64,000 nt of DNA from Acidimicrobiaceae bacterium. Lineage in GTDB: Bacteria; Actinomycetota; Acidimicrobiia; Acidimicrobiales; RAAP-2. A program made the translations under genes and the position numbers. Below the pieces are notes generated by a model. The model saw nothing but the letters and a program-made list of their open reading frames with translations. It did no database searches and was not told the DNA's origin. Of this stretch, positions 1-64,000 are shown one piece after another (the first letter of the stretch is position 1; each line of letters opens with the position of its first letter). Where the stretch lies: positions 1-64,000 of the forward strand of contig PMOE01000075.1 of the NCBI GenBank assembly GCA_003161575.1, written 5' to 3'.

Positions 1-175
1 CGGTGGCGGGGGGCGGGGTGTGTGGGGTTGGGGGGAGCGGCCCAGCCAACCGGACCTGATGTCCACGCAGACCCACGGTGAGGCAGCCAACTGCGATGAG
101 CAGGAGGACGGCGGACACCACATACCAGCGTCTCGACCGGCGTCTCCCGTCCCCAGGCGAGCCGGCCCAGGTCAT
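1..175 (-). CDS. Sortase-like membrane protein, N-terminal part only (probable class F), runs off the window
   Basis: This short reading frame starts with ATG at 175 and runs out of the left edge, giving about 58 residues. After a start reading MTWAGSPGDG comes an Arg-rich stretch (RRRSRRW), one hydrophobic segment (YVVSAVLLLIAVGCLTVGL, about residues 18-36) and a Pro/Thr-rich linker (PLPPTPHTPPP). This is the usual N-terminal layout of actinobacterial class F and E sortases: cytoplasmic basic tail, single anchor, Pro-rich stalk. The catalytic His-Cys-Arg core would lie outside the window and is not seen. The ATG overlaps the stop of the upstream surface protein gene by four bases (ATGA), so the two are probably translated together. 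That protein carries an LPXTG-like C-terminus, which supports the sortase assignment. The family call is inference. Confidence 0.55.
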   Translation of the reverse strand, partial: MTWAGSPGDGRRRSRRWYVVSAVLLLIAVGCLTVGLRGHQVRLAGPLPPTPHTPPPAT

Positions 176-1302
176 TCATCATTGCCCGGCTCGCCGCCGT
201 GCGGGTAGCCCGAGCCGGCCAGCGCTCGGCGCCGACGGATGGCCTGGGCCAGCGCCAAACCCGCACCTAGGAGGGCCAGTCCGGCGAGGGCCAAGAAGGC
301 GTCGTCATCGGAGTGCGACGCGCCGCCCGCGCCGGTCTCCGGAGCACCCAAGGGAATGGCGCCCGGAGTCGCTGTAATCGGCCCCGTTGTCGTGGTCGTC
401 GCGGCTGCCGCCGCAGCGGCCGCGGCTGCGGCCGCGGCTGCGGCTGCCGCCGCAGCGGCCGCCGGGCTCGTTGTTGAGGTGGTGGTTGGGGTGGTTACGA
501 AGTTGTTGGTCACCGTGCTGCCGCAGGTCACCGAGCTGCCGCCGCCGGTGGCAGTGCCATTGCACTGGTTGATGCTCATGGGCAGCGCCGTCGTGGCACC
601 CGTGACTGTGCAGCCCACCTGCGGCAAGCCGCCGTAGTTCCCCCCGCCGGTAGCAGAGCCGTTGCACTGGGTGACCGTGGCACCGGACGTGCTGCCGAGA
701 GGTACGCACACCTCAGTGCCACCGGCTCCACCTGATCCGATGCACTGGTTGACCGTGACGCCCGCCGGGGTCGCGACGGGCACGTTGTTGGTGACTGTGA
801 CGTTGCAAATCACGTTGCTGCCCCCGCCGGTGACGATGCCGTTGCACTGGTTGACCGAGGTGACGAGTTGGGTCGATGTGGTGACGGTGGTGGTCGGCCC
901 CCCGCTGGTACCGATCAGCACGCAGGAGGGAAACGGTACGCCCGCGGCGCTCATGCACTCGCTAGTGGTGACCGTCGAGCTGGTGGCGCCCGTCGATGTG
1001 GTGTTATTCACGACCGTGACGGAGCAGGTCACCTGCTCCCCGGCGGCGGCCGGCAGGGTGGCGCCGGGAAAGTCCGGCGGGTTGCATTGGATGACGGAGG
1101 GCGCGGTGACGGTTGCTGCAGGGGACTCGGTAGCCGCGGGTGCGACTGCGGGCGCGCTTTGCCCGGAGGCGACGTTGGGCAGAACCACCCACGTCAACAT
1201 CGAAAGCACGGTGAGCACGCCGACCAGAACAACGCCGCTTTTTCGCGCGGACTCCCAGCCGATGACGGCAGGGGGCGTTGGGCCGGACTCAAACGGACTC
1301 AC
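172..1302 (-). CDS. Secreted cell-surface protein with repeated Cys motifs, poly-Ala tract and sortase-type C-terminal anchor
   Basis: With the GTG at 1302 the product is about 376 residues. A signal/anchor segment (about residues 20-45, GVVLVGVLTVLSMLTWVVLP) is followed by about five diverged modules with a QCNG...GGGS...C pattern and VTNN-like endings, which suggests extracellular beta-sandwich or disulfide-bonded repeats. Near the C-terminus are about 21 consecutive Ala then five Thr. The end has the order of a cell-wall sorting signal: APETGAGG, a spacer, a hydrophobic segment (FLALAGLALLGAGLALA) and an Arg-rich tail (IRRRRALAG). The next gene downstream looks like a sortase and overlaps by ATGA. 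An in-frame TTG at 1369-1371 would lengthen the N-terminus. I prefer 1302 because it sits in a GTGA overlap with a short upstream frame that has a strong SD. The function of the repeats is unknown. Confidence 0.75.
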   Translation of the reverse strand: MSPFESGPTPPAVIGWESARKSGVVLVGVLTVLSMLTWVVLPNVASGQSAPAVAPAATESPAATVTAPSVIQCNPPDFPGATLPAAAGEQVTCSVTVVNNTTSTGATSSTVTTSECMSAAGVPFPSCVLIGTSGGPTTTVTTSTQLVTSVNQCNGIVTGGGSNVICNVTVTNNVPVATPAGVTVNQCIGSGGAGGTEVCVPLGSTSGATVTQCNGSATGGGNYGGLPQVGCTVTGATTALPMSINQCNGTATGGGSSVTCGSTVTNNFVTTPTTTSTTSPAAAAAAAAAAAAAAAAAAAAATTTTTGPITATPGAIPLGAPETGAGGASHSDDDAFLALAGLALLGAGLALAQAIRRRRALAGSGYPHGGEPGNDE

Positions 1303-1382
1303 TCGCCGCACCCACCCTGCAGGACCGGCGCGCAAAGAAGATTGCGCGAGGACGGCGGTGACGATGACCAAGCAACGAGCAT
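1299..1382 (-). CDS. Possible 27-residue leader ORF upstream of the surface protein
   Basis: An AAGGAG at 1389-1394 lies six bases before an ATG at 1382. That ATG opens a 27-codon frame (begins MLVAWSSSPP, ends LQGGCGE). Its TGA at 1299-1301 overlaps the GTG start of the surface protein as GTGA. The SD is the best one in this intergenic region, while the surface protein start has none of its own, so translational coupling is plausible. The peptide resembles nothing I know. It could instead be a chance frame, with the surface protein starting at TTG 1371. Confidence 0.3.
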   Translation of the reverse strand: MLVAWSSSPPSSRNLLCAPVLQGGCGE

Positions 1383-1515
1383 GGTCGACTCCTTCGATAA
1401 CCCCAGACAGCTTGCTGTTTTTTCAACCGGCTCTCCGCGGGTGCAACCCCGATGCTATACCGGAACTAACCTACCAGCAACTTGTTCCTAGAAGGACGAT
1501 GGTAACTTTCCGCGC

Positions 1516-1824
1516 GTGGCGAGCTGGAGTTTTCTGACCAGCCACGGCCGGGCGCTCCTGTGCATCGCTCGGGATCCCGAGGTGCGCCTGCGCGATATCG
1601 CAGACAACCTGGCCATCACCGAACGTCGCGCCTACGGCATCGTCACCGACCTGACCGAAGCCGGCTACGTCGTCAAGCACAAAGACGGGCGCCGCAACCG
1701 CTACCAGATCCAGGACCACTTGCCGCTGCCAGAATCCACCGGGCGAGAGCAGGCCATCGGCGACGTGCTGGATCTCCTCGCGGGTACCGACGCTCGGCCC
1801 TCGGCGGGGCACAAGAGCCACTGA
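1516..1824 (+). CDS. Winged helix-turn-helix (MarR-like) regulator
   Basis: This is a 102-residue cytoplasmic protein that is almost entirely one winged-helix domain. It reads as helix 1 (SHGRALLCIARDP), a helix-turn-helix (VRLRDIADNLAITERRAYGIVTDL) and a wing (GYVVKHKDGRRNRYQI), followed by a short Pro-containing tail. The length and pattern match small actinobacterial MarR/ArsR-like proteins annotated only as helix-turn-helix regulators. No ligand-binding domain or metal-binding cysteines are visible. The start is GTG at 1516 with no clear SD. It faces the surface protein gene across about 130-210 bases, so it may act on that shared region, but nothing in the sequence proves it. Confidence 0.75.
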   Translation: MASWSFLTSHGRALLCIARDPEVRLRDIADNLAITERRAYGIVTDLTEAGYVVKHKDGRRNRYQIQDHLPLPESTGREQAIGDVLDLLAGTDARPSAGHKSH

Positions 1825-1897
1825 GCGGGGCCCGAGGACGACGGCCTCGACTCCCTTGTGGAACGAACCGGTAGTGGTCAGGGATCACCCGTTCTGT

Positions 1898-1913
1898 GGT
1901 CACGGGCGTGACC
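1898..1913. terminator. Short inverted repeat between convergent genes
   Basis: GGTCACG and CGTGACC are separated by GG in the 115-base gap between the converging regulator and SWIM genes. The position suits a two-way terminator. The two-base centre would force a shorter stem, and there is no T-run, so a protein-binding palindrome is an alternative. Confidence 0.25.
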
Positions 1914-1939
1914 GATCCAGTCCAGGCCACGAGAAGCAG

Positions 1940-3184
1940 TCAGAACGCTCGTTGTGCGGCGGCGTGCGTGATGTTCTCGTAGGCCTCGCCGAATAGATCA
2001 GCAAGGTCGCGCCCTTGCACGTTGACCAGACCTCTGCGGACCTGGATCAGGGCGGCCGCGGGGTCCTCGACCTCGCGAGGGAGCACTCGCACCTCGTCCA
2101 GCTCAGGTCCGGCCCGCCAGAACTCTCCCAGCACGTCAACGAGAGGTAGCACCCAACCCGACACGACCGGTCGGACCACCGAGACGGCTGCGATATCGCC
2201 CTCCCGGCGAAGCCGGCGGAGTTCTCCCAACAGGGGCTCTCGCTCGCAACCACGCAACGCGAAGAGAAGGAACGGATCGGCATCGAAGGCCTCTGCCACC
2301 AGGTAGCAGACCGCCGCGATGTGCTTACAGGGGTTCTCCCAGTCCGGACAGTCGCACTGCGTGGTGAGATCCCGGCTTGTCGCTGGAAGCAGATCAACTC
2401 CGGCCCTCTCGAAGACCTGCTCGATCTCGTGTGGCATTTCACCGGCCAACAGGCGTGCCGCGTATCCGGCTTGTTCGACCATTTGTTCGAACACCGTCGC
2501 CCATTCGACTTCGTCGAATACCGGGATTGCCACCTGCACTTCGTAAGGCGGCGTGCGAGAACCCTGGACGTGAGCCCTGATCGTCCCCGGCCCGACCACG
2601 AGATCAATAACTTGCCCTTTCCGGGCATAGCTTCGGCCCCGGTTGAGCCGATCCCCTGCGGCAATGCGTTCGATGGCCGAGAGAAAACGCTTGGACCACC
2701 AAGTCTCGCCGATCTCCCCGCGTCGGCTGCGAGCCACCAGGCCACCGTGGACGGGGATGGGATGGGTCGGGCCGAAGTCCCGCCAGTCCTTCCGTGGCCA
2801 CCACCGACCCTCTTCATCGGTCTCGCCGAGCCCCTCGAACTCGTCGCTCATACTCTCGGCGCGCCAAGCGTCTTCGGAGTCCTCATCGAGAAAACCTCGG
2901 TTGTCAGCATCGCCATCGGGGGGGCGTCCATCACCGACGTCGGCGGCCTCCTCCCGGAAGATCTCGATCAACCGACGGAGCCGGGCAATCTCAGACGCCG
3001 TTTGGGGATCGGCCTGGCCTTCTGGAGTCGTTCGGCGAGCCAGGGAACGCTCGAGGGTCTTCTGGATGGCGACCAACTCGGGATCCAAGCGGGCCGATCG
3101 CCGCCGTGGCTTGGCCGACAAGGCGCCGCTGCCGGACGGCGGGGTGGGCTGGACCCGGTGCTTGGGCGGTTTGCGTGGTGCCAT
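1940..3184 (-). CDS. SWIM zinc-finger protein, partner of Snf2-type ATPase
   Basis: This is a 414-residue protein. Its N-terminal third is low-complexity and charged (Lys/Arg/Pro, then acidic). The central region contains the motif WWSKRFLSAIE. A SWIM-type CxCxnCxH finger follows at about residues 270-290 (QCDCPDWENPCKHIAAV). SWIM fingers are thought to bind DNA or proteins. In actinobacteria such proteins are very often encoded beside a Snf2/RapA-like ATPase, as here: the Snf2 stop at 3193 lies nine bases before this ATG, within SD distance, so the pair is one transcript and probably translationally coupled. No enzymatic motif is visible. Its role is presumably in chromatin or transcription remodelling with the ATPase, which is inference. 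Confidence 0.88.
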   Translation of the reverse strand: MAPRKPPKHRVQPTPPSGSGALSAKPRRRSARLDPELVAIQKTLERSLARRTTPEGQADPQTASEIARLRRLIEIFREEAADVGDGRPPDGDADNRGFLDEDSEDAWRAESMSDEFEGLGETDEEGRWWPRKDWRDFGPTHPIPVHGGLVARSRRGEIGETWWSKRFLSAIERIAAGDRLNRGRSYARKGQVIDLVVGPGTIRAHVQGSRTPPYEVQVAIPVFDEVEWATVFEQMVEQAGYAARLLAGEMPHEIEQVFERAGVDLLPATSRDLTTQCDCPDWENPCKHIAAVCYLVAEAFDADPFLLFALRGCEREPLLGELRRLRREGDIAAVSVVRPVVSGWVLPLVDVLGEFWRAGPELDEVRVLPREVEDPAAALIQVRRGLVNVQGRDLADLFGEAYENITHAAAQRAF

Positions 3185-3192
3185 CTGGTGCC

Positions 3193-6100
3193 CTACCCGC
3201 CGTTCACGGCGTCAGCCGAAAGGCGGAATACCTCGGCCAGCTCCGTCGTGGAGAGCTCGGTGAGCCATCCTTCTCCGGCCCCGACGATGCGATCAGCAAG
3301 ATCCTGTTTCTTCTCGATCATCGCGTCGATACGGTCCTCCAGCGTGCCGCCGCAGACAAGCTTGCGCACCTGGACGTTCTTGCTCTGTCCGATCCGGAAG
3401 GCTCGGTCGGTGGCTTGGTTCTCGACGGCCGGGTTCCACCATCGATCGAAGTGCAGCACGTGGTTGGCGGCCGTGAGATTGAGTCCGGTGCCACCCGCCT
3501 TAAGCGAAAGGACCATCACGGGAGTCGATCCCCCGCTTTGGAAGTCCGCCACCATGGCGTCTCGACGGGTACGAGACACGCCACCGTGCAGAAATGACGT
3601 TCGACAATTGAGCCGGTGCTGGAGGTGGTCACGCAAGAGGGCGCCCATCTCGGCGAACTGGGTGAAGACCAATGCTCGTTCGGCGCCCGAGAGAACCTCC
3701 TCGATCACTTCGATCGTCCGCTCCATCTTTCCGGACCGCCCGGCCAACTCTGAACCGTCACCGAGGAATTGGGCCGGGTGGTTGCAGACCTGCTTCAACC
3801 GCAGCATGGTCGTGAGCACGAGCCCCCTTCGCTTGATTCCTTCCAACTCGTCGATCTTCTCAAGCATGTCGTTGACGACCGCCTGGTACAAGGTGACTTG
3901 CTCTCGGGTGAGATTGCATAGCACCTTCATTTCGATCTTGTCGGGGAGATCGGTGATGACTGACCGGTCCGTCTTGAGCCGACGCAAGATGAAGGGGCGG
4001 GTCACCCGGCGCAGCCGTTCGGCCGCCTCCTCGTCCCGAAATCGCTCGATCGGGAGGGCGAACCGCTCGCGAAACGAACTGGCCGAACCGAGCAGGCCCG
4101 GGTTGACGAGCTCCATGATCGACCAGAGCTCGCCCAGGTGATTCTCGACGGGCGTGCCAGTGAGGGCCACCTTCTGTGCCGCCACGAGTGTCCGCACCGC
4201 CTTGGTCTGTTGGGCCCCGGGGTTCTTTACATTCTGGGCTTCGTCGAGAACGACCCGGTGCCAGGCCACCTGTGACATCGCCGCCTTGTCCCGTGATGCC
4301 AGCGCGTAGCTGGTGATGATCAGATCGACCCCGAGGGCCTGCTCGGCGAAATCGTCGGCCTTGGATCGACGGGTCCCGTGATGAACCTGCACCCGAAGGC
4401 CCGGAGCGAATCGTTCGGTCTCTTTGTGCCAGTTGCCCACCACCGATGTCGGACAGATGACCAGCGTCGGGGCGACCGCGATCTTTGGGCGTCGCCCCGA
4501 CGGCGTCAGGCGATCGGCCAGTTCGAGTGCAAGCACGGTGGCGGTCTTGCCCAGGCCCATGTCGTCCGCCAGGCAGGCGCCCAACCCGAGCCGGCCGAGC
4601 ATCTGGAGCCAGCCCAGTCCGCGGCACTGGTAGGCGCGGAGCTCGCCGTTAAAGCCGACCGGGGTCCCCACCTCGGCGACGGCCTCCGCCTCACCTCCCA
4701 AAAGAGAGGAGAGCCAACCTTCGGTTTCGACACCCATGACCGGAACGTCAGAGACGGGTCCTTGGAGCCCCGAAGCGATCTGCATGACCTGTCCCACCGT
4801 CATGGCGCGATTGGAGCGTTTGCCTTCTCGCTCGAGGAAGCCGAGCATCCGGTCAACCTCGCTGTGCTGCAGCTCGACCCACTGCCCTCGGACGCGGACG
4901 AGGGGCGCCTTCAGCCGAGCGAGGGACCGCAGCTCGTCCACGTCGATGCGGGCGTCGCCGAGGGCCGCCTGCCAGTCGTAGTCGCAGATACCCTCGACGC
5001 CAAGCAGCCCCGAACTCGCCCCCTTCACCTGTTGACGGGGGGAGGCACGCAGTCGCATCCCGAGAGTGGCCGAGGGTCGGCGCCACCAGGCGGGGAGGAG
5101 CACCCCGAAACTGGCCAGCTCAAGTCCGGGGGCCGAGTCCTTCAGAAATCGGTAGGCACCTTCGGTGTCGAGGTCGAGTCCCTCGGGCGCCCGGCCTTCG
5201 AGTGCGCTGGTCAGTCCGGGGAAGTACCGCACGGCCCGGCCCAACTCGGCCAAGAGCACCTCTTGGGGAGTGTCGATGATCCCGGTGACGTGCTGCAGCG
5301 AGGTGCCGGCCCGCCAAACGTCCCGGCTACTGATCAGCAGGCTCGGGTCGTTCTCCGCCTGCAGGAGCAATTCCAGGCGCCAGACCGACCGGTCTGTCGA
5401 CTCGACCGGCGCCACGCCGGCGCCGGCGCCAGGTCGCTCAGCAAAGGAGACGTCATCGCCTTCATCGGGCGGCGGCGGCTCAACCAGCCGGAAGCAGAGC
5501 CGCCACGCTCCCGACGAGCGGGTGGCCGGTTCGGTCCACTCGGTCAGCTGGTGCTCCAAAGTGGCGAGCTCCCCCGGAGGGGCGCCGACGATCGGATCCG
5601 CATCACCCAAGGCGCGAATCCAGGTCTCGATCACCGAGAACGGGCCCCCAGCAGGCGCACGCCCCGACGAGACCTGGTTGGCCGTGAAGGCTTCACGGCA
5701 CGCGGCATCAACCATGGCGTCGAGCGCCTGGTGGACAACCTCGTGGGCCGATCGGCCCTGACCGGTATCCGTCGGGCGCCTCGACGCCTGGTCGGTGCGG
5801 TCAGGGCCCGATACGCCAGCGACCGCTTCGGCTCGGCAGAGCGGAGGGAGGGATCGGGCCACAAAGAGCTCTCGCTCGGCGTCGCGATCAGAACGCACCG
5901 GGTGCCACCGTGCGACCACCGTCGTGTCGTCCCGTCGCTCGAGACCGGGGAGAAAGCGCCCACCGGCCGTCAACTCGAGCGCCAGGCCGGCCAGGGTTGC
6001 CAGAGCCAGCACCGAAGCCCCGATCCCGACGGGCGCCTCGTGGGCGGCGGCGGCCAGATCGAGCAGCGTGTCGAGTGCCGGGCCGGGGCCGAAACTGATC

Positions 6101-6444
6101 CCAGCCATCGTGAACCGGACCAGACGATTGGCGGCAGCCGACGGGCCGGATTGCTCATCAGTCCAGACGAGTTCGGGAGATGGAGTGGGGATGCCGCTCG
6201 CGCATGGGAGCCACAGCGTGAGCTGTTCTTCGGTGCTGGTCGCGGTGGTCGATACATCGACCCCGGTCCGGATCAACGCAGCGAGTACGGCCTCCGCACG
6301 AGCTGCGAAAAGATGATCGACGGGGGCCGGGTTGGCCCGGGGGCGGCCCCGCCGCCGCGACGGCGTCGAGATGTGCACCGCGCCGTCCTCGGCCCAGATG
6401 CACAGGCGCCCCCGGCGGGACCACAGCGCGTGCAGAGCCAGCAT
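3193..6444 (-). CDS. Snf2/RapA-family DEAD/DEAH-box ATPase (helicase-like)
   Basis: The product is about 1083 residues from ATG 6444 and holds a full SF2 Snf2 motor. Motif I is ADDMGLGKT at about residue 628, motif II is DEAQ in VVLDEAQNVKN at about 735, and motif III-like LTGTPVEN follows. The C-terminal lobe includes LSLKAGGTGLNLTAANHV and RAFRIGQ at about 1015. The roughly 550-residue N-terminal region matches the long N-terminus seen in actinobacterial Snf2 proteins paired with SWIM proteins. I placed the start at MLALHALWSRRG because the run LCIWAEDG after it is the usual beginning of this family. The frame stays open upstream, with GTG 6735 as an alternative, but that extension is low-complexity and has no family-like sequence. 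These motors translocate on duplex DNA; the substrate here is unknown. Confidence 0.9.
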   Translation of the reverse strand: MLALHALWSRRGRLCIWAEDGAVHISTPSRRRGRPRANPAPVDHLFAARAEAVLAALIRTGVDVSTTATSTEEQLTLWLPCASGIPTPSPELVWTDEQSGPSAAANRLVRFTMAGISFGPGPALDTLLDLAAAAHEAPVGIGASVLALATLAGLALELTAGGRFLPGLERRDDTTVVARWHPVRSDRDAERELFVARSLPPLCRAEAVAGVSGPDRTDQASRRPTDTGQGRSAHEVVHQALDAMVDAACREAFTANQVSSGRAPAGGPFSVIETWIRALGDADPIVGAPPGELATLEHQLTEWTEPATRSSGAWRLCFRLVEPPPPDEGDDVSFAERPGAGAGVAPVESTDRSVWRLELLLQAENDPSLLISSRDVWRAGTSLQHVTGIIDTPQEVLLAELGRAVRYFPGLTSALEGRAPEGLDLDTEGAYRFLKDSAPGLELASFGVLLPAWWRRPSATLGMRLRASPRQQVKGASSGLLGVEGICDYDWQAALGDARIDVDELRSLARLKAPLVRVRGQWVELQHSEVDRMLGFLEREGKRSNRAMTVGQVMQIASGLQGPVSDVPVMGVETEGWLSSLLGGEAEAVAEVGTPVGFNGELRAYQCRGLGWLQMLGRLGLGACLADDMGLGKTATVLALELADRLTPSGRRPKIAVAPTLVICPTSVVGNWHKETERFAPGLRVQVHHGTRRSKADDFAEQALGVDLIITSYALASRDKAAMSQVAWHRVVLDEAQNVKNPGAQQTKAVRTLVAAQKVALTGTPVENHLGELWSIMELVNPGLLGSASSFRERFALPIERFRDEEAAERLRRVTRPFILRRLKTDRSVITDLPDKIEMKVLCNLTREQVTLYQAVVNDMLEKIDELEGIKRRGLVLTTMLRLKQVCNHPAQFLGDGSELAGRSGKMERTIEVIEEVLSGAERALVFTQFAEMGALLRDHLQHRLNCRTSFLHGGVSRTRRDAMVADFQSGGSTPVMVLSLKAGGTGLNLTAANHVLHFDRWWNPAVENQATDRAFRIGQSKNVQVRKLVCGGTLEDRIDAMIEKKQDLADRIVGAGEGWLTELSTTELAEVFRLSADAVNGG

Positions 6445-6819
6445 CACCTCACGGTATCCGCCGCCATCGAGTGCCCAAGCTGGGTGCCGGCCGCGTCGAT
6501 GACGTCGCCCCGAGTTGGGCGGTGGGGCCCACCCCGAGCGCACCGATCCGTCGAGGTGCGCTTCCTCTTCATCTCTCGGCGCGATGTGCTTGGCGGGACC
6601 GCCGACCGGGCCCGTTTCGAATGGCCGGGCGTCGAAAGCGTGTCCGCAGGCCATCGCTGGTGGTGGGAGCCAGCGCTTCTCAGCCGCCGGCTGCCCGAAC
6701 AGCACGTGGCCAGGAATTTTGGTGCACGAGGTCACGGGCCCTCTCCCCCGGTCTGTGGTGAGTGGCGGACCGGACGGGGGTGAGGAATGCTCGAGGGCCA
6801 CAACCCCAGAGGAGACACC
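6445..6819. other. Stretch with no convincing gene
   Basis: This stretch lies between the divergent Snf2 and peroxiredoxin genes. Both strands are open for long distances, as is usual in GC-rich DNA. The products are Arg/Pro-rich with no recognisable motif. It may hold the promoters of both flanking genes, or the true N-terminus of the Snf2 protein if GTG 6735 is used. Confidence 0.4.
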
Positions 6820-7302
6820 ATGACCATCGCTGTCGGCACCCGCATCCCTGACGTCACACTCATGACCATGACCAAGGACGGCCCCCAAAGCGTGGAGTCG
6901 AGTGATGCACTTGGCAGCGGGAAGGTCGTGCTTTTCGCCGTACCCGGAGCGTTCACACCCACTTGTTCGGACTACCACCTACCCGGCTTCGTCCTTCGGG
7001 CCGACGAATTGCGGGCAAAGGGAGTCGACTCGGTCGCCTGTCTATCAGTCAACGACGCGTTTGTTATGGGTGCGTGGGCAGCGGATCAGAAAGTAGGAAC
7101 CAGTGTCATCATGCTGGCCGATGGGAACGGCGAGTTCACGCGGGCCATGGGGCTGGAGATGGACGGCAGCGCCGTCGGTCTGGGCATCCGATCGCAGCGC
7201 TACGCCGCCATCATCGAAGACGGCGTTGTGACCTCCCTGTTCGTCGAGCCGCAACGGGGCCTCGACGTCAGCTCGGCCGAATCGGTCCTGGCCGCTTTGT
7301 AA
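6820..7302 (+). CDS. Peroxiredoxin, Prx5/type II family
   Basis: This 160-residue thiol peroxidase reduces hydrogen peroxide and organic peroxides in the cytoplasm. The signature VPGAFTPTCS places the peroxidatic Cys at residue 49, with Pro42 and Thr46 of the active site. A second Cys at 74 (VACLSVND) is at the position common in this family. The length is normal for Prx5-like proteins, and there is no fused glutaredoxin domain. The start is ATG at 6820 with AGAGGAGA just upstream; an in-frame ATG at 6787 lacks an SD. It stands alone between the Snf2 gene and a convergent dienelactone hydrolase gene. The reductant (mycoredoxin, thioredoxin or glutaredoxin type) cannot be told from the sequence. 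Confidence 0.93.
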   Translation: MTIAVGTRIPDVTLMTMTKDGPQSVESSDALGSGKVVLFAVPGAFTPTCSDYHLPGFVLRADELRAKGVDSVACLSVNDAFVMGAWAADQKVGTSVIMLADGNGEFTRAMGLEMDGSAVGLGIRSQRYAAIIEDGVVTSLFVEPQRGLDVSSAESVLAAL

Positions 7303-7405
7303 CCACCAGTGCGCCCCATCGGACCCGACGATGCTGGCACTGGGATCGGCACAGTCCCGAACCGAGGACCAGTAGCACCATCGTCGGACCCGCGTCCGCT
7401 GCTCG

Positions 7406-8203
7406 TCAGGCGGCCGACGAGAGCAGGCGCGTTTTGAAGAGGTCGAGCACCTGATCGAGTGCGGCCCGCGTCGGGGTCCCTGGGCGGTCCTGGAGGTGCT
7501 CGGTAAGTACCGAGTGCGCGTTCTTGGGGTGCCCGTGGGGATTGTCTGGGGATGAATCGATCTCGACGGCGACAAAGCCGTCGCCGAGCTCACGCCGGAG
7601 CGTCTCGAAGCGCGCCGGGAAGCAGAAAGGATCATCGGTGAAGCGCAGGCCCAACAGACACGTGCCACTGGCCACGCGCTCTTTCACCTTGGCCAGATCC
7701 TCATCGCTGATCCCGATATCGGCCTTGCGACGTTTCCCCAGCGGAAAGGGCAATGACGGTTGGGAGAGCACCGGCGCGAGCACCACTTGGTCGACCATCA
7801 TGGCCAGCGCGAATCCCCCGGTCAGGCACATGCCGACGACACCGACACCTGGTCCGCCGCACTGCTCGTGCTCGTGGGCGGCCAGCGCCCGAAGCCACTT
7901 GGTCACCGGGCTCGTCTTGCGCAGGGCGAGGAGCGAGAACTCGCGCGAGACGCAGATCGGACCGAGAGTCTTTGCTATCAGTCCCGCCGTCGGGGAAGCC
8001 CCAGGCTCGCCGAACAGATGGGGCATGACCGCGGTGCACCCGATACCCGCGACCATGCGGGCGAACTCCGCCACCTTGGGCGTGATGCCGGGAATCTCAG
8101 CGATGACGATCACGGCCGGTCCTGTTCCCATCGAGTAGACGTCCCGGGACTTGCCCTGCGCGCGGAAGCTGGTCTTGGTGAATCCCTCGAGGGCGGCTGG
8201 CAT
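7406..8203 (-). CDS. Dienelactone hydrolase family protein
   Basis: This is a 265-residue alpha/beta hydrolase. The nucleophile elbow VGMCLTGG carries Cys rather than Ser, as in dienelactone hydrolases. An N-terminal AVIVIAEIPGITP strand-loop holds the family's conserved Glu, and a His lies near the C-terminus (NPHGHPKNAHSV). Dienelactone hydrolases open lactones in chlorocatechol breakdown, but most actinobacterial members act on unknown esters or lactones. It is divergent from the phosphatase gene across 35 bases and convergent with the peroxiredoxin gene, so it is probably monocistronic. The substrate cannot be predicted. Confidence 0.88.
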   Translation of the reverse strand: MPAALEGFTKTSFRAQGKSRDVYSMGTGPAVIVIAEIPGITPKVAEFARMVAGIGCTAVMPHLFGEPGASPTAGLIAKTLGPICVSREFSLLALRKTSPVTKWLRALAAHEHEQCGGPGVGVVGMCLTGGFALAMMVDQVVLAPVLSQPSLPFPLGKRRKADIGISDEDLAKVKERVASGTCLLGLRFTDDPFCFPARFETLRRELGDGFVAVEIDSSPDNPHGHPKNAHSVLTEHLQDRPGTPTRAALDQVLDLFKTRLLSSAA

Positions 8204-8238
8204 GGCGGGGACCGTAGACGACCCCTAACCTGTCTCGC

Positions 8239-9768
8239 ATGCCAACCGCCGACGAGCGGGCGATTGACCTGCGGGATCAGGCTCTCGGGGTCCTGTGTGC
8301 TCCCGCCCTCAGATCGATGGTGGAAATGGTCGTCTTCTCCCCTGACCCCGATATTTACGAGGCACGGTCGGTCGACGGCTTGGTCCGGTTCGTCCGCCAC
8401 TCCGACCGAACCCGTTGGCACTTCCACATCGTCAAGGTCGAGGGACGAGACCCACTCTTGGACCAAGACCCGACCCGGTTCTCCCCCTTGGCCGCCGAAC
8501 TGGCCGCCCAACAACCTCGTCGGGAAGAGAACAGCTACCCCATTGCCTTCGAGCGCATCGCGCAGATCTTCGACCACCCGTGCGCGCCCGACCTCTGCGT
8601 GCTGCACACCGCGGCGCACCGGCCGAGCGGCCACCGAGGCGAGCACGGCTCGCTCGGGGTGGTCCAATCCCGGGCCCCGTTCATCGCCTCGGGGGCGGGC
8701 ATACTCCGGCAAGGGATGGTCGACGGACACTGCCGCCTGATCGACGTAGCACCGACGGTCCTGGCCCTGCTCGGACTCGAGCCCGGTCCCGGGGTCGGGC
8801 CGACCGGCGAGGTGGTCGACGGCATGCTGCTCTCGCGCCAAGACGGCCGAACGCTCACCGAATTGTTCGACCCTGAGGGAAATCCAAGCGCCCACGTGGT
8901 GGTGGTGCTGATGGACGGGGCCAACGCCAACGTCCTCTATGACGCCGCGGCGAACGGCGTCGCCCCCAACGTCGGGCGGCTCATCGAGAATGGGGCGGCG
9001 TTGGCCCACGGGGGCGTCGCCTCGCTGCCGACGGTCACCCTGGCCAACCACACCTCCCTCAATACCGGTGCCCATCCCGGGCACCATGGCGTCTTGCACA
9101 ATGCTTGGTATGACCGAAGCCGCGGGCGCCAAGTGGTCACCGAGTCGCCGGCGACCTGGCAGGAGGCGATGCGGTGGCTCTTCCCGGGGGTCGAGACCAT
9201 CCACGAGGCCCTCCATCGTCACCGCCCTGACGCCGTGTCGGTGGCGATCAACGAGCCCGCCGACCGAGGGGCCGACTACTCCACTTTCGATCTCTTCCGG
9301 CGCGGCGAAGTGGGCCGCCTCGCCGAGGGCGTCCCCGAGCCGCTACCCCATGCACACGCCGAGTGGGTCGCGGCCAGCGAGGATTACAAGTGGGGTTCGC
9401 TGGTCGACGCGTCGGCGATCAACCAGATGACCTCGATCTGGGCGGGCGAGTACCTGGGCACCCGCTACCAGATCCCCGACTTCACCTGGATCAGCTTTTC
9501 GCTCACCGATGCCGCCTTTCATGAAGGTGGCCCCCACTCGGCCATCGCTCAAGCCGCGCTCGTCGACACCGACGCCCGGCTCGGCGAAGTGGTGGCGGCG
9601 ATCGAGCGGCGCGGCGTGACCGAACAGACCGCCATCGTGGTCGTCGCTGACCACGGGATGGAGCAGACCGCCCTCAATTGTCCGGGGGACTGGGGCGACG
9701 CCCTGCGGGCCGCCGGGATACCCCACCGCGACGAGGCGTCGGGATTCCTCTACCTCGGAGACATGTGA
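8239..9768 (+). CDS. Alkaline-phosphatase-superfamily phosphodiesterase with two half-domains
   Basis: This 509-residue protein has its catalytic metal sites in the C-terminal half. VVVLMDGAN (about residue 220), the Thr-containing SLPTVTLANHTSLNTGAHPGHHG, DAAFHEGGPHS and VVADHGMEQT (about 471) together match nucleotide pyrophosphatase/phosphodiesterase-like enzymes. The first 215 residues look like the C-terminal part of the same superfamily (GEHGSLGVVQSRAPFIASG, then DVAPTVLALLGLEPG) without a nucleophile. The whole therefore resembles two incomplete copies or a rearranged fold. There is no signal peptide, so it is cytoplasmic. Its stop overlaps the GTG of the thiolase-like gene by four bases, which suggests co-translation. 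The substrate is unknown. Confidence 0.85.
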   Translation: MPTADERAIDLRDQALGVLCAPALRSMVEMVVFSPDPDIYEARSVDGLVRFVRHSDRTRWHFHIVKVEGRDPLLDQDPTRFSPLAAELAAQQPRREENSYPIAFERIAQIFDHPCAPDLCVLHTAAHRPSGHRGEHGSLGVVQSRAPFIASGAGILRQGMVDGHCRLIDVAPTVLALLGLEPGPGVGPTGEVVDGMLLSRQDGRTLTELFDPEGNPSAHVVVVLMDGANANVLYDAAANGVAPNVGRLIENGAALAHGGVASLPTVTLANHTSLNTGAHPGHHGVLHNAWYDRSRGRQVVTESPATWQEAMRWLFPGVETIHEALHRHRPDAVSVAINEPADRGADYSTFDLFRRGEVGRLAEGVPEPLPHAHAEWVAASEDYKWGSLVDASAINQMTSIWAGEYLGTRYQIPDFTWISFSLTDAAFHEGGPHSAIAQAALVDTDARLGEVVAAIERRGVTEQTAIVVVADHGMEQTALNCPGDWGDALRAAGIPHRDEASGFLYLGDM

Positions 9769-11201
9769 CCAGTACCGGTGACCGCCGCTCCGCGGTGCTG
9801 GTCGGGGTGGGAACCGCAAACGAAGCGGCGGAGGCCGCCGAGCTGATGGTGCTGGCCGTACAGCGTGCGGCCGACGACGCCGGAGCCCGATCGCTCCTCG
9901 CCGCGGTGGACCGGATCGCCGTGCCCATGGGGACGTGGGCCTACACCGATCCCGCGCGCCTAGTGGCCGTCGGCATCGGGGCCGGTGAGGCCGAGACCCA
10001 CGCGGGGGAGATCGGCGTCTCCCAGCAGACCCTTGTGAGCCAGGCGCTCCGGGCGATCGTGGCCGGCACCTCAGAGGTGGCCGTCGTGGTCGGTGGCGAG
10101 GCCCGGTCCTTTGGCCGCGACGGTGGGATCGAGACCGAACAACGGGGCCCGGCCCCCGACGTCGTCCACACGCGTGAACCCGAGTACCTGGCCCGCCCCG
10201 AGATCGCGGCGGGCCTCACGTCGCCGGTCCAGCAGTACGCGATGATCGACAACGCCCTCCGGCATGCCGAGGGCCGCTCGGTCGACCAGCAGCGCGATGA
10301 GATCGCCGAGCTGTGGGCCCGCTGCAATGTCGTCGCCCGGGGCAACCCCCTGGCCGCGTTTCCCGATCCTCGCAGCGCGGCGGACATCGCGAATCCCGGA
10401 CCGAAGAACCGGCCGCTGTCCTTTCCGTACAACAAATGGCACGCCAGCCAGTGGACCGTGGACCAGGCCGCGGCGCTCATCATCTGCTCGGTCGAGGCGG
10501 CCCGACGCCATCGGGTCCCCACCGACCGCTGGATCTTCCCACTCGTGGGCATCGACGCCAGCCACTCGGTGTCCCTCAGCCGGCGGCACCAACTCCACAC
10601 CTGGCCGGCCATGGGTGTGCTCGGTCGGGCCGCGGCGGGCCGGATCGGACGCCCGTTGACCGACGTCGAGGTGACCGAGGTCTACTCCTGCTTCCCCGCC
10701 GCCGTTCGGGTCCAACAGCGCGAGCTCGGGCTACCGGGCGACGGCACCCCGACAATCACCGGCGGTATGACCTTCGCCGGGGGCCCCTTCAACAACTTCA
10801 CCTACCAGGCCACCGCCGCGGTGGTGCCACGGCTACGCCGGGCACCAGGCTCGCTCGGGCTGATCACGACCGTTTCGGGGCTGTTGACCAAGCCCGGACT
10901 CGCCGTTTGGTCGAGCAACCCCGACGGGCGGTCCCCCCTCATTTGCGACCTGGCGGAAGCCGTCGCTACTGCCTCCGTTGAGGTGGAGGTACTCGACACG
11001 TACCACGGCGAGGCGACGGTCGTCTCGTACACGGTGACACCCGAGGACATGGTCCCGGCCCGGGTGGTGATCCTCGCCCAGACACCAGACGGCCGACGGT
11101 GCGTGGCCGCGTCCGAAGACTCCGCCCTCGCCACGGCGGCGACCGTGGGCGAGTTCATAGGGACCCCGGTCCAGGTGAGGGGCGGTTCGTTTTCGCTGTG
11201 A
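9765..11201 (+). CDS. Thiolase-like acetyl-CoA acetyltransferase family protein with C-terminal OB-like domain
   Basis: This 478-residue protein belongs to the thiolase fold group found widely in mycobacteria and relatives. The motif EVYSCFPAAVRVQQRELGLP (about 303-325) and GGMTFAGGPFNNFTYQATA are typical, followed by a beta-rich tail (about 395-478) like the OB-fold extension in this subfamily. The usual N-terminal thiolase nucleophile Cys is not evident where expected (GTSEVAVVVGGEAR), so true thiolase activity is doubtful. The start is GTG 9765 in a GTGA overlap with the phosphodiesterase stop. Longer in-frame starts lie inside that gene. It is probably involved in acyl-CoA or sterol metabolism, which is inference from the family. 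Confidence 0.85.
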   Translation: MTSTGDRRSAVLVGVGTANEAAEAAELMVLAVQRAADDAGARSLLAAVDRIAVPMGTWAYTDPARLVAVGIGAGEAETHAGEIGVSQQTLVSQALRAIVAGTSEVAVVVGGEARSFGRDGGIETEQRGPAPDVVHTREPEYLARPEIAAGLTSPVQQYAMIDNALRHAEGRSVDQQRDEIAELWARCNVVARGNPLAAFPDPRSAADIANPGPKNRPLSFPYNKWHASQWTVDQAAALIICSVEAARRHRVPTDRWIFPLVGIDASHSVSLSRRHQLHTWPAMGVLGRAAAGRIGRPLTDVEVTEVYSCFPAAVRVQQRELGLPGDGTPTITGGMTFAGGPFNNFTYQATAAVVPRLRRAPGSLGLITTVSGLLTKPGLAVWSSNPDGRSPLICDLAEAVATASVEVEVLDTYHGEATVVSYTVTPEDMVPARVVILAQTPDGRRCVAASEDSALATAATVGEFIGTPVQVRGGSFSL

Positions 11202-11265
11202 GCCGGGGCCGGCCGCTGCCCCCACTCTCCGCCCCGAATCGTCCCGGCAATGGTCGGTAGCTAAC

Positions 11266-12963
11266 GTGGCCCTGATGCCCCCCCCGGCCGCCGAGCGGCG
11301 CTTCGGCGGCCTGATCGACCGCCGGTTGAGTGCACGGGTGGCTCTGACCCGCCGCTACCTTGTCCTCGCCGTGAGCGTTGGCGTGGCGGCCACGGCCTGC
11401 GTCGTGGCCCAGGCCGTCCTGCTGGCGACCATCATCGAGCGCGTCGTCCTCCATCGGGCCACCCTGGGCGCCGTTCGTCCCGAGATCATCGCTCTGGGGC
11501 TGACCTTCGGCGCTCGGGCGGCGCTCGGGTGGCTCGGCGAAGTGGCGGCCCAACGCACCTCGGCCACCGTCACCTCGGTGCTGCGCCGCCAGCTGCTCCG
11601 CCACGCCCTGGATCTCGGCCCGGGGTGGCTGGCCGGCGAGCGGGCGGGCGAACTCTCCCTCACCGCCACTCGCGGCACCGCCGCGCTCGACACCTACTTT
11701 GGCCGCTACCTGCCCGTCGCCGTCCTGGCCGGGCTGGCTCCGCTGGGCATCCTGGCGTGGGTCGCCTACACCGACTGGGTCTCGTCACTCATCTTGGTGG
11801 GAATGATCGCCCTTGTCCCCATCGCGATGATCTTCTTCGGTCGCGAAGCCACCAAGCGGACCCGCCGGCAGTGGCGGCGCCTCTCCTCGCTCTCGGCTCG
11901 CTTTCTCGAGCTCATTCAGGGACTACCGACCCTGCGGGCCTTCGGTCGAGGCGACCAGGGCCGCCGTGAGGTTGCCGCAGCGACCGAGGGGTTGCGCCAA
12001 ACAACGATGGGCACGCTGCGCGTCGCCTTCCTGTCGGCCCTGGCCATGGAGTTTTTGGCGGGGATCGGGGTGGGATTGGTCGCTATGGTCCTCGGCCTGC
12101 GTCTGCTCGGCGGCACGATCTCGCTGTACACCGCGCTGGCCGTGTTGCTCGTCTCCCCCGAAGTCTTTCTACCGCTGCGACGCGCCGGAGCCGAGTTCCA
12201 CGCCAGCACCGAGGGCCAGGCGGCCGCCGAACGCATCCTCTCGGTGCTCGACCAACCCGTGGACAAACGGACCCGCCGGGAGGGCGTCGCGCCCAGGTCG
12301 GCGACGCCGATCGTGTTGGCCAACATTGCGGTGACCTACCCGGGTAGGGACACGCCAGCGCTCGAGCCTCTCGACATGACCCTCGAGTCCGGTGAACACG
12401 TCGCGCTGGTCGGCCCCTCAGGGGCCGGAAAGTCCACGACGCTGGCGGTCCTGCTCGGCTTCGTGGCCCCAACGACCGGGACGGTCACCATCGGCGGGGT
12501 CGACCTCGAAGGAATGTCCCTTTCGCAATGGCGACGCTCGTTGGCCTGGGTCCCCCAACGGCCGTACCTGTTTTCGGGGACCATCGCGGAAAACCTGGCG
12601 ATCGGCGACCCGGGGGCGGACACCGCGATGCTGCGCCATGCGGCGGAGCTGGCGGGATTGGGCGAACTGATCGATCAGCTCCCCCGCGGTCTCGACACCG
12701 TGGTGGGTGACGGTGGTCTCCCTCTGAGCGCGGGCGAGCGCCAGCGCTTGGCCATCGCTCGGGTCGTCGTGCGCGACGCCCCCGTCGTCCTCCTCGACGA
12801 GCCGGCGGCCCACCTCGACGCCCACACCGAGTCCACGCTGAGCCACTCGCTGGCGCCCTGGTTCGAGGGACGCACCGTGGTGGTGGCGGCGCATCGCTCC
12901 GAGCTGGTCCAGCGGATCGACCGGGTCATTCACCTTGGCCAGCTCCAAGAGGCGTCCACGTGA
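11266..12963 (+). CDS. cydD: Thiol reductant ABC exporter, CydD-like subunit
   Basis: This 565-residue half-transporter has an N-terminal exporter membrane domain (about 1-310, six predicted helices) and an ABC ATPase. The ATPase carries Walker A GPSGAGKST (about 380-390), signature LSAGERQR, and Walker B VVLLDEPAAH. With the next gene it forms CydDC, which exports cysteine or glutathione-type thiols (or haem, by recent views) and supports cytochrome bd assembly. CydA and CydB are not in this window, which is unusual because the four are often together in actinobacteria. The start is GTG 11266, with ATG 11275 also possible. Its stop overlaps the cydC GTG by four bases, so subunit stoichiometry is probably set by coupling. 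Confidence 0.9.
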   Translation: MALMPPPAAERRFGGLIDRRLSARVALTRRYLVLAVSVGVAATACVVAQAVLLATIIERVVLHRATLGAVRPEIIALGLTFGARAALGWLGEVAAQRTSATVTSVLRRQLLRHALDLGPGWLAGERAGELSLTATRGTAALDTYFGRYLPVAVLAGLAPLGILAWVAYTDWVSSLILVGMIALVPIAMIFFGREATKRTRRQWRRLSSLSARFLELIQGLPTLRAFGRGDQGRREVAAATEGLRQTTMGTLRVAFLSALAMEFLAGIGVGLVAMVLGLRLLGGTISLYTALAVLLVSPEVFLPLRRAGAEFHASTEGQAAAERILSVLDQPVDKRTRREGVAPRSATPIVLANIAVTYPGRDTPALEPLDMTLESGEHVALVGPSGAGKSTTLAVLLGFVAPTTGTVTIGGVDLEGMSLSQWRRSLAWVPQRPYLFSGTIAENLAIGDPGADTAMLRHAAELAGLGELIDQLPRGLDTVVGDGGLPLSAGERQRLAIARVVVRDAPVVLLDEPAAHLDAHTESTLSHSLAPWFEGRTVVVAAHRSELVQRIDRVIHLGQLQEAST

Positions 12964-14663
12964 GCACCGTCGCGGTACTACGACGGCTCCTCCGCCTGAG
13001 CGCGCCACCTTGGGGCCGCCTTACCGTCGCCGTTCTCGCCGGAGTCGCCGCCGCCATGGCCACCATCGGGCTGCTTGCCGGCTCGGGCTATCTCGTTTCC
13101 AAGGCGGCCTTCCGACCCGGCCTCGGTGCCATCGCCGGGCTGCTCGCCGGCGTCGAGGTGCTGGCCTTCGTGCGCGCCCCACTGCGCTACAAGGAGCGTC
13201 TGGCCGCCCACGACGCCGCCTTCCGGGCCCTCACTCACTGGCGGGTCTGGCTCTATGACCAACTCGAGCCCCGCTCCCCCGCCGGGTTGGGACCTTGGCG
13301 CAGTGGCGACCTGCTCTCGCGAGCCGTCGACGATGTCGACGCGCTCCAAGACCTGTACCTGCGCGGTCTTGTGCCCCTCGTCGTCGCTCTCGCAGCCTCC
13401 GCGATCGCCGTCGTGGTGGTGGGTCTCGTCTTGCCCGCTGCCGCGCTCGTGCTCGGATTGAGCCTGCTGGTGGCGCTCGTCGTTCCCCCGGTGATCGCTG
13501 CGTTGACCAGTCCGGGGCGAGGGCGGGAGGCCGTTGTACGCGGGGCCGTTGGCGCCGAAGTGGTTGATCTCCTCCAAGGAGCTCCTGACCTGCTCGCCTT
13601 CGGATGCGAGGATCAATTCTTGGAGCAACTCGAGTCGGCCGACGACGAGCTGGCGCGCCTCGCCCGCCGGCGGGCCCTCGCCGCCGGTCTCACCTCGGCT
13701 CTGCTCACCTTGTTGATCGGAGCAGCGGTCGTCGGGGTGTTGGTCGTCGGCATCGAGGCGGTGCGCACCCACCGGCTCAGCCCGGTGATGTTGGCAGTCC
13801 TGCCACTGGCCGCCATCGCCGCATTCGAGTCGGTGCCTGCGGTCACCGCGGCGGCGTCCCGCCTGGGCGACGTGGTCGCGGCCGGACGGCGCCTGTTGGC
13901 CCTTGAGGGGATTCCGATCCCCGTCGTCGACCCGGATCGCCCCGAGCCGCTGCCCGAAGGATGCCCGACGGTGGCCCTACGCGAGGCGCGCCTGCGCTAC
14001 GCCGACGACCTGCCCTGGGCCCTTGACGGCGTGACCTTCGAGCTGGCCCCGGGCAGCCGCACCGCCGTCATCGGGGCAAGCGGAGCGGGCAAGTCCAGCC
14101 TGGTCAATGTGCTTCTCGCCTTCTGGCCGCTCTCCGAGGGGCAGGCCACCTTGGGTGGCGTCCCGCTTGAGCGTCTGGCCCAGGACGACACCCGACGGGC
14201 CATCGCCTTGGTCGACCAGGAGGCCCGCCTCTTCGCCGGAACCATCGGCCAGAACATCACCTTGGGAAGGCCCGCGGCCTCGGCCCTCGACGTGGACGAA
14301 GCGGTCCGTCAGGCCCAACTGCGCAGTTGGGTCGACACCCTGCCCGAGGGCCTCGCCACACCGGTCGGCGAGCAGGGGGCCCGGGTCTCGGGTGGCCAGC
14401 GCCAGCGCATTGCCCTCGCCCGGGCGCTTGTCGCCGGCGGTGCGGTGCTGGTGCTCGATGAGCCGACCGCCGGACTCGACGACACCACCGCCGACCGCCT
14501 CCTCGCCGACGTCATGGCGGCCGGCGGGACGCACACGGTGCTGCTCGTCACTCACCACCAACGCGAGACGGACGGCTTTGACACGGTGATCGTGCTGGAC
14601 CGGGGTCGGGTCGTCTCACTCGATGACCCCTATCGTCGGGTCGGCGTTCGAATCAGACGTTGA
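12960..14663 (+). CDS. cydC: Thiol reductant ABC exporter, CydC-like subunit
   Basis: This 567-residue ABC exporter subunit pairs with CydD. Six hydrophobic helices lie within about residues 15-305. The ATPase domain has [10 protein letters not shown]-loop ALVDQEAR, signature [15 protein letters not shown] and Walker [12 protein letters not shown], and is complete. Both partners keep intact Walker motifs. The start is GTG at 12960, inside the last codons of cydD. The last 11 bases overlap the 3' end of the converging aldo/keto reductase gene. The CydC name rests on order and family. A general lipid-exporter role is less likely given the tandem half-transporter arrangement. Confidence 0.9.
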
Positions 14664-15633
14664 CCCGTGACATGTGCTCGGCCGGGTAACGGTCGCCCGA
14701 TGCTGCGCCTTTCGGGGCCACCGCCTCGAGCGACGCCAGCTCCTCGGGGCTGAGGGTCACATCGAGGGCACCGATGTTCTCGGTGAGAAAGCGACGGCGC
14801 TTGGTGCCGGGAATGGGGACGATGTCATCGCCTTGGGCCAGCACCCAGGCCAGTGCCAGTTGTGACGGGGTCACCCCCTTGTCGCGCGCCAGCTGGCCCA
14901 CCCGGTCGACGACGTCGAGGTTCTTGGTGAAATTTTCACCCTGAAATCTCGGACTATGGCGTCGGAAGTCGTCTGGGCCGAACTGGTCGGGGCTGGTGAT
15001 GGCGCCGGAGAGAAATCCCCGGCCGAGCGGGCTGTAGGCGACGAAGCCGATACCGAGTTCGCGGGCGGTGTCGAGGACACCGTCCTCGGGGTCGCGGGTG
15101 AAAAGCGAATACTCGCTCTGGATCGCACTCATCGGGTGGGTGGCGTGGGCCCGGCGGATGGTGGCCGGCGCTGCTTCGGATATACCGAGGTGGCGAACCT
15201 TGCCGGCCGCCACAAGCTCGGCCATGGCACCCCAGGTGTCTTCCACCGGCACCGTCGTATCGACGCGATGCTGATAGTACAGATCGATGTGATCAACCCC
15301 GAGGCGTTGAAGGGATGCTTCGCAGGACGCCCGCACGTATGCGGGCTGGCCGTTGATGCCGATCCAAGAACCGTCGGGACGGCGTTCGTTGCCGAACTTG
15401 GTTGCCAGTACCACCTCGTCGCGCCGCTCGGCAATGGCCTTGCCGACCAGCCGCTCATTGGTGAAGGGCCCATACATGTCGGCCGTATCGAGAAAGGTCA
15501 CGCCAGCGTCGAGCGCCAAATGGATCGTGGCGAGCGACTCGGCCTCGTCGGCCTCGCCGTAGGACTGGCTCATCCCCATGCAACCGAGGCCAAGGGCCGA
15601 AACAGAAAGGGCCCCCAGGCTGCGTTTTTGCAC
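14653..15633 (-). CDS. Aldo/keto reductase
   Basis: This 326-residue NADPH-dependent oxidoreductase has a TIM-barrel fold. The catalytic tetrad is complete: Asp49 and Tyr54 (LDTADMYGP), Lys79 (LATKFGN) and His122 (YYQHRVD). The cofactor-binding end carries [14 protein letters not shown]. It resembles the AKR13 group (YajO/YghZ-like and plant auxin-induced-protein homologues), which reduce aldehydes and ketones of uncertain identity. It is divergent from the TetR gene across a 128-base region containing a clean inverted repeat beside the TetR start, so TetR may regulate it. The convergent cydC gene overlaps its 3' end by 11 bases. Confidence 0.92.
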
Positions 15634-15717
15634 CTTTTCCTCCTCGATCGAGCGCCTCAGTGTGATTCAGCCTACGGTAGGTGTCGGCGCGTCGTATGGG
15701 TCGGAGGGCGACGCCCC

Positions 15718-15738
15718 CATGTTGGCGCATGCAACATG
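15718..15738. promoter_or_regulatory. Inverted repeat, probable TetR-type operator
   Basis: CATGTTG and CAACATG form perfect 7-base arms around a 7-base centre (GCGCATG). The right arm ends 23 bases before the TetR start, in the intergenic region shared with the aldo/keto reductase gene. Size and symmetry fit a TetR-family dimer site and the position fits autorepression. Binding is inferred from position only. Confidence 0.5.
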
Positions 15739-15761
15739 CAAAAAAAAGCGGAACGGGGAAC

Positions 15762-16394
15762 ATGGACATGGAAGCCAAGACGCTCGCGGGGACGGCGCAG
15801 CCGAACAAGGACGGGCGGATCGCCCGGGGAGAGCGGACGCGGCGCCGAGTGGCCGAAGCCCTCATCGCGCTTCTCGAGGAGGGGGACCTCCAACCGACGG
15901 CCAAGGAGATCGCGGCTCGAGCAGGGGTCTCGCTGCGCCTCGTCTTCCACCACTTCGACGACATGGACGCGCTCTACCACGCGGTGGCGGATATCAACAC
16001 CGACCGAAACTGGAGATCGCTCTACCCGATCCCACCGGACCTGGCGCTCCACCACAGGGTCGAGCGCACAGTCCGCCAGCGCTACCGCCTCTACGAAGCC
16101 ATCACCCCGGTTCGACGCGCCGCCGTGCGTCAGGCGTACCACTCCGAAGAGGTCGCACTCACTCTTCTGCGGTCGAACCAGGCATTGCGCGACCAGTTGG
16201 CCGAGACCTTCGCCCTCGAGCTCAAGGCCGCCGCCGGCGAGGGTCGCGATATCTTGGAGGCACTTGACCTGGCCACCTCCTGGGAAGCGTGGGACCGACT
16301 CCGCGCCACCCAAGGGATCACCTCGACCGCGGCCCGGCGGGTCACCGAGCGGATCATCATGAACCTTCTCGATCGTGGGACCCTCCCGTATTGA
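15762..16394 (+). CDS. TetR-family transcriptional regulator
   Basis: This 210-residue regulator has an N-terminal TetR helix-turn-helix. The ERTRRRVAEALIALLEEGD helix leads to PTAKEIAARAGVSLRLVFHHFDDMDALYHAV, with the canonical HHFDD in place of the usual YYHFxSK. The C-terminal ligand domain is unspecific. The start is ATG 15762 after GGGGAAC; an in-frame ATG at 15768 is also possible. The stop TGA shares one base with the ATG of the haloalkane dehalogenase (TGATG), so the two are co-translated. Together with the palindrome just upstream, the simplest reading is an autoregulated repressor that also controls the dehalogenase and perhaps the divergent reductase. The ligand is unknown. Confidence 0.9.
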   Translation: MDMEAKTLAGTAQPNKDGRIARGERTRRRVAEALIALLEEGDLQPTAKEIAARAGVSLRLVFHHFDDMDALYHAVADINTDRNWRSLYPIPPDLALHHRVERTVRQRYRLYEAITPVRRAAVRQAYHSEEVALTLLRSNQALRDQLAETFALELKAAAGEGRDILEALDLATSWEAWDRLRATQGITSTAARRVTERIIMNLLDRGTLPY

Positions 16395-17296
16395 TGGAGG
16401 TTCTTAGAACCCCCGATGATCGTTTCGCCGATCTGCCCGGGTTCGACTTCGTCCCCCGCTACGTCGAGACGGGAGGACTTCGGCTCCACTACCTCGACGA
16501 AGGGCCGCCGGAGCACCCCGACACCGTCCTGCTGCTGCACGGCGAACCGAGTTGGTGCTTCCTCTACCGAGAGATGATCCCGGTTTTGGTGGCGGCCGGG
16601 CACCGGGTCATAGCCCCGGACCTTGTCGGATTCGGCCGATCCGACAAGCCCGCCAAGCGGAGCGACTACACCTATGCCGGCCACGTCGAATGGCTGCGCC
16701 AGGCCCTCTTCGACCGCCTCGGGCTGCGCGACCTGACGCTCGTATGCCAGGACTGGGGCGGGTTGCTCGGACTCCGCTTGGTGGCCGAGCACCCGGACCG
16801 TTTCCGCCGGGTGGTGGCGGCCAACACCGGATTGCCCACAGGAGACCAGAAGCTCGACGAGGCCTTCATGAACTGGCAGCGCTTCTCCCAGAGTGTGCCC
16901 GAGCTCCCGGTGGGATTCATCGTGCAGTCCGGCACGACCAGCCAACTCAGCGAGGAGATCGTCGCCGCCTACGACGCACCGTTCCCCGACGAGCGCTACA
17001 AAGAAGGCGCACGCCAGTTCCCCCTCCTCGTCCCGACGAGCGCCGATGACCCGGCCAGCGGGGACAACCGCCGGGCGTGGGAGTCGCTCCGCCGCTTCGA
17101 CAAGCCCTTCCTCTGCGCGTTCAGCGACGGCGATCCGATCACCCGGGGGGCCGACCGCCTCTTCATCGAGCAGGTCCCCGGGGCCAAGGGCCAGTCCCAC
17201 TCGACCATCGTGGGCGGCGGTCACTTCCTCCAAGAAGACAAGGGGACCGAGTTGGCCGCAGTGGTCGTCGAGTTCATCGCCGGCACCCCGGGTTAG
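16394..17296 (+). CDS. Haloalkane dehalogenase, HLD-I type
   Basis: This 300-residue alpha/beta hydrolase hydrolyses carbon-halogen bonds in the cytoplasm. The nucleophile is Asp120 in CQDWGG. The halide-binding Trp121 is adjacent, and the oxyanion motif HGEPSW (50-54) is the DhlA-like form. Asp247 (SDGDP) and His277 (GGGHFLQ) complete a D-H-D triad, and Trp161 in the cap (NWQRFSQ) suits the second halide-stabilising residue. The epoxide-hydrolase cap tyrosines are not seen. The start ATG at 16394 overlaps the TetR stop by one base. The 3' end overlaps the converging DUF2889 gene. Biochemical substrates of actinobacterial members are mostly unknown, and a natural role other than haloalkane use is possible. 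Confidence 0.9.
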   Translation: MEVLRTPDDRFADLPGFDFVPRYVETGGLRLHYLDEGPPEHPDTVLLLHGEPSWCFLYREMIPVLVAAGHRVIAPDLVGFGRSDKPAKRSDYTYAGHVEWLRQALFDRLGLRDLTLVCQDWGGLLGLRLVAEHPDRFRRVVAANTGLPTGDQKLDEAFMNWQRFSQSVPELPVGFIVQSGTTSQLSEEIVAAYDAPFPDERYKEGARQFPLLVPTSADDPASGDNRRAWESLRRFDKPFLCAFSDGDPITRGADRLFIEQVPGAKGQSHSTIVGGGHFLQEDKGTELAAVVVEFIAGTPG

Positions 17297-17859
17297 GCGA
17301 GCTCTTCGACCGAAGGCGCGGGGTACGAGCTCCGGCCCGGACGCCAGCCGAGGGCGATCTTTTTTGGACCCGGACCCTCTTTGGCCCAGACGTGACAGGT
17401 GTCGGCCAACCAGGCCGTGCCGGATTCGGCCATGACCTCGTGGGCCTGGTTCTCGTCGCGCTTCCGCGAGGCCGACGAGGGGACGGCCTGGACCACCACC
17501 GGACCAATGGCCCGGGCCAAAAATTCGAGATGGGCGCACCCGAGGGCCCGGCCGAAGTGCTCCTGCACGGCCCGGGTATAGCCACGGGTCACGCTCAATC
17601 CGACGAGGCCACTGAAGGCTTCCTCGATCTGCGGGCACTCGGCATGGGGGAATCGCCGCATCTCGGCTCGGGCCTCGGTGATCGTCAGGTCCGAGCGCCG
17701 CACGGTGATGCGGAGTTCCATATCGTGGACGTGCTCGACCTTGTTCGTGCCCTTGGCCCAGGGCCGATCGTCGCGCAGCCGGGCAACGACGGCGAAATCC
17801 CCCTCCCGCTCGAACACATCGAGCTCGATCCGGCGCTGGTGGGTCGGGACCTCGGTCAT
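17293..17859 (-). CDS. DUF2889 family protein
   Basis: This 188-residue soluble protein begins MTEVPTHQRRIELDVFEREG and has the pattern HVHDMELRITV...DLTITEARAEMRRFPHAECP that marks DUF2889. No enzymatic motif is known for this family. A conserved Cys sits in PHAECPQIEEAF. It is the last gene of a seven-gene minus-strand run, and begins seven bases after the histidine phosphatase stop. The start is ATG at 17859; longer in-frame starts fall inside the phosphatase gene. The function is unknown. Confidence 0.8.
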   Translation of the reverse strand: MTEVPTHQRRIELDVFEREGDFAVVARLRDDRPWAKGTNKVEHVHDMELRITVRRSDLTITEARAEMRRFPHAECPQIEEAFSGLVGLSVTRGYTRAVQEHFGRALGCAHLEFLARAIGPVVVQAVPSSASRKRDENQAHEVMAESGTAWLADTCHVWAKEGPGPKKIALGWRPGRSSYPAPSVEELA

Positions 17860-17866
17860 CGGGCGA

Positions 17867-18472
17867 TCATGGCCGCCCGCGGGCGCCGGCCGCCACCTCA
17901 TTGAAGGAGTGGAGCACCGGGCTATCGGTCCCCCAGCCGATCCGGGTGATCGACCCGGTCGAGAGGTGCAGCCGCCAGGCCAGCTCCTCGTCGGTACCAA
18001 GCGCCCACGCCACAGCCGCTTTTATCGGCGAAACGTGGCTGACCACCACGGCATCACCGTCGCTGCGCCGGGCTGCACTCTCCTTGTCAAAGAACAGCTC
18101 CTCGCACGCACCCCGGACCCGCTCGGCCACCGAGGCCAGGGATTCGCCACCGACCGGCGTGAAGTTCGGATCGGACCGCCATTGTCGCCACACCTCGGCC
18201 GGCACATCGCCGAGCGCCTGTCCCTCGTATTCTCCGTAGTCGACCTCCACCCAGCGTTCGTCGACCACGACGGGCACAGAGAGCGACAGGGCGGCGGCGG
18301 TGTCGAGGGCCCGGCGGAGCGGGCTCGAGCGCACGCTGACCACCGGCCCGAGCGCTGCACCGAGTGCCGCCGCCTGCTGCTGGCCCCGCTCGGTGAGTGC
18401 CACGTCGGATCGACCGAGCAGGAGGCCGGCGGCGTTGGCCGTGGCCTCCCCGTGTCGGAGGAGTACGAGCAC
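17867..18472 (-). CDS. Histidine phosphatase family protein (CobC/GpmB-like)
   Basis: This 201-residue phosphatase starts with the family signature LLRHGEATAN (His7 is the phospho-acceptor). It also carries SSPLRRALDTA and a late VVVSHVSPIKAAV with the second catalytic His. The fold covers alpha-ribazole phosphatases and phosphoglycerate-mutase-like enzymes. In Mycobacterium the equivalent domain is fused behind RNase H (Rv2228c) next to a C4 zinc-ribbon gene. Here the RNase H part is absent while the zinc-ribbon neighbour is kept. The start is GTG 18472, directly abutting the zinc-ribbon stop. The substrate is not deducible. Confidence 0.88.
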   Translation of the reverse strand: MLVLLRHGEATANAAGLLLGRSDVALTERGQQQAAALGAALGPVVSVRSSPLRRALDTAAALSLSVPVVVDERWVEVDYGEYEGQALGDVPAEVWRQWRSDPNFTPVGGESLASVAERVRGACEELFFDKESAARRSDGDAVVVSHVSPIKAAVAWALGTDEELAWRLHLSTGSITRIGWGTDSPVLHSFNEVAAGARGRP

Positions 18473-19195
18473 TCAGCTCCTCACGAGGATCCGACCACAC
18501 TGGTCGCAGGTGACCACTTCAGCGGGCGGGAGTCGGCGGAGCCGCTCGACTTCGACAGAAGGGAGCTCGAGGTGACAGCCCGCACAATGGTTGCCGATGA
18601 GCCGGGCGGCACCGGTCCCTCCGAGGCGTGCCCGCAGGGTCTCGTAACGGTCCGAAAGCTCCGTCGGCAGGCGCTTGGCCTCTGCGGCCCGGGCGACGAT
18701 CACCGAGGCCAACTCGGCATCGACTACAGCCTCGGCTGCCACCACCTCGCTGCGCAATACGTCGGCGGTCGCCTGCAACTGGGCCCGATCCTCGACCAGG
18801 ATGGCCAGGGCGGCGTCGATGGGCTCCTGCTCCTCCATGACCTCGAGCTCGGCCTCTTCAATTTCAGCCCGGCGCTGGGTCAGATGGCGCACCTCGGACT
18901 CCATGGCTTGGAGATCACGGGCAGCGGCCGATCGGTCGGCGTACATTCGGTCCTCGATGGTCCGGCGGCGAGCCGTGAGGGTGCCGATCTGGTCTTCGAG
19001 CTCAGCCTGGCGCTCGAGCAGCGCGCCCCGCTCTACCTGGCGCTCGGCCGTCCGGGTGGCCACCTCGGCCAGCTGGCTCTCCAACGCGTCGAGCTCCTTG
19101 CGCTCGCCGAGGGTCGCCTTGCGGTGTTGGAGCTGGGAGATCGAGGTGTCGAAATCCTGCACGGTGATCAGGATCTGTTGCGGCTCATCGGTCAT
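18473..19195 (-). CDS. Coiled-coil protein with C-terminal C4 zinc ribbon (Rv2229c-like)
   Basis: This 240-residue protein has about 160 residues of Glu/Arg/Leu-rich heptads (from about residue 20) predicted to form a long coiled-coil hairpin. A zinc ribbon follows with NHCAGCH and, 25 residues on, TCDQCG. This matches the actinobacterial C4-type zinc ribbon family related to chlamydial CT398, proposed to act in nucleic-acid or secretion-related complexes but not biochemically defined. The start is ATG 19195, overlapping the NUDIX stop by 11 bases. It is tightly linked to the histidine phosphatase gene, an arrangement conserved in other actinobacteria. Confidence 0.87.
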   Translation of the reverse strand: MTDEPQQILITVQDFDTSISQLQHRKATLGERKELDALESQLAEVATRTAERQVERGALLERQAELEDQIGTLTARRRTIEDRMYADRSAAARDLQAMESEVRHLTQRRAEIEEAELEVMEEQEPIDAALAILVEDRAQLQATADVLRSEVVAAEAVVDAELASVIVARAAEAKRLPTELSDRYETLRARLGGTGAARLIGNHCAGCHLELPSVEVERLRRLPPAEVVTCDQCGRILVRS

Positions 19196-19742
19196 TGACA
19201 CTGCGCGCCTTTCGAAGTGCACCGGCGAGCGCTTCGTCGGTCATTGCTGCTGCCTCCTCCCACGTGAACCACCCGACCGCCGGGCTCTCACCGGGCGGCG
19301 GATCGGGTTCGGCGTCGGGGGCGGCCAACAGGTAACGGAGATCGAGATGGGTGTGACCAAGAGCGCCGTGGTGAGCGTCGATGTGGAGAAGCTTCGGGCC
19401 ACCAGGCGGATGGTGCAATTCGAGCCCGGTCTCCTCTTGCGACTCGCGCAGTGCGGCGTCGGCTGGGGACTCTCCGGGATCGATGTGCCCCCCTGGTTGC
19501 AACCAACGGCCCAGCCGGCGGTGGAGATGCAAAATGACCCCCCGGGGCCCGACCACGATGGCTGATGCGGTGACGTGGACCGGATCGGCCTTGTCGTCAA
19601 AGGGCTGGGGCAGACGATCCAGTTCGGCCAACAGGCGCGCCATCGATGCGGCCTCCCGTGGATCCGCTGCTTCGTGGTCGGCGACGATCCGGCGCAGCTG
19701 GTCCGGCGATCCCGGGTCGCCGCGAGCGGGCACCGAGTCCAC
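19185..19742 (-). CDS. NUDIX hydrolase
   Basis: This 185-residue protein has a complete Nudix box (GGHIDPGESPADAALRES, then QEETGLE), which binds divalent metal for pyrophosphate hydrolysis. A helical stretch precedes the domain (RRIVADHEAADPREAASMARLLAEL cut by Pro), and VHVTASAIVVGPRGVILHLH starts the beta-sheet. The domain begins near residue 55. The linkage LHRRLGRWLQPGGHID resembles actinobacterial members acting on nucleotides or mRNA caps, but substrate prediction is unreliable. It overlaps the zinc-ribbon start by 11 bases, so it sits in the same transcript. Confidence 0.88.
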   Translation of the reverse strand: MDSVPARGDPGSPDQLRRIVADHEAADPREAASMARLLAELDRLPQPFDDKADPVHVTASAIVVGPRGVILHLHRRLGRWLQPGGHIDPGESPADAALRESQEETGLELHHPPGGPKLLHIDAHHGALGHTHLDLRYLLAAPDAEPDPPPGESPAVGWFTWEEAAAMTDEALAGALRKARSVNDR

Positions 19743-19795
19743 GCCTGCATCCCTACCACAGTGGCCGCAAACATCCCGCTCCCGTCACAGAAAAA

Positions 19796-20455
19796 TCACC
19801 CACCGAGCAACCGCCGAACTGACGCCGGTGGCCCCGAGCCGGGGTCCCCGGTCCCGAGGTGATCCATGATCGGATCGCCCCAGACCAGCGTGGCAGGCAC
19901 CTGGCCCGCCCAGACCCCGAGGCCCAGGTCCTCGGGCTCGTCCTCGGGGGGCCCGCTGTCGATCTTGGCGGAGGCCTCTTCGATCGGCATCCGCAGCACC
20001 GATGTCAGGCCCATCTCGCGGTCGTTGGGCGCCCGGGCCTCGGCGGACCGACCCGGCAGCATGTGCTCGACCAGATGATCGAGGGCATCGCGTTTCTCCA
20101 CCGGGTTGTCGATCGTCCTCGGGTGTCCGAAGGCGACGGCCGAGCGGTAGTTCATGGTGTGGTTGAAGAGCGAACGGGCCAGGACCAGGCCATCGAAGAG
20201 AGTCACGGTGATACAGGCACCGACCGGATCGGTCATGCACCGGAGCATGCGATTCGAGCGCGAACCGTGGATGTAGAGCACGTCGTCCACCCGGTCGTGG
20301 ATGGTTGGCAGGACCGCCGGCGAACCGTCGAGAAGAAATGCGATGTGGCAGAATCGCGCCTCGTCAAAGATGGCGTAGATGGTGTCACGGTCATAACGAC
20401 CGGCACTTGGGTTGCGCCGAACCACGGTCCGGTCGGTCTCTCCCCCGAGGATCAC
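19796..20455 (-). CDS. Pyridoxamine 5'-phosphate oxidase family (FMN-binding split barrel) protein
   Basis: This 219-residue protein has the split-barrel pattern of the PNPOx-like family. IYAIFDEARFCHIAFLLDGSPAVLPTIHDRVDDVLYIHGSRSN is interspersed with a core LARSLFNHTMNYRSAVAFG and an EKRDALDHLVEHMLPGR helix. Members bind FMN or F420 and reduce or oxidise flavin-accessible substrates. Which cofactor is used here is unknown. I set the start at GTG 20455 because GGGGGAGG lies just before it and because the repaired phzF frame stops there with a GTGA overlap. A longer frame upstream is only the other reading of phzF. Confidence 0.87.
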   Translation of the reverse strand: MILGGETDRTVVRRNPSAGRYDRDTIYAIFDEARFCHIAFLLDGSPAVLPTIHDRVDDVLYIHGSRSNRMLRCMTDPVGACITVTLFDGLVLARSLFNHTMNYRSAVAFGHPRTIDNPVEKRDALDHLVEHMLPGRSAEARAPNDREMGLTSVLRMPIEEASAKIDSGPPEDEPEDLGLGVWAGQVPATLVWGDPIMDHLGTGDPGSGPPASVRRLLGG

Positions 20456-21218
20456 GCCACCTCCCCCGTCATGACCGTGACCGCGCATCCGGCGATGTAG
20501 ACCCGATCCTCGTCGATCCTCACTCGCAACCGGCCACCCCGGGCCGACCGTTGCGCCGCCTCCAATACCGCCTTGCCCAAACGGGTGACCAATAGGGACC
20601 GAGCGCGCACTGCGCCGACCCGGTGACCGGGTCCTCGTCGATCCCGACTTTCGGTCCGAACATCCGCAGCACATAGTCGATGTCGCCGGTGCCACCCGGG
20701 GCGGTCACGAGCACCGCGCGGTCGGGGAGTTCGGCGAAGGCTGCGAGGTCGGGAACCAGACTCGTGACAGCTTCGGCGTCCGCCAACTCGGCGATCAAGA
20801 AGTGTGTGCTCCGTGCGGTGGCTCGCGCCCGGAGCGGTGCCAACGCGTCGGGCACGGGGATCGGACTTGGAGGATCGGCGGGAAAATCCAACTCAATGAG
20901 GTCCCCGTCGAACCGGGCGGACAGCCGACCGCTACGGGTCGAGAACTCCAGCGCCGAGCCGCCTCGATCACCAATCGCATGGGCCGCGGCGAGTGTTGCA
21001 TGCCCGCAGAGGTCCACCTCGGTCGTCGGGGTGAACCAGCGGAGCGAATGGGTGCCGTCCTCGAGCGGCCACACGTAGGCGGTCTCGGAGATTCCGAACT
21101 CGAAGGCGAGTGCCTGCATCCACTGTTCGTCGGCGGGGCCCTCAAGCAGGCAGATGGCAGCGGGATTTCCCCCGAAGGGGTGCTCGCTGAACGCGTCGAC
21201 CCACACGATCGGAATCAT
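20452..21218 (-). CDS. PhzF family isomerase, C-terminus frameshifted
   Basis: From ATG 21218 the protein is a clear PhzF/DapF-fold enzyme, with VDAFSEHPFGGNPAAICLL at the start and DEDPVTGSAQCALGPYW near the end. As read it stops at 20520, ending in an atypical Arg/Trp-rich tail. Inserting one base in the CCC run at 20583-20585 restores the family ending (RLGKAVLEAAQRSARGG, then VYIAGCAVTVMTGEVA). That ending stops at 20452-20454, overlapping the next gene's GTG as GTGA. So the intended gene is 20452-21218, and one base is missing in the cell or in the assembly. The start overlaps the aminotransferase stop (ATGA). Members are isomerases or epimerases of varied small molecules. Confidence 0.85.
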
Positions 21219-22381
21219 CGGGCGAGGCGCTGTAATCGCCCGAGGGCCGCATCGAGCACCTCGAGCCGTTTGGAGAAGGCCCAACGCACCAAGGAGCGAC
21301 CCGACTCGGGGTCGGCGTAGAAGACCGAGCTCGGGATGGCCACCACACCGCAGCGCTCGGGCAATCCCATACAAAACGCCATCGCATCCCCCTCGTCGAT
21401 CGGGGAGATATCGGTGGTCACGAAGTAGGTGGCCGCCGGCCGGTACACCTCAAAACCGATGTCGGCGAGACCGGCGCAGAACAGATCACGCCCGGTGCGG
21501 AGCTCGTTGGCAATCGGCTCGAAGTATCGGCTCCCGGCGGCAAGAGCGCCGGCGATGGCGTACTGGAACGGCGCACCGCTCACATAGGTCAAGAACTGCT
21601 TGACCGAACGCACGGCGGCGACGAGGGGCGGAGACGCACAGGCCCACCCCACTTTCCACCCCGTGAAAGAGAAGGTCTTACCGGCCGAAGAGATCGTCAC
21701 CGTGCGCTCGCGCATCCCGGGGAATCCAGCGAGGGGCAGATGCACACCTTCGAAGATCAGATGCTCGTAGACCTCGTCGGTCACCGCCAGAAGATCGTGC
21801 TGCACGCACAACTCGGCGATGGCCGAGAGCTCTGCGTGATTGAAGACCTTGCCCGTCGGGTTGTGCGGAGAGTTGACCAGCACCAGGCGGGTGCTGCTGG
21901 TGATCGCATCTTGGAGCGCACCGGGGTCGAATGACCAGTCAGGGGGATCGAGTGGGACGACTCGGAGATGGGCTCCGGCCAGGGCCGCGCAGGCGGCGTA
22001 GGAGTCATAGAAGGGTTCGAACATGACGACCTCGTCGCCCACCTCGCACAGCGCCAGCAACGTCGCGGCGATCGCCTCGGTGGCACCGGTGGTGACCAAC
22101 ACCTCGCTCTCCGGGTCGTAGTCGAGCCCGTAGAAGGCTCGCTGATGCTCGGCGATGGCTTCGCGTAGTACGAGAACCCCGGGCCCCGGCGGATATTGGT
22201 TGTGGCCGTCCCTGATGGCGGCGATCGCCGCCTCGGCGATCTCGGCGGACCCGTCGGTGTCGGGATATCCCTGACCGAGGTTGACCGAGCCGGTGGCCAG
22301 AGCGAGGGCCGACATTTCAGCGAAAATCGTGGTGGTGAAGCCCTGCAACCGTGCGTTCAGATACGGCGCACGGTCTGCCAC
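21215..22381 (-). CDS. Class I/II PLP-dependent aminotransferase
   Basis: This 388-residue fold-type I aminotransferase has the PLP-lysine motif SSAGKTFSFTGWKVGW (Lys at about 235), substrate Arg in the C-terminal SLVRWAFSK, and NSPHNPTGKVF for cofactor contact. It resembles the kynurenine/methionine aminotransferase and the DapC-like group (compare mycobacterial Rv0858c). Which amino donor it uses cannot be told. The start is GTG at 22381 with only a weak SD. It heads the minus-strand run and its stop overlaps the phzF start by four bases. PhzF next to an aminotransferase suggests a shared amino-acid-derived pathway, but no wider biosynthetic cluster is present. Confidence 0.9.
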   Translation of the reverse strand: MADRAPYLNARLQGFTTTIFAEMSALALATGSVNLGQGYPDTDGSAEIAEAAIAAIRDGHNQYPPGPGVLVLREAIAEHQRAFYGLDYDPESEVLVTTGATEAIAATLLALCEVGDEVVMFEPFYDSYAACAALAGAHLRVVPLDPPDWSFDPGALQDAITSSTRLVLVNSPHNPTGKVFNHAELSAIAELCVQHDLLAVTDEVYEHLIFEGVHLPLAGFPGMRERTVTISSAGKTFSFTGWKVGWACASPPLVAAVRSVKQFLTYVSGAPFQYAIAGALAAGSRYFEPIANELRTGRDLFCAGLADIGFEVYRPAATYFVTTDISPIDEGDAMAFCMGLPERCGVVAIPSSVFYADPESGRSLVRWAFSKRLEVLDAALGRLQRLAR

Positions 22382-22467
22382 GGCCGCAATGTTACCGGGG
22401 TGCCTGGGCGTCCACCCCTGTCATGGCGGGGTGTCCACCTCTGCGACCACCGGTCGGGGTCCAGGTC

Positions 22468-22486
22468 GGGTACCGTGGGGTACCGT
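22468..22486. promoter_or_regulatory. Tandem GGGTACCGT repeats upstream of the desaturase
   Basis: Two copies of GGGTACCGT (22468-22476 and 22478-22486) are one base apart. Each contains the palindrome GGTACC. They lie in the divergent region about 95 bases before the desaturase start. This could be a regulator-binding site for lipid desaturation control, but no factor can be assigned. Confidence 0.3.
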
Positions 22487-22578
22487 CGCCGTCAGAAGCC
22501 CTAGGCGCTGTTTTGCGTGGAGCTCGAGTCGCGTCGCTTGCATTGTCCATGCGTCACAACGGCGCTTTAGGAGACACG

Positions 22579-23523
22579 GTGACCACCCAGACCACGCTCA
22601 TGGACCCGCTCGACGCGGTCGATCCGGCACTCGGTGCCGACGGGATCGCGGCCCAGGTACGGCCCAGCCAGAAGCTGATCACCGTGCTCATCGTGGCTGG
22701 CCCGGCGGCCGCCCTGGCCGTCATGATCCCGTTGCTCTGGGGTCACGCTGTCAATCTGAGCGACCTCGTGATGGCGACGGTCCTCTACGTGGTCACCGGC
22801 TTCGGCCTGTCCATCGGCTTTCACCGGCTCTTCACCCACAGCAGCTTCAAGCCGAACCGTGGGCTCAAGATCGCCCTTGCCGTCGCCGGCTCGATGGGGG
22901 TCGAGGGATCGGTAACGAGCTGGGTGGCCACCCACCGCCGCCACCACATCTACAGCGACGCCGCGGGAGACCCGCACTCTCCGCACCGCTACGGCGACCA
23001 CGGGATAGATCTCATCCGGGGCTTGGCCTTCGCCCACGTCGGCTGGCTGTTCATCTCAGACGCCTCATCGACCGAGCGCTACGCCCCGGACATGTTGAAA
23101 GACAAGGACCTGGATCGGATCGGCCGCCTCTTCCCGCTCTTCGCCCTCGGGTCCCTCGCCATCCCCTTCGCCATCGGCTTTGGGCTCTCGCGCACCCTGA
23201 CCGGGGCCATCATGGCCCTCGTCTGGGCCGGCCTCGTTCGCATGGCACTGCTACATCACGTTACCTGGGGTGTGAATTCGCTCTGCCACACCTTTGGTCG
23301 CCGGTCCTTTGATACAAAGGACAAGAGCACCAACTTGTGGATTCTCTCGTTGGTTTCGTTCGGTGACTCGTGGCACAACGTGCACCACGCCCACCCGGCC
23401 TGGGCCCGACACGGAGCCCTCCGTGGGCAGGTCGATCCCTCCGCCGCACTCATCGCGCTGTTCGAGCGGTTGGGCTGGGCTACCCGGGTGCGCTGGCCAT
23501 CGACGGTGACCACCCCGGGCTGA
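22579..23523 (+). CDS. Membrane fatty acyl-CoA desaturase (delta-9 type)
   Basis: This is a 314-residue integral membrane di-iron enzyme. The three histidine boxes are present: HRLFTH (82-87), HRRHH (119-123) and HNVHH (266-270), with four hydrophobic segments between and around them. This pattern fits acyl-CoA desaturases such as DesA3 that make monounsaturated fatty acids for membrane fluidity. An electron donor gene is not nearby. The start is GTG 22579, preceded by AGGAGA at proper spacing; an in-frame ATG at 22549 lacks one. Transcribed away from the aminotransferase across about 200 bases that contain a tandem repeat. Confidence 0.9.
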   Translation: MTTQTTLMDPLDAVDPALGADGIAAQVRPSQKLITVLIVAGPAAALAVMIPLLWGHAVNLSDLVMATVLYVVTGFGLSIGFHRLFTHSSFKPNRGLKIALAVAGSMGVEGSVTSWVATHRRHHIYSDAAGDPHSPHRYGDHGIDLIRGLAFAHVGWLFISDASSTERYAPDMLKDKDLDRIGRLFPLFALGSLAIPFAIGFGLSRTLTGAIMALVWAGLVRMALLHHVTWGVNSLCHTFGRRSFDTKDKSTNLWILSLVSFGDSWHNVHHAHPAWARHGALRGQVDPSAALIALFERLGWATRVRWPSTVTTPG

Positions 23524-23560
23524 GGCGCCCGACGAGGGGCTCGCCTATCGTCGCCCCTTC

Positions 23561-24391
23561 ATGACGACGCAGATCAGCCTCGCCAGCTTCAACTTGCACG
23601 CGGGAGTAGACGGCTGGGGGCGTCGGTTCGACGCGGTGGCCGCATGTCGTGTCATCGACGCCGACGTGCTCGTCGTGCAAGAGTCCTGGAAACCGACCGG
23701 CGGCATCAGTATGGCCGCCACCATCGGCGCGGCACTCGGGTATTCGGTCTTCGAGCACCAACTAGCAGCCGGGCGGCGGGCCGGCGCCCACCCCCAAGCC
23801 GGCCTTCGGTGGATGCGGCCGCTCGACTGGCGCGGGACCAGCCATGCGCTGTTCATCGACAGTGAGCGGCCGCTGCCCGCCAAAGTCACGGACGGTTGGC
23901 GTTTCCAAGAGGCCGAGTCCGGTACCTGGTCCCTGGCCGTCCTCAGTCGCCTCCCGGTCGCCGCCCACCGATTCATCGCCCTGCCCACTCTGCGCCGGGA
24001 CGTGACGCGGCGCGGCGCCCTGATCCTTTCGGTCGGCGCCCTGACCGTCGTGGGCACCCACATGTCACACCTCACCTACGGCTCGCCGGCCCACTTCCGC
24101 AAACTGGCCCGCATACTCGATGCCGAGATCGGCGACGGCCCGGCGGTGCTGGCCGGGGACATGAACCTGTGGGGGCCGCTGGTGCGGAGGTTCTTCGTCG
24201 GCTGGCACCAGGCGGTGCGCGGACGTACCTGGCCCGCCTGGCGGCCCCACAGTCAGCTCGACCACATCTTGGTGCGTGGACCGCTCGAGGTCCGAGACGG
24301 CCGGGTCGTTGCCCTCGCCGTCTCGGACCACCGGCCCGTTCGGGTCACTCTGGCGGTCCCCGATGTCAGCGAAGGGCCCTGGGATACTTAG
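23561..24391 (+). CDS. Endonuclease/exonuclease/phosphatase (EEP) family protein
   Basis: This 276-residue protein has the EEP/DNase I-like fold. ISLASFNLHAGVDGWGRRFD marks the N-terminal Asn, VLVVQESW the catalytic Glu, GDMNLWG the central Asp-x-Asn, and AVSDHRPVRVTL the terminal Asp-His pair. Such enzymes use Mg to cut phosphodiester or phosphoester bonds in DNA, inositol phosphates or sphingomyelin. The substrate cannot be assigned. There is no signal peptide, so it should be cytoplasmic. The MgtC gene follows after three bases and probably shares the transcript. Confidence 0.85.
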   Translation: MTTQISLASFNLHAGVDGWGRRFDAVAACRVIDADVLVVQESWKPTGGISMAATIGAALGYSVFEHQLAAGRRAGAHPQAGLRWMRPLDWRGTSHALFIDSERPLPAKVTDGWRFQEAESGTWSLAVLSRLPVAAHRFIALPTLRRDVTRRGALILSVGALTVVGTHMSHLTYGSPAHFRKLARILDAEIGDGPAVLAGDMNLWGPLVRRFFVGWHQAVRGRTWPAWRPHSQLDHILVRGPLEVRDGRVVALAVSDHRPVRVTLAVPDVSEGPWDT

Positions 24392-24394
24392 GCG

Positions 24395-24868
24395 ATGTCC
24401 CATGCCGACGTCCTCCTGGCTGAGCGGGTGGCGGTCGGATTCGCGGTGGCCTTCGTGTTCGGATTCGAGCGCCAGCTGCGCGGCTCGATTGCAGGCGACC
24501 GGACCTTCGCTCTCGTCGGCGCGGCGGCGACGGCGGTGACCGCGGTGGCCGGCAAATCGTCCCCCCAGGCGGTGGCCGGAATCATGACCGGGCTCGGGTT
24601 CATCGGGGCGGGGGTCGTTCTCCACCAAGGAGCCTTGGTCAAGGGGCTGACCACGGCAGCCACAATGTTTGCCGTGGCCGGCATCGGGATCGTGATCGGC
24701 TACGGCCACCTGCTGCTCGGAGTCCTGGTCGCAGCGGCCCTGCTGTTGGTGCTCGAGATCCAGCACACCCCCGTGCTGCGATTCCTCGACGCCATGAACT
24801 ACACCGACCGTTTCGACAACGACCGGTCCGAATCCCCGACCCCGGATCTGCCACCACCACCGGGCTGA
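24395..24868 (+). CDS. MgtC/SapB family membrane protein
   Basis: This 157-residue protein has four predicted membrane helices: around 6-24, 36-52 (FALVGAAATAVTAVAG), 60-88 and 92-122. It carries MgtC hallmarks such as GFERQLRG in the first loop and the glycine-rich GIMTGLGFIGAGVVLHQG. MgtC proteins are linked to low-Mg survival and to modulation of the F-type ATPase in pathogens. The role in free-living actinobacteria is less clear. The acidic, Pro-rich C-terminal tail (from about 135) lacks the ACT-like domain of longer MgtC proteins. Coupled to the EEP gene by a three-base gap. Confidence 0.88.
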   Translation: MSHADVLLAERVAVGFAVAFVFGFERQLRGSIAGDRTFALVGAAATAVTAVAGKSSPQAVAGIMTGLGFIGAGVVLHQGALVKGLTTAATMFAVAGIGIVIGYGHLLLGVLVAAALLLVLEIQHTPVLRFLDAMNYTDRFDNDRSESPTPDLPPPPG

Positions 24869-24911
24869 TTACAGTGGCCCTTTCAGCCGCCCAACCCGCC
24901 GGAGGTGAACG

Positions 24912-26297
24912 ATGGCCAGCTTTCCCTATCAGGACCGCTTTTCGGTCCACCGTGGCTTTCTCGAAGACGGAGTTCCCCGCGACCAGATCCTGAGCGAGCT
25001 CCATACGATGGCCAAGGAGGAAGACGCCTTCTGGGAGACCGGGAAGTGCTCGGGCACCATGTACTGCGGTGATCACGACCATTACCGGTTCATGAACGAA
25101 GCCTTCGGCCTCTTCGCCCACGTGAACGTCTTGCAACGCGATATGTGCCCGAGCGCCACCAAGTTCGAGTCCGAGATCATCGCCATGACCCTCGACCTAT
25201 TCCACGCCGATGCGGTGACAGACGGCTCGCCGGCAGGCATCGTGGCCACCGGTGGCACCGGGAGCATCATGCACGCCGTCCTCGCGTACCGCGAGCACGC
25301 CGCTCAGACCAGGGGCGTCACCCGCCCGAACTTGATCAAGCCCGAGACGGCACACCCGGCCTTCGACAAGGCCTGCCACCTCTTCGGCGTCGAATTGCGA
25401 AAAGCCCCTGTCATCGACACCCTGGTGGACGTCGACTGGGTGGCCGACCACATCGACGATCAGACCGTGGCGATCGTCGGCTCGGCCTGCAACTACGGCT
25501 ACGGCACGATCGACCCGATCGCTTCGCTCAGCGGTGTCGCCCTCGAACATGGGGTTGGACTCCACGTGGACGGCTGCCTGGGTGGATTCATCCTCCCCTT
25601 CGGCCAGGAGCTGGGTTTCGAGGTGCCGATCTTTGACTACCGGCTCGACGGGGTCACCAGCATCTCGGCCGACACCCACAAGTACGGCTACGCCTTCAAG
25701 GGAACGTCCGTATTGACCTTTCGAGACAAGGCGATCCGCAACGCCCAGTACTTTTTCCTCACCGATTGGACCGGGGGAAAGTACTGCTCCCCGGGCATGG
25801 AGGGTTCGCGATCGGGAGGACTCATCGCCGCCACCTGGGCGGCCATGATCCAGCTCGGGCGCGAGGGCTACCGTCGCTACGCCCAGCAGATCTTCGAAAC
25901 CTCAGGCGCCATGCAAGAGGCCGTCCGTTCCCACCCCGAGTTGAAGATCCTCGGCAGCCCCACATTCCTTTTCAGCTTCACCTCCGATGAATTCGACATC
26001 TACCACGTCAACGACTTCATGCGTGAGAAAGGCTGGCGGTTCAACGGCCAGCAGTACCCCAACGCCCTGCACATGGCGGTTACCCGGCCCCAGACTCAGC
26101 CCGGAGTGACGGAGGCTTTCGCCGGCGACCTTGCCGAGGCCGTGGACTACGCGAAATCCCATGCCGATGAGGCACCCCGATCGGGAGCGATCTACGGCGG
26201 GGTGGCCGGCGGGATGACCGACGAGGCCGACTCCTTCATCAAGACGGTGATGGCCGACATGATGGATGCCCAGCAGGAGATTCCGGCCGGCGCCTAG
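24912..26297 (+). CDS. PLP-dependent decarboxylase, sphingosine-1-phosphate-lyase-like
   Basis: This 461-residue fold-type I PLP enzyme has its cofactor lysine at about 257 (SADTHKYGYAFKG), the PLP ring-stacking His in LHVDGCLGG, and GTGSIMHA for phosphate binding. Its overall pattern (TKFESEIIAMTLDLF, CNYGYGTIDPI) is that of glutamate-decarboxylase or S1P-lyase type proteins and resembles S1P lyase most. S1P lyase cleaves sphingoid base phosphates to an aldehyde and phosphoethanolamine. Whether this organism makes sphingolipids cannot be seen here, and other aldehyde-lyase or decarboxylase roles remain possible. The start ATG 24912 has a strong SD (GGAGGTGA). Confidence 0.87.
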   Translation: MASFPYQDRFSVHRGFLEDGVPRDQILSELHTMAKEEDAFWETGKCSGTMYCGDHDHYRFMNEAFGLFAHVNVLQRDMCPSATKFESEIIAMTLDLFHADAVTDGSPAGIVATGGTGSIMHAVLAYREHAAQTRGVTRPNLIKPETAHPAFDKACHLFGVELRKAPVIDTLVDVDWVADHIDDQTVAIVGSACNYGYGTIDPIASLSGVALEHGVGLHVDGCLGGFILPFGQELGFEVPIFDYRLDGVTSISADTHKYGYAFKGTSVLTFRDKAIRNAQYFFLTDWTGGKYCSPGMEGSRSGGLIAATWAAMIQLGREGYRRYAQQIFETSGAMQEAVRSHPELKILGSPTFLFSFTSDEFDIYHVNDFMREKGWRFNGQQYPNALHMAVTRPQTQPGVTEAFAGDLAEAVDYAKSHADEAPRSGAIYGGVAGGMTDEADSFIKTVMADMMDAQQEIPAGA

Positions 26298-26658
26298 CGG
26301 CGTCGCCGCCGCCCTCCTCGGGGCCAGCTACGCCGGGTATGCGTCGGGCACGACGCCGTTCACCTGGACCGCCAACTTCTTGGTCGCCGTCCCGATCGTG
26401 CTCGTGCTCGCGGGCCTGGCCGTGAGGTGGCGACGGTGGGCGACGGTGCCGCGTGCGGTGCCCGAGGGGTGGTGGCCGTGGGCGGCGGTCCTTGTTGCTG
26501 TGCTCCTATGGGAACTGGTCAACTACCTGGCCGTCCCCCGCACCACCCATCCAACGCTCAGTTCGCTCTCGGACCGGGCGATGCAATGGCGGGCGGCCAA
26601 GGCGGCCCTCATCTTGTGTTGGCTCTGGATCGGCGTGGCCCTGGTGCGCCCGAAATGA
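26266..26658 (+). CDS. Small membrane protein, unknown
   Basis: This 130-residue protein has three hydrophobic stretches: about 12-28 (weak), 36-53 (FLVAVPIVLVLAGLAV) and 69-90, plus a fourth near the C-terminus (AALILCWLWIGVALV). The start ATG 26266 lies 32 bases inside the previous gene in another frame; no better start is visible. Its stop overlaps the next start as ATGA. I do not recognise a family. The tail resembles proteins that accompany the small DUF6186 type in actinobacteria, but this is only an impression. Confidence 0.55.
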   Translation: MPSRRFRPAPSGVAAALLGASYAGYASGTTPFTWTANFLVAVPIVLVLAGLAVRWRRWATVPRAVPEGWWPWAAVLVAVLLWELVNYLAVPRTTHPTLSSLSDRAMQWRAAKAALILCWLWIGVALVRPK

Positions 26659-26843
26659 CGGCCAGCCTCGCCGTCTGGGCCCTGCTCGCCGGCACCGCGG
26701 CCTTGCTCTGGGCACTTTCGCACGCAGGCACCAAGGTCGCCCGACCCGGCGCCCTCACTGGCGCCCTCGTCGCGAGGCCAGCGGTGCGTATGGTCGTGGC
26801 CCTCGTCTGGGTGTGGGTTGGTTGGCACCTGTTTGCCCGCTGA
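26655..26843 (+). CDS. Small membrane protein, DUF6186-like
   Basis: This 62-residue protein starts at an ATG that overlaps the stop of the preceding gene by four bases. It has two predicted helices: residues 3-21 (ASLAVWALLAGTAALLWAL) and about 43-60 ending VWVWVGWHLFAR. The WxGWH-F ending is typical of short actinobacterial membrane proteins grouped as DUF6186. No function is known. The tight coupling suggests the two small proteins form a membrane pair. Confidence 0.6.
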   Translation: MTASLAVWALLAGTAALLWALSHAGTKVARPGALTGALVARPAVRMVVALVWVWVGWHLFAR

Positions 26844-26915
26844 CTGGTGCCCGTCCATCGGTGTGGACGTCCGGACCGGTGCCTGAATCCTTGGCGCTCG
26901 TGGCGCCGCAAACGC

Positions 26916-27182
26916 CTACAGGCCACCGACCGGAACGGGCTCGGTTCGGGATCCGATCATAATTTTCCCTTTGGCCCGCCACGACATGATGGACCAAATG
27001 GAGACGGCCGAGAGCACGGATCCGACCGAGAGAAAGGACCCGATCGACAGGACCGAGGCGAACGAGCCGATGGAGAGGACCGAGGCGCTCGAACCGACCG
27101 AGCCAATCGAAAGGACCGAACGCTTCGAGGCGATGGAGAGCACCGAGTTCTCCGAGGCGATGGACCATCGAGATGCCATCAC
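26916..27182 (-). CDS. Ser-every-third-residue (Sxx)n repeat protein coupled to MFS transporter
   Basis: This 88-residue protein has serine at every third position, without a miss, from residue 4 to 67 (22 serines). The two residues in between are mostly small or aliphatic (VL, IG, VG, FA), giving SVLSIGS repeats. A basic tail with Trp, Lys and Arg follows (SWRAKGKIMIG). A period of three suggests an extended polyproline-like helix, a triangular solenoid or an amyloid-type fibre, which is inference. There is no clear signal peptide. It starts at GTG 27182 or ATG 27179, about ten bases after the MFS stop, so it is in that transcript. The opposite strand is also open with Glu/Asp every third residue as a mirror of the repeat. 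Confidence 0.6.
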   Translation of the reverse strand: MMASRWSIASENSVLSIASKRSVLSIGSVGSSASVLSIGSFASVLSIGSFLSVGSVLSAVSIWSIMSWRAKGKIMIGSRTEPVPVGGL

Positions 27183-27191
27183 CCCATTGTG

Positions 27192-28406
27192 CTAGATCTC
27201 GCGACCCCGGGTCTCGGGGAGTAGGAGAAGAAGCGCGGCGGCGGGGATCATCGGAAGGAAGGTCACGGTCGCCGCCAGGCCGGCGGTCCGCCCAACGTCG
27301 GCCACCGCCCCGAACACCAACAGTCCAACGACGGCCCCTAGCACCGCGGCAGCGATGTTCCATCCGGCAACCGACGCCCGAACTGTCGTCGGAAAAAGCT
27401 CGTTGGCAAGCGACCCACCAGCCGGAGCAAACACCGAGGCCGCCATGATCCCGAAGATGTAGCCGACGATGAGCGCCGCTGTGGACCCATTGTAGGCGAG
27501 GACTCCGAAAAGCGACATGGCGGTCATGGCAAGGGCGACGGTCGGGCGCCGACCGATGCGGTCGGCCAAGAAGCGTCCGAGGAGCAGGCCGCCCAGGCCT
27601 GCCGCTCCTGCGCCCAGCACCATCGCCGCGGTCGCCGCGCCCGGCACGTGACGGACGTTCTGCGCGTAGACGAAGACCAAGCTGTTGGCCGGACCGGTGA
27701 TCACCGACACGCAAAAGGCCAGTGCTGCGACCACGAACAGGCGCCCGCGAAATTCGTGCCCGATGGGCCCGATTACCGGTCGACCGTGCTCGGGGGACGA
27801 GCGAAAGCGGTCGGGCTCCACCACCAGCCGGCGAACCAGAGGGAGCATCACCAAGGGGACCGCGGCCAGGGCGAACACCCCACGGAAACCGAGCGCGCTC
27901 GCGGCCAGGCTGTGGATGAAGGCGGTCAAGCCGGCCCCCACGCCGTACCCGGCCGCGACGAGGGCGATCGACTTGGCACGTTCGGCTGTACCCGTGAGCT
28001 CCGCCGCGCTCACCTGGGCCACCCCGGTGGTGGCGCTGAGCGCCGGGCGCCCGAGGGCGAAGATGGCCACAAACCACCAGTAACTCGGGCTGGCGGCTGC
28101 CGCGACGGTCAGCGCTAGGCCGACGGCGCAGGTGGCCAACAAGATTGTCCGTCTGCCGAACCGATCGGCCAGTCCCGCCAAGGGCAATCCACCAAGCGAG
28201 GCCAGTCGGAGAATGGCCAAGCCGACCCCGAGCACCGTGCCCGACAGTCCGGCCTGATCGGCAAACGTTGCGCCCGAGGAGAGATGGCCGAAGGTCTTGG
28301 CCACGCTGCCGAGCGCGGCAACCGCTCCGAACTGCCCGAAGCCCGCCGCCGCGGCGAGGATCGCCACCCCGACGACCGGGGGGTCGCGCCACCGGTAGAG
28401 GCGCAA
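27192..28406 (-). CDS. MFS transporter
   Basis: This 404-residue protein has about 12 hydrophobic segments and the inter-helix 2-3 loop motif in both halves (GLADRFGRRTIL near 80, GRFLADRIGRRPTVAL near 270). These place it in the major facilitator superfamily, as a proton-driven exchanger or exporter of small solutes in the cytoplasmic membrane. The substrate cannot be predicted. It is divergent from the maleylpyruvate isomerase-like gene across 65 bases and is followed by the Ser-repeat gene. Confidence 0.9.
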   Translation of the reverse strand: MRLYRWRDPPVVGVAILAAAAGFGQFGAVAALGSVAKTFGHLSSGATFADQAGLSGTVLGVGLAILRLASLGGLPLAGLADRFGRRTILLATCAVGLALTVAAAASPSYWWFVAIFALGRPALSATTGVAQVSAAELTGTAERAKSIALVAAGYGVGAGLTAFIHSLAASALGFRGVFALAAVPLVMLPLVRRLVVEPDRFRSSPEHGRPVIGPIGHEFRGRLFVVAALAFCVSVITGPANSLVFVYAQNVRHVPGAATAAMVLGAGAAGLGGLLLGRFLADRIGRRPTVALAMTAMSLFGVLAYNGSTAALIVGYIFGIMAASVFAPAGGSLANELFPTTVRASVAGWNIAAAVLGAVVGLLVFGAVADVGRTAGLAATVTFLPMIPAAALLLLLPETRGREI

Positions 28407-28471
28407 CTCAACCGACCTCGACGCAGGTGGCGGTCATGGGCGCGATCAGGCTACCGCCGTAAGCTGAGTCG

Positions 28472-29066
28472 GTGACTGCCCCCGCCGGTGCCATCGCCGG
28501 TTGCCGGCGGGCGCACCGGGCACTTCTGGGCACGATTGACGGCCTGACTGATGAGCAGGCCCGTTCTGCGAGCAAGCTTGCGGGCTGGACTATCGGCCAC
28601 GTGCTCACCCACATCGCCCGGAACGCCGACAGCGTGGTCCGCCGGCTCGAGGGGGCAGCCCAGGGCCGGGTCGTCGGACAGTACCCGGGCGGCTATGGCG
28701 GACGGGCGGCCGCCATCGAAGTCGGGGCGGAACGCCCGGCAGCCGAGCTCGTCGCCGACGTGCGCTCCAGTGCCGCTGAGCTTGAGGCGGCTATCGAACG
28801 GTTTCCCGCCACCGCATGGGACGGGCTGACACGCGATGTAAGCGGCGCCGAACTTCCCGCCCACACGACAGTTCTCAGCAGATGGCGAGAGGTGGAGGTC
28901 CATCATGTCGACCTCGGGCTTGGTATACACCGGCTGACTGGCCACCCGAGTTGGTCGCGCTCTGGCTCCCCGTAGAGCTCGGCAGACTCGCCCATCGGGC
29001 CGACCCGACCCAATGCTCGCCTGGACGATCGGACGGGGTCCGGCACCCGAGCCCGAGCCTTGGTGA
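28472..29066 (+). pseudogene. Mycothiol-dependent maleylpyruvate isomerase family protein, two frameshifts
   Basis: The first about 147 residues match the MDMPI/DinB-like family: GCRRAHRALLGTIDGLTDEQ, SKLAGWTIGHVLTHIARNADS, then WREVEVHHVDLGLG. The frame then shifts and stops at 28975. Adding one base to the GG before TATACA (about 28921) recovers the family continuation YTPADWPPELVALWLPVELG. A second single-base addition in the CCC before AATG (about 29010) recovers MLAWTIGRGPAPEPEPW and a stop at 29064-29066. Two losses in one gene mean it is decayed, or that the assembly has homopolymer errors. Family members use mycothiol, a cofactor of actinobacteria. Confidence 0.75.
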
Positions 29067-29140
29067 AATCACCAAGAGGACGCGATACGGCCTTGACCAG
29101 GCCAGCGGCGCGGCGCGATGCATGCGACAATTGACTGATC

Positions 29141-29512
29141 GTGGAACCAATCGAAGAGCCTCCGGAGAACCCTGAAGACTGGACCGACGAACAGTGGATC
29201 GCCTGGTTGGAGGCGACCGACTCCGATACAACCGATCAGCCTGATCCTGAGCGACCGGCCACCGTCGGTGCTCGCGTGATCCGATCGGCCGGGGGCACCG
29301 TGCTCGGTGCAGCGATGACCGGCGTAGCCGAGATCTTCTACGAGAACCAGGAACCTGACGTCGTCGTGGTGGCAGAGGTGCCAGAGGGAACCGACGACCC
29401 ATCGTTCACCGTGACCCTCGATCCCAATTTTCCCGAACGCTCGGTGGTTACCTTCCGGCCTCCTCGGTCCGACGATCCAGACGCTGGCCCGATCGGGGAT
29501 GGGCCACGATGA
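29141..29512 (+). CDS. Hypothetical acidic protein
   Basis: This 123-residue protein begins with an acidic EEPPENPEDWTDEQWIAWLEATD segment that is broken up by Pro and Trp. A Gly/Ala stretch (RSAGGTVLGAAMTGVAEIFY, about 48-66) could be a short amphipathic or membrane-associated helix. It ends in a beta-rich part (VVVVAEVPEGTDDPSFTVTL). The start is GTG 29141. Similar acidic WTDEQWIAWLE proteins occur in other actinobacteria, without assigned function as far as I recall. Confidence 0.65.
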   Translation: MEPIEEPPENPEDWTDEQWIAWLEATDSDTTDQPDPERPATVGARVIRSAGGTVLGAAMTGVAEIFYENQEPDVVVVAEVPEGTDDPSFTVTLDPNFPERSVVTFRPPRSDDPDAGPIGDGPR

Positions 29513-29634
29513 CCGCAACTGCGATTCTCTGGTCGTCCTGACCCCCAAACACCAGATCGCACGTCTATTGCCGGGAGTGGGCTACACCGGTCCATTGTGG
29601 CTGACGTTTCTGGCAAGAACTGGAGAGTGGCGTT

Positions 29635-30486
29635 GTGGCTGTTGTTCTGATCCCACTTCCCGAGCTCGACTTCGACCCCACGGAAGTAGCAGTGAGTTGG
29701 AGGGTCCTGTCCGATCTGGGCCACGAGGTTCGGTTCGCCACCCCGACCGCTGCGCCGGCTCAGGGCGACAGCCTCATGGAGACGGGCCGCGGGCTTGATC
29801 CTTGGGGATTCGTGCCCGGGATCTCGCACTTCGTCGGGATCGGTCGCGTCCTTCGCGCCGACGCGCGAGGACGGGCCGCGTATGACGGGCTTCTCCGATC
29901 TCCGGCATTTTTGAGCCCGATGGGCTGGGATGACATCGACATCGATGACTTCAACGGCCTCATGTTGCCAGGTGGCCACCGCGCGAGGGGTATGCGGCAG
30001 TACCTCGAGAGCCACCTACTCCAAGAGGTCGTCGTCAAGGCCTTTAGAGATGACAAGCCCGTCGCCGCCGTCTGTCACGGTGTCTTGCTCGCGGCTCGCA
30101 GCATCGATCCCGCAACCGATCGTTCAGTGCTCCACGGCCGACAGACGACGGCTCTCACCTGGGCGCTCGAGCACCGAGCATGGAGCGTCGCTCGCTTCAC
30201 TCGCTTCTGGGATCCCAACTACTACCGCACGTACAACGAAGAGCCCGGCCAGCCAGCGGGCTACATGTCGGTACAACAAGAGGTCACTCGAGCTCTCGCC
30301 CGTTCGGAGGACTTCCTCGATGTTCTTCCCGATGCGCCGGACGCCGCGCTCAAGTCAAGCGGGAGGGTCCGAGACAACATCGATGATGAGCGACCCGCCT
30401 TCGTCGTCGAAAACGGAAAGTACATTTCGGCCCGATGGCCGGGTGACATGCACACCTTCGCCAAGCGTTTCTCCAAGATTCTATAG
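29635..30486 (+). CDS. DJ-1/PfpI family protein (type 1 glutamine amidotransferase-like)
   Basis: This 283-residue protein has the nucleophile elbow AAVCHGVLLA (Cys near residue 147), with LMLPGGH before it. This matches the DJ-1/PfpI superfamily, whose members act as chaperone-like hydratases, proteases or glyoxalases. Between the start and residue 90 lies VVLIPLPELDFDPTEVAVSW, which looks like the first strand and substrate lid. A catalytic His partner directly after the elbow, as in HchA, is not obvious. The start is GTG 29635 after GGAGAG. It lies alone, convergent with the glycosyltransferase operon. Confidence 0.85.
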   Translation: MAVVLIPLPELDFDPTEVAVSWRVLSDLGHEVRFATPTAAPAQGDSLMETGRGLDPWGFVPGISHFVGIGRVLRADARGRAAYDGLLRSPAFLSPMGWDDIDIDDFNGLMLPGGHRARGMRQYLESHLLQEVVVKAFRDDKPVAAVCHGVLLAARSIDPATDRSVLHGRQTTALTWALEHRAWSVARFTRFWDPNYYRTYNEEPGQPAGYMSVQQEVTRALARSEDFLDVLPDAPDAALKSSGRVRDNIDDERPAFVVENGKYISARWPGDMHTFAKRFSKIL

Positions 30487-30612
30487 GTGTCCTCTCGTCG
30501 CTGCGCTCGTGCTTAGGTGAGCCGCATCGACATTCACGGTTGCCCCATCGGCGATTGGCACCCCCCTCTCTTCTGAGGTGCCGGCCCTTGGGGGTCGGCC
30601 ACTTCTCCTGCC

Positions 30613-32073
30613 TCAGGAGCCGCCGTCCACAACCGCTCGCTGCTGGTCATCTTCGGCATGCCCACCGTCGCCGGCCACCAGTCCGGCCCGGTCGGTCGTC
30701 CAGTACTTGCCGTGACGGCTGCGAACGCGAAAGACCGACGTCGCCCTCACGAACGCGATCACTTGGTGATATCCGAGGAACTCTACGAACGCCGAGGCGA
30801 ACAGGGCGAGCCGATCCGACATTCGTGGGTATCTCTCGAGCAGTAATGTCTCGATCCCGAACGCCAGCTGGGAGAGCAGCACGCTGAACAGGAGTGCCAT
30901 TGCCAGGAACAAGATGGCGAAGGCCACGTTGAGGATGCCGAGTACCGCTGTCACTACGATGACGATGTAACCGAGCGCCTCGATCTCGGCCGCTGCGGCC
31001 TCGAAGACCCACAGAAACGGGATGCCGAGGAGCCCGGCCCTGCCGTAGCGGGGGTTACACAGCATGACCCGGTGGCGCCACAGGACCTCGAGGAGCCCCC
31101 GCTGCCATCCGTCGCGCTGCTTACGCAGCGCCTTGAAGGTGGACGGCACTTCGGTCCAGCAGATCGGGTCAGGAGAGAAGACGATGCGGTATCGACGCCT
31201 TTGCTCGCGGAAGTGGCGGTGCAGATGTACCACCACCTCCATGTCGTCGGCCACGTACCCTCTCCGCCAGCCGCCCACTTCGATCAGGGCATCGCGGCGG
31301 AACAGCCCGAACCCGCCGGAGATGATCATGAGGCAGTTGATGTAGCTCCAACCGGCCCGGTAAGCGAAGAAGGCCCGCGTGTATTCGAGGACCTGGAACC
31401 GTTCGACCCACGTCTTCGGTGCTCGGGCGTCCACCACCCGGCCATCACGGACAACGGCGCCGTTCAGAGGTCGTAGGGTCCCGCCGACGGCGATGACCGA
31501 TTCGTCTTCGCCGAAGACCCGTGCCGCACGAAGCAGGGCATCGGGATCGAGCAGGCAGTCCGCGTCGACCACGCAGACAATCGGGTACTTGGCGATGTTC
31601 AGCGCGGCGTTGTTGGCGTCGGCCTTCCCACCGTTGACCTTATCCACCACGCTCAAGTTCGGGTGGGTAAGTGAACGATAGGTGGCGCGGACCATCCGTG
31701 AATCGAGCACCCGCCGGTAGGCGGGGGGGATCTCGACCAGTGAGAACCCCTCGACCAGCCGATCCAAGGTTGCGTCGGTCGAGCCGTCACACGCGACGAT
31801 CACCTCGAACTCCGGATACTCGAGTGCCAACATCGCGCGCACGTTGTGTACGATCGTCAATTCCTCGTTGTAGGCCGGCACGAGCACCGAGATGGGCCTG
31901 TAGAAGTCGTGCTCTGCGAGATCCTTCAAAGCGGTCGGAGACCGCCGACGGGCATAAGCGATGATCGCTCGCAGCCCGAGGATCCCTGAGAGGGTATAGA
32001 GGAGAACGAGGATGGAGAAGTACGAGAGGATGAAGATCTCGAACCACGTGAGGGCGGTCTTGGCGATACTCAC
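30613..32073 (-). CDS. Membrane glycosyltransferase, GT2 (PgaC/BcsA-like)
   Basis: This 486-residue processive-type glycosyltransferase has one N-terminal helix (TWFEIFILSYFSILVLLYTL) and three or more C-terminal helices (about 335-410). The GT-A domain shows VPAYNEE, ACDGSTDATLD, DADCLLDPDALL and ISGGFGLF. The site corresponding to QxxRW reads QRDGW, so the usual Arg is Gly. It probably polymerises or transfers a sugar at the membrane during surface-polysaccharide synthesis. I set the start at GTG 32073, a GTGA overlap with the HEAT gene stop; an ATG at 32115 also exists. It is the last of three coupled genes with an epimerase and a HEAT protein. Confidence 0.88.
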   Translation of the reverse strand: MSIAKTALTWFEIFILSYFSILVLLYTLSGILGLRAIIAYARRRSPTALKDLAEHDFYRPISVLVPAYNEELTIVHNVRAMLALEYPEFEVIVACDGSTDATLDRLVEGFSLVEIPPAYRRVLDSRMVRATYRSLTHPNLSVVDKVNGGKADANNAALNIAKYPIVCVVDADCLLDPDALLRAARVFGEDESVIAVGGTLRPLNGAVVRDGRVVDARAPKTWVERFQVLEYTRAFFAYRAGWSYINCLMIISGGFGLFRRDALIEVGGWRRGYVADDMEVVVHLHRHFREQRRRYRIVFSPDPICWTEVPSTFKALRKQRDGWQRGLLEVLWRHRVMLCNPRYGRAGLLGIPFLWVFEAAAAEIEALGYIVIVVTAVLGILNVAFAILFLAMALLFSVLLSQLAFGIETLLLERYPRMSDRLALFASAFVEFLGYHQVIAFVRATSVFRVRSRHGKYWTTDRAGLVAGDGGHAEDDQQRAVVDGGS

Positions 32074-33455
32074 GATGCCGCCAGAAGCGAGCGGGCCCGG
32101 GACGGGTCGAGCCATCCCCGGTCCTGGAGTACCAGCACCGCCATCTCGCGCGAGAAGCGGTCACCGGTCGAGCGCGCCACCGTTTCGAGCACCTCTCGAC
32201 CCGGCGTCCCCAGTTGCGCGAGACCGAGCGCCGCGGCCCTTCGGACCCACCACGACGGATCCTCGAGCTGTCCCCTGAGGACCTCGAGGGCCGCGTTATG
32301 GGGCAACAGGGTGGCGGCATGCGTGGCCTGCACCCGTACGAATGCCTGCGGATCGCTCAATGATGCCCGGAGCTCCTCCTCGGCCCCTGGAGGGAGCAGT
32401 GACATTGCGGTGCTCGCTCGGAGGGCGGCCGCCCGGAGTTCCGTTGGTTGGGCGGGGTCGAGGTACGCGCCAATCCTTGGTGCAAGGTCGGTCGCCTCCA
32501 GCTTCCCGGCACAATCGAGGGCGACGACGGTGAGGGTCTCACTTCTCGACGTATCGAGCAGCGCGGCGATAACCACTGCGGCATTGTCTTCGAGGAGGTT
32601 GATGGTCTCTTCGACGACGCCGGGAGCGAGGAGGCCACGCTCAAGTGCCGTGGCAAGTGCCTGCTGGGAATCGGTCAACTCGGGGCCGGATGGCATCTCG
32701 GCAATGGTCCGTCCCGCAGCCCGGGCAGCCATGCGCCGGACGGCGGCCTCCTCGTCGTCGAACAGGAGGAAGAGGGAGCCGAGTGCCGTTGGGACGCGGG
32801 CCTTTGCCAGGCCCTCGAGCGCGTCGAGCCGGTCTCGGAGACGTGCGCGCCGGAAGCCCAGGCCTAGTGACCGGCCCAAGGAGTCGCCGGGTGGGCGGTG
32901 GGGGCCGACGCGGCTGAGGAGCAACGCGTCCACGCCGTGATCGATGATGGCCTCGCCCACGAGCAATGAGTCGCTGCCGCGCACCTCCTCGCGCAAGTCG
33001 AGCAGGGCTGCGACCGCCTCGGGCGAAAGCGGGTCCTTTGGAGATTGGCGGTCGGCGAAGAGTACCTCGGGCCAGATTTCCCCCCAGGCCGAGGCGCCGG
33101 TCGCGTGGCGGCGGGCCCGCCGGACCCCGACCGCCTGGGCGATGAGGATGAACGCCGTGACCAGGGCCAGAACAAGGGCGATGAGCGCGACAAACCCGAT
33201 CAACGCCCGGCCGAGGTTCCCCAACTTCTCATGGGTGAGCGAAGGCTCTTTGAAGAGAAACGCCCAAATCAGCGCGCCAAGGGCCACCGCTTCGAATACA
33301 AAGATGCCCAGGACGGCGACCACGTAAAGCGCGTCCTTGTGCCGTGGTCGCGTCTCGCCCCCGATGCCTGACCGGCGGCCCGGCCTCCGACTCGACCTTC
33401 TCGTCCGCCCGCGGACGCTTGATTCGCTGTCTGTTGCGCCGGCGCTCTCGGTCAC
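32070..33455 (-). CDS. HEAT-repeat membrane protein
   Basis: This 461-residue protein has an Arg/Ser-rich head, then two strongly hydrophobic helices around residues 43-66 (LYVVAVLGIFVFEAVALGAL) and 84-112. The cytoplasmic part (about 150-455) is built of HEAT-like helical repeats such as EEELRASLSDPQAFVRVQAT and RGQLEDPSWWVRRAAALG. HEAT repeats are protein-protein scaffolds. It lies between and overlaps an epimerase gene and a glycosyltransferase gene by GTGA at both ends, so a role as assembly or regulatory partner of the glycosyltransferase is likely. That role is inference from context. Confidence 0.85.
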   Translation of the reverse strand: MTESAGATDSESSVRGRTRRSSRRPGRRSGIGGETRPRHKDALYVVAVLGIFVFEAVALGALIWAFLFKEPSLTHEKLGNLGRALIGFVALIALVLALVTAFILIAQAVGVRRARRHATGASAWGEIWPEVLFADRQSPKDPLSPEAVAALLDLREEVRGSDSLLVGEAIIDHGVDALLLSRVGPHRPPGDSLGRSLGLGFRRARLRDRLDALEGLAKARVPTALGSLFLLFDDEEAAVRRMAARAAGRTIAEMPSGPELTDSQQALATALERGLLAPGVVEETINLLEDNAAVVIAALLDTSRSETLTVVALDCAGKLEATDLAPRIGAYLDPAQPTELRAAALRASTAMSLLPPGAEEELRASLSDPQAFVRVQATHAATLLPHNAALEVLRGQLEDPSWWVRRAAALGLAQLGTPGREVLETVARSTGDRFSREMAVLVLQDRGWLDPSRARSLLAAS

Positions 33456-34450
33456 CGGGATACGGGGGTTCGCCCGAGCAGCATGCCCGGGTCACCTTCC
33501 AGAGCCGCTCCCATCACGTCTTCGATGATGTCGTCGATCCCGAACTTCGGTTCCCATCCGAGGAGGTTCTCGAGCTTGGAGGTGTCTGCACTGCGACGCG
33601 GCACATCCTCGAAAAGCGGCCCGAAGGTTTCGGTGAACGGCACCAACCGGATCGACGAAGAGGAACCGGTGATGTTGAGGATCCGATGGGCGAGGTCCAA
33701 GATGGTGAGTTGATCGTTCGAGCCGACGTTGTACACCTGGCCCACTGCCGCAGGGAACTCGAGCAGTGCGATCTGGGCCCGCACGACGTCGGCCACATGG
33801 CAGAAGCTCCGGGTCTGGGTCCCGTCGCCGTAGACGGTCAAATCCTCTCCCAGAAGGGCCTGGGCGACCAGACGAGGGACGACCATACCGTAGGCCCCAG
33901 TCTGACGCGGTCCCACCGTGTTGAAGAATCTGGTGACGACGGTCGGGACCCCGAACTCACGCCAGTAGGCGAAGGCGTAGATCTCGGAGACCGACTTGGC
34001 CACCGAATAGGACCAACGGTCGACTGTCGTCGGACCGAGAAGCCGGTCGGAGTCCTCGTGGAGGAGTTCTCTGCTCTTGCCGTAGACCTCCGAGGACGAT
34101 GCGATCAAGACCCGCGGCAAGTGCCCGCTGGCGGCCTCGAGGACGTTCTCGGTGCCGCGGAGGTTCGTGTGCATCGACCGCAGCGGCTCGTCGACGATGA
34201 GGCGTACGCCAACGGCAGCTGCCAGATGGACCACCGCATCGGCACTCCCGATCAGGCGGCTAACCAACGGCGCATCGAGGACGCTGCCCTCCACGAACTG
34301 GAAGGACGCGTGATCTGCGACCGAAGAGAGGTTCCGCACCGATCCGGTTGACAGGTCATCGAGCACGGCCACGTGATGGCCGTCCCGGATCATGGCATCA
34401 GAGAGATGGCTTCCGATGAAGCCCGCGCCGCCGGTAATCAAGACTCGCAT
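33452..34450 (-). CDS. NAD-dependent epimerase/dehydratase (extended SDR), nucleotide-sugar type
   Basis: This 332-residue Rossmann enzyme has NAD-binding GGAGFIGSH (7-15), catalytic ASSSEVYG and YSVAK (Tyr148, Lys152), and RFFNTVGPRQTGAYGMVVP for nucleotide-sugar binding. It is an extended SDR of the UDP-glucose 4-epimerase / UDP-glucuronate decarboxylase / dTDP-glucose dehydratase group. Which of these it performs cannot be fixed from motifs. It is the first gene of a three-gene coupled operon with a HEAT membrane protein and a GT2, and likely supplies an activated sugar for the glycan they make. Confidence 0.9.
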   Translation of the reverse strand: MRVLITGGAGFIGSHLSDAMIRDGHHVAVLDDLSTGSVRNLSSVADHASFQFVEGSVLDAPLVSRLIGSADAVVHLAAAVGVRLIVDEPLRSMHTNLRGTENVLEAASGHLPRVLIASSSEVYGKSRELLHEDSDRLLGPTTVDRWSYSVAKSVSEIYAFAYWREFGVPTVVTRFFNTVGPRQTGAYGMVVPRLVAQALLGEDLTVYGDGTQTRSFCHVADVVRAQIALLEFPAAVGQVYNVGSNDQLTILDLAHRILNITGSSSSIRLVPFTETFGPLFEDVPRRSADTSKLENLLGWEPKFGIDDIIEDVMGAALEGDPGMLLGRTPVSR

Positions 34451-34719
34451 CCGCCGCTCCTCGGGTCACCAACACCACCGCCACGGTTCCCGCCACGCCT
34501 GTCTCCGAGGTCCGCACTATACATTGGCCGGGCGGAGGTGAATCTGCAACCCCGCGCGGTCCGGGCTTCGGGCCGATCTCCCCGAGCGGGTCATCGCCGA
34601 CATTAGAGGTTGGCGCGGATCGCCGTCTCCGTGACGGTCCCTTCACCCCTGCGGACCTCCAGAACGGGGGTGGATGCCGGCGGGGGCGGGGGCGGGTCGA
34701 TCTCGCCTCGGACGGAGAG

Positions 34720-35172
34720 ATGACAAGTGCCAAGGTCCGTGCTCGCCTGAAGGAGATTGCGGCCCAACAGGCGAAGTTGGTCCAGGAGCTGGATGGTATC
34801 GAGGTACGGCTCGTGATCGGCGCCGAGGTCATCGAAGAAGGCTTGAAGTTGTTGGAGCGGGCCGAGGATCTCTATGGCAAGATGAGCGACACCCAGCGTC
34901 AGCTACTCAACCGAGCGCTCTTCCAGGAGCTCTACGTCCGCGACAACGAATTCGTGAGCACCGTGTTCAATGAGCCATTCAGCGAATTCATTTCGGCTCG
35001 TGATGCACTTGCCGGGACACTGAACTTCCCGGACATGCCGATAGCCGAAGGTTGGATCTGTGAGAACAGGGCGGTCCTGCTGGAACCTGCCCCAGACCGC
35101 CATGGTGGGCGCTGCCGGGCTCGAACCGACGACCTGCTGGTTGTAAGCCAGCTGCTCTACCGACTGAGCTAA
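34720..35172 (+). pseudogene. Serine recombinase C-terminal remnant
   Basis: The conceptual protein has the helical C-terminus of large serine recombinases. It shows a coiled-coil segment (VRARLKEIAAQQAKLVQEL), then IEEGLKLLERAEDLYGKMSD and RQLLNRALFQELYV. The catalytic resolvase domain, recombinase domain and zinc ribbon are missing. Nothing similar is found in the roughly 270 bases upstream, so it is a 5'-deleted remnant. The last about 25 codons of the open frame are an antisense reading of the tRNA-Val gene and not real protein. Together with the tRNA and the gene-poor DNA beyond it, this suggests an old integrated element that has been largely lost. Confidence 0.7.
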
Positions 35173-35178
35173 ACGCCC
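35103..35178 (-). tRNA. tRNA-Val (anticodon TAC)
   Basis: On the minus strand the sequence folds as a full cloverleaf. The acceptor stem is GGGCGTT/AGCGCCC, and the D arm GCTCAGTCGGTAGAGC. The anticodon stem GCTGG/CCAGC carries the loop CTTACAA (anticodon TAC, reading GUA). The T arm is GTCGG-TTCGAGC-CCGGC. The discriminator A and an encoded CCA follow. The anticodon context closely matches E. coli tRNA-Val(TAC). It flanks a recombinase remnant on one side and a gene-poor accessory stretch on the other, so it may be an integration target. Confidence 0.95.
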
Positions 35179-35676
35179 GAAGAAATCAAATCTACCTGGA
35201 ACTTTGTGATACTTCTTTGGTTTGGGGTCCGGCACAGCACTCGGAGAGCACATAGTTCGTGACGTTGCGAGCTAGAGGCAGCGAGCTAGAAAAGACCCAG
35301 TTGACCGAATCGCTTGGGAAGCGACACGAGCATCACCACGTCAAGCGTAGGCGCGGAAATCGAATCAGGGGTTCGAACCTCGACTCTGCGACGTAGCATC
35401 CGGATGAGATTGCCCGACTGTCCAAACGGGGCTGATGGTGGCCGATGGACCCCGCCATTGCGTCCCCATCGATTTAAAGTCCCAGCCAGGCCATATTCAT
35501 AGATCGTTCACATCGTTCACCTCTAACCCTCGGCCTCGAGATCACTCAACGGACTCGACGAGACACTCAGGTGCCAATTAAACCTCGCTGCGCCGTAAGC
35601 CACCGAATGGCAACTACGGAGAACCCAAATTGCGCCCTCATTGCGCGAAAGTGGCTGAAGTCAAAAGGAGCGCACG
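35179..35676. other. Gene-poor, less GC-rich stretch after tRNA-Val
   Basis: I find no gene with both an SD and a sensible product here. It holds two tandem direct repeats: GCGAGCTAGA at 35267-35276 and 35281-35290, and ATCGTTCAC at 35503-35511 and 35512-35520. Its last about 120 bases (from about 35555) are the diverged upstream part of the small-gene module that recurs before 36498. Confidence 0.45.
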
Positions 35677-35811
35677 ATGGCACAAGTGATAGACGATCTC
35701 GACCAAATCATGTGGAGCGCAACCCTTGAGGCGTGGTGGCAGAGGGAGTTCCCGGAACGGGAAGACTCGCTCGAGGTGCCGATCAACAACTCGACGCGCC
35801 CACTTGATTGA
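35677..35811 (+). CDS. Small protein of unknown family, 44 residues (paralogue of 36498 gene)
   Basis: ATG 35677 follows AAGGAG at 35665-35670 with six bases of spacing, a near-ideal SD. The product begins MAQVIDDLDQIMWSATLEAW and ends PINNSTRPLD. It aligns from end to end with the protein at 36498: MAQ-ID-L, then W--TL-AW, and -I----TR-L at the tail. Matching length, SD spacing, conserved upstream DNA and a hairpin about 90 bases downstream all argue that it is translated. The pattern suggests one amphipathic, Trp-rich helix of about 25 residues and a short tail. There is no signal peptide, membrane helix or Cys. I recognise no family. It could be a regulator or toxin/antitoxin-like peptide, without evidence. 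Confidence 0.6.
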   Translation: MAQVIDDLDQIMWSATLEAWWQREFPEREDSLEVPINNSTRPLD

Positions 35812-36497
35812 ACAAATCCGCGGTCCGGTAGCGGTCCTGATTCGAAGGACGACCGCCTCCCCCTGGCCGTGCCCGGGATAGAGAACCGCAAGGGAGAGGT
35901 AATCCCAGGGAAGTGGGGTTACGCGGTGGAGCCCATTCACTTCCATGCATCGAGGTTCGCCCGATGCACTGAGTTTCACTGGACAAACCCCGGTGGAGCT
36001 CCCCGCTCGCGGTAGGCAACGAATCTGGACATTTGACCAAAGCGTCCTCTCCACTGTGCGTTGGTCATCTTTTGGGGACTCTCCATCATCTCTGGCCAAA
36101 TCGATTTGGGCCCAGCAAGGGGCTCGCAAATCCAATTTCATTCCATCCAAGGACAAGACCCAGGATCAAAACGGTTCGACGATCGAGCCATCGCGTACAA
36201 CCGACCAGCGAGCGGCCACCGCGACCGCTCCGCCTCTGGCAAGCCAGCTAGGCCCCTAAGGAGAATATTTTCACGGCCGATGGTTCACCGATTGCGCTCG
36301 CAGCTGAGCAGGAAAGACCTGGTGAGGCACTGCGTTCAGCCCGGATTGGTTGCAAGCCAGCGCAACCCAGCTCGACGAACGCACCGGGCGGTCGAGGATG
36401 CCTCGGCTGTCGGCAGTGCCACCGGACGGCAACCCGAAGAGAACCCTTTTTGCCCCCTCACGGCGCGAAGGTTGTTGAAGTCGGAAAGGAACATACG
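35812..36497. other. Spacer between the two small-gene modules
   Basis: This holds the downstream part of module copy A (hairpin at 35899-35922) and the upstream part of copy B (from about 36370). The centre, about 36010-36370, shows only unsupported open frames, none with an SD at the right distance. An AAGGAG at about 36258 is followed by ATG only 16 bases later. Confidence 0.4.
35899..35922 (+). terminator. Hairpin downstream of small gene A
   Basis: GTAATCCC pairs with GGGGTTAC (one T-G pair) around an 8-base loop, about 90 bases after the stop codon. It is the counterpart of the stronger hairpin at 36756. It has no T-run, which is common in high-GC actinobacteria, so terminator or RNA-stabilising roles are both possible. 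Confidence 0.4.
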
Positions 36498-36674
36498 ATG
36501 GCGCAAGAGATAGACGAACTCGAGAAAATGTTGTGGTGCACGACCCTTCAGGCGTGGCTAGAACAATGGCGAAAAGAACACCGGGACCGGGTGGGCTCGC
36601 CCGAAATGTTGATCGCCACCCCAACGCGTCGATTGAGTGTTCCAACGAATCAACGGTGCCGCCGAGCAAGCTAA
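36498..36674 (+). CDS. Small protein of unknown family, 58 residues (paralogue of 35677 gene)
   Basis: ATG 36498 lies seven bases after AAAGGA (36485-36490). The protein begins MAQEIDELEKMLWCTTLQAW, continues with a charged LEQWRKEHRDR and ends in a basic Arg-rich tail (NQRCRRAS). It shares the MAQ-ID-L----W--TL-AW core and the S-E--I---TR-L tail with the 44-residue protein upstream, and is extended by about 14 residues. An amphipathic Trp-rich helix with a basic C-terminus would suit nucleic-acid or membrane contact, but this is inference. A perfect 13-base-pair hairpin follows. The family is unknown to me, and its location beside a recombinase remnant hints at mobile or phage origin. Confidence 0.62.
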   Translation: MAQEIDELEKMLWCTTLQAWLEQWRKEHRDRVGSPEMLIATPTRRLSVPTNQRCRRAS

Positions 36675-37321
36675 GTCGGGCCACCGAGGAATTGCGGTCT
36701 CGACGCGAAGGGCACTAGCCATTCGCCCCGGCGATTTCCGGGCCGGAACCGCAAAGGAAAGATCACCCGGGTTGGAGGGTGATCTTTCCGCGTTGTCGGC
36801 CGTTGCACTTCCACTCTTGGGTGTTGACCCAGTGCCCTCGGCTCTCGCTTCGACTGGACAGCACCAGCCGAAAGTGGTCACGTCGTTGGCCACGTATGAC
36901 CCCCCATCACCGGCCCACCTGTCGGTCAGGAGTCCAACGCAGGCCGCATTTATGCTCGATCCATAGAATGAGACTCACATTCCAGCGCTCGCCTCGACCA
37001 ATGAGTCATCGTCTTGAGCCGAACTCCTAGGAAGTGGGGCCCACGACGACAGTGCCGCCTTGCGCTTCCCTACCAGCTACGGCATTCCGCCCGCTTCCGT
37101 TGGAGCGAGTTGATCTTCCATCTGAGCGAAGCACCCGAAGTGGCGCTGGAATTGCCCTAAATCCAAGCACGCGCTCCGCCAGATTTTTAGATTCTCGCTT
37201 GCCTCTGAAATGGAGAACCCCTTGACGAGCACACAACCGTCAGCCCAAACCCTTGAATTTCCATGGCTGCTATCAGCAAACTCTGCATAGGGTGGGACGT
37301 CTCTAATCGAAGGAGTGCATC
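36675..37321. other. Gene-poor stretch before the quinone oxidoreductase
   Basis: Apart from the hairpin at 36756-36789 and the fading end of module B (to about 36870), I see no supported gene. Open frames here lack SD sites and read as noise. The last 100 bases should contain the promoter of the following gene. TTGACG at 37222-37227 and TTGAAT at 37251-37256 are -35-like, but neither has a convincing -10 at standard spacing. Confidence 0.4.
36756..36789 (+). terminator. Perfect 13-bp hairpin downstream of small gene B
   Basis: GGAAAGATCACCC and GGGTGATCTTTCC are exact reverse complements around the loop GGGTTGGA, about 80 bases after the small gene's stop. The stem is long for the region and no T-run follows. 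It is likely a terminator or the 3' structure of the small-gene transcript. Confidence 0.6.
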
Positions 37322-38290
37322 GTGAAGGCAGCCGTTTACTACAACACCGGCAGTCCAGACGTGTTTCGGTACGAAGATGTTCCCGATCCAGTCATGACCG
37401 CTCAAGACGTCCTCGTACGCGTCGAGGCGATCGGCATCGAAGGTGGCGATACCCTCAACCGCTCCGGAGGCGACATGGGGCAGGTCCCCCATATCGTCGG
37501 CTATCAGTGTTCCGGAACGGTGGTCGATGTCGGAGGGGAGGTACTTGATTTCGCCGAAGGGGATCGGGTGGTAACGGTTGGGCTTGACGGATCCCACGCG
37601 GAGCTTCGAGCGGTGCCCGCTTCGTTCTGCTGGGTACTCCCTGAAGGGATCTCCTTTGAGCAAGCGGCCTGTGTCCCTGTGCCATTCGGCTCCGCCGACG
37701 ATTGCCTTTTCGAGTTCGGCCGAATCCAAGAGGGCGAGACGGCCCTCATCCACGCCGGCGCGAGCGGTGTCGGAATCGCTGCAATCCAACTCGCCAAACG
37801 AGCGAATACCAGGGTCCTCGCCACCGCCTCGAGCAACGAACGGCTCGGGCGTCTCACTGAGCTGGGCCTTGACGAGGGAATCAATTACGTGTCGACCGAT
37901 TTTGTAGCCGCAGTGCGCCAAATCACCGATGGCCGTGGGGCCGATGTGATCGTCGACTCGGTGGGTGGACCAACCCTGCAGAAGAGCCTGCAGTGCCTCG
38001 CCTACCGAGGCCGATGTGTTTCGCTCGGAGACGCCGGTCGCCACGGTGCGGAAAAGTTGGACGTTTCGTCGTTGCGAGGAAACAACCAATCCCTGATCGG
38101 GTTCTTTCTTGGAGCCGAACTCCTCTTGAGTCCGCGCCCCCACGCCAAGATTGCCGAACACCTCGAAGACGTTGCCCACGGAAATCTGCAAGTCGTGATC
38201 GACCGTCAGTACCCGTTGTCCGATGCTGCCGAAGCGCACGCCTACATTGAGAGCCGTCAGGCTTTCGGGCGCGTTCTGCTGATTCCGTGA
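37322..38290 (+). CDS. Zinc-independent quinone oxidoreductase-like alcohol dehydrogenase (MDR superfamily)
   Basis: This 322-residue medium-chain dehydrogenase/reductase is of the QOR/zeta-crystallin type. The NADPH-binding loop is AGASGVGIAAIQLAKR (about 139-156), preceded by the catalytic-domain pattern GYQCSGTVVDVG. The structural zinc cysteines of true alcohol dehydrogenases are absent. These enzymes reduce quinones or enones with NADPH. GTG 37322 has AAGGAG upstream (CGAAGGAGTGCATC). It stands alone at the far edge of the gene-poor accessory stretch. Confidence 0.9.
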   Translation: MKAAVYYNTGSPDVFRYEDVPDPVMTAQDVLVRVEAIGIEGGDTLNRSGGDMGQVPHIVGYQCSGTVVDVGGEVLDFAEGDRVVTVGLDGSHAELRAVPASFCWVLPEGISFEQAACVPVPFGSADDCLFEFGRIQEGETALIHAGASGVGIAAIQLAKRANTRVLATASSNERLGRLTELGLDEGINYVSTDFVAAVRQITDGRGADVIVDSVGGPTLQKSLQCLAYRGRCVSLGDAGRHGAEKLDVSSLRGNNQSLIGFFLGAELLLSPRPHAKIAEHLEDVAHGNLQVVIDRQYPLSDAAEAHAYIESRQAFGRVLLIP

Positions 38291-38470
38291 CGAGGCCACC
38301 CAGCTGAACGGTTGACCACGCACGAATCCACACCGCCCCGTGCCGGCCGTGGACGACGCAGATGATCGGAGTTTGTGCGGATGCGGGCGGTCCAGCGCCG
38401 GAGTATCTCGTGGCCATGTGCGGCCACCCGGACGGCGCCTTCCGCGTCGGGCTCACTACACTCGGTCGGC

Positions 38471-41400
38471 GTGCGCCCAGAGGACTCGATCCGTGTCGGC
38501 AGGATCGTCCGGGTACTGAACGAATTCGTCCGACCCCGGCGCCGGGGCCCAACTACTGCAGTCGACGTGGCCGCCTACCACGTGCACGGCGAGCCGGTCT
38601 CGCCTGACGAGGCGTTTCGAGCGAGTTACCAGCCGTTCGCCCTGGGCGGGTCCTGGGGGCCACCATGGGACACCACCTGGTTCCGACTCCGCGGCAGTGT
38701 TCCGGCCGAGTGGACCGGGCGCCAGGTAGCCCTCGGCTTCAGCATCGGGAATGCCGGAAGCACTGGGTTTGGTGCCGAAGCGCTCGCCTGGCGGGACGGG
38801 CGCCCGGTCCAGGGGCTCTCGCCCAATCACCGCGAACACCTGCTCACCGACTGCGCGGCCGGCAATGAGCAGATCGAGCTCTACATCGAAGCGGCAGCCA
38901 ACCCACCCTCTCCGTTCGGTGCCAACCCGTGGCCCCTCCTGCTCCCCGAGCCCGACGGTGCCCCCCTGTTCACCCTCCAGCGAGCCGACCTTCACGTCCG
39001 AGACCCGAAGTTCGAGGAGTTCTGGCACGACTTTCGGGTCCTTGTCGAGCTGCTGACGGAGCTTCCCGACGACCAGCCCCACACCGTCCGCCTCTGTGCG
39101 GGCCTCGAGCGAGCCTGCAACCTCCTCGAACTCCCCGATATCGCCGACAGCTGGCGCAGAGCGCAGCCCGTGCTCAAAGAACTCCTCGCAGAGCGACCCG
39201 CACCGGGCACCCACGCCGTGAGCATCGTGGGGCACGCGCATCTCGACACTGCGTGGCTCTGGCCCCTCCGAGAGACCGTCCGCAAGTGTGCTCGTACGTT
39301 CAGCACGGTCCTGGATCTCATGGATCGCTACCCCGAGTACCGATTCGTGGTCTCCCAGGCCCAACACCTCGCATGGATGCGCGACCAGTACCCGGACCTC
39401 TGGGAGCGGATGAAGGTCCGGATCGCCGAAGGACGGTTGGAACCCACTGGAAGCATGTGGGTCGAGGCCGACTGCAACATACCTTCGGGCGAGTCGCTCA
39501 TCCGCCAGATCGCCTACGGCAAGCGCTTCTACCTCCAAGAGCTCGGGATCGAGACCAACGACGTGTGGTTGCCCGACGTATTCGGCTATTCGGCCGCTCT
39601 TCCTCAGATCATGCGGCAAAGCGGCATCCGGTGGTTCCTCACCCAGAAGCTTTCCTGGAACCAGTACAACGTGCTCCCCCACCACAGCTTCTTGTGGGAA
39701 GGCATCGATGGCTCGCGGGTCTTTACCCACTTCCCGCCAGCCGATACCTATAACGGCAACGTCAGTGTCCGCGAGCTCCGCTTCGGTGTCGAAAATTTCA
39801 AGGATCATGATCGTGCGACGCGCTCGCTCTATCTCTTCGGCTGGGGGGATGGAGGGGGAGGCCCCACGAGCGAGATGCTCGAATCGGCTCGTCGGCTCGC
39901 TGATATCGACGGCCTGCCCCGGCTGACAATGGAGGGGCCCCGCCAGTTCTTCACCGAGGCCGAGGACGAGATCCGCGAACCTGCCGTGTGGGTGGGTGAG
40001 CTTTATCTCGAACTCCACCGCGGCACCTACACCAGCCAGGCCGCCACCAAATTGGGAAACCGACGCGCTGAATTCGCGCTTCGCGAGGCTGAGCTGTGGA
40101 CTTCGCTCTTGCCGGGCTCTGGATACCCGGCACGCGAGCTCGAGGACATGTGGAAACTGCTCCTCCTCCATCAGTTTCACGACATCATTCCCGGATCGGG
40201 GATCCACTGGGTCTACGACGACACTGCACGTGACCACGCCCAGATTCTGGGCGGGGCCGGACGCCTCACCGATGATGGGCTCGGCCTTCACGCAAACGCC
40301 GTCGACACGGCGGACAACGCATACCCAGTTGTGGTCTTCAACTCGCTCTCGCATGTTCGAAGAGAGCTGATCACCCTCGATGCGCCAGAAGGCGTCACCG
40401 CGGCCGTCGACGAATCAGGGTCGATCGTTCCCGTCCAGCGCGAACCGGGGGGCCGGGCAATGTTCGAAGCGACCGTGCCCGCGTGCGGCTACCGGGCCTA
40501 TGACCTGGTGTCGGCCGATTCACCCGCCGGCAGCGGTGTCACGGCCGACCTCGGGTACCTCGAAAACGATCGTCTACGCGTCGAGCTCGACGATCAGGGC
40601 CTCTTGTCCTCAATCTTCGACAAGTCGGCCCAGCGCCAGGTCCTGGCTCCAGGGGCCCGGGGCAACCGATTCCAGCTCCACCCGGACTACCCGAACTTCT
40701 TCGACGCCTGGGACATCGACCGATTCGCCTTCGATCAGGTGGTCGACCTCGATGAGGTCAAGTCGGTGGAACTGGTGGAGCAGGGACCGCTCCGAGCAGG
40801 CATCCGGATCATCCGCAAGTTCGGCGACTCCTGCCTAACCCAAGTTATTCGACTGGCCGCCGGCTCGCGTTTCGTTGAATTTGAGACCGAGGTGGCTTGG
40901 CACGAGACGAACCGACTCCTCAAGGTTGCCTTCCCGGTCGCCGTGCGCAGTCTTCGGGCCACCTACGAGATCCAGTACGGACACGTGGAGCGACCGACGC
41001 ACACGAATACGAGTTGGGACGTCGCTCGATTCGAAGTCTGCGCACACAAGTGGGCTGATCTATCCGAGCCCGGATACGGCGTGGCGTTACTCAACGACTG
41101 CAAATACGGCTATGACATTTCCAACAACGTCATTCGTCTCTCACTCCTGCGCGCCCCGACCTGGCCCGACCCGGTGGCTGACCGTGGAACCCACCACTTC
41201 ACCTACCGCCTGCTCCCCCATTCGGGCGATTTGCGCAACGCCGGGGTGATTGACGCGGGATACGACCTCAACGTACCGCTCCGAGCCGTAACGACCTCGC
41301 CCCATGCTGGTTCGCTAAGCGCCAGCGGCTCGCTGCTCTCGGTCGACACCCCTCATGTCGTCGTCGAGGCGGTCAAGCGGTCCGACGATGGTGGCGACGC

Positions 41401-41599
41401 GCTCATCGTTCGGATGTACGAGGCCTGGGGGCGACGCGGGCCGGTTACCCTGCGCGCTCCTTGGGAGATACGACGTGCAACTCTCACCGACCTGCTCGAG
41501 CGCGAAATCGCCGAGACCCCGACCGATGGCGCTGCGGTCACGCTGGAGATGTCACCATTCGAGATCACCACTCTCAAACTCGAGAGAGCGGAGAGCTGA
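38471..41599 (+). CDS. Alpha-mannosidase, GH38 family
   Basis: This 1042-residue glycosidase contains the GH38 zinc motif HAHLDTAWLWP (about 254) and the nucleophile region LPDVFGYSAALPQI (Asp near 369). A middle helical domain contains LLLHQFHDIIPGSGI, and the C-terminal part is a beta-sandwich. It should cleave alpha-mannosides with retention, using Zn. No signal peptide is seen, so intracellular turnover of mannosylated oligosaccharides is likely, as for other bacterial class II mannosidases. The start is uncertain: GTG 38471 is my choice, while ATG 38375 and 38381 precede an unconvincing sequence. It stands alone with no transporter nearby. Confidence 0.9.
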   Translation: MRPEDSIRVGRIVRVLNEFVRPRRRGPTTAVDVAAYHVHGEPVSPDEAFRASYQPFALGGSWGPPWDTTWFRLRGSVPAEWTGRQVALGFSIGNAGSTGFGAEALAWRDGRPVQGLSPNHREHLLTDCAAGNEQIELYIEAAANPPSPFGANPWPLLLPEPDGAPLFTLQRADLHVRDPKFEEFWHDFRVLVELLTELPDDQPHTVRLCAGLERACNLLELPDIADSWRRAQPVLKELLAERPAPGTHAVSIVGHAHLDTAWLWPLRETVRKCARTFSTVLDLMDRYPEYRFVVSQAQHLAWMRDQYPDLWERMKVRIAEGRLEPTGSMWVEADCNIPSGESLIRQIAYGKRFYLQELGIETNDVWLPDVFGYSAALPQIMRQSGIRWFLTQKLSWNQYNVLPHHSFLWEGIDGSRVFTHFPPADTYNGNVSVRELRFGVENFKDHDRATRSLYLFGWGDGGGGPTSEMLESARRLADIDGLPRLTMEGPRQFFTEAEDEIREPAVWVGELYLELHRGTYTSQAATKLGNRRAEFALREAELWTSLLPGSGYPARELEDMWKLLLLHQFHDIIPGSGIHWVYDDTARDHAQILGGAGRLTDDGLGLHANAVDTADNAYPVVVFNSLSHVRRELITLDAPEGVTAAVDESGSIVPVQREPGGRAMFEATVPACGYRAYDLVSADSPAGSGVTADLGYLENDRLRVELDDQGLLSSIFDKSAQRQVLAPGARGNRFQLHPDYPNFFDAWDIDRFAFDQVVDLDEVKSVELVEQGPLRAGIRIIRKFGDSCLTQVIRLAAGSRFVEFETEVAWHETNRLLKVAFPVAVRSLRATYEIQYGHVERPTHTNTSWDVARFEVCAHKWADLSEPGYGVALLNDCKYGYDISNNVIRLSLLRAPTWPDPVADRGTHHFTYRLLPHSGDLRNAGVIDAGYDLNVPLRAVTTSPHAGSLSASGSLLSVDTPHVVVEAVKRSDDGGDALIVRMYEAWGRRGPVTLRAPWEIRRATLTDLLEREIAETPTDGAAVTLEMSPFEITTLKLERAES

Positions 41600-41795
41600 G
41601 GCCCGCATCGGGCGGAGCCGAGCCGACACATCCGTGGGCAACTGGGAGAGGATGGATCAATGGATGACGAGCCTCGACGCGCTCACCGCCAACTCGTCGC
41701 AGCCGGGTACACGACGAGGCGAAGATGATCACTTCGATCCCTCACATCACGACGGTCACGCATCGATTCTGTCGGTTCAACTCGTCGCGAACGGC

Positions 41796-42533
41796 TCACC
41801 GGGAGGTGGACACCAGGAGAGCTGCGAGCAACTCGGGCGTTGCCGCCACGACCGGGGATCGGGGGGAGGCGTCGCGGACGAACGGGCCAGATCCGCTCCG
41901 CTCGCCGACGACGGCGCCCGCCTCGAGGCAGACCAGCATGCCACCCAGGTAATCCCACCCGTGAAGCCAACTCCCGCCAACGAGCGTGTAGCCGTCGAGG
42001 ACGCCTTCAGCCACCGCACAGTGGTCGAGAGCGGCCGAGCCAAGGGCTCGGAACTGGCCCCACCCGGGATCGTGCTCAGGGAAGCCCGAAATCCCGATGA
42101 CCGCCTCGGTCAGTTCCTGGCAACCTGAGGGAGCAATCGCCAGCCCGTCCCGACGGGCCCCCCCACCTCTGACCGCTTCGTAGGTCACGCCGCTGGCCTG
42201 GTTGACCACCAGGGCCGCCCGCGGGCCATCCTCGTCGAGGGCACAAAGGCTTGTGGCGTACCATGGAAGGCCGAGTGCAGCATTGGTCGACCCATCGACC
42301 GGATCAAGGATCACCGTCATCGATCGCTCGCCTCCGGTCCGGCCGGACTCCTCGGAGAGCACGGCCAGTCCGGCACCGTGGAGGACTTCGACGGCGGCCG
42401 CGTCGGCGGCCAAGTCGCACCGGTACTGCCCGGGCTTGGTCCCGGCCAGGCCCCAGTCGTCGAGGCGGTTGAGGGCTGTGCGCACAGCTCGCGCCGCATT
42501 GCTCAGAGTCTCGAGCAGAGTGTCGTCGTCCAC
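41796..42533 (-). CDS. Inositol monophosphatase family protein
   Basis: This 245-residue phosphatase carries metal-site residues in SEESG (Glu61/62), ILDPVDGSTNA (Asp77, Asp80) and a WDYLGGML motif near residue 190 corresponding to the WDxxAG signature. All three Mg-binding elements are present, so activity is likely on inositol phosphates or related sugar phosphates such as fructose-1,6-bisphosphate or histidinol phosphate. In actinobacteria inositol phosphatase feeds mycothiol and phosphatidylinositol synthesis. The sequence does not single out the substrate. It is divergent from the next gene across 58 bases. Confidence 0.9.
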   Translation of the reverse strand: MDDDTLLETLSNAARAVRTALNRLDDWGLAGTKPGQYRCDLAADAAAVEVLHGAGLAVLSEESGRTGGERSMTVILDPVDGSTNAALGLPWYATSLCALDEDGPRAALVVNQASGVTYEAVRGGGARRDGLAIAPSGCQELTEAVIGISGFPEHDPGWGQFRALGSAALDHCAVAEGVLDGYTLVGGSWLHGWDYLGGMLVCLEAGAVVGERSGSGPFVRDASPRSPVVAATPELLAALLVSTSR

Positions 42534-42591
42534 CTCTCGACCCTACCGGGCGGGCCAGGAGAGCTCACAGCGCCGCTAGGCTGGCCGCACT

Positions 42592-43149
42592 GTGGCAGCG
42601 ATCGATGTCGCCGGGTACGTAGCCGACCTTAAGGACCATTCCGTCGATCACGGGTTTCACGTTCACGATGAGCGCCACTTCGTAGAGACCTACTCGCTGC
42701 GCCAAGTCTGGGAAGTTGATCTCCACCCCGAAGAAGGGTGCGGTGGCCCGCTCGACCTCCACCTCGCGCTCGACGTGGATCCTCGGGTCCTGTTGTCCTT
42801 TGAGGACGCGGTCATCGGGTTAGCCGAAGACGACGAGCCTCCCGATGAGTTCCACTTCCCCCTCACCTTTACCTGGGCACTCCCGCCCCTCCCGAACGGG
42901 CCCGACCTTCTGCGTCTCGCCATCGATCTCGCTGGGGTCGGTGGCATCGAGCTTCCCCTTGAGGTTTCGGCGATCGATTCGTTCGCCTCGGCAACCGACG
43001 GCCCCGAGCGCCGACTCAACATCGTGGCCCGGCACCCGGTGTCCCTCGCCCGGGTCCTCGGCGGCGAAGAGTTGCTCTGTGACGTCTTCGACCGCTGTCT
43101 GGCCGTCAGCCGCTTCCTGCTCGAGGCAGCCGAGCGCTGGCTCGGCTGA
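42592..43149 (+). CDS. Hypothetical protein
   Basis: This is a 185-residue, largely beta-type soluble protein, starting MAAIDVAGYVADLKDHSV with GTG at 42592. Pairs of hydrophobic strands alternate with charged loops (LHLALDVDPRVLLSFEDAVIG, then EFHFPLTFTWALPPL), ending in a helix LFDVFDRCLAVSRFLLE-like. I recognise no domain. The lipoprotein gene begins four bases after its stop, so the two are transcribed together. Confidence 0.65.
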   Translation: MAAIDVAGYVADLKDHSVDHGFHVHDERHFVETYSLRQVWEVDLHPEEGCGGPLDLHLALDVDPRVLLSFEDAVIGLAEDDEPPDEFHFPLTFTWALPPLPNGPDLLRLAIDLAGVGGIELPLEVSAIDSFASATDGPERRLNIVARHPVSLARVLGGEELLCDVFDRCLAVSRFLLEAAERWLG

Positions 43150-43153
43150 GGTT

Positions 43154-43588
43154 GTGCGAGGCATCGTCCACGCGTCGGCGGCCGTTGGCGTTATCGCCGT
43201 GACGGTGCTCTTGAGCGGGTGCGGCCAGCAAGACGGTGTTGATCTGGCCCGCCAGGCCTGTGGGCACGTCACGATCTCAATCAAGCTCTACGAACAAGCA
43301 GCCCATGATGCCGACACCGGGCGTGCGGCACGCGAACGAACCGACGCTATCGAACAACTCGAAGGCGCTCTCCAGTTGGCGGCCCAGGCCAATTCGGCGA
43401 ATCCGGAGTGGAACCCCCTCATGACGACCCTCCAGGAGAGTGAGCGGATCAGCGAGCAGTACCTATTGCCGGCGCTGCGGGCTCAATGTGCGCTGGCCAA
43501 CAGCTCCAACCCGCAGGCCCCGGTGATCACTTCCACTGTCCCGGGTCAACCGCCAGCACCGACCCCTTCTACCCTCCCCGGGCAGTAG
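43154..43588 (+). CDS. Lipoprotein
   Basis: This 144-residue protein has a signal peptide and a lipobox. AVGVIAVTVLLSGC puts the lipidated Cys at residue 23. The mature part is helical, with VDLARQACGHVTISIKLYEQA and a second helix in ERTDAIEQLEGALQLAAQ, then a Pro/Thr-rich tail (PAPTPSTLPGQ). It should be anchored to the outer face of the membrane. The helical body recalls small TPR-like proteins, weakly. The start GTG 43154 is four bases after the previous stop. It is convergent and abutting with the acyltransferase gene. Confidence 0.7.
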   Translation: MRGIVHASAAVGVIAVTVLLSGCGQQDGVDLARQACGHVTISIKLYEQAAHDADTGRAARERTDAIEQLEGALQLAAQANSANPEWNPLMTTLQESERISEQYLLPALRAQCALANSSNPQAPVITSTVPGQPPAPTPSTLPGQ

Positions 43589-45862
43589 TCACGGAGCGGT
43601 GGCCGCCCCGGGCTGCGTGTGGTGTCCTTGCACCTGCTGGCGCCCGTCGGCGATGAGATCCGGCCAAATCTTCGGGCCAAGGTAGATGCCCCCAGCCCAG
43701 GTGAAGTGCACGCCGTCGCTTTCACGAAGTTGCACGCCGCCCATGAACTCTTTGTACTGTCCGAGCGGGCAGGCGATGGCGTCAAGATCAAAGGAACTCG
43801 CCTTCTTGGGGTTCGCCGCGGCGACCTTCTCCACGAGACGGTTGTAGGCGTTCAATCGGTCCGCAGAATCCTCAGGCCACGGCTGGCCGTCAGGTTGCTC
43901 CCCCGAGTCGTAACACGGAGCGGTCATGAGCACGACGCGGGCCCCTCCCGACGAGGCGACATTCACCGCCCGCTGCAATTGCGCCTGCACGTAGTGGGCA
44001 TAGGCCGGATGCAGGATATTGGTCCAGTGCCCGTTGTAGGTCCGATCGAGCACCTCCCAACGACCGGCCAGCACTACGACGACGTTGGGGTGGAAGGAGG
44101 AGATCCACTTCCGCCATTGCTCAGGCCATTGCGTCGCTGTCGGGGAGTCGGGCTCGCATGCGCGGACCACCGGGTTGGTGACCCCGTGGAGTTGCACCTC
44201 GGTTCCGAGTACCACCCCGCAGCCGAGCTGACCTTGGTCGTTCTCGGTGAAGTCGTAGGTCTTCTGCAGCGAGGCGGCGTCGATCCCAATGCCGAGGGTG
44301 AGGGCGGTCGAGTCACCCACCATGAGGACCCGCACCTTGGGCCCGGTATAGAGCACCGGATGGGTACCCGGGGTCGTCACAGCAATCGCCGGCGGAGCGG
44401 TGGCCGCGATGACCACCGCCACAGTGGCCAGGGCGGCGACCGGGGTCGCCACCCAGGCTCGCCAGTCCGAGAAAAACGTGCCTTGACGGACAGGCCGCTC
44501 GACGAGATAGAAGGAAACGGTCGCCACTGAGACGGTGGCCAGCACCCGAACACCGAAGAGGGTGTAGCCGGTCAGCCCCGTCCGGGCACTGTCAATCCAA
44601 ATGAATAGCGGATAGTGCCAGAGGTACATCCCATAGGAGATCCGCCCGAGATATCGGAGCGGGGCGATCGACAAGGCCACGGCGACCGGGGAGCGCTGCG
44701 CGCACACTGCTGACACCAACACCGCCGCGGTGCCAAGCGCGGCGAGCAGGAAATCGCCCCGCCAGAGCAGCGCGTCGCTGTACTCGAGATGCGACCAGAA
44801 CAGAGCACTAGCGAGGACCCCGAGCACACCTGTCACGGCCAATACGGCGCGAGACAGTGGGGTCACCGCCGCCCAACCCGGGTCACCACCCGGGGCGCGG
44901 CGACGGCTCGCTCGGGTACCCGGCGCCGTGGAGAGCGTTCCCGCTTCACGGCGGTGGCGGGCGACGAGCGCCAGGGTCACCGCCAGCGATGCCCCGACCA
45001 GCAGGCACTGGGCGTGGGTGTCGGTCCCGTAGTAAAGGCGGGTCAAGCTGCCGTTCGGCTGGTAGAGGAGGGCCATCTCGACCGCCGAGGCCACCGTGCC
45101 GACCACACAGACTCCGAGGAGCACCCGCAGGCTGGAGGTGAGCTTCATGACGGCGAGCACGACCAGCGGCCAAATCAAATAGAACTGTTCTTCGATGGCC
45201 AGGGACCACGTGTGGGTGAGAGGCGAAGGCAGCCCGGTCTGGTTGAAGTAGTTGGAGCCGATCAAGATGAAGTGCCAGTTGGCCACGTAGAAAAGGCTCG
45301 ACAACGCGTCGAGGCGCAGGTCCGGGTACGTGCCTCGGGGCACGATGACTGCGGCGTAGAACGCGACAAAGACCAAGACGAGCAGCAAGGCCGGCAGGAG
45401 CCGCCTCGCCCGTCGGGCCCAGAACGCACCCAGGCGGATGGTCCTGATTCGTTGCCATTCGGCGATCAGCAACGAGGTGATCAAGAAGCCCGAGAGGACG
45501 AAGAAGCTGTCGACGCCGAGGAACCCGCCGGCCAACCACGGGATGCCCCCGTGGTACGCCATCACGCCGAGTACCGCAAAGGCCCGGACGCCGTCGAGGG
45601 CCGGGATATACGAGAGATTCGGCTGGTCGTGCGGGGCGTCGGGATCTGGAGGCGCCGTCTCGGGTGGCACCGTGCCCCTCCACTCAGGCTCGGTAGGCGG
45701 CCCTGCAGCCCCGGCCGTCCCACCTTGGGCGACCTCGCCGGGCACCGGCGAGGCTGTCCACGATTCCTGGGCCACTGGGTCAGGCACCTCTCTTTTGGTG
45801 GGCTCAGGCCGCCCGGATCCATCGGACTCTTCGACAGGATCCCGGCCTGGGGTCGGGGTCAT
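43589..45862 (-). CDS. Acyltransferase-3 (OafA-like) membrane protein with C-terminal SGNH domain
   Basis: This 757-residue protein has an N-terminal Pro/Glu-rich cytoplasmic tail of about 85 residues. About ten membrane helices of the acyltransferase_3 family follow, with GVRAFAVLGVMAYHGGIPWLAGGFLG in two parts holding the catalytic-type His. An extracytoplasmic SGNH hydrolase-like domain begins at about residue 495 (VLMVGDSTALTLGIG, and later DGVHFTWAGG). This arrangement O-acetylates peptidoglycan, LPS or polysaccharide, as in OafA/OatA. The acyl target is unknown. It is divergent from the CHAP gene, so cell-wall modification is plausible. Confidence 0.9.
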   Translation of the reverse strand: MTPTPGRDPVEESDGSGRPEPTKREVPDPVAQESWTASPVPGEVAQGGTAGAAGPPTEPEWRGTVPPETAPPDPDAPHDQPNLSYIPALDGVRAFAVLGVMAYHGGIPWLAGGFLGVDSFFVLSGFLITSLLIAEWQRIRTIRLGAFWARRARRLLPALLLVLVFVAFYAAVIVPRGTYPDLRLDALSSLFYVANWHFILIGSNYFNQTGLPSPLTHTWSLAIEEQFYLIWPLVVLAVMKLTSSLRVLLGVCVVGTVASAVEMALLYQPNGSLTRLYYGTDTHAQCLLVGASLAVTLALVARHRREAGTLSTAPGTRASRRRAPGGDPGWAAVTPLSRAVLAVTGVLGVLASALFWSHLEYSDALLWRGDFLLAALGTAAVLVSAVCAQRSPVAVALSIAPLRYLGRISYGMYLWHYPLFIWIDSARTGLTGYTLFGVRVLATVSVATVSFYLVERPVRQGTFFSDWRAWVATPVAALATVAVVIAATAPPAIAVTTPGTHPVLYTGPKVRVLMVGDSTALTLGIGIDAASLQKTYDFTENDQGQLGCGVVLGTEVQLHGVTNPVVRACEPDSPTATQWPEQWRKWISSFHPNVVVVLAGRWEVLDRTYNGHWTNILHPAYAHYVQAQLQRAVNVASSGGARVVLMTAPCYDSGEQPDGQPWPEDSADRLNAYNRLVEKVAAANPKKASSFDLDAIACPLGQYKEFMGGVQLRESDGVHFTWAGGIYLGPKIWPDLIADGRQQVQGHHTQPGAATAP

Positions 45863-46001
45863 TTTCGCAGATCAACAGCGCTCCTCGCCGTCACGCTGGC
45901 GGACCGCGTCGGTGCAGGTGACACCGGGCGCGCCCTGCCGCTGGGTAGCGTGGGTCCCTTCTCGACCGATACAACGCCGGAGCGGCTGGGACCCACACAC
46001 G

Positions 46002-46796
46002 ATGCCTACGCAGGGAGCTCAGCGGGGGCGCCCCCTCGCCACCTCGAGGGGTTCGGATCGTTCGTTGACCCGTCTTGGGGACACGGTCCCACCACGACCA
46101 CTCGGGCGGCGGGTACCGTCCGCACCCGAAGGTCGACGACGGAGTCGGCCCCGGCTCGCACGCCGGCGTGCCGTCGGGGCAGTGGTCGTACTGGCTGTCG
46201 TGCTGGTTGGCCTCGGCTATGCCTGGGTGGCGAGAGGACCCCAGCTCTCCGCGATGCGGGCCCGCATCGTCTCGATAGCCCAGAGCCAGATCGGCTACAC
46301 GACGGATCCTCCGAGCTCCTACTGCAACAAATACAGCGCCTTCTGGAGCTCGGGTTCTCAGAGCTGCGCGTCTGGGAACGAGAGTGAACAGTGGTGCGCG
46401 GACTTCGCCGCCTGGGTCTGGCAGAGGGCCGGGGCCCTCGTGACCTACCAGTTCATCCATGGCGACCTGAACTCGTCCTCGGCCAGTTTCTACGAATGGG
46501 GCGTGGCCCACGGAACCTGGCACCCCGTCGGATCGGAGTACTCTCCTCAGCCCGGTGACGTCGCCGTCTACGGCCTCGACTCGGCGACCCTCTCGGCCAC
46601 CCACGTTGCCGTGGTCACTGGCTACACATCGGGCAATCGCGGCCCCGACGTGGTCAACGGTGATGGAGACCGCACCGGCTTCAGCGTGGTCGAGACGGGC
46701 ACCAACCAGTACCGGGCCGATACGAAGGGAACCGGGAGCAGGCTCTCGGGATACGTATCGCCGAGCCACCCTGCGGACACAGCCCAGAGCAGCTGA
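46002..46796 (+). CDS. CHAP-domain cell-wall hydrolase, membrane-anchored
   Basis: This 264-residue protein has an N-terminal basic region, then one hydrophobic helix (about 78-97, AVGAVVVLAVVLVGLGYAWV) and a CHAP domain. The nucleophile is Cys in EQWCADFAAWVWQRAG (about 131). A His in LSATHVAVVTGY (about 200) and a downstream polar residue complete the catalytic set. CHAP enzymes cut peptidoglycan as amidases or endopeptidases. The anchoring and extra Cys residues (SSYCNKYSAFW, SQSCASG) suggest an exported, disulfide-stabilised enzyme. I chose ATG 46002; the frame is open far upstream but overlaps the divergent acyltransferase gene. Confidence 0.8.
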   Translation: MPTQGAQRGRPLATSRGSDRSLTRLGDTVPPRPLGRRVPSAPEGRRRSRPRLARRRAVGAVVVLAVVLVGLGYAWVARGPQLSAMRARIVSIAQSQIGYTTDPPSSYCNKYSAFWSSGSQSCASGNESEQWCADFAAWVWQRAGALVTYQFIHGDLNSSSASFYEWGVAHGTWHPVGSEYSPQPGDVAVYGLDSATLSATHVAVVTGYTSGNRGPDVVNGDGDRTGFSVVETGTNQYRADTKGTGSRLSGYVSPSHPADTAQSS

Positions 46797-46865
46797 CGCG
46801 CGCCGTGCTCGCGTCGTCTGGTACTCACCGGAGGTCGTTCAGTTGATCTTGAACCACAGACCCCA

Positions 46866-48332
46866 TTACGTCTGGGGCGTAAATCCCGCGGGCAGTCCGA
46901 TCGACTTCTTCTCCAGGAAATTCTCGAGGCCTTCGGGTCCGAACTCACGGCCGACGCCCGACTCCTTGAAACCACCGAACGGGGTGGCGAAGTCGATTGG
47001 TGTAGCGGTGTTCAGCATGTAAGTGCCGGTGCGGACCTGTCGGGCTATGCCCAGTCCCCGGTCGTTGTCGTTCGTCCAGACCGAACCGCACAAACCGTAG
47101 TTGGAATCATTGGCGATCGACACCGCATCGGCATCGTCGTCATAAGGAATCACCGCCAGGACCGGACCGAAGATCTCCTCTTGGGCAATCTTCATCTTGT
47201 TGTCCACGCCAACGAAGACCGTCGGGTCGACGTACCAGCCCTTGTCGAGCCCGGCCGGCCGGCCACCACCGATGGCGACGGTGGCCCCCTCCTCGCGACC
47301 ACTGCGGATGTAGCCCTCGATGCGGTCCCGCTGGCGCTCAGCGACGACCGGGCCCACTTCGGTGGTCGGGTCGAGCGGATCGCCCACCGGCAGGGCCCCC
47401 ACCGCCTCGACCAGAGCGTCCACCACTTCGTCATAGCGGCCGCGGGGGGCCAGGATCCGGGTCTGGGCGATGCAGGCTTGCCCGTTGTTCATGATCGCGT
47501 TGGGCAGGAGCATCGGCATGACCGCACCAATATCGGCGTCATCAAGGATGATGGCAGCCGACTTCCCACCGAGTTCGAGGGTGCAGCGCTTGAGGCGCTC
47601 CCCACAGAGGCCACCGATCCGCTTGCCGCCGACCGAGGAGCCGGTGAAGGAGATCTTGTCGACGCCGGGGTGGGTAACGAGGTGCTCGCCCACCTCGCGG
47701 CCGGCCGGCACTATCGAGAGCACTCCCTCTGGCAGTCCGGCTTCCGAGAAGATCTCGGCCAGCCGGAACGCGTCCAGCGGGGTCTCAGGAGCGGGCTTGT
47801 AGACGACCGTGCAGCCGGCCAATAGGGACGGGGCCAGCTTGGCCGAGGCAATGAAGAGGGGCACGTTCCACGGGGCGATGGCACCGACCACTCCGACCGG
47901 CTCTTTGGTGACCAGCACCTGCGGGCTGAGGACGCCCGAGCGCACCTCGTCGAAGGCGAACGAGTCGGCCAGACCGGCGTAGTAGTTGAAGACCATCGAA
48001 GGTGCGAGCACCTGGCCGAGCTGAGCCCAGCTCACCGGTGACCCCATCTCGGTCGAGATGATCTCGGCCATGTCGACCATCTCGGCGGTGATGGCGTCGG
48101 CCACCTTCACCAGGATCTGGGCGCGGTCTTCTGGGCTCATGTGTGGCCAGTCACCGTGATCGAAGGCGTGGCGGGCGGCGGCGACCGCCTTGTCGATGTC
48201 CCCTTCGGTGGCGTCGGGAACCCGGGCGACAACCTCCTCGGTCGACGGGGAGATGACGTCGATCGTGCCCGTCCCTTCGGGTGCAACCCAGCTCCCGCCG
48301 ATGAACAGTCGGTCGTAGTCCTTGATGGCCAT
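46866..48332 (-). CDS. Aldehyde dehydrogenase family protein
   Basis: This 488-residue NAD(P)-dependent dehydrogenase has catalytic Cys in NNGQACIAQTR (about 284-294), general-base Glu in TLELGGKSA (about 251-259) and the cofactor loop FTGSSVGGKRI. The N-terminus MAIKDYDRLFIGGSWV is typical for the ALDH superfamily. It oxidises aldehydes to acids, with no clear substrate. The start ATG 48332 follows GGAGGGG; longer in-frame starts lie upstream without support. Its neighbours suggest an acyl-CoA or aldehyde breakdown setting but do not fix a pathway. Confidence 0.93.
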   Translation of the reverse strand: MAIKDYDRLFIGGSWVAPEGTGTIDVISPSTEEVVARVPDATEGDIDKAVAAARHAFDHGDWPHMSPEDRAQILVKVADAITAEMVDMAEIISTEMGSPVSWAQLGQVLAPSMVFNYYAGLADSFAFDEVRSGVLSPQVLVTKEPVGVVGAIAPWNVPLFIASAKLAPSLLAGCTVVYKPAPETPLDAFRLAEIFSEAGLPEGVLSIVPAGREVGEHLVTHPGVDKISFTGSSVGGKRIGGLCGERLKRCTLELGGKSAAIILDDADIGAVMPMLLPNAIMNNGQACIAQTRILAPRGRYDEVVDALVEAVGALPVGDPLDPTTEVGPVVAERQRDRIEGYIRSGREEGATVAIGGGRPAGLDKGWYVDPTVFVGVDNKMKIAQEEIFGPVLAVIPYDDDADAVSIANDSNYGLCGSVWTNDNDRGLGIARQVRTGTYMLNTATPIDFATPFGGFKESGVGREFGPEGLENFLEKKSIGLPAGFTPQT

Positions 48333-48484
48333 GGCCCCTCCTCGGTGTCGAGCAACGCGAAGAGCGCGCTCCAAATCTTGTGCCTCGATGGTAGTCACCG
48401 CCCGGCAATGGCGAAACCTGAGCTCGGCCTGTGAGGAGGGCGGTGAAGAACGCCCTGGGTGCCACCCTTGGGCGCCGTTCGGCC

Positions 48485-48859
48485 TCAAGCCCCCAGGGGC
48501 CACTCCACGTGCGCCTGGATCGACCCACCGGGGTCGATCCACCCCTTGGAGGCTGCGAAGTCGCACATGCCGGCGAACCGCTCGTCCCACCCCTCCCCCA
48601 CCTGGCCCTCGGCGTGGAACCGCACGGCTTCTGGACGGATGAAGGCCTCGCCAGACTCGGCCAGGTGCCCCACGTTGGCCGCGGCCAGCACGTCGCCCAG
48701 CCGATGGACATCGGCCGTCGAGTGGGGTGACGCCTCGTCAGGTGAGGCGACCCGGACGGCGAATCGCCCGGTGTCGTCGGCCTCGGCGAGCACCACCGTC
48801 ACCCGCTGGAGGTCGACGACCATCTCCACGTCGAGAGACCCTACTTGGCCGCTCGACAT
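48485..48859 (-). CDS. Hypothetical protein
   Basis: This 124-residue (or 112 from ATG 48823) protein is mostly beta-type and acidic: LQRVTVVLAEADDTGRFAVRVASPDE, broken by helices around VHRLGDVLAAANVGHLAESG. No known domain, signal or metal site is seen. The start is uncertain. ATG 48859 leaves only 11 bases to the divergent phosphotransferase, while ATG 48823 has GGAG directly before it. It is divergent from a phosphotransferase and near the aldehyde dehydrogenase gene. The role is unknown. Confidence 0.5.
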   Translation of the reverse strand: MSSGQVGSLDVEMVVDLQRVTVVLAEADDTGRFAVRVASPDEASPHSTADVHRLGDVLAAANVGHLAESGEAFIRPEAVRFHAEGQVGEGWDERFAGMCDFAASKGWIDPGGSIQAHVEWPLGA

Positions 48860-48870
48860 AGGCTCCGGGC

Positions 48871-49959
48871 GTGCCCGACATCGATCAGCGTGACCCCGCC
48901 GAAGTGTGCGACTCGCTCTCCCGCTGGCTCGCCACCAAACTGCCGGCGGGCTCGGACCCGACCGTGTGCAACGTCAACGCCCCCGCCTCCAACGGATTCT
49001 CCAACGAGACGATCTTGTGCACCGCCACCTGGCGGGAGGGAGGCGAGCCAGCCGACCACCGCCTGGTCGTGCGGATCGCGCCGACCAAACACCTGTTGTT
49101 CCTCGACGCCGACTTCTCTTTGCAGTACCGGGTAATGAAGACCTTGGCCGACGGGGGTGCGGGCATGCCGCTGCCCCCGCTCGGATGGTATGAGGAAGAC
49201 CCTTCGTGGATGGGGGTCCCCTTCTTCATCATGGATCACGTCGACGGTCGAGTCCCCGCTGACAATCTTCCCTACACCATGGAGGGTTGGGTCATAGAGG
49301 CCACCCCCCAAGAGCAGGAACAGATGTGGTGGAGCGGCCTCGATGCGCTCGCCGAAGTCCACCGCACCGACTGGAGGGGACTCGGGCTCGACTGGCTCGG
49401 CGACCCCGACCGCGGCAAGCCCGGGCTCGATCAGCAGCTGACCTACTACCGGGAATTCCTCGACTGGTCGTCGAAGGGTCGACCCCAGCCCGTGGCCGAA
49501 GCCAGCTGGGAATGGTTGGTCGAGCACCGGCCTGCCGAGGAGGGCGACGTGGTCCTATGTTGGGGGGACAGCCGGATCGGCAACATCATCTGGGACGATT
49601 TCCGGCCTCGGGCCGTCCTCGACTGGGAGATGGCCACACTCGGACAGTGCGAGCTCGATCTCGGTTGGTGGCTGTACTTCGACCGCCAGTTCACAGAAGG
49701 TTTGTCGCTGCCCCGCCCGGCCGGGTTCCCTTCACGGGAGGCAACCATCGAGCGTTACTCCGAGCTCATGGGACGACCTATGGAGCATCTCGAGTACTAC
49801 GAGATCTTCGCTGGCTTCCGGTTCGCGGTCATTATGTGCCGCCTCACCGACCTGCTCGTCGAAAGCGGCCAGCTCCCGGCCGACACCGACATGGGAACCA
49901 ACAATCTGGCCACCCAGTTCACCGCCCAGCTACTCGGGCTCCCGTCGCCGGCCGGCTAA
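48871..49959 (+). CDS. Phosphotransferase family protein (APH-like, acyl-CoA dehydrogenase-associated type)
   Basis: This 362-residue kinase-like protein has an aminoglycoside phosphotransferase fold. The catalytic loop is VLCWGDSRIGNIIWDDFRP (Asp at about 233, Asn at about 238), and LDWEMATLG supplies the metal-binding Asp. The CWGD variant of HGD is normal for the group seen near acyl-CoA dehydrogenases in actinobacteria. It may phosphorylate a hydroxyacid or acyl-CoA-linked substrate rather than a drug, by analogy. GTG 48871 is the start. It is divergent from a small hypothetical gene and close to the aldehyde dehydrogenase gene. Confidence 0.85.
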   Translation: MPDIDQRDPAEVCDSLSRWLATKLPAGSDPTVCNVNAPASNGFSNETILCTATWREGGEPADHRLVVRIAPTKHLLFLDADFSLQYRVMKTLADGGAGMPLPPLGWYEEDPSWMGVPFFIMDHVDGRVPADNLPYTMEGWVIEATPQEQEQMWWSGLDALAEVHRTDWRGLGLDWLGDPDRGKPGLDQQLTYYREFLDWSSKGRPQPVAEASWEWLVEHRPAEEGDVVLCWGDSRIGNIIWDDFRPRAVLDWEMATLGQCELDLGWWLYFDRQFTEGLSLPRPAGFPSREATIERYSELMGRPMEHLEYYEIFAGFRFAVIMCRLTDLLVESGQLPADTDMGTNNLATQFTAQLLGLPSPAG

Positions 49960-49987
49960 GGACGCCAACCCCTCGCATTCCTCGGGC

Positions 49988-50389
49988 TCAGGTCGTGAGC
50001 GGAGAGGCGGGGTCACCCGGGCCGAGCACGCCCCCCGACCGGAGCCTCGCAACGAGCCAGGCCACGCTGTCGGGCTCACCCATGGCGGCCTCCCACCCGT
50101 CCACGAGACGTTCGAGTTCGTCTCGGTCCGACACCAGCCCCACCACCGAGACGGTCATGCCCTCGACTTCGGTCTCGTCCTCTCGATGGGAGCCCGATAC
50201 GTGGATTCCGCCGAAGGGATCGGCCCACTCACGGGGTACGGGTTCTCGCATCACGTAGAGCTCCCCGGTGTCCTCCACCCAGTTGAGCTCGTGGCGGACG
50301 CCGTACTTGTCCCGCCATTCAATGCCCAACTCAAGTTCGGCGGAGCTGCGCCGTCTCTCGTCCTCGTCGTAGAACTCCTCTATGTCCAC
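49988..50389 (-). CDS. Hypothetical protein
   Basis: This 133-residue acidic protein starts VDIEEFYDEDERRRSSAELE and continues with ELGIEWRDKYGVRHELNWVEDTGELYVM, a beta-type stretch. It ends with SGGVLGPGDPASPL. The EEFYDxDERRRxSxELExGxEW pattern recurs in short actinobacterial proteins that I know only as hypothetical. No catalytic residues are apparent. The start GTG 50389 has no clear SD, and GTG 50398 is possible. It is divergent from the sigma-like gene. Confidence 0.55.
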   Translation of the reverse strand: MDIEEFYDEDERRRSSAELELGIEWRDKYGVRHELNWVEDTGELYVMREPVPREWADPFGGIHVSGSHREDETEVEGMTVSVVGLVSDRDELERLVDGWEAAMGEPDSVAWLVARLRSGGVLGPGDPASPLTT

Positions 50390-50495
50390 CGGGGGCACTG
50401 TAGTGGGTGCCTTCGCAGGTGGCCCTCCAGGCCTCAGCGGACATCTCCCGACGAGTGGGAGGTGCAGAGGGAGGAGGAGCGCCCAACCTCGCTGC

Positions 50496-51236
50496 ATGCG
50501 ACGAGTTGCACTTCGACCGATCGACCAAATGGCCGCCGAATGGGAGGCCACCTGCCGGTCCCCCGAGTCCCTGCTTGCCCTGAGTCGGCTGGCCGAAGCA
50601 GAAGTTGAGGTGGCGGCCCTCGGCGTCAGCGACCTCGGCGCCCTGCTCGGCGCACTCCGCCGAGCCGAAGGCCCCGAGGAGCGAGATCATGCTGCCCGGA
50701 TACTTCAGGCCATGCTCCGCTCGCAAGCGGTCCACCCGCTCGTTCCCCGGGCCATTCTGCAAGCCCTCGTCCCGGGTCTGATCACCGTGGCCCAGCGGCT
50801 CGGCTGGGGAGCCGGTGGGGAGTGGGACGACGGGGGGGCGTTCTTCGCCGACCTTCTGGCGACGGCCTGGGAGGTGATCGTCGCCTGGTCCGGGCAAGAT
50901 CGGAGCTATGCCGTGCTCGACCTTTTGTCGGCCATCCGGTGCCGCCTCCGGCGTGAGGCCGAACGCCACCGGGCGACTCGGCGGCACGTGGCCCTGGGAC
51001 TCGACGCCGACAGCACCGGGCCGCCCGATCATTCGGGCGGGATCACCGACCTCGACGTCCTGGCCCGGGCCATCGAGACCCTGGCCGGCCAGGGTCTCGA
51101 TGCAAGCGACGCCGCGGTCCTCTACGGCAATTGCGTCCTCGGGCTCTCCATCTCCGAGCTCGCCCGGATGACCGGACGGTCCCGCCGCCACCTCGACGGA
51201 CGTCGCCACCGAGCGGCTCAGGAATTGTGTGCGTAG
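50496..51236 (+). CDS. Sigma-70 region 4-like DNA-binding protein
   Basis: This 246-residue protein is helical throughout. The C-terminal 60 residues (DASDAAVLYGNCVLGLSISELARMTGRSRRHLDGRR, in two parts) form a helix-turn-helix like region 4 of ECF or SigJ-type sigma factors. The middle (FFADLLATAWEVIVAWSGQD) weakly suggests region 2, but the usual promoter-melting signature is not clear, so it may be a sigma-like regulator rather than a functional sigma factor. The start is ATG 50496. Its end overlaps the next gene's GTG by eight bases, linking it to the secreted protein and the LysM/BTAD protein. Confidence 0.65.
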   Translation: MRRVALRPIDQMAAEWEATCRSPESLLALSRLAEAEVEVAALGVSDLGALLGALRRAEGPEERDHAARILQAMLRSQAVHPLVPRAILQALVPGLITVAQRLGWGAGGEWDDGGAFFADLLATAWEVIVAWSGQDRSYAVLDLLSAIRCRLRREAERHRATRRHVALGLDADSTGPPDHSGGITDLDVLARAIETLAGQGLDASDAAVLYGNCVLGLSISELARMTGRSRRHLDGRRHRAAQELCA

Positions 51237-51999
51237 ATGTGACTATCGTTTCACCGTGGGGGCAGTTGGGGGGGCCACGGATCCGCCAAATGACGATGCT
51301 CGGCGAACCGCGCACAAACCACACTGGTGGGCGGTACTGGCCGTGACATTGGCGCTGATGGCCTTGGTTGCGGCCGTCTCGTCAACAACGCGGCGAGCCC
51401 CGAGCCTGGCCACATCCCACGGGACGTCGGCCCATCGGGTCAGGTCGCCGAACGTGTCCGTCAACTCGACCACCGTTCCTTCGGACGCGATCACTCCCGC
51501 CGGCACAGCGGGCACAGCCAGCTCGATCGGAGCTACTCAAGAGGTTGCGCGGGCCACACCGTCTAACGGGGATCCGACGGGGGCAGGGGGCTCGGCGGCC
51601 ACCACGGCCCCGGTTACCCCCACTTCGGCTCCCTCGTCAACGGTGCCGACGCCGGCAACCGGCACGGTGCCGCCTGCGACCACGACGCCCCCGACCGTGG
51701 CAGCGTCGGCGAATGGGACGGACACCTTCCCGGGCAACCTCGAATACCCCGAGAATATCTCGGCCCAATACCCGGTCACCACCGGCGGGGGCGTCACCGC
51801 CACCGCCGACTGGTCGGGCGCATCGGACCTCACCCTCGCCGTTGCGTGCCCTGGGGACCAGGGGTCCCGGAACGGACCAAGTGGATTGTCCGTCTCGGTC
51901 GGCGGCAGCGCGGGGACCTGCACGGTCACCTTGTCCGAGCCCTCATCAGTCCAAGCCACCGTCTCGTACTCGCTCACCGTGCAATACCAGGGGAGTTGA
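51229..51999 (+). CDS. Secreted or membrane-anchored Thr/Pro-rich protein
   Basis: This 256-residue protein has one hydrophobic helix (about 37-55, WWAVLAVTLALMALVAAVSS). A long Thr/Ala/Pro/Ser linker follows (about 60-165), then a C-terminal beta-rich domain (about 170-256) containing a Cys pair (LAVACPGDQG and GTCTVTLSE), likely a disulfide. The layout is that of a stalked extracellular domain. The start is uncertain: GTG 51229 overlaps the previous gene, and GTG 51256 is also possible. It sits between the sigma-like gene and a LysM/BTAD gene that starts 22 bases after it, so all three probably act together. Confidence 0.6.
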   Translation: MRRCDYRFTVGAVGGATDPPNDDARRTAHKPHWWAVLAVTLALMALVAAVSSTTRRAPSLATSHGTSAHRVRSPNVSVNSTTVPSDAITPAGTAGTASSIGATQEVARATPSNGDPTGAGGSAATTAPVTPTSAPSSTVPTPATGTVPPATTTPPTVAASANGTDTFPGNLEYPENISAQYPVTTGGGVTATADWSGASDLTLAVACPGDQGSRNGPSGLSVSVGGSAGTCTVTLSEPSSVQATVSYSLTVQYQGS

Positions 52000-52021
52000 G
52001 ACCCGATCAGAAAGGGGAACG

Positions 52022-54730
52022 GTGCGCCAGAATATTGCGGACTTGGTGACCGGCATCGTCACCGCAGCGGTGGTATTCGTGGCGGTGCCGTTCGTCCTCG
52101 TCACCCTTGTCGGTGTCCCGGTGCCGCGGCACTGGACACAGGCGAGCGTCCTGTCGGCCCATGGCCTTTTTGACCTGCTGGCCATCGTGGCCTGGGTGGC
52201 CTGGGTGGCGTGCTGCTGGCCCCTGCTCCGCTCGGTCGGACGGCGAGTGCGTCATCGAGACACGACCGCCGCGTCGGGCGCCCATCTCTCCGACCGGCTG
52301 GCGGCGCGCATCGCAGCAGCCGTGCTCGTTATCACCTCGGTGAGCCTCACGCTTGGAACGGTGGCCGGCGCGGCCACCGACGGGGCACGTTCCCCGGCCA
52401 CACAGAGCGCGCCAGCGCCGACGGGGGCGACTCCGCCCCGCCCCGACGAGGGCGCCGCAAGCGCCACCCCGACGGTAGAGCCGATAAGCCCGGGACCCGT
52501 CGTCGGTGGGTTTGCAGTCCCCGCGACGTACACGGTCGGTCCCGGCGATTCGCTGTGGTCGATCGCCGAGCGCTTCTACGGCGACGGGGCCGACTGGTCG
52601 GCCATCGCTGCGGTCAACCTCGGCCAAGTCATGCGGGACGGTCGCCGGTTCGTCGACCCGAGCATGATCTGCCCAGGGTGGGTGTTGTCCCTGCCCGACC
52701 TGACCCAACCCGGCCCGGCAGCCGAACCACCCGTCGTGGATCCGACGTCGACCGCGCCGTCCGAGCCAGCGGCCTCCGCCCTGGCCGACTCGCCCCAGCC
52801 GGTCGCCACCCCGGCGGTCGTCGCCGATGCGAAGCGGGTCGGACCCCGCCAGAGCGCCGGAGGAGTGGCGGAATCCTGGCCGGGCCGCACCTGGTCGTCA
52901 GCGGCTCGGGCCGCCCTGCGTCCCAGTCCCAGGGCAACGTCCGAAATTTCGCCCGAGCCCGAGCGCCCGACTCCCCCGGTTCCGCTCCCCGAGCTGGTGA
53001 TGCTCGGCGTCGGAGTACTGGCCGCCGCAGCGCTGGCCCGGCGCCTGCGTTGGTCTCGCCACCGCGCTGGCCTCGATCCCACTGGCGAGGTCCCGCTCCC
53101 ATCTCCTGATGCTGCCGATCTGGCGACCTGGGTACTCCCTTTTGACAGGGCCCCTGTTTTTGCATGGGTGGAATCGGCGAACCGCCAGTTGACCGCCGCA
53201 CTGGAAGCGACGACGGAGGACGTCCCAGGTGCCCAGTTGTTGTTCGCAGGACCCACCGGCGTGTGGGTCTGGCTCAACGAGTCGGTCTCGTGGGCTCCTG
53301 GGCCCTGGGAACTGGCCGACGAGGGCCGGGCCTGGCACCTTCCTGCCGCCGTGGGCCCCGAAGAGCTGGCCGACCTTGGAATTGATCACCAACCGTGGCT
53401 CCCCGCCCTCCTGCCGGTCGGGGACAACGACGACGGGACCTGGTTGGTTCCCGTCGAGCCCGGAGCCTGCCTCCCCGTCGTTGGCGCCCAGGCCGAGGCC
53501 CTCGTCGCTTCGATGCGGCGCACCATCGCGGCGTGGTCGTGGGCCGAGCAGGTGGTCGTGACCGACGACCCCGCAGTCGCCGAACGAGAAGCCGAGATCA
53601 TCGACCAGGCCGGCGGCGGCGTCGAACGGATGCGAGTCCTGTTCATCGGGGATCCTGCACTCCTCGGCAACCACACGCGTCAGCGCTGTGGCGTGCTTAC
53701 GACACTACCGGCAGAGGCAACCGACCTCACAGTGACCGTCGACCGTCGGGCGGCCTCCTTGCACCCCGTTGGCATCACCTTGCGTCCACACCTGCTCGGC
53801 CACGACCAGGCCGCGGCGGTCGACGAGTTGACCGGGGACGCGCACGGGCCGACCCGCCTGATGGACCACTCACTCCGGCCACCATTGCCACTGGTGATTG
53901 CGACCCCCGAGGACTCGGCGCGCAGCGGCATCAGCGCCGGACCGGTCGAGGTCCGCCTCTTGACTGCGATCCCGCGCATCGAAGGGCTCAGTTCTCCAAT
54001 CGACCCGAAGCGGGCTCGGCGAGCGACCGAGCTCGTCGCCTATCTTGCGCTCCACTATCCCGACCCGGTGACGAGCGACCGCTTGCGCACCCGGGTACTC
54101 GGTTCGGCCGACGCCGACGCCGCGGCCAAGACACTGTTCAACACCGCCGGTGCCGCTCGACGCGCCCTGGGCAACGATCCCGAGGGCGTCCCGTACCTCC
54201 CGCCTGCAACCAAGTCGGGGCATTACCGGATCTCTAAGCTCGTCACCATCGATGCCATCCGTTCCCTCACGCTCGTGGCCGCGGCCAAAGACACCGATGA
54301 TCCCGATGAGGCGATGGCGCTGCACCGTGCCGCACTCGAGTTGGTCGAGGGTGCGCCCCTCGACGGGACCCTCACCGGCTACGCCTGGTGGCGCGGCGAG
54401 GGGCACGACTACCGGGTGGCCGCCGCCCTGGTGGACGGGGCCTGCCAGCTTTCGAGGCTGGCCACCGAAACCGGCCATCTCGACCTGGCCGCTTGGGCGC
54501 TCGAGCGGGGGCGCCTCGTCGAGCCCTACAGCGAGGCCCTCACGCGCGCCGCCATGCAGTTCGCGGCGACGGCGGGGGACGCCGACCGGCTCCGCCGGGA
54601 ATGGGTCGACTGCCAAAGACGGGTGGACGAACTCGAGCCGGGCAGTTTGCCGTCAGAGAGAACGGAGCGCCTCTACGGCCAACTCCGACACTTCGTTCCC
54701 GCCTTCGCCGGGCGAGAGACCCAGGAGTAG
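52022..54730 (+). CDS. LysM and BTAD domain membrane protein
   Basis: This 902-residue protein has three N-terminal hydrophobic helices (about 9-32, 42-69, 93-113). A LysM domain with YTVGPGDSLWSIAERFYGD follows at about 170-225, then a Pro/Ala linker and another helix at about 325-345 (MLGVGVLAAAALARRL). The large C-terminal part ends in a bacterial transcriptional activation (BTAD)-like helical domain (about 650-890). LysM binds peptidoglycan. BTAD is usually next to an OmpR-type DNA-binding domain in SARP regulators, and the HTH of such a regulator is present here only as a plausible segment near 660-720. It may sense the cell wall and signal inside. GTG 52022 has AAAGGGG upstream. Confidence 0.78.
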   Translation: MRQNIADLVTGIVTAAVVFVAVPFVLVTLVGVPVPRHWTQASVLSAHGLFDLLAIVAWVAWVACCWPLLRSVGRRVRHRDTTAASGAHLSDRLAARIAAAVLVITSVSLTLGTVAGAATDGARSPATQSAPAPTGATPPRPDEGAASATPTVEPISPGPVVGGFAVPATYTVGPGDSLWSIAERFYGDGADWSAIAAVNLGQVMRDGRRFVDPSMICPGWVLSLPDLTQPGPAAEPPVVDPTSTAPSEPAASALADSPQPVATPAVVADAKRVGPRQSAGGVAESWPGRTWSSAARAALRPSPRATSEISPEPERPTPPVPLPELVMLGVGVLAAAALARRLRWSRHRAGLDPTGEVPLPSPDAADLATWVLPFDRAPVFAWVESANRQLTAALEATTEDVPGAQLLFAGPTGVWVWLNESVSWAPGPWELADEGRAWHLPAAVGPEELADLGIDHQPWLPALLPVGDNDDGTWLVPVEPGACLPVVGAQAEALVASMRRTIAAWSWAEQVVVTDDPAVAEREAEIIDQAGGGVERMRVLFIGDPALLGNHTRQRCGVLTTLPAEATDLTVTVDRRAASLHPVGITLRPHLLGHDQAAAVDELTGDAHGPTRLMDHSLRPPLPLVIATPEDSARSGISAGPVEVRLLTAIPRIEGLSSPIDPKRARRATELVAYLALHYPDPVTSDRLRTRVLGSADADAAAKTLFNTAGAARRALGNDPEGVPYLPPATKSGHYRISKLVTIDAIRSLTLVAAAKDTDDPDEAMALHRAALELVEGAPLDGTLTGYAWWRGEGHDYRVAAALVDGACQLSRLATETGHLDLAAWALERGRLVEPYSEALTRAAMQFAATAGDADRLRREWVDCQRRVDELEPGSLPSERTERLYGQLRHFVPAFAGRETQE

Positions 54731-54747
54731 TCGGGTTCGGGCGGTGG

Positions 54748-55878
54748 TCAGGCGAGCTTGGCCGCGATCGACGAGGCACCCCGGAGTACGGTGCCGTCGG
54801 CGCCTGCCGCGCTCGAGAGGTGGGAGGGCCGCCGGCTCGCCTCTTCGATCATGTCGGCGAGGAGGACTGGGAATGGCACCACCGGATCGATCCACAAGTA
54901 GCGACCGAGCGAGCCAGGGATGGTGTTGATCTCGTTGACCACCAGCTCGGTGCCGTCGGAGAGAAAGTCGAGGCGGGCCACACCACGCAACGAGACGAGC
55001 GCGGCCACCTGTTCGGCCGAAGTTCGCAGCGTTTGTTCCAGCTCCGCACTGATGGCCGCCGGCAACTCTCGCGGTGCGCTGGCCATGCCCTCCCCGCCCA
55101 CGTACTTGTCGGCGTAACCTAAGATCTCCGGCTCCCCCGCCGCACCCTCGGCCCGGGGCGTGCGCAATGGTCGCTCGATGGCCGAAAGCCCGAGTTCGGG
55201 CCAGCTGCGCACACCGATCTGGAGGTCGAAATAATTCTCGCGATAGGGCTCGAGGACGGCGCCGGCCCGGAGGTGCTGGTTGGCCCCGAGTTGCGCCTTC
55301 GCGGTGGCGAAGTCGGCCACCACCTGAATACCGATCGACGAGCCCCCGAACCTCGGCTTGATGATGTACGGCCCGGGAAAGCCGACTCCCTCGGTCCGCT
55401 CGCCGAGCGAGACCCGGGGAAGTGTCTTGAGCCCTGCGGCCTCCATCAACGCGCCGAAGGCGAGCTTGTCCATCCCGACAGCCGCGCCGGCCACCGTTGG
55501 CCCGGTGTAGGTGATGCCGGCCAGGTCGAGAGCCCCTTGGAGCGAGCCGTCCTCGCCCGGACCGCCGTGGCAGCACACAATGCCAACGTCGATCCGTAGC
55601 GTGCGGGCCTTGGCGAATCGACCGCCTTCGACCCCGAAGCCGCCGCCAGGCCCCACCGCAAGACGAAGCGGGACGGCTCCCCGGGGCACGCCGTCGATGA
55701 AGGCGGTGGCCTCGAGCGCGGGGTCCACCTCGAACCAGTCGCCGGACTTGGCCCAATACAGGACCTGAACGCCACCGGGATTCGACGAAGCAAGTTCATG
55801 GGCGGCCTGAAGGCCGGTGAGCACACTTACGTCGTGCTCGGGTGATGGGCCCCCGAAGATGACCGCAACTTCAGACAA
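54748..55878 (-). CDS. ddl: D-alanine--D-alanine ligase
   Basis: This 376-residue ATP-grasp ligase has the N-terminal pattern VIFGGPSPEHDVSVLTG. The ATP-binding loop is YIIKPRFGGSSIGIQV (about 170-185), and NEINTIPGSLGRYLW (about 315-329) carries the metal-site Glu/Asn and D-Ala-binding residues. It makes the D-Ala-D-Ala dipeptide for peptidoglycan precursors, in the cytoplasm. The usual central lid is present. It lies 69 bases after a membrane-anchored Mur ligase in the same direction, which suggests they act in sequence. Whether it is the only ddl of the genome is unknown. Confidence 0.92.
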   Translation of the reverse strand: MSEVAVIFGGPSPEHDVSVLTGLQAAHELASSNPGGVQVLYWAKSGDWFEVDPALEATAFIDGVPRGAVPLRLAVGPGGGFGVEGGRFAKARTLRIDVGIVCCHGGPGEDGSLQGALDLAGITYTGPTVAGAAVGMDKLAFGALMEAAGLKTLPRVSLGERTEGVGFPGPYIIKPRFGGSSIGIQVVADFATAKAQLGANQHLRAGAVLEPYRENYFDLQIGVRSWPELGLSAIERPLRTPRAEGAAGEPEILGYADKYVGGEGMASAPRELPAAISAELEQTLRTSAEQVAALVSLRGVARLDFLSDGTELVVNEINTIPGSLGRYLWIDPVVPFPVLLADMIEEASRRPSHLSSAAGADGTVLRGASSIAAKLA

Positions 55879-55947
55879 CGCTCGGCTCCTCTTGTTTCGG
55901 AAGTTGTTTCGGAAGCTGGTTGCGCCCCCGTCGTCTCCGGCAAAGAG

Positions 55948-57522
55948 TCAAGGGTAGTGGTCGGGAAGGTCGTTCTCGTACAGAACGGCGTCGCCCTGTC
56001 CGAGGTGTGTGCGCACCCAGTCGACGGCCTCCTCACGGGTGCCGACCTCGATGACCTCATGATCGCCCGCCCCCGCCAACAGGGCACGCCGGTTCGTCCG
56101 CCCGACCACCACGACGTCCGTCGCCACCGCCACCGCGGCCCGGGCGAACTTCTTGTTCTCCTCGGCCTGGCGCGGGCCCAACTCGACCATCCCCGGCGTC
56201 ACCAAGACCCGTCGGCCGTCGACGGGTGCCTCGGCCAGGGCGACCAGGGCAGCCCGGGAGCCGGCCGGATTGGCGTTGAAGGTGTCATCGATGACCACGA
56301 CCCCCGACGGTGCCGTTGCGGACGCGAGGCGGCTCGGGACACCCGGGAGGTCGGCCACGCGGGCCACCAGGGTCTCGGCTCCAACCCCGAGACGGGAGGC
56401 CACGGCCAGTGCGCAGGCCAGATTGGTCGGCTGTACCGAGCCAACCGGCGAGACACCCCGGCCGATGCGCACGCCACCAAGGGCCAGCACGAGACCGTCG
56501 GTGTCCGAGCCGACGTAGGCGTCGGCCGCCTCATCGATGGCCGAACACCGCACCACGGTCGTATCCGCACCGTCGGCCAGGCGATCGGCCAACGAGGCAA
56601 GCCGCGGGTCATCGACGTTGAGAACCACTACCGGCGCATCCTTGGTGATCTCTTTTTTTGCCTCAAGGATCTTGTCCTCGACGCCGAAACGCTCGAGGTG
56701 CACCGGCCCGATGGCCGTTATGACCGCTATGTCCGGCGGACACCAGCGGCACAGCTCGGCGATCTCACCGGCACCGTACGTGCCCATCTCGGCCACGAAG
56801 ATCTCGGTGCCGTCGCTGAGATTTTCGTTGATGGCCCGGGCCAGACCGGCGCGATTGTTGAACGAGGCCGGGGTCGCCACGACGGATCGGGTCCCCCCGA
56901 GCAGGTGGGCAAGGTGGTTCTTTGTCGACGTCTTCCCGTATGAACCGGTGATCGCCACCACCGTCGGGCCCACCCGTCGAAGTCGTTCTGTGGCCGCATT
57001 CACGAACGTAGCGGCGAGGCGGCGTTCGAACGGTGCGGTCAGCGAGCAGGCGATGTCCACGATGGCCGGCAGCACAATCACCCCGGCAGCGGTGAGCACG
57101 GCGGGGGCGCCGAGCGCCACACCGGCGAGGATCACCAGACCCTCAAGCACCGCCGTCACGAGCGCCAGCACCCGCAGGCGGCGGGTGAACACCAGCGGCG
57201 CGGTCCGACCCCGCACGGGAAGGCCGAAGGGCCCGACGACTGCTGCGACCGCCGGCGCCACGACGAAAACGGGCCACCGTGACGTGAGCGCCAAGCCCAC
57301 CACGGCACCGAGGGCGAGAGCGATGTTGGCCGGGCTCGACCTCCACCAGCGCAGGGCGAAACGGCTCGTGGCGTCGGCCAGGTAATGCTCGCGTTGGGCG
57401 ACCCGCAACCACCGGAGCCCGGCCGGTATGAGCGCCACCGCGCCGATGGCCACGCCGATCCAGACCCATGGACCCCTGGCCCCGCTGAGCAGGATCGCCG
57501 GCACCGTCGCCGCCCCCGTCAT
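55948..57522 (-). CDS. Mur ligase (MurF-like) with N-terminal membrane domain
   Basis: This 524-residue protein has about five hydrophobic segments in the first 160 residues (18-36, 66-80, 83-97, 117-137, 139-158) where normal MurF has its UDP-MurNAc-tripeptide binding domain. A full Mur ligase ATPase follows, with GSYGKTST (193-200), AEMGTYGAGEIAEL and AVITAIGPVHLERFG. A C-terminal domain starts PGMVELGPRQAE. MurF adds D-Ala-D-Ala to the tripeptide. With ddl next door that role is likely, but membrane Mur-like ligases also make other amide bonds (for example in poly-gamma-glutamate synthesis). Its start overlaps the hydrolase stop (ATGA). Confidence 0.83.
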   Translation of the reverse strand: MTGAATVPAILLSGARGPWVWIGVAIGAVALIPAGLRWLRVAQREHYLADATSRFALRWWRSSPANIALALGAVVGLALTSRWPVFVVAPAVAAVVGPFGLPVRGRTAPLVFTRRLRVLALVTAVLEGLVILAGVALGAPAVLTAAGVIVLPAIVDIACSLTAPFERRLAATFVNAATERLRRVGPTVVAITGSYGKTSTKNHLAHLLGGTRSVVATPASFNNRAGLARAINENLSDGTEIFVAEMGTYGAGEIAELCRWCPPDIAVITAIGPVHLERFGVEDKILEAKKEITKDAPVVVLNVDDPRLASLADRLADGADTTVVRCSAIDEAADAYVGSDTDGLVLALGGVRIGRGVSPVGSVQPTNLACALAVASRLGVGAETLVARVADLPGVPSRLASATAPSGVVVIDDTFNANPAGSRAALVALAEAPVDGRRVLVTPGMVELGPRQAEENKKFARAAVAVATDVVVVGRTNRRALLAGAGDHEVIEVGTREEAVDWVRTHLGQGDAVLYENDLPDHYP

Positions 57523-58286
57523 CTGAGGCGCTCCTCGAGCGCTGTCCGAAGGACGCCGGGGACCGTGAGCGGGGTCAGGTGCCCCGCTCCCGGTGCGACG
57601 ATGAGCGTGGCATCGGCCAGGCAGGTCATCGCGGCCTTGGCCACCGAGAGGGGGGACGCGGTGTCATCGTCGCCCCACACCAGGGTCACTGGACAGGCGA
57701 TCACCTCCAGCTGTTCCTCGTAATGCTCACCCACCGATTTCACCAACACCTGGCGCATCACACCCTCAGCATTGCGGTAGTCCGCCGACCCGAACCGCTG
57801 TCGAGCGGCCTCCATGCGGCCATTAGACACCAGCCCGATACCGTGCAGGGCCCGAATGAGCCGGAACGGGGCGGGCGCCTTCGAGACGGATCCCGGCGAG
57901 GCGACCAGATTCGGGACACCGGTCAGCACCACTGCGCCGACCTGGGCCGGGCGCCTGGCCGCCAGCTGCAGGGCCACCCTGCCCCCGAAGGAATGGCCGA
58001 GCACGACCACCGGGCTGACCATATCGTCGAGCACCGCGGCCACCGCGTCGGCGTATTCGGCTGAGCCCCAGGGCTCGGGGGGCGCAGGCGTGGCCCCGAA
58101 TCCGGGGAGGTCGACGGCGATGGCGTCGAGCTCGGGATCGGTTCTGCCCCCAGCTTCGGGCGCAGGGGCCAGCACCGCGTCGAAGTCACTGTGGGTGCGG
58201 GCCCAGCCGTGGAGCGCGAGGATCCGGGGGGGGGCGGACCCCGTTGACCGCCCGAAGAGGCTCCCACCACCAAAAGAGTGCAGCAC
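57519..58286 (-). CDS. Alpha/beta hydrolase
   Basis: This 255-residue protein has an alpha/beta hydrolase fold. LALHGWARTHSDF holds the oxyanion loop. VVLGHSFGGRVALQLA has the nucleophile Ser (about 105). VTLVWGDDDTASPLSVA holds the acidic residue, and VAPGAGHLTPLTVP the His. All catalytic residues are present. The substrate is unknown. It overlaps the Mur ligase start by four bases and lies four bases behind the permease stop, so the genes form one transcript. The start is GTG 58286. Confidence 0.87.
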   Translation of the reverse strand: MLHSFGGGSLFGRSTGSAPPRILALHGWARTHSDFDAVLAPAPEAGGRTDPELDAIAVDLPGFGATPAPPEPWGSAEYADAVAAVLDDMVSPVVVLGHSFGGRVALQLAARRPAQVGAVVLTGVPNLVASPGSVSKAPAPFRLIRALHGIGLVSNGRMEAARQRFGSADYRNAEGVMRQVLVKSVGEHYEEQLEVIACPVTLVWGDDDTASPLSVAKAAMTCLADATLIVAPGAGHLTPLTVPGVLRTALEERLR

Positions 58287-58290
58287 TCGC

Positions 58291-59766
58291 TCAGACCGTT
58301 GGGGCGGAGGGCCCGGGCGCCGTCCGGTCCGGTCGGCGTCGCGTGGTGGTGGCCCGCCGGGCCTCCTCGGCGGCGCGCACCTTGGGCAGGATGCGCAACA
58401 CGTAGAAGGCGGACAACGATCCAGCGCAGACGATGATCACGAGAGGGACCGGGTTGAGCTTGTTATTGACCGACACCGACGCCACCAGGGCCAGCGCACT
58501 GAACACAACCAGCCCGAGCACCGCCAGAGCGCGGGCGCCTCGCAACCGGAAGGGCCGATGCTGGTCGGGCGCGCGGGCCCGCAGTCGCAGTGTGCACATG
58601 GCCGCCACGGCATAGATCATGGCCTCCAACGCGGCACCCACGGCAACCAGTACTTGCCACGAACCTGTCACCGCCACCACGAGGGCCACGACCAACGAGA
58701 GCCCGCCGAGCCCGACCACGGGCACCCAGGGCACGGCACGGTCGTTGAGGAGGGCCAACTGGGGGGGCAGGCTCCCCTCCCGGGCCGTCCCGTAGACAAA
58801 CCGAGAGGCCGTGATGAAGCCGCCATTGAAGGTGTTGAGTGCGGTCACGGCGGTAACCGCCGCCATCACCCACAATCCGGCCTGCCCGAGGGCGGCCCGA
58901 CCGAGGTCGAGCTGGGGATAGGCCGAGATGAGTTGGTGGTGGGTCAGGACGTGGCTCATGGCGACGGTGACGAGTGAGCACACGATGAAAAGCAGCCCAA
59001 CCGAGATCAACATGCCGCGGTGAATGTGCTGGGGGCGTCGGACCTCCTCGGCGCTGGTGGTCACCCACTCAAAGGCGCTGTAAAGGAACACACCGAGCGC
59101 CACCGCCTCGATCAGATCTCCGGCACTGTGCCCTTGGAGCGGGTTGAGCGGGAAACGCAACGCGTGATGGCTGCGGGTGAGGGCGAGCACCCCGACCACG
59201 AGCGTCGCCCCGAGCACAATGTAGGTGGCGACGTCCTGCACGCCGCCGGCCACCCGCACCCCACGCAGGTTCGAGAACACCGCCACACCCAACAGACCGA
59301 CAATCCAGATTGCCGCGACCCAACGGGGCTCCCCGAACGCATGGGTCAAGGCAGTGCCGACGATGAACGCATCGGCCGCGATGACAAGCACGATCGTGGT
59401 CATGTACGTAAAGGTGATGGTGAGTGCGGCCCGATCGTCCATCGAGCGTTTCATGTAGAGCCGGATGGCCGCGGCTGTTGGGAACATGCCGTTCAACTCA
59501 CCGAAGAACCCCCAGGCCAACAGGGCCAGCAAGCCGGCGACCCCGATCGGTATCCAGGCCGAATCCCCCGCGACGTAGGCCACCAGTCCGGCAGCAGCAA
59601 GGTATTCGAGCGCGGCGAAGGCCAACCCCGTGGAGGTCGAGACCACGGTGCGTAGGCCGAGCGCCCGGCGCAGCGACTCACCGCCATGGGTTAGACCGAC
59701 CGGTGTCGCAGTCGAATCGGTTCCCGGCGCGACCCCGTGGGCCGGCCCGCTGGCCCGGGCGCTCAT
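58291..59766 (-). CDS. APC family amino acid/amine permease
   Basis: This 491-residue protein has about 12 membrane helices and the APC superfamily pattern. GLAFAALEYLAAAGLVAYVAGDSAW comes near the start, AFEWVTTSAEEVRRPQHIHRG near 215 and SRFVYGTAREGSLPPQLALLN near 320. It probably imports or exchanges an amino acid or amine with protons. The neighbouring amine oxidase and SCP2-like genes make a polyamine or amine substrate plausible, without direct proof. Its start overlaps the SCP2-like stop as ATGA. Confidence 0.87.
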   Translation of the reverse strand: MSARASGPAHGVAPGTDSTATPVGLTHGGESLRRALGLRTVVSTSTGLAFAALEYLAAAGLVAYVAGDSAWIPIGVAGLLALLAWGFFGELNGMFPTAAAIRLYMKRSMDDRAALTITFTYMTTIVLVIAADAFIVGTALTHAFGEPRWVAAIWIVGLLGVAVFSNLRGVRVAGGVQDVATYIVLGATLVVGVLALTRSHHALRFPLNPLQGHSAGDLIEAVALGVFLYSAFEWVTTSAEEVRRPQHIHRGMLISVGLLFIVCSLVTVAMSHVLTHHQLISAYPQLDLGRAALGQAGLWVMAAVTAVTALNTFNGGFITASRFVYGTAREGSLPPQLALLNDRAVPWVPVVGLGGLSLVVALVVAVTGSWQVLVAVGAALEAMIYAVAAMCTLRLRARAPDQHRPFRLRGARALAVLGLVVFSALALVASVSVNNKLNPVPLVIIVCAGSLSAFYVLRILPKVRAAEEARRATTTRRRPDRTAPGPSAPTV

Positions 59767-60131
59767 GCGCCTTGGTCAAGGAACGCGACCATCGAGATGG
59801 CGTCGATGCGCATGACATCGTGCTGGGAGCCCGCCAGGATGATTTCGCCGGACATGTACTTTTCGGAAGGGTTGAGGTCGCCCCAGAACATGTCGCAGAA
59901 GTCCTCGCTCGATCCGGTGACGATCACGTCGGGGGTGCCGACGTGGCCGAAAGTCAGTTCCGAGAGCTCTTGGCCCACGACCTCCACGGTGAAGGCGTCA
60001 GTGGTATCGGTGGTGGCGAAGTGGATGACCCGGTCCCAGCCGCGGACCATCTTCTTCAGCCGGGCGTTGGCGTTGCTCCGCTGCCGCCATTCGGCGTACG
60101 CCCCGGCGATCTCCTCACGTGTCGCCATCAC
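59763..60131 (-). CDS. SCP2 sterol-transfer-like protein
   Basis: This 122-residue protein (starting GTG 60131 or ATG 60128) shows the SCP2 fold: DRVIHFATTDTTDAFTVEV, then TPDVIVTGSSEDFCDMFWGDLNP and a C-terminal helix. The family binds lipids or fatty acyl chains in a hydrophobic tunnel. Without a fused thiolase or oxidase domain it is a single-domain carrier. It overlaps the end of the amine oxidase gene and the start of the permease gene (ATGA). What it carries is unknown. Confidence 0.75.
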   Translation of the reverse strand: MMATREEIAGAYAEWRQRSNANARLKKMVRGWDRVIHFATTDTTDAFTVEVVGQELSELTFGHVGTPDVIVTGSSEDFCDMFWGDLNPSEKYMSGEIILAGSQHDVMRIDAISMVAFLDQGA

Positions 60132-61533
60132 TCCCCCCCCTCCCCCGCCCCGGGCCTCGGTACCCGAGGGCCATCAGTACTTCGGCGGCGGCCCGCACCC
60201 CCGAAGAAAGGGCTCCATCGAGGTACCCACACCACTCGGTGGCCGTTTCGGTGCCCGCCCAGTGCACAGATCCAATCGGTTCGCGAAGGGCCGGCCCGAA
60301 TCCGCTCAACGCGCCCGGAACGGCGTAGGCGACGGGCCCGCCACGGGTGAAAGGTTCGCTCGGCCAGTGCTGCTCGATGACCTCGAGCGGCTCCGCCGCC
60401 CGGGGGCCGAAGGCCCGCTGGAGCTCGGCCAACACCGTCCGCTGGCGGGCGTCGGGGCCGGCCCGCTCGAGCTGGCGGCACTCGTTGCCGGCGATGAAGC
60501 CGACCAACGCTCCGTGGGACCCGTCTACCGGTGAATCGTCGAATGTGCTGCGCAGGGCGCCCTGGTTCGACACCAACTGGCCGTTCAAACCCTGGTCACG
60601 CCAGAAGGGGTGCTCGTAGAGGGCGTGGATCTTGGTCACCGACCCCATGGGCATGCGCATGGCCAGCTGGTCGCGGACTCCGGGAAGTGGCGGCGACCAG
60701 CGCATCCGGACCGACATCGCCGGCGCCATGGCCACGATCACCCGACGACCCCGGACCCGGCGCTGTGCGTCGGCCCGGCCAACCGTGACCGTTACCTGGT
60801 CCGCCCCATGCTCGATGGATTCGACCGGGGCTTCGAGGACGACCCGGTCACCCAGCTCAGCCGCCATGCCGAGCGCCAACTGCTGGGACCCCCCGACGAA
60901 GCGCCGCTCTTGGGCGCCGCCGGTCGTCCGGACGAGGTTCGTCAGACCCCCGCCGCCATGCAGGTAAAAGAGGGTGAAGAGAAGGGAGAGCTCCTCAGGT
61001 TCGGCCCCGAACACGGCCTTGACGGCAACGTTGAGCATGTCTCGGGCGGCCGGCGCCTCGACATGGGCTCCCAACCAGGTGCCGAGTGTTTGGCCGTCCA
61101 GGGACGCCGCGTCTGCGGCCTCCCACGGCGCGACCAGGGGGACCTCGAGGGCCGCGAGGTCGAGGTCCAAGATGGCCTCGACCCCCTCGGCCGCCGCCGC
61201 GTGGTCCGAAGTCGGGATCAGCCCGCTGTAGGTATGCCGGACGCCATCACGCCATTCGACTGCCTCCCCCGTGGTGAACGTGGGGAACGTGCTCACGCCC
61301 AGCTCGTCGGCCAGGGCCTGGAGGTGGTCCTGGGTCGGTCCGATCCACTGGCCGCCCCGGTCAACATGGAACCCACCGGGCGTCTCGACGGTCCAGCTCC
61401 GACCACCGACGCGGTCTCGAGCTTCGACCACCACCACGTCGACGCCGTCGCGTGCGAGCTGCCGGGCCGCCGAGAGCCCGGCGAAGCCCGCCCCGACCAC
61501 CACCACCTCGCACTCGAGATCGACGGCCGTCAT
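60115..61533 (-). CDS. Flavin-dependent amine oxidase
   Basis: This 472-residue FAD-dependent amine oxidase starts with VVVVGAGFAGLSAARQLARDG and VVVEARDRVGGRSWTV, an ADP-binding Rossmann fold followed by the GGxS motif. It ends with VHWAGTETATEWCGYLDGALSSG, the flavin-binding region of monoamine oxidases. It should oxidise an amine or amino acid to an aldehyde or imine, producing peroxide. The start ATG 61533 is supported by the family N-terminus; the frame stays open farther upstream. It is the first gene of the run leading to ddl. Confidence 0.9.
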   Translation of the reverse strand: MTAVDLECEVVVVGAGFAGLSAARQLARDGVDVVVVEARDRVGGRSWTVETPGGFHVDRGGQWIGPTQDHLQALADELGVSTFPTFTTGEAVEWRDGVRHTYSGLIPTSDHAAAAEGVEAILDLDLAALEVPLVAPWEAADAASLDGQTLGTWLGAHVEAPAARDMLNVAVKAVFGAEPEELSLLFTLFYLHGGGGLTNLVRTTGGAQERRFVGGSQQLALGMAAELGDRVVLEAPVESIEHGADQVTVTVGRADAQRRVRGRRVIVAMAPAMSVRMRWSPPLPGVRDQLAMRMPMGSVTKIHALYEHPFWRDQGLNGQLVSNQGALRSTFDDSPVDGSHGALVGFIAGNECRQLERAGPDARQRTVLAELQRAFGPRAAEPLEVIEQHWPSEPFTRGGPVAYAVPGALSGFGPALREPIGSVHWAGTETATEWCGYLDGALSSGVRAAAEVLMALGYRGPGRGRGGSDGDT

Positions 61534-61694
61534 CGATGTTCCATGGGGGATCTCCCCTCTCCCTCTCACTGCTGCCCCGTCGTCGCCCAGGCACACCGCC
61601 GGGCCGTCGGCCACCCTACCGACGCCCGAGCCCGCAGGCCTGTCCCGCGTCAGGCCGGCCGCCACCGACACACCTGGTCGCTACGGTGGGCCCG

Positions 61695-63434
61695 GTGACC
61701 CGGGATGCCACTGACGATCCCACGCCGGTGGTCCCCGCCGCCCTGACGGCGGCCCAGTACGAAGCGGTGATGGCTCCCGACCCCCTGCTCTGTGTGCTGG
61801 CCGGGGCCGGGGCGGGCAAGACCCGGGTACTGACCTTGCGGGTGGCCCGGCGAGTTGACGACGGGTCCGCCGAAGAGGACCGGGTGCTGGTCTGCACGTT
61901 CAGCCGGAAGGCGGCCGACGAACTGCGGCGGCGCCTGTGGTCGCTCGGGATCCGAGGAGACGTGCGGGCCGGGACGTTCCACCGCACGGCCCTCCAGTTG
62001 ATCCGCCAGCATCGGGCCGACCGGGGCGCACCGGCCCCGACGGTCGTGGCCGACCGCCGGGCCCTCCTCACTGCGGTGCTCGGCGAAGAAGCGACCCCGA
62101 GTGCCAGCCGGCGTGACCCCGGCCGATCTGGCGGCAGGCGGCCGGCGGCTGTGGCGCAACTCGAAGCCGAGATCGGGTGGGCCAAGGCGCGCCTCGTCGC
62201 CCCCGTTGATTACGTAGAAGCGGCGAGGCACGCGGGCCGCCGTCCGTCGATGGCAGCGGCGCGGGTGACCGACCTCTATCGGCGATATGAAGAGATGAAG
62301 TCGCACCAGCGCACCCTCGATCTCGACGATCTCTTGTGGACGGGCGCCGACATCTTGGAAGAAGACGCCGCGTTCGCCGCGGCGGTCCGTTGGCGTTTCC
62401 GTCACCTATTCGTCGACGAGATGCAGGATGTGAATCCAGCCCAGTTCCGATTGCTCCGAGCGCTCCTGGGCGACGAACCGGATCTGTTCGTGGTCGGCGA
62501 CCCCAACCAGTCGGTCTACGGCTGGAACGGTGCGGACCCCACGCTGCTCGACCGGCTCCCGATGATCCTCGAGGGCACCCGGGTGCTGCGGCTCGACGAG
62601 AACCACCGGTGCTCCCCCCACGTGGTTACCCTCGCCACCGCCGCGCTCGGGTTGGACGAGGACAGGGCGCCAACGAGTAGCCGGCCCGAGGGTCCGATCC
62701 CTCGGATCCTCGAGCACGCCACGGACACGCATGAAGCGGCCTTCATCGCCCGAGCGGTGTGGCTCGCCCATCACCCCGGCTGGCGCTGGTCGCACATCGC
62801 CGTGCTGGCCCGCACCAACGCCCAGCTCGAGCCCTTGGCCCAGGCGCTCGGGGCAGACAGGATCCCCTACCGGTTCGCCAGCGGCGACCTCGGACCGGCA
62901 AGCGACGTCCGTCGGGATCCGCTCACCGGCTCCCTCGTCCCCGACGATGACGCGCCCGACGACGAGGTCGAAGAGTCCGATGATGCTGCACCCCCCGGAT
63001 CGAGCACCGCCGGGTCGCTCCCGCACCGGTGGTCGACCAGCGGGCGCGAGGACCCCGACGCGGTGGTGTTGACCACTTTCCACCGGGCCAAGGGGCTCGA
63101 ATGGCCGGCGGTGTTCGTGGTTGGTCTGTCCGAAGGGCTGGTCCCCATCGCCTCGGCTCGCACTGACGCCGCTCGAGATGAGGAACGTCGCCTGCTCTAT
63201 GTGGCGCTCACTCGGGCCGAGGACGAACTCTGCTGCACCTGGGCCCGCTACCGCGACGCGGCGGCCGAGGAGAGCGGAGCGGCGCCCCGCCGGGCCTCGC
63301 GTTGGCTGGAACATGTCGTCAGTGCCCGAGCCGGCCTAGAAGCAGCATCGGCCCCCGTCGGTCACGAGTCGGTGGCAGAGCACCTGGCCGAACTCCGCGC
63401 CGGCCTGACCACCGGACCCGGTGAGCCCTCGTAG
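61695..63434 (+). CDS. UvrD/Rep-like ATP-dependent DNA helicase, short form
   Basis: This 579-residue SF1A helicase has Walker A AGAGAGKT (36-43), motif Ia CTFSRKAADELRRRL, motif II FVDEMQDVNPAQFRLL, motif III VVGDPNQSVYGWNGA and motif IV ENHRCSP. Motif V is FHRAKGLEWPAVFVVG and motif VI LYVALTRAEDEL. All motifs are complete. The protein is shorter than UvrD or PcrA (about 720), mainly because of a reduced 2B region replaced by an acidic insert (DDDAPDDEVEESDDAAPP). It is likely a UvrD-like unwinding enzyme. GTG 61695 is the start. It is divergent from the amine oxidase gene across 161 bases. Confidence 0.88.
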   Translation: MTRDATDDPTPVVPAALTAAQYEAVMAPDPLLCVLAGAGAGKTRVLTLRVARRVDDGSAEEDRVLVCTFSRKAADELRRRLWSLGIRGDVRAGTFHRTALQLIRQHRADRGAPAPTVVADRRALLTAVLGEEATPSASRRDPGRSGGRRPAAVAQLEAEIGWAKARLVAPVDYVEAARHAGRRPSMAAARVTDLYRRYEEMKSHQRTLDLDDLLWTGADILEEDAAFAAAVRWRFRHLFVDEMQDVNPAQFRLLRALLGDEPDLFVVGDPNQSVYGWNGADPTLLDRLPMILEGTRVLRLDENHRCSPHVVTLATAALGLDEDRAPTSSRPEGPIPRILEHATDTHEAAFIARAVWLAHHPGWRWSHIAVLARTNAQLEPLAQALGADRIPYRFASGDLGPASDVRRDPLTGSLVPDDDAPDDEVEESDDAAPPGSSTAGSLPHRWSTSGREDPDAVVLTTFHRAKGLEWPAVFVVGLSEGLVPIASARTDAARDEERRLLYVALTRAEDELCCTWARYRDAAAEESGAAPRRASRWLEHVVSARAGLEAASAPVGHESVAEHLAELRAGLTTGPGEPS

Positions 63435-63520
63435 TCCGTCCTCTCGGCCCCGGTGCCCGCGGTGCGCCCGCAGTCGGTCACAGGACACCGGGCGCGATGC
63501 AGTCGGCCCCGGTGGCCGCG

Positions 63521-64000
63521 TCAGTCAATGTCAACGACGACGGGCGCATGGTCGGAAGGCTTGTGTCCGGCCGGACTCTTCTTCCGGGCGTTGCGGTCGA
63601 CGATCGCGGACCGGCAACGCTCGACGAGCGAGGCAGTCAGCAGCACCAGGTCGATGCGCATCCCCCTGCCCTGATGGAAGTCGCCGGCCCGATAATCCCA
63701 CCAGCTGAACACCCCGCCATCGGGGTGATAGCGGGTGAAGACGTCGGAAAGACCCCAGTCGAGAATCCCGCCGAGTGCGGCCCGTTCGGGCTCGCTCACG
63801 TGGGTTGCCCCGACGAAGTGCGCGGGATCCCAGACGTCAACATCGCGCGGCGCCACATTGAAGTCTCCGCACACCGCCACGTCGCCGCCCCGGTCACACG
63901 TTTCTTCGAGGTAGGTGCGCAGACGGGCCAGCCACGCCAACTTGATCTCGTAGAACTCGTTGTCGAGACTCCGTCCGTTGGGGACGTAGACCGAGTGCAC
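63521..64000 (-). CDS. xth: Exodeoxyribonuclease III (partial, N-terminus beyond window)
   Basis: The 160 residues inside the window are the C-terminal half of an exonuclease III/AP endonuclease. The start is SVYVPNGRSLDNEFYEIKLAW, and VCGDFNVAPRDVDVWDP carries the catalytic Asp-x-Asn. The end holds GVFSWWDYRAG, then GMRIDLVLLTASL and KPSDHAPVVVDI (Asp-His of the active site). These enzymes remove 3' blocking groups and cleave at abasic sites in base excision repair. The N-terminal residues and start lie beyond 64000. It is convergent with the helicase gene. Confidence 0.9.
   Translation of the reverse strand: MHSVYVPNGRSLDNEFYEIKLAWLARLRTYLEETCDRGGDVAVCGDFNVAPRDVDVWDPAHFVGATHVSEPERAALGGILDWGLSDVFTRYHPDGGVFSWWDYRAGDFHQGRGMRIDLVLLTASLVERCRSAIVDRNARKKSPAGHKPSDHAPVVVDID

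Follow-up and report, generated by a model that had tools for sequence, protein, structure and literature searches.

The window, that is, the whole 64,000-nt stretch of DNA analyzed here, contains two related small genes, A and B, 821 bases apart, with strong SDs located 6 nt 5' of the ATG (Table 1). These genes and their spacing had been proposed in a first-pass annotation made from the sequence alone, and both were found as described. Homology between the two loci well exceeds what chance would give (blastn, 141 bp, 78% identity, E=1e-26), and they have a noncoding leader, the SD, the reading frame and a downstream hairpin in common. Homology continues for about 160 nt past the stop codon, hairpin included, a score reached by none of 300 shuffles. 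On the 5' side, where about 120 conserved bases had been claimed, a conserved leader does exist, and its significant part comprises only the 78–80 nt that precede the ATG, starting with GCCACC; upstream of this motif, A/B homology was not significant, with 37 of 300 shuffles scoring equally. The leader is noncoding: in copy A, the frame of the ORF is closed by a stop about 20 nt 5' of the ATG, and single-base gaps separate leaders A and B.

Table 1. Features of the A/B module and its adjoining tRNA gene (window positions).
Feature	Position	Strand	Description
tRNA-Val(TAC)	35103..35178	-	Adjoins the A/B module; context only
Leader of copy A	35599..35676	+	78 nt, noncoding, begins GCCACC; also in B and C; cmsearch with covariance model R1, 85.4 bits (A is part of the model)
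SD of copy A	35663-35670	+	AAAAGGAG
Small ORF A	35677..35811	+	44 aa, MAQVIDDLDQIMWSATLEAWWQREFPEREDSLEVPINNSTRPLD; without the RRAS end present in B and C
Hairpin 3' of A	35885..35927	+	Inner stem 35899-35907/35914-35922, outer stem 35885-35889/35923-35927; likely terminator
Leader of copy B	36418..36497	+	80 nt; 74% identity with leader C
SD of copy B	36483-36491	+	GGAAAGGAA
Small ORF B	36498..36674	+	58 aa, MAQEIDELEKMLWCTTLQAWLEQWRKEHRDRVGSPEMLIATPTRRLSVPTNQRCRRAS; appears intact; 47% aa identity to C (aligned codons)
Hairpin 3' of B	36756..36789	+	13 perfect pairs, 8-nt loop (36769-36776); likely terminator

The hairpins behind A and B occupy homologous places. A hairpin with an 8-base loop had been described for both copies; this was confirmed for B, with its 13 perfect pairs, while hairpin A consists of 9 pairs, including one G-U, around a 6-nt loop (or, alternatively, of 8 pairs and a loop of 8). 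Each folded better than all of its 200 shuffles (z -3.4 for A and -4.9 for B), and perfect hairpins of at least 12 pairs occurred twice in the window, B being one of them, and never in five shuffles. The window's other long perfect hairpin, at 51071-51102, has 14 pairs and a 4-nt loop. In the covariation check that had been recommended, four of the eight stem pairs common to A and B were found changed on both sides with pairing kept, which, together with folding beyond shuffles, supports a selected structure. The simplest reading is that both hairpins are likely transcription terminators. The T-rich tail is short in B (CTTTCC) and absent in A, and neither hairpin was listed by a consensus terminator scan.

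The A/B stretch has a GC content of 58% vs. 67% for the window, and a Pfam search retrieved no further matches there, in line with the gene-poor, less GC-rich region reported initially. The tRNA noted beside the module was identified as tRNA-Val; by contrast, the serine recombinase remnant also reported there yielded no Pfam, PHROGs or tblastn match and was not confirmed. Separately, a segment at 35355-35395 (GGGGTTCGAACCTCG) resembles a tRNA T-arm and is perhaps an attachment-site trace or a chance likeness; neither Rfam nor ARAGORN recognized a tRNA fragment at about this position.

Searches of the same genome extended the family to five copies (A–E). Copy C, on contig C53, was retrieved with gene B (E=2.4e-6); it encodes 61 aa (MARYGERTSPDHLDGREQSLSQAWVSHWRREHSERDLHLMFVATPTRRLGLERESDVRRAS) behind the same leader as A and B, and this leader was detected independently by a DNA match (78% over 59 nt) and by a pattern search. 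A profile of A, B and C identified copy D on contig C78 (38 aa, MQDRKLRYVGTREQSLIQVWMDHWRREHSTASDLRQTS; E=2.7e-4), which lacks the middle part owing to an internal deletion. Copy E, on contig C4, nearly repeats the first 25 codons of D and is thus its truncated sister; the two belong to a 260-bp segment duplicated between contigs with 87% identity (L038:2114-2369 and L084:5128-5374). The D segment also contains a perfect 10-bp hairpin with an 8-nt loop. A DNA match on contig C95 was rejected as a further copy, being FtsK-like coding sequence. The covariance model R1, built from leaders A, B and C, recovered all three; the other matches examined were unrelated coding sequence, so that the leader appears exclusive to these copies.

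We considered whether the RNA might be the selected object, with the leader acting as a structured, riboswitch-like regulatory element and the small ORF being incidental. B and C are indeed more alike in the leader (74%) than in the coding sequence (59%), and GCCACC is able to pair with GGTGG in all three leaders with at most one mismatch. However, the leaders folded no better than shuffles (z -0.03, -0.20 and 0.67), and the upstream blocks, for which covariation had also been proposed as a check, showed none in the outer stem, where the 5' side is invariant. Further, the leader had neither a match in Rfam nor, among the matches examined, a noncoding counterpart in other genomes. A riboswitch was consequently rejected on account of the absent Rfam matches and the shuffle-like folding, and we regard selection on the RNA in general as unlikely.

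The first-pass annotation had also suggested selection on the protein, for which the signal turned out to be weak. In the comparison between copies that it had called for, dN/dS was 0.64 (A/B), 0.54 (B/C) and 0.56 (C/D), values that stem from 38–53 codons with small counts and are not clearly below 1. The true frame gave the lowest ratio for A/B and B/C, while for C/D it was matched by a shifted frame. GC by codon position varied less in B (0.58/0.49/0.61) than it did in the genes nearby (about 0.67/0.45/0.76), and AlphaFold predicted one helix (residues 10-42 of C) with low confidence (pLDDT 63). Conservation of the leader equals or exceeds that of the coding part: A and B diverge almost evenly in leader and coding sequence (72% and 70% identity, respectively), and their substitutions fall on the three codon positions as 12/13/14, without periodicity. 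Together with the A/B dN/dS ratio, this even divergence speaks for decaying repeat DNA, in which A and B would be drifting duplicates of a mobile-element fragment, their ORFs open by chance and giving rise to no functional protein. The survival of an open frame in 18-33% of random substitution simulations, the deletion in D, the truncation of E and the lack of any other gene in the A/B stretch all agree with such decay. Nevertheless, A, B and C retain start, SD and frame, B and C end alike in ATPTRRL...RRAS despite only 59% identity of their coding sequences, and the hairpins kept their pairing through changes on both sides. We therefore hold decay to be a real possibility, though a doubtful one; judged from their sequences, a coding function of B and C is plausible, whereas A, D and E look reduced.

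Outside this genome, no credible homologue was detected in 100 relatives, in sets of 298 and 397 genomes of the order, in 172 of the family or in 397 of the phylum (sets that overlap), nor in GTDB contigs, IMG/VR, phages or plasmids. Weak protein matches in relatives were rejected, those examined being other frames of unrelated sequence or containing stops. Likewise, a wider leader family was rejected, since the covariance-model matches examined in other genomes (E down to 1.7e-5) were located inside coding sequence. Pfam, NCBIfam, PHROGs, PADLOC and PDB gave no match either, and given the five copies of this genome and the lack of a family-library match, the proposal of an undescribed small-protein family held up. 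A complete lack of homologues had been named beforehand as one of the signs of decayed repeat DNA; homologues do exist, in the same genome only. The window's genome was the sole member of its genus among the genomes that appeared, and a family present throughout the genus would therefore give an identical picture.

Copy C differs from the others in its downstream neighbour. Its stop codon lies 12 nt 5' of an intact 127-aa WhiB-family gene (PF02467, E=3.5e-15), in which the four cysteines are present (CRG...CSECPVRAEC) and which matches the phage WhiB family phrog_472 (E=2e-18). The intervening 12 nt contain no T run and fold worse than shuffles (z +1.2). No recognizable SD precedes this WhiB gene, while a strong one stands before small ORF C, an arrangement that makes translational coupling likely. 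A WhiB gene is present at one of the five copies, C, and its link with the small ORF may accordingly be due to chance. We also considered A and B as degraded WhiB operons and rejected this idea, as no trace of WhiB was found downstream of either.

With regard to mobile elements, proximity to recombinase and tRNA genes is clear for D, partial for C and restricted to a tRNA for A and B. Integrases are scarce, with only 15 matches in the 3.5 Mb of this genome. Copy D lies about 0.5 kb behind a gene for a 397-aa tyrosine integrase, at a tRNA-Gly; an integrase fragment (phrog_1) and a Mutator-family transposase lie no farther than about 2 kb to either side of C; and the A/B neighbourhood offers tRNA-Val only, with no confirmed recombinase. 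Two relatives of C's WhiB gene in the same genome are located near integrases: one on contig C14 (G000:C14:10648-11477), which follows a tyrosine integrase match of that strand at a distance of 138 nt, and a degraded one on contig C8, 3.3 kb from an integrase. A mobile-element origin, raised earlier as a possibility, is thus supported by the surroundings of D and C and by the integrases near these two WhiB genes, although no att duplications were found. The pair on C14 likewise hints at WhiB genes travelling with integrases in this lineage. Within the family, two genomes have a small gene (GRxFRMVxSxQLQATHC..P.WKGxWxDRKG.xWYxEA) divergent to WhiB relatives, and a broken trace of it stands beside C in the same place (L024:10541-10671 (+), L042:1178-1390 and L046:1061-1264); mobile WhiB genes may have a conserved partner in it.

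The positions of D behind its integrase gene at tRNA-Gly and of C near an integrase fragment might also suggest a small protein that assists nearby tyrosine integrases in the manner of an excisionase. This is very improbable in our view: the best PHROGs match was no better than E=0.25, the low-confidence model (pLDDT 63) is a single helix with no winged-helix fold, and homologues in phages and viral contigs were not found. Moreover, at least 13 integrases of the genome have no copy nearby.

We tentatively favour, as an explanation that could well be correct, a lineage-restricted (orphan) family of small genes, about 60 codons in length, that has been propagated within this one genome through duplication and the traffic of mobile elements, with C as a WhiB-coupled unit and A and B as its solo derivatives. 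Copy C would be the fullest unit, made up of leader, strong SD, small ORF and WhiB-family (wbl) gene, and its small ORF would be the first cistron of a WhiB operon with a putative role as WhiB leader. Ribosomes would bind at the strong SD in front of the small ORF and translate WhiB by coupling, so that the small ORF may set or sense WhiB output, or its helical product may act as a partner of WhiB. A and B would be solo duplicates (leader, ORF and terminator) without WhiB, in gene-poor and probably decaying DNA; B may still be expressible, and A is shortened and probably decaying. A bolder version, which we judge decidedly unlikely, sees here a new type of WhiB-operon control, in which a 60-codon leader cistron with a conserved 80-nt 5' element is translationally coupled to a mobile WhiB gene and solo A/B transcripts or peptides act on it in trans. 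On the whole, this appears to be a mobile-element gene of orphan type and not a major new system. If real, the proposed small-protein family would be specific to this lineage and linked with mobile WhiB regulators, and it would illustrate the spread of a leader cistron in the form of solo copies; as matters stand, it is another orphan small gene with a function not readable from sequence alone.

Among known systems, the upstream-ORF attenuators of whiB7/wblC in actinomycetes (reviewed in PMC11550727) resemble copy C in that a short ORF, putatively translated in C, stands with its own SD directly 5' of a WhiB-family gene. In those attenuators, however, a terminator lies between the upstream ORF and WhiB, while C has only 12 nt and no terminator at this place; here, hairpins stand instead behind the solo copies A and B, which have no WhiB gene. 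In addition, the WhiB protein encoded behind C, as read from its sequence, has no WhiB7-like AT-hook tail. An attenuator of the whiB7 type was not assigned to C, given that the defining intrinsic terminator/antiterminator between upstream ORF and WhiB is absent; induction by ribosome-targeting antibiotics or starvation is a further hallmark of that type. WhiB genes are also carried by actinobacteriophages and integrative elements (PMC8612146). C's WhiB gene is akin to these in its match to phrog_472 and in having relatives near integrases within the genome; it differs in that no phage structural genes were seen near any copy and that no phage homologue of the small ORF was found. Finally, the family resembles orphan (taxonomically restricted) bacterial small genes in being short, confined to one genome, without a domain and with a weak selection signal, but it stands apart from these as a multi-copy family with a common leader and a hairpin changed on both sides of its pairs.
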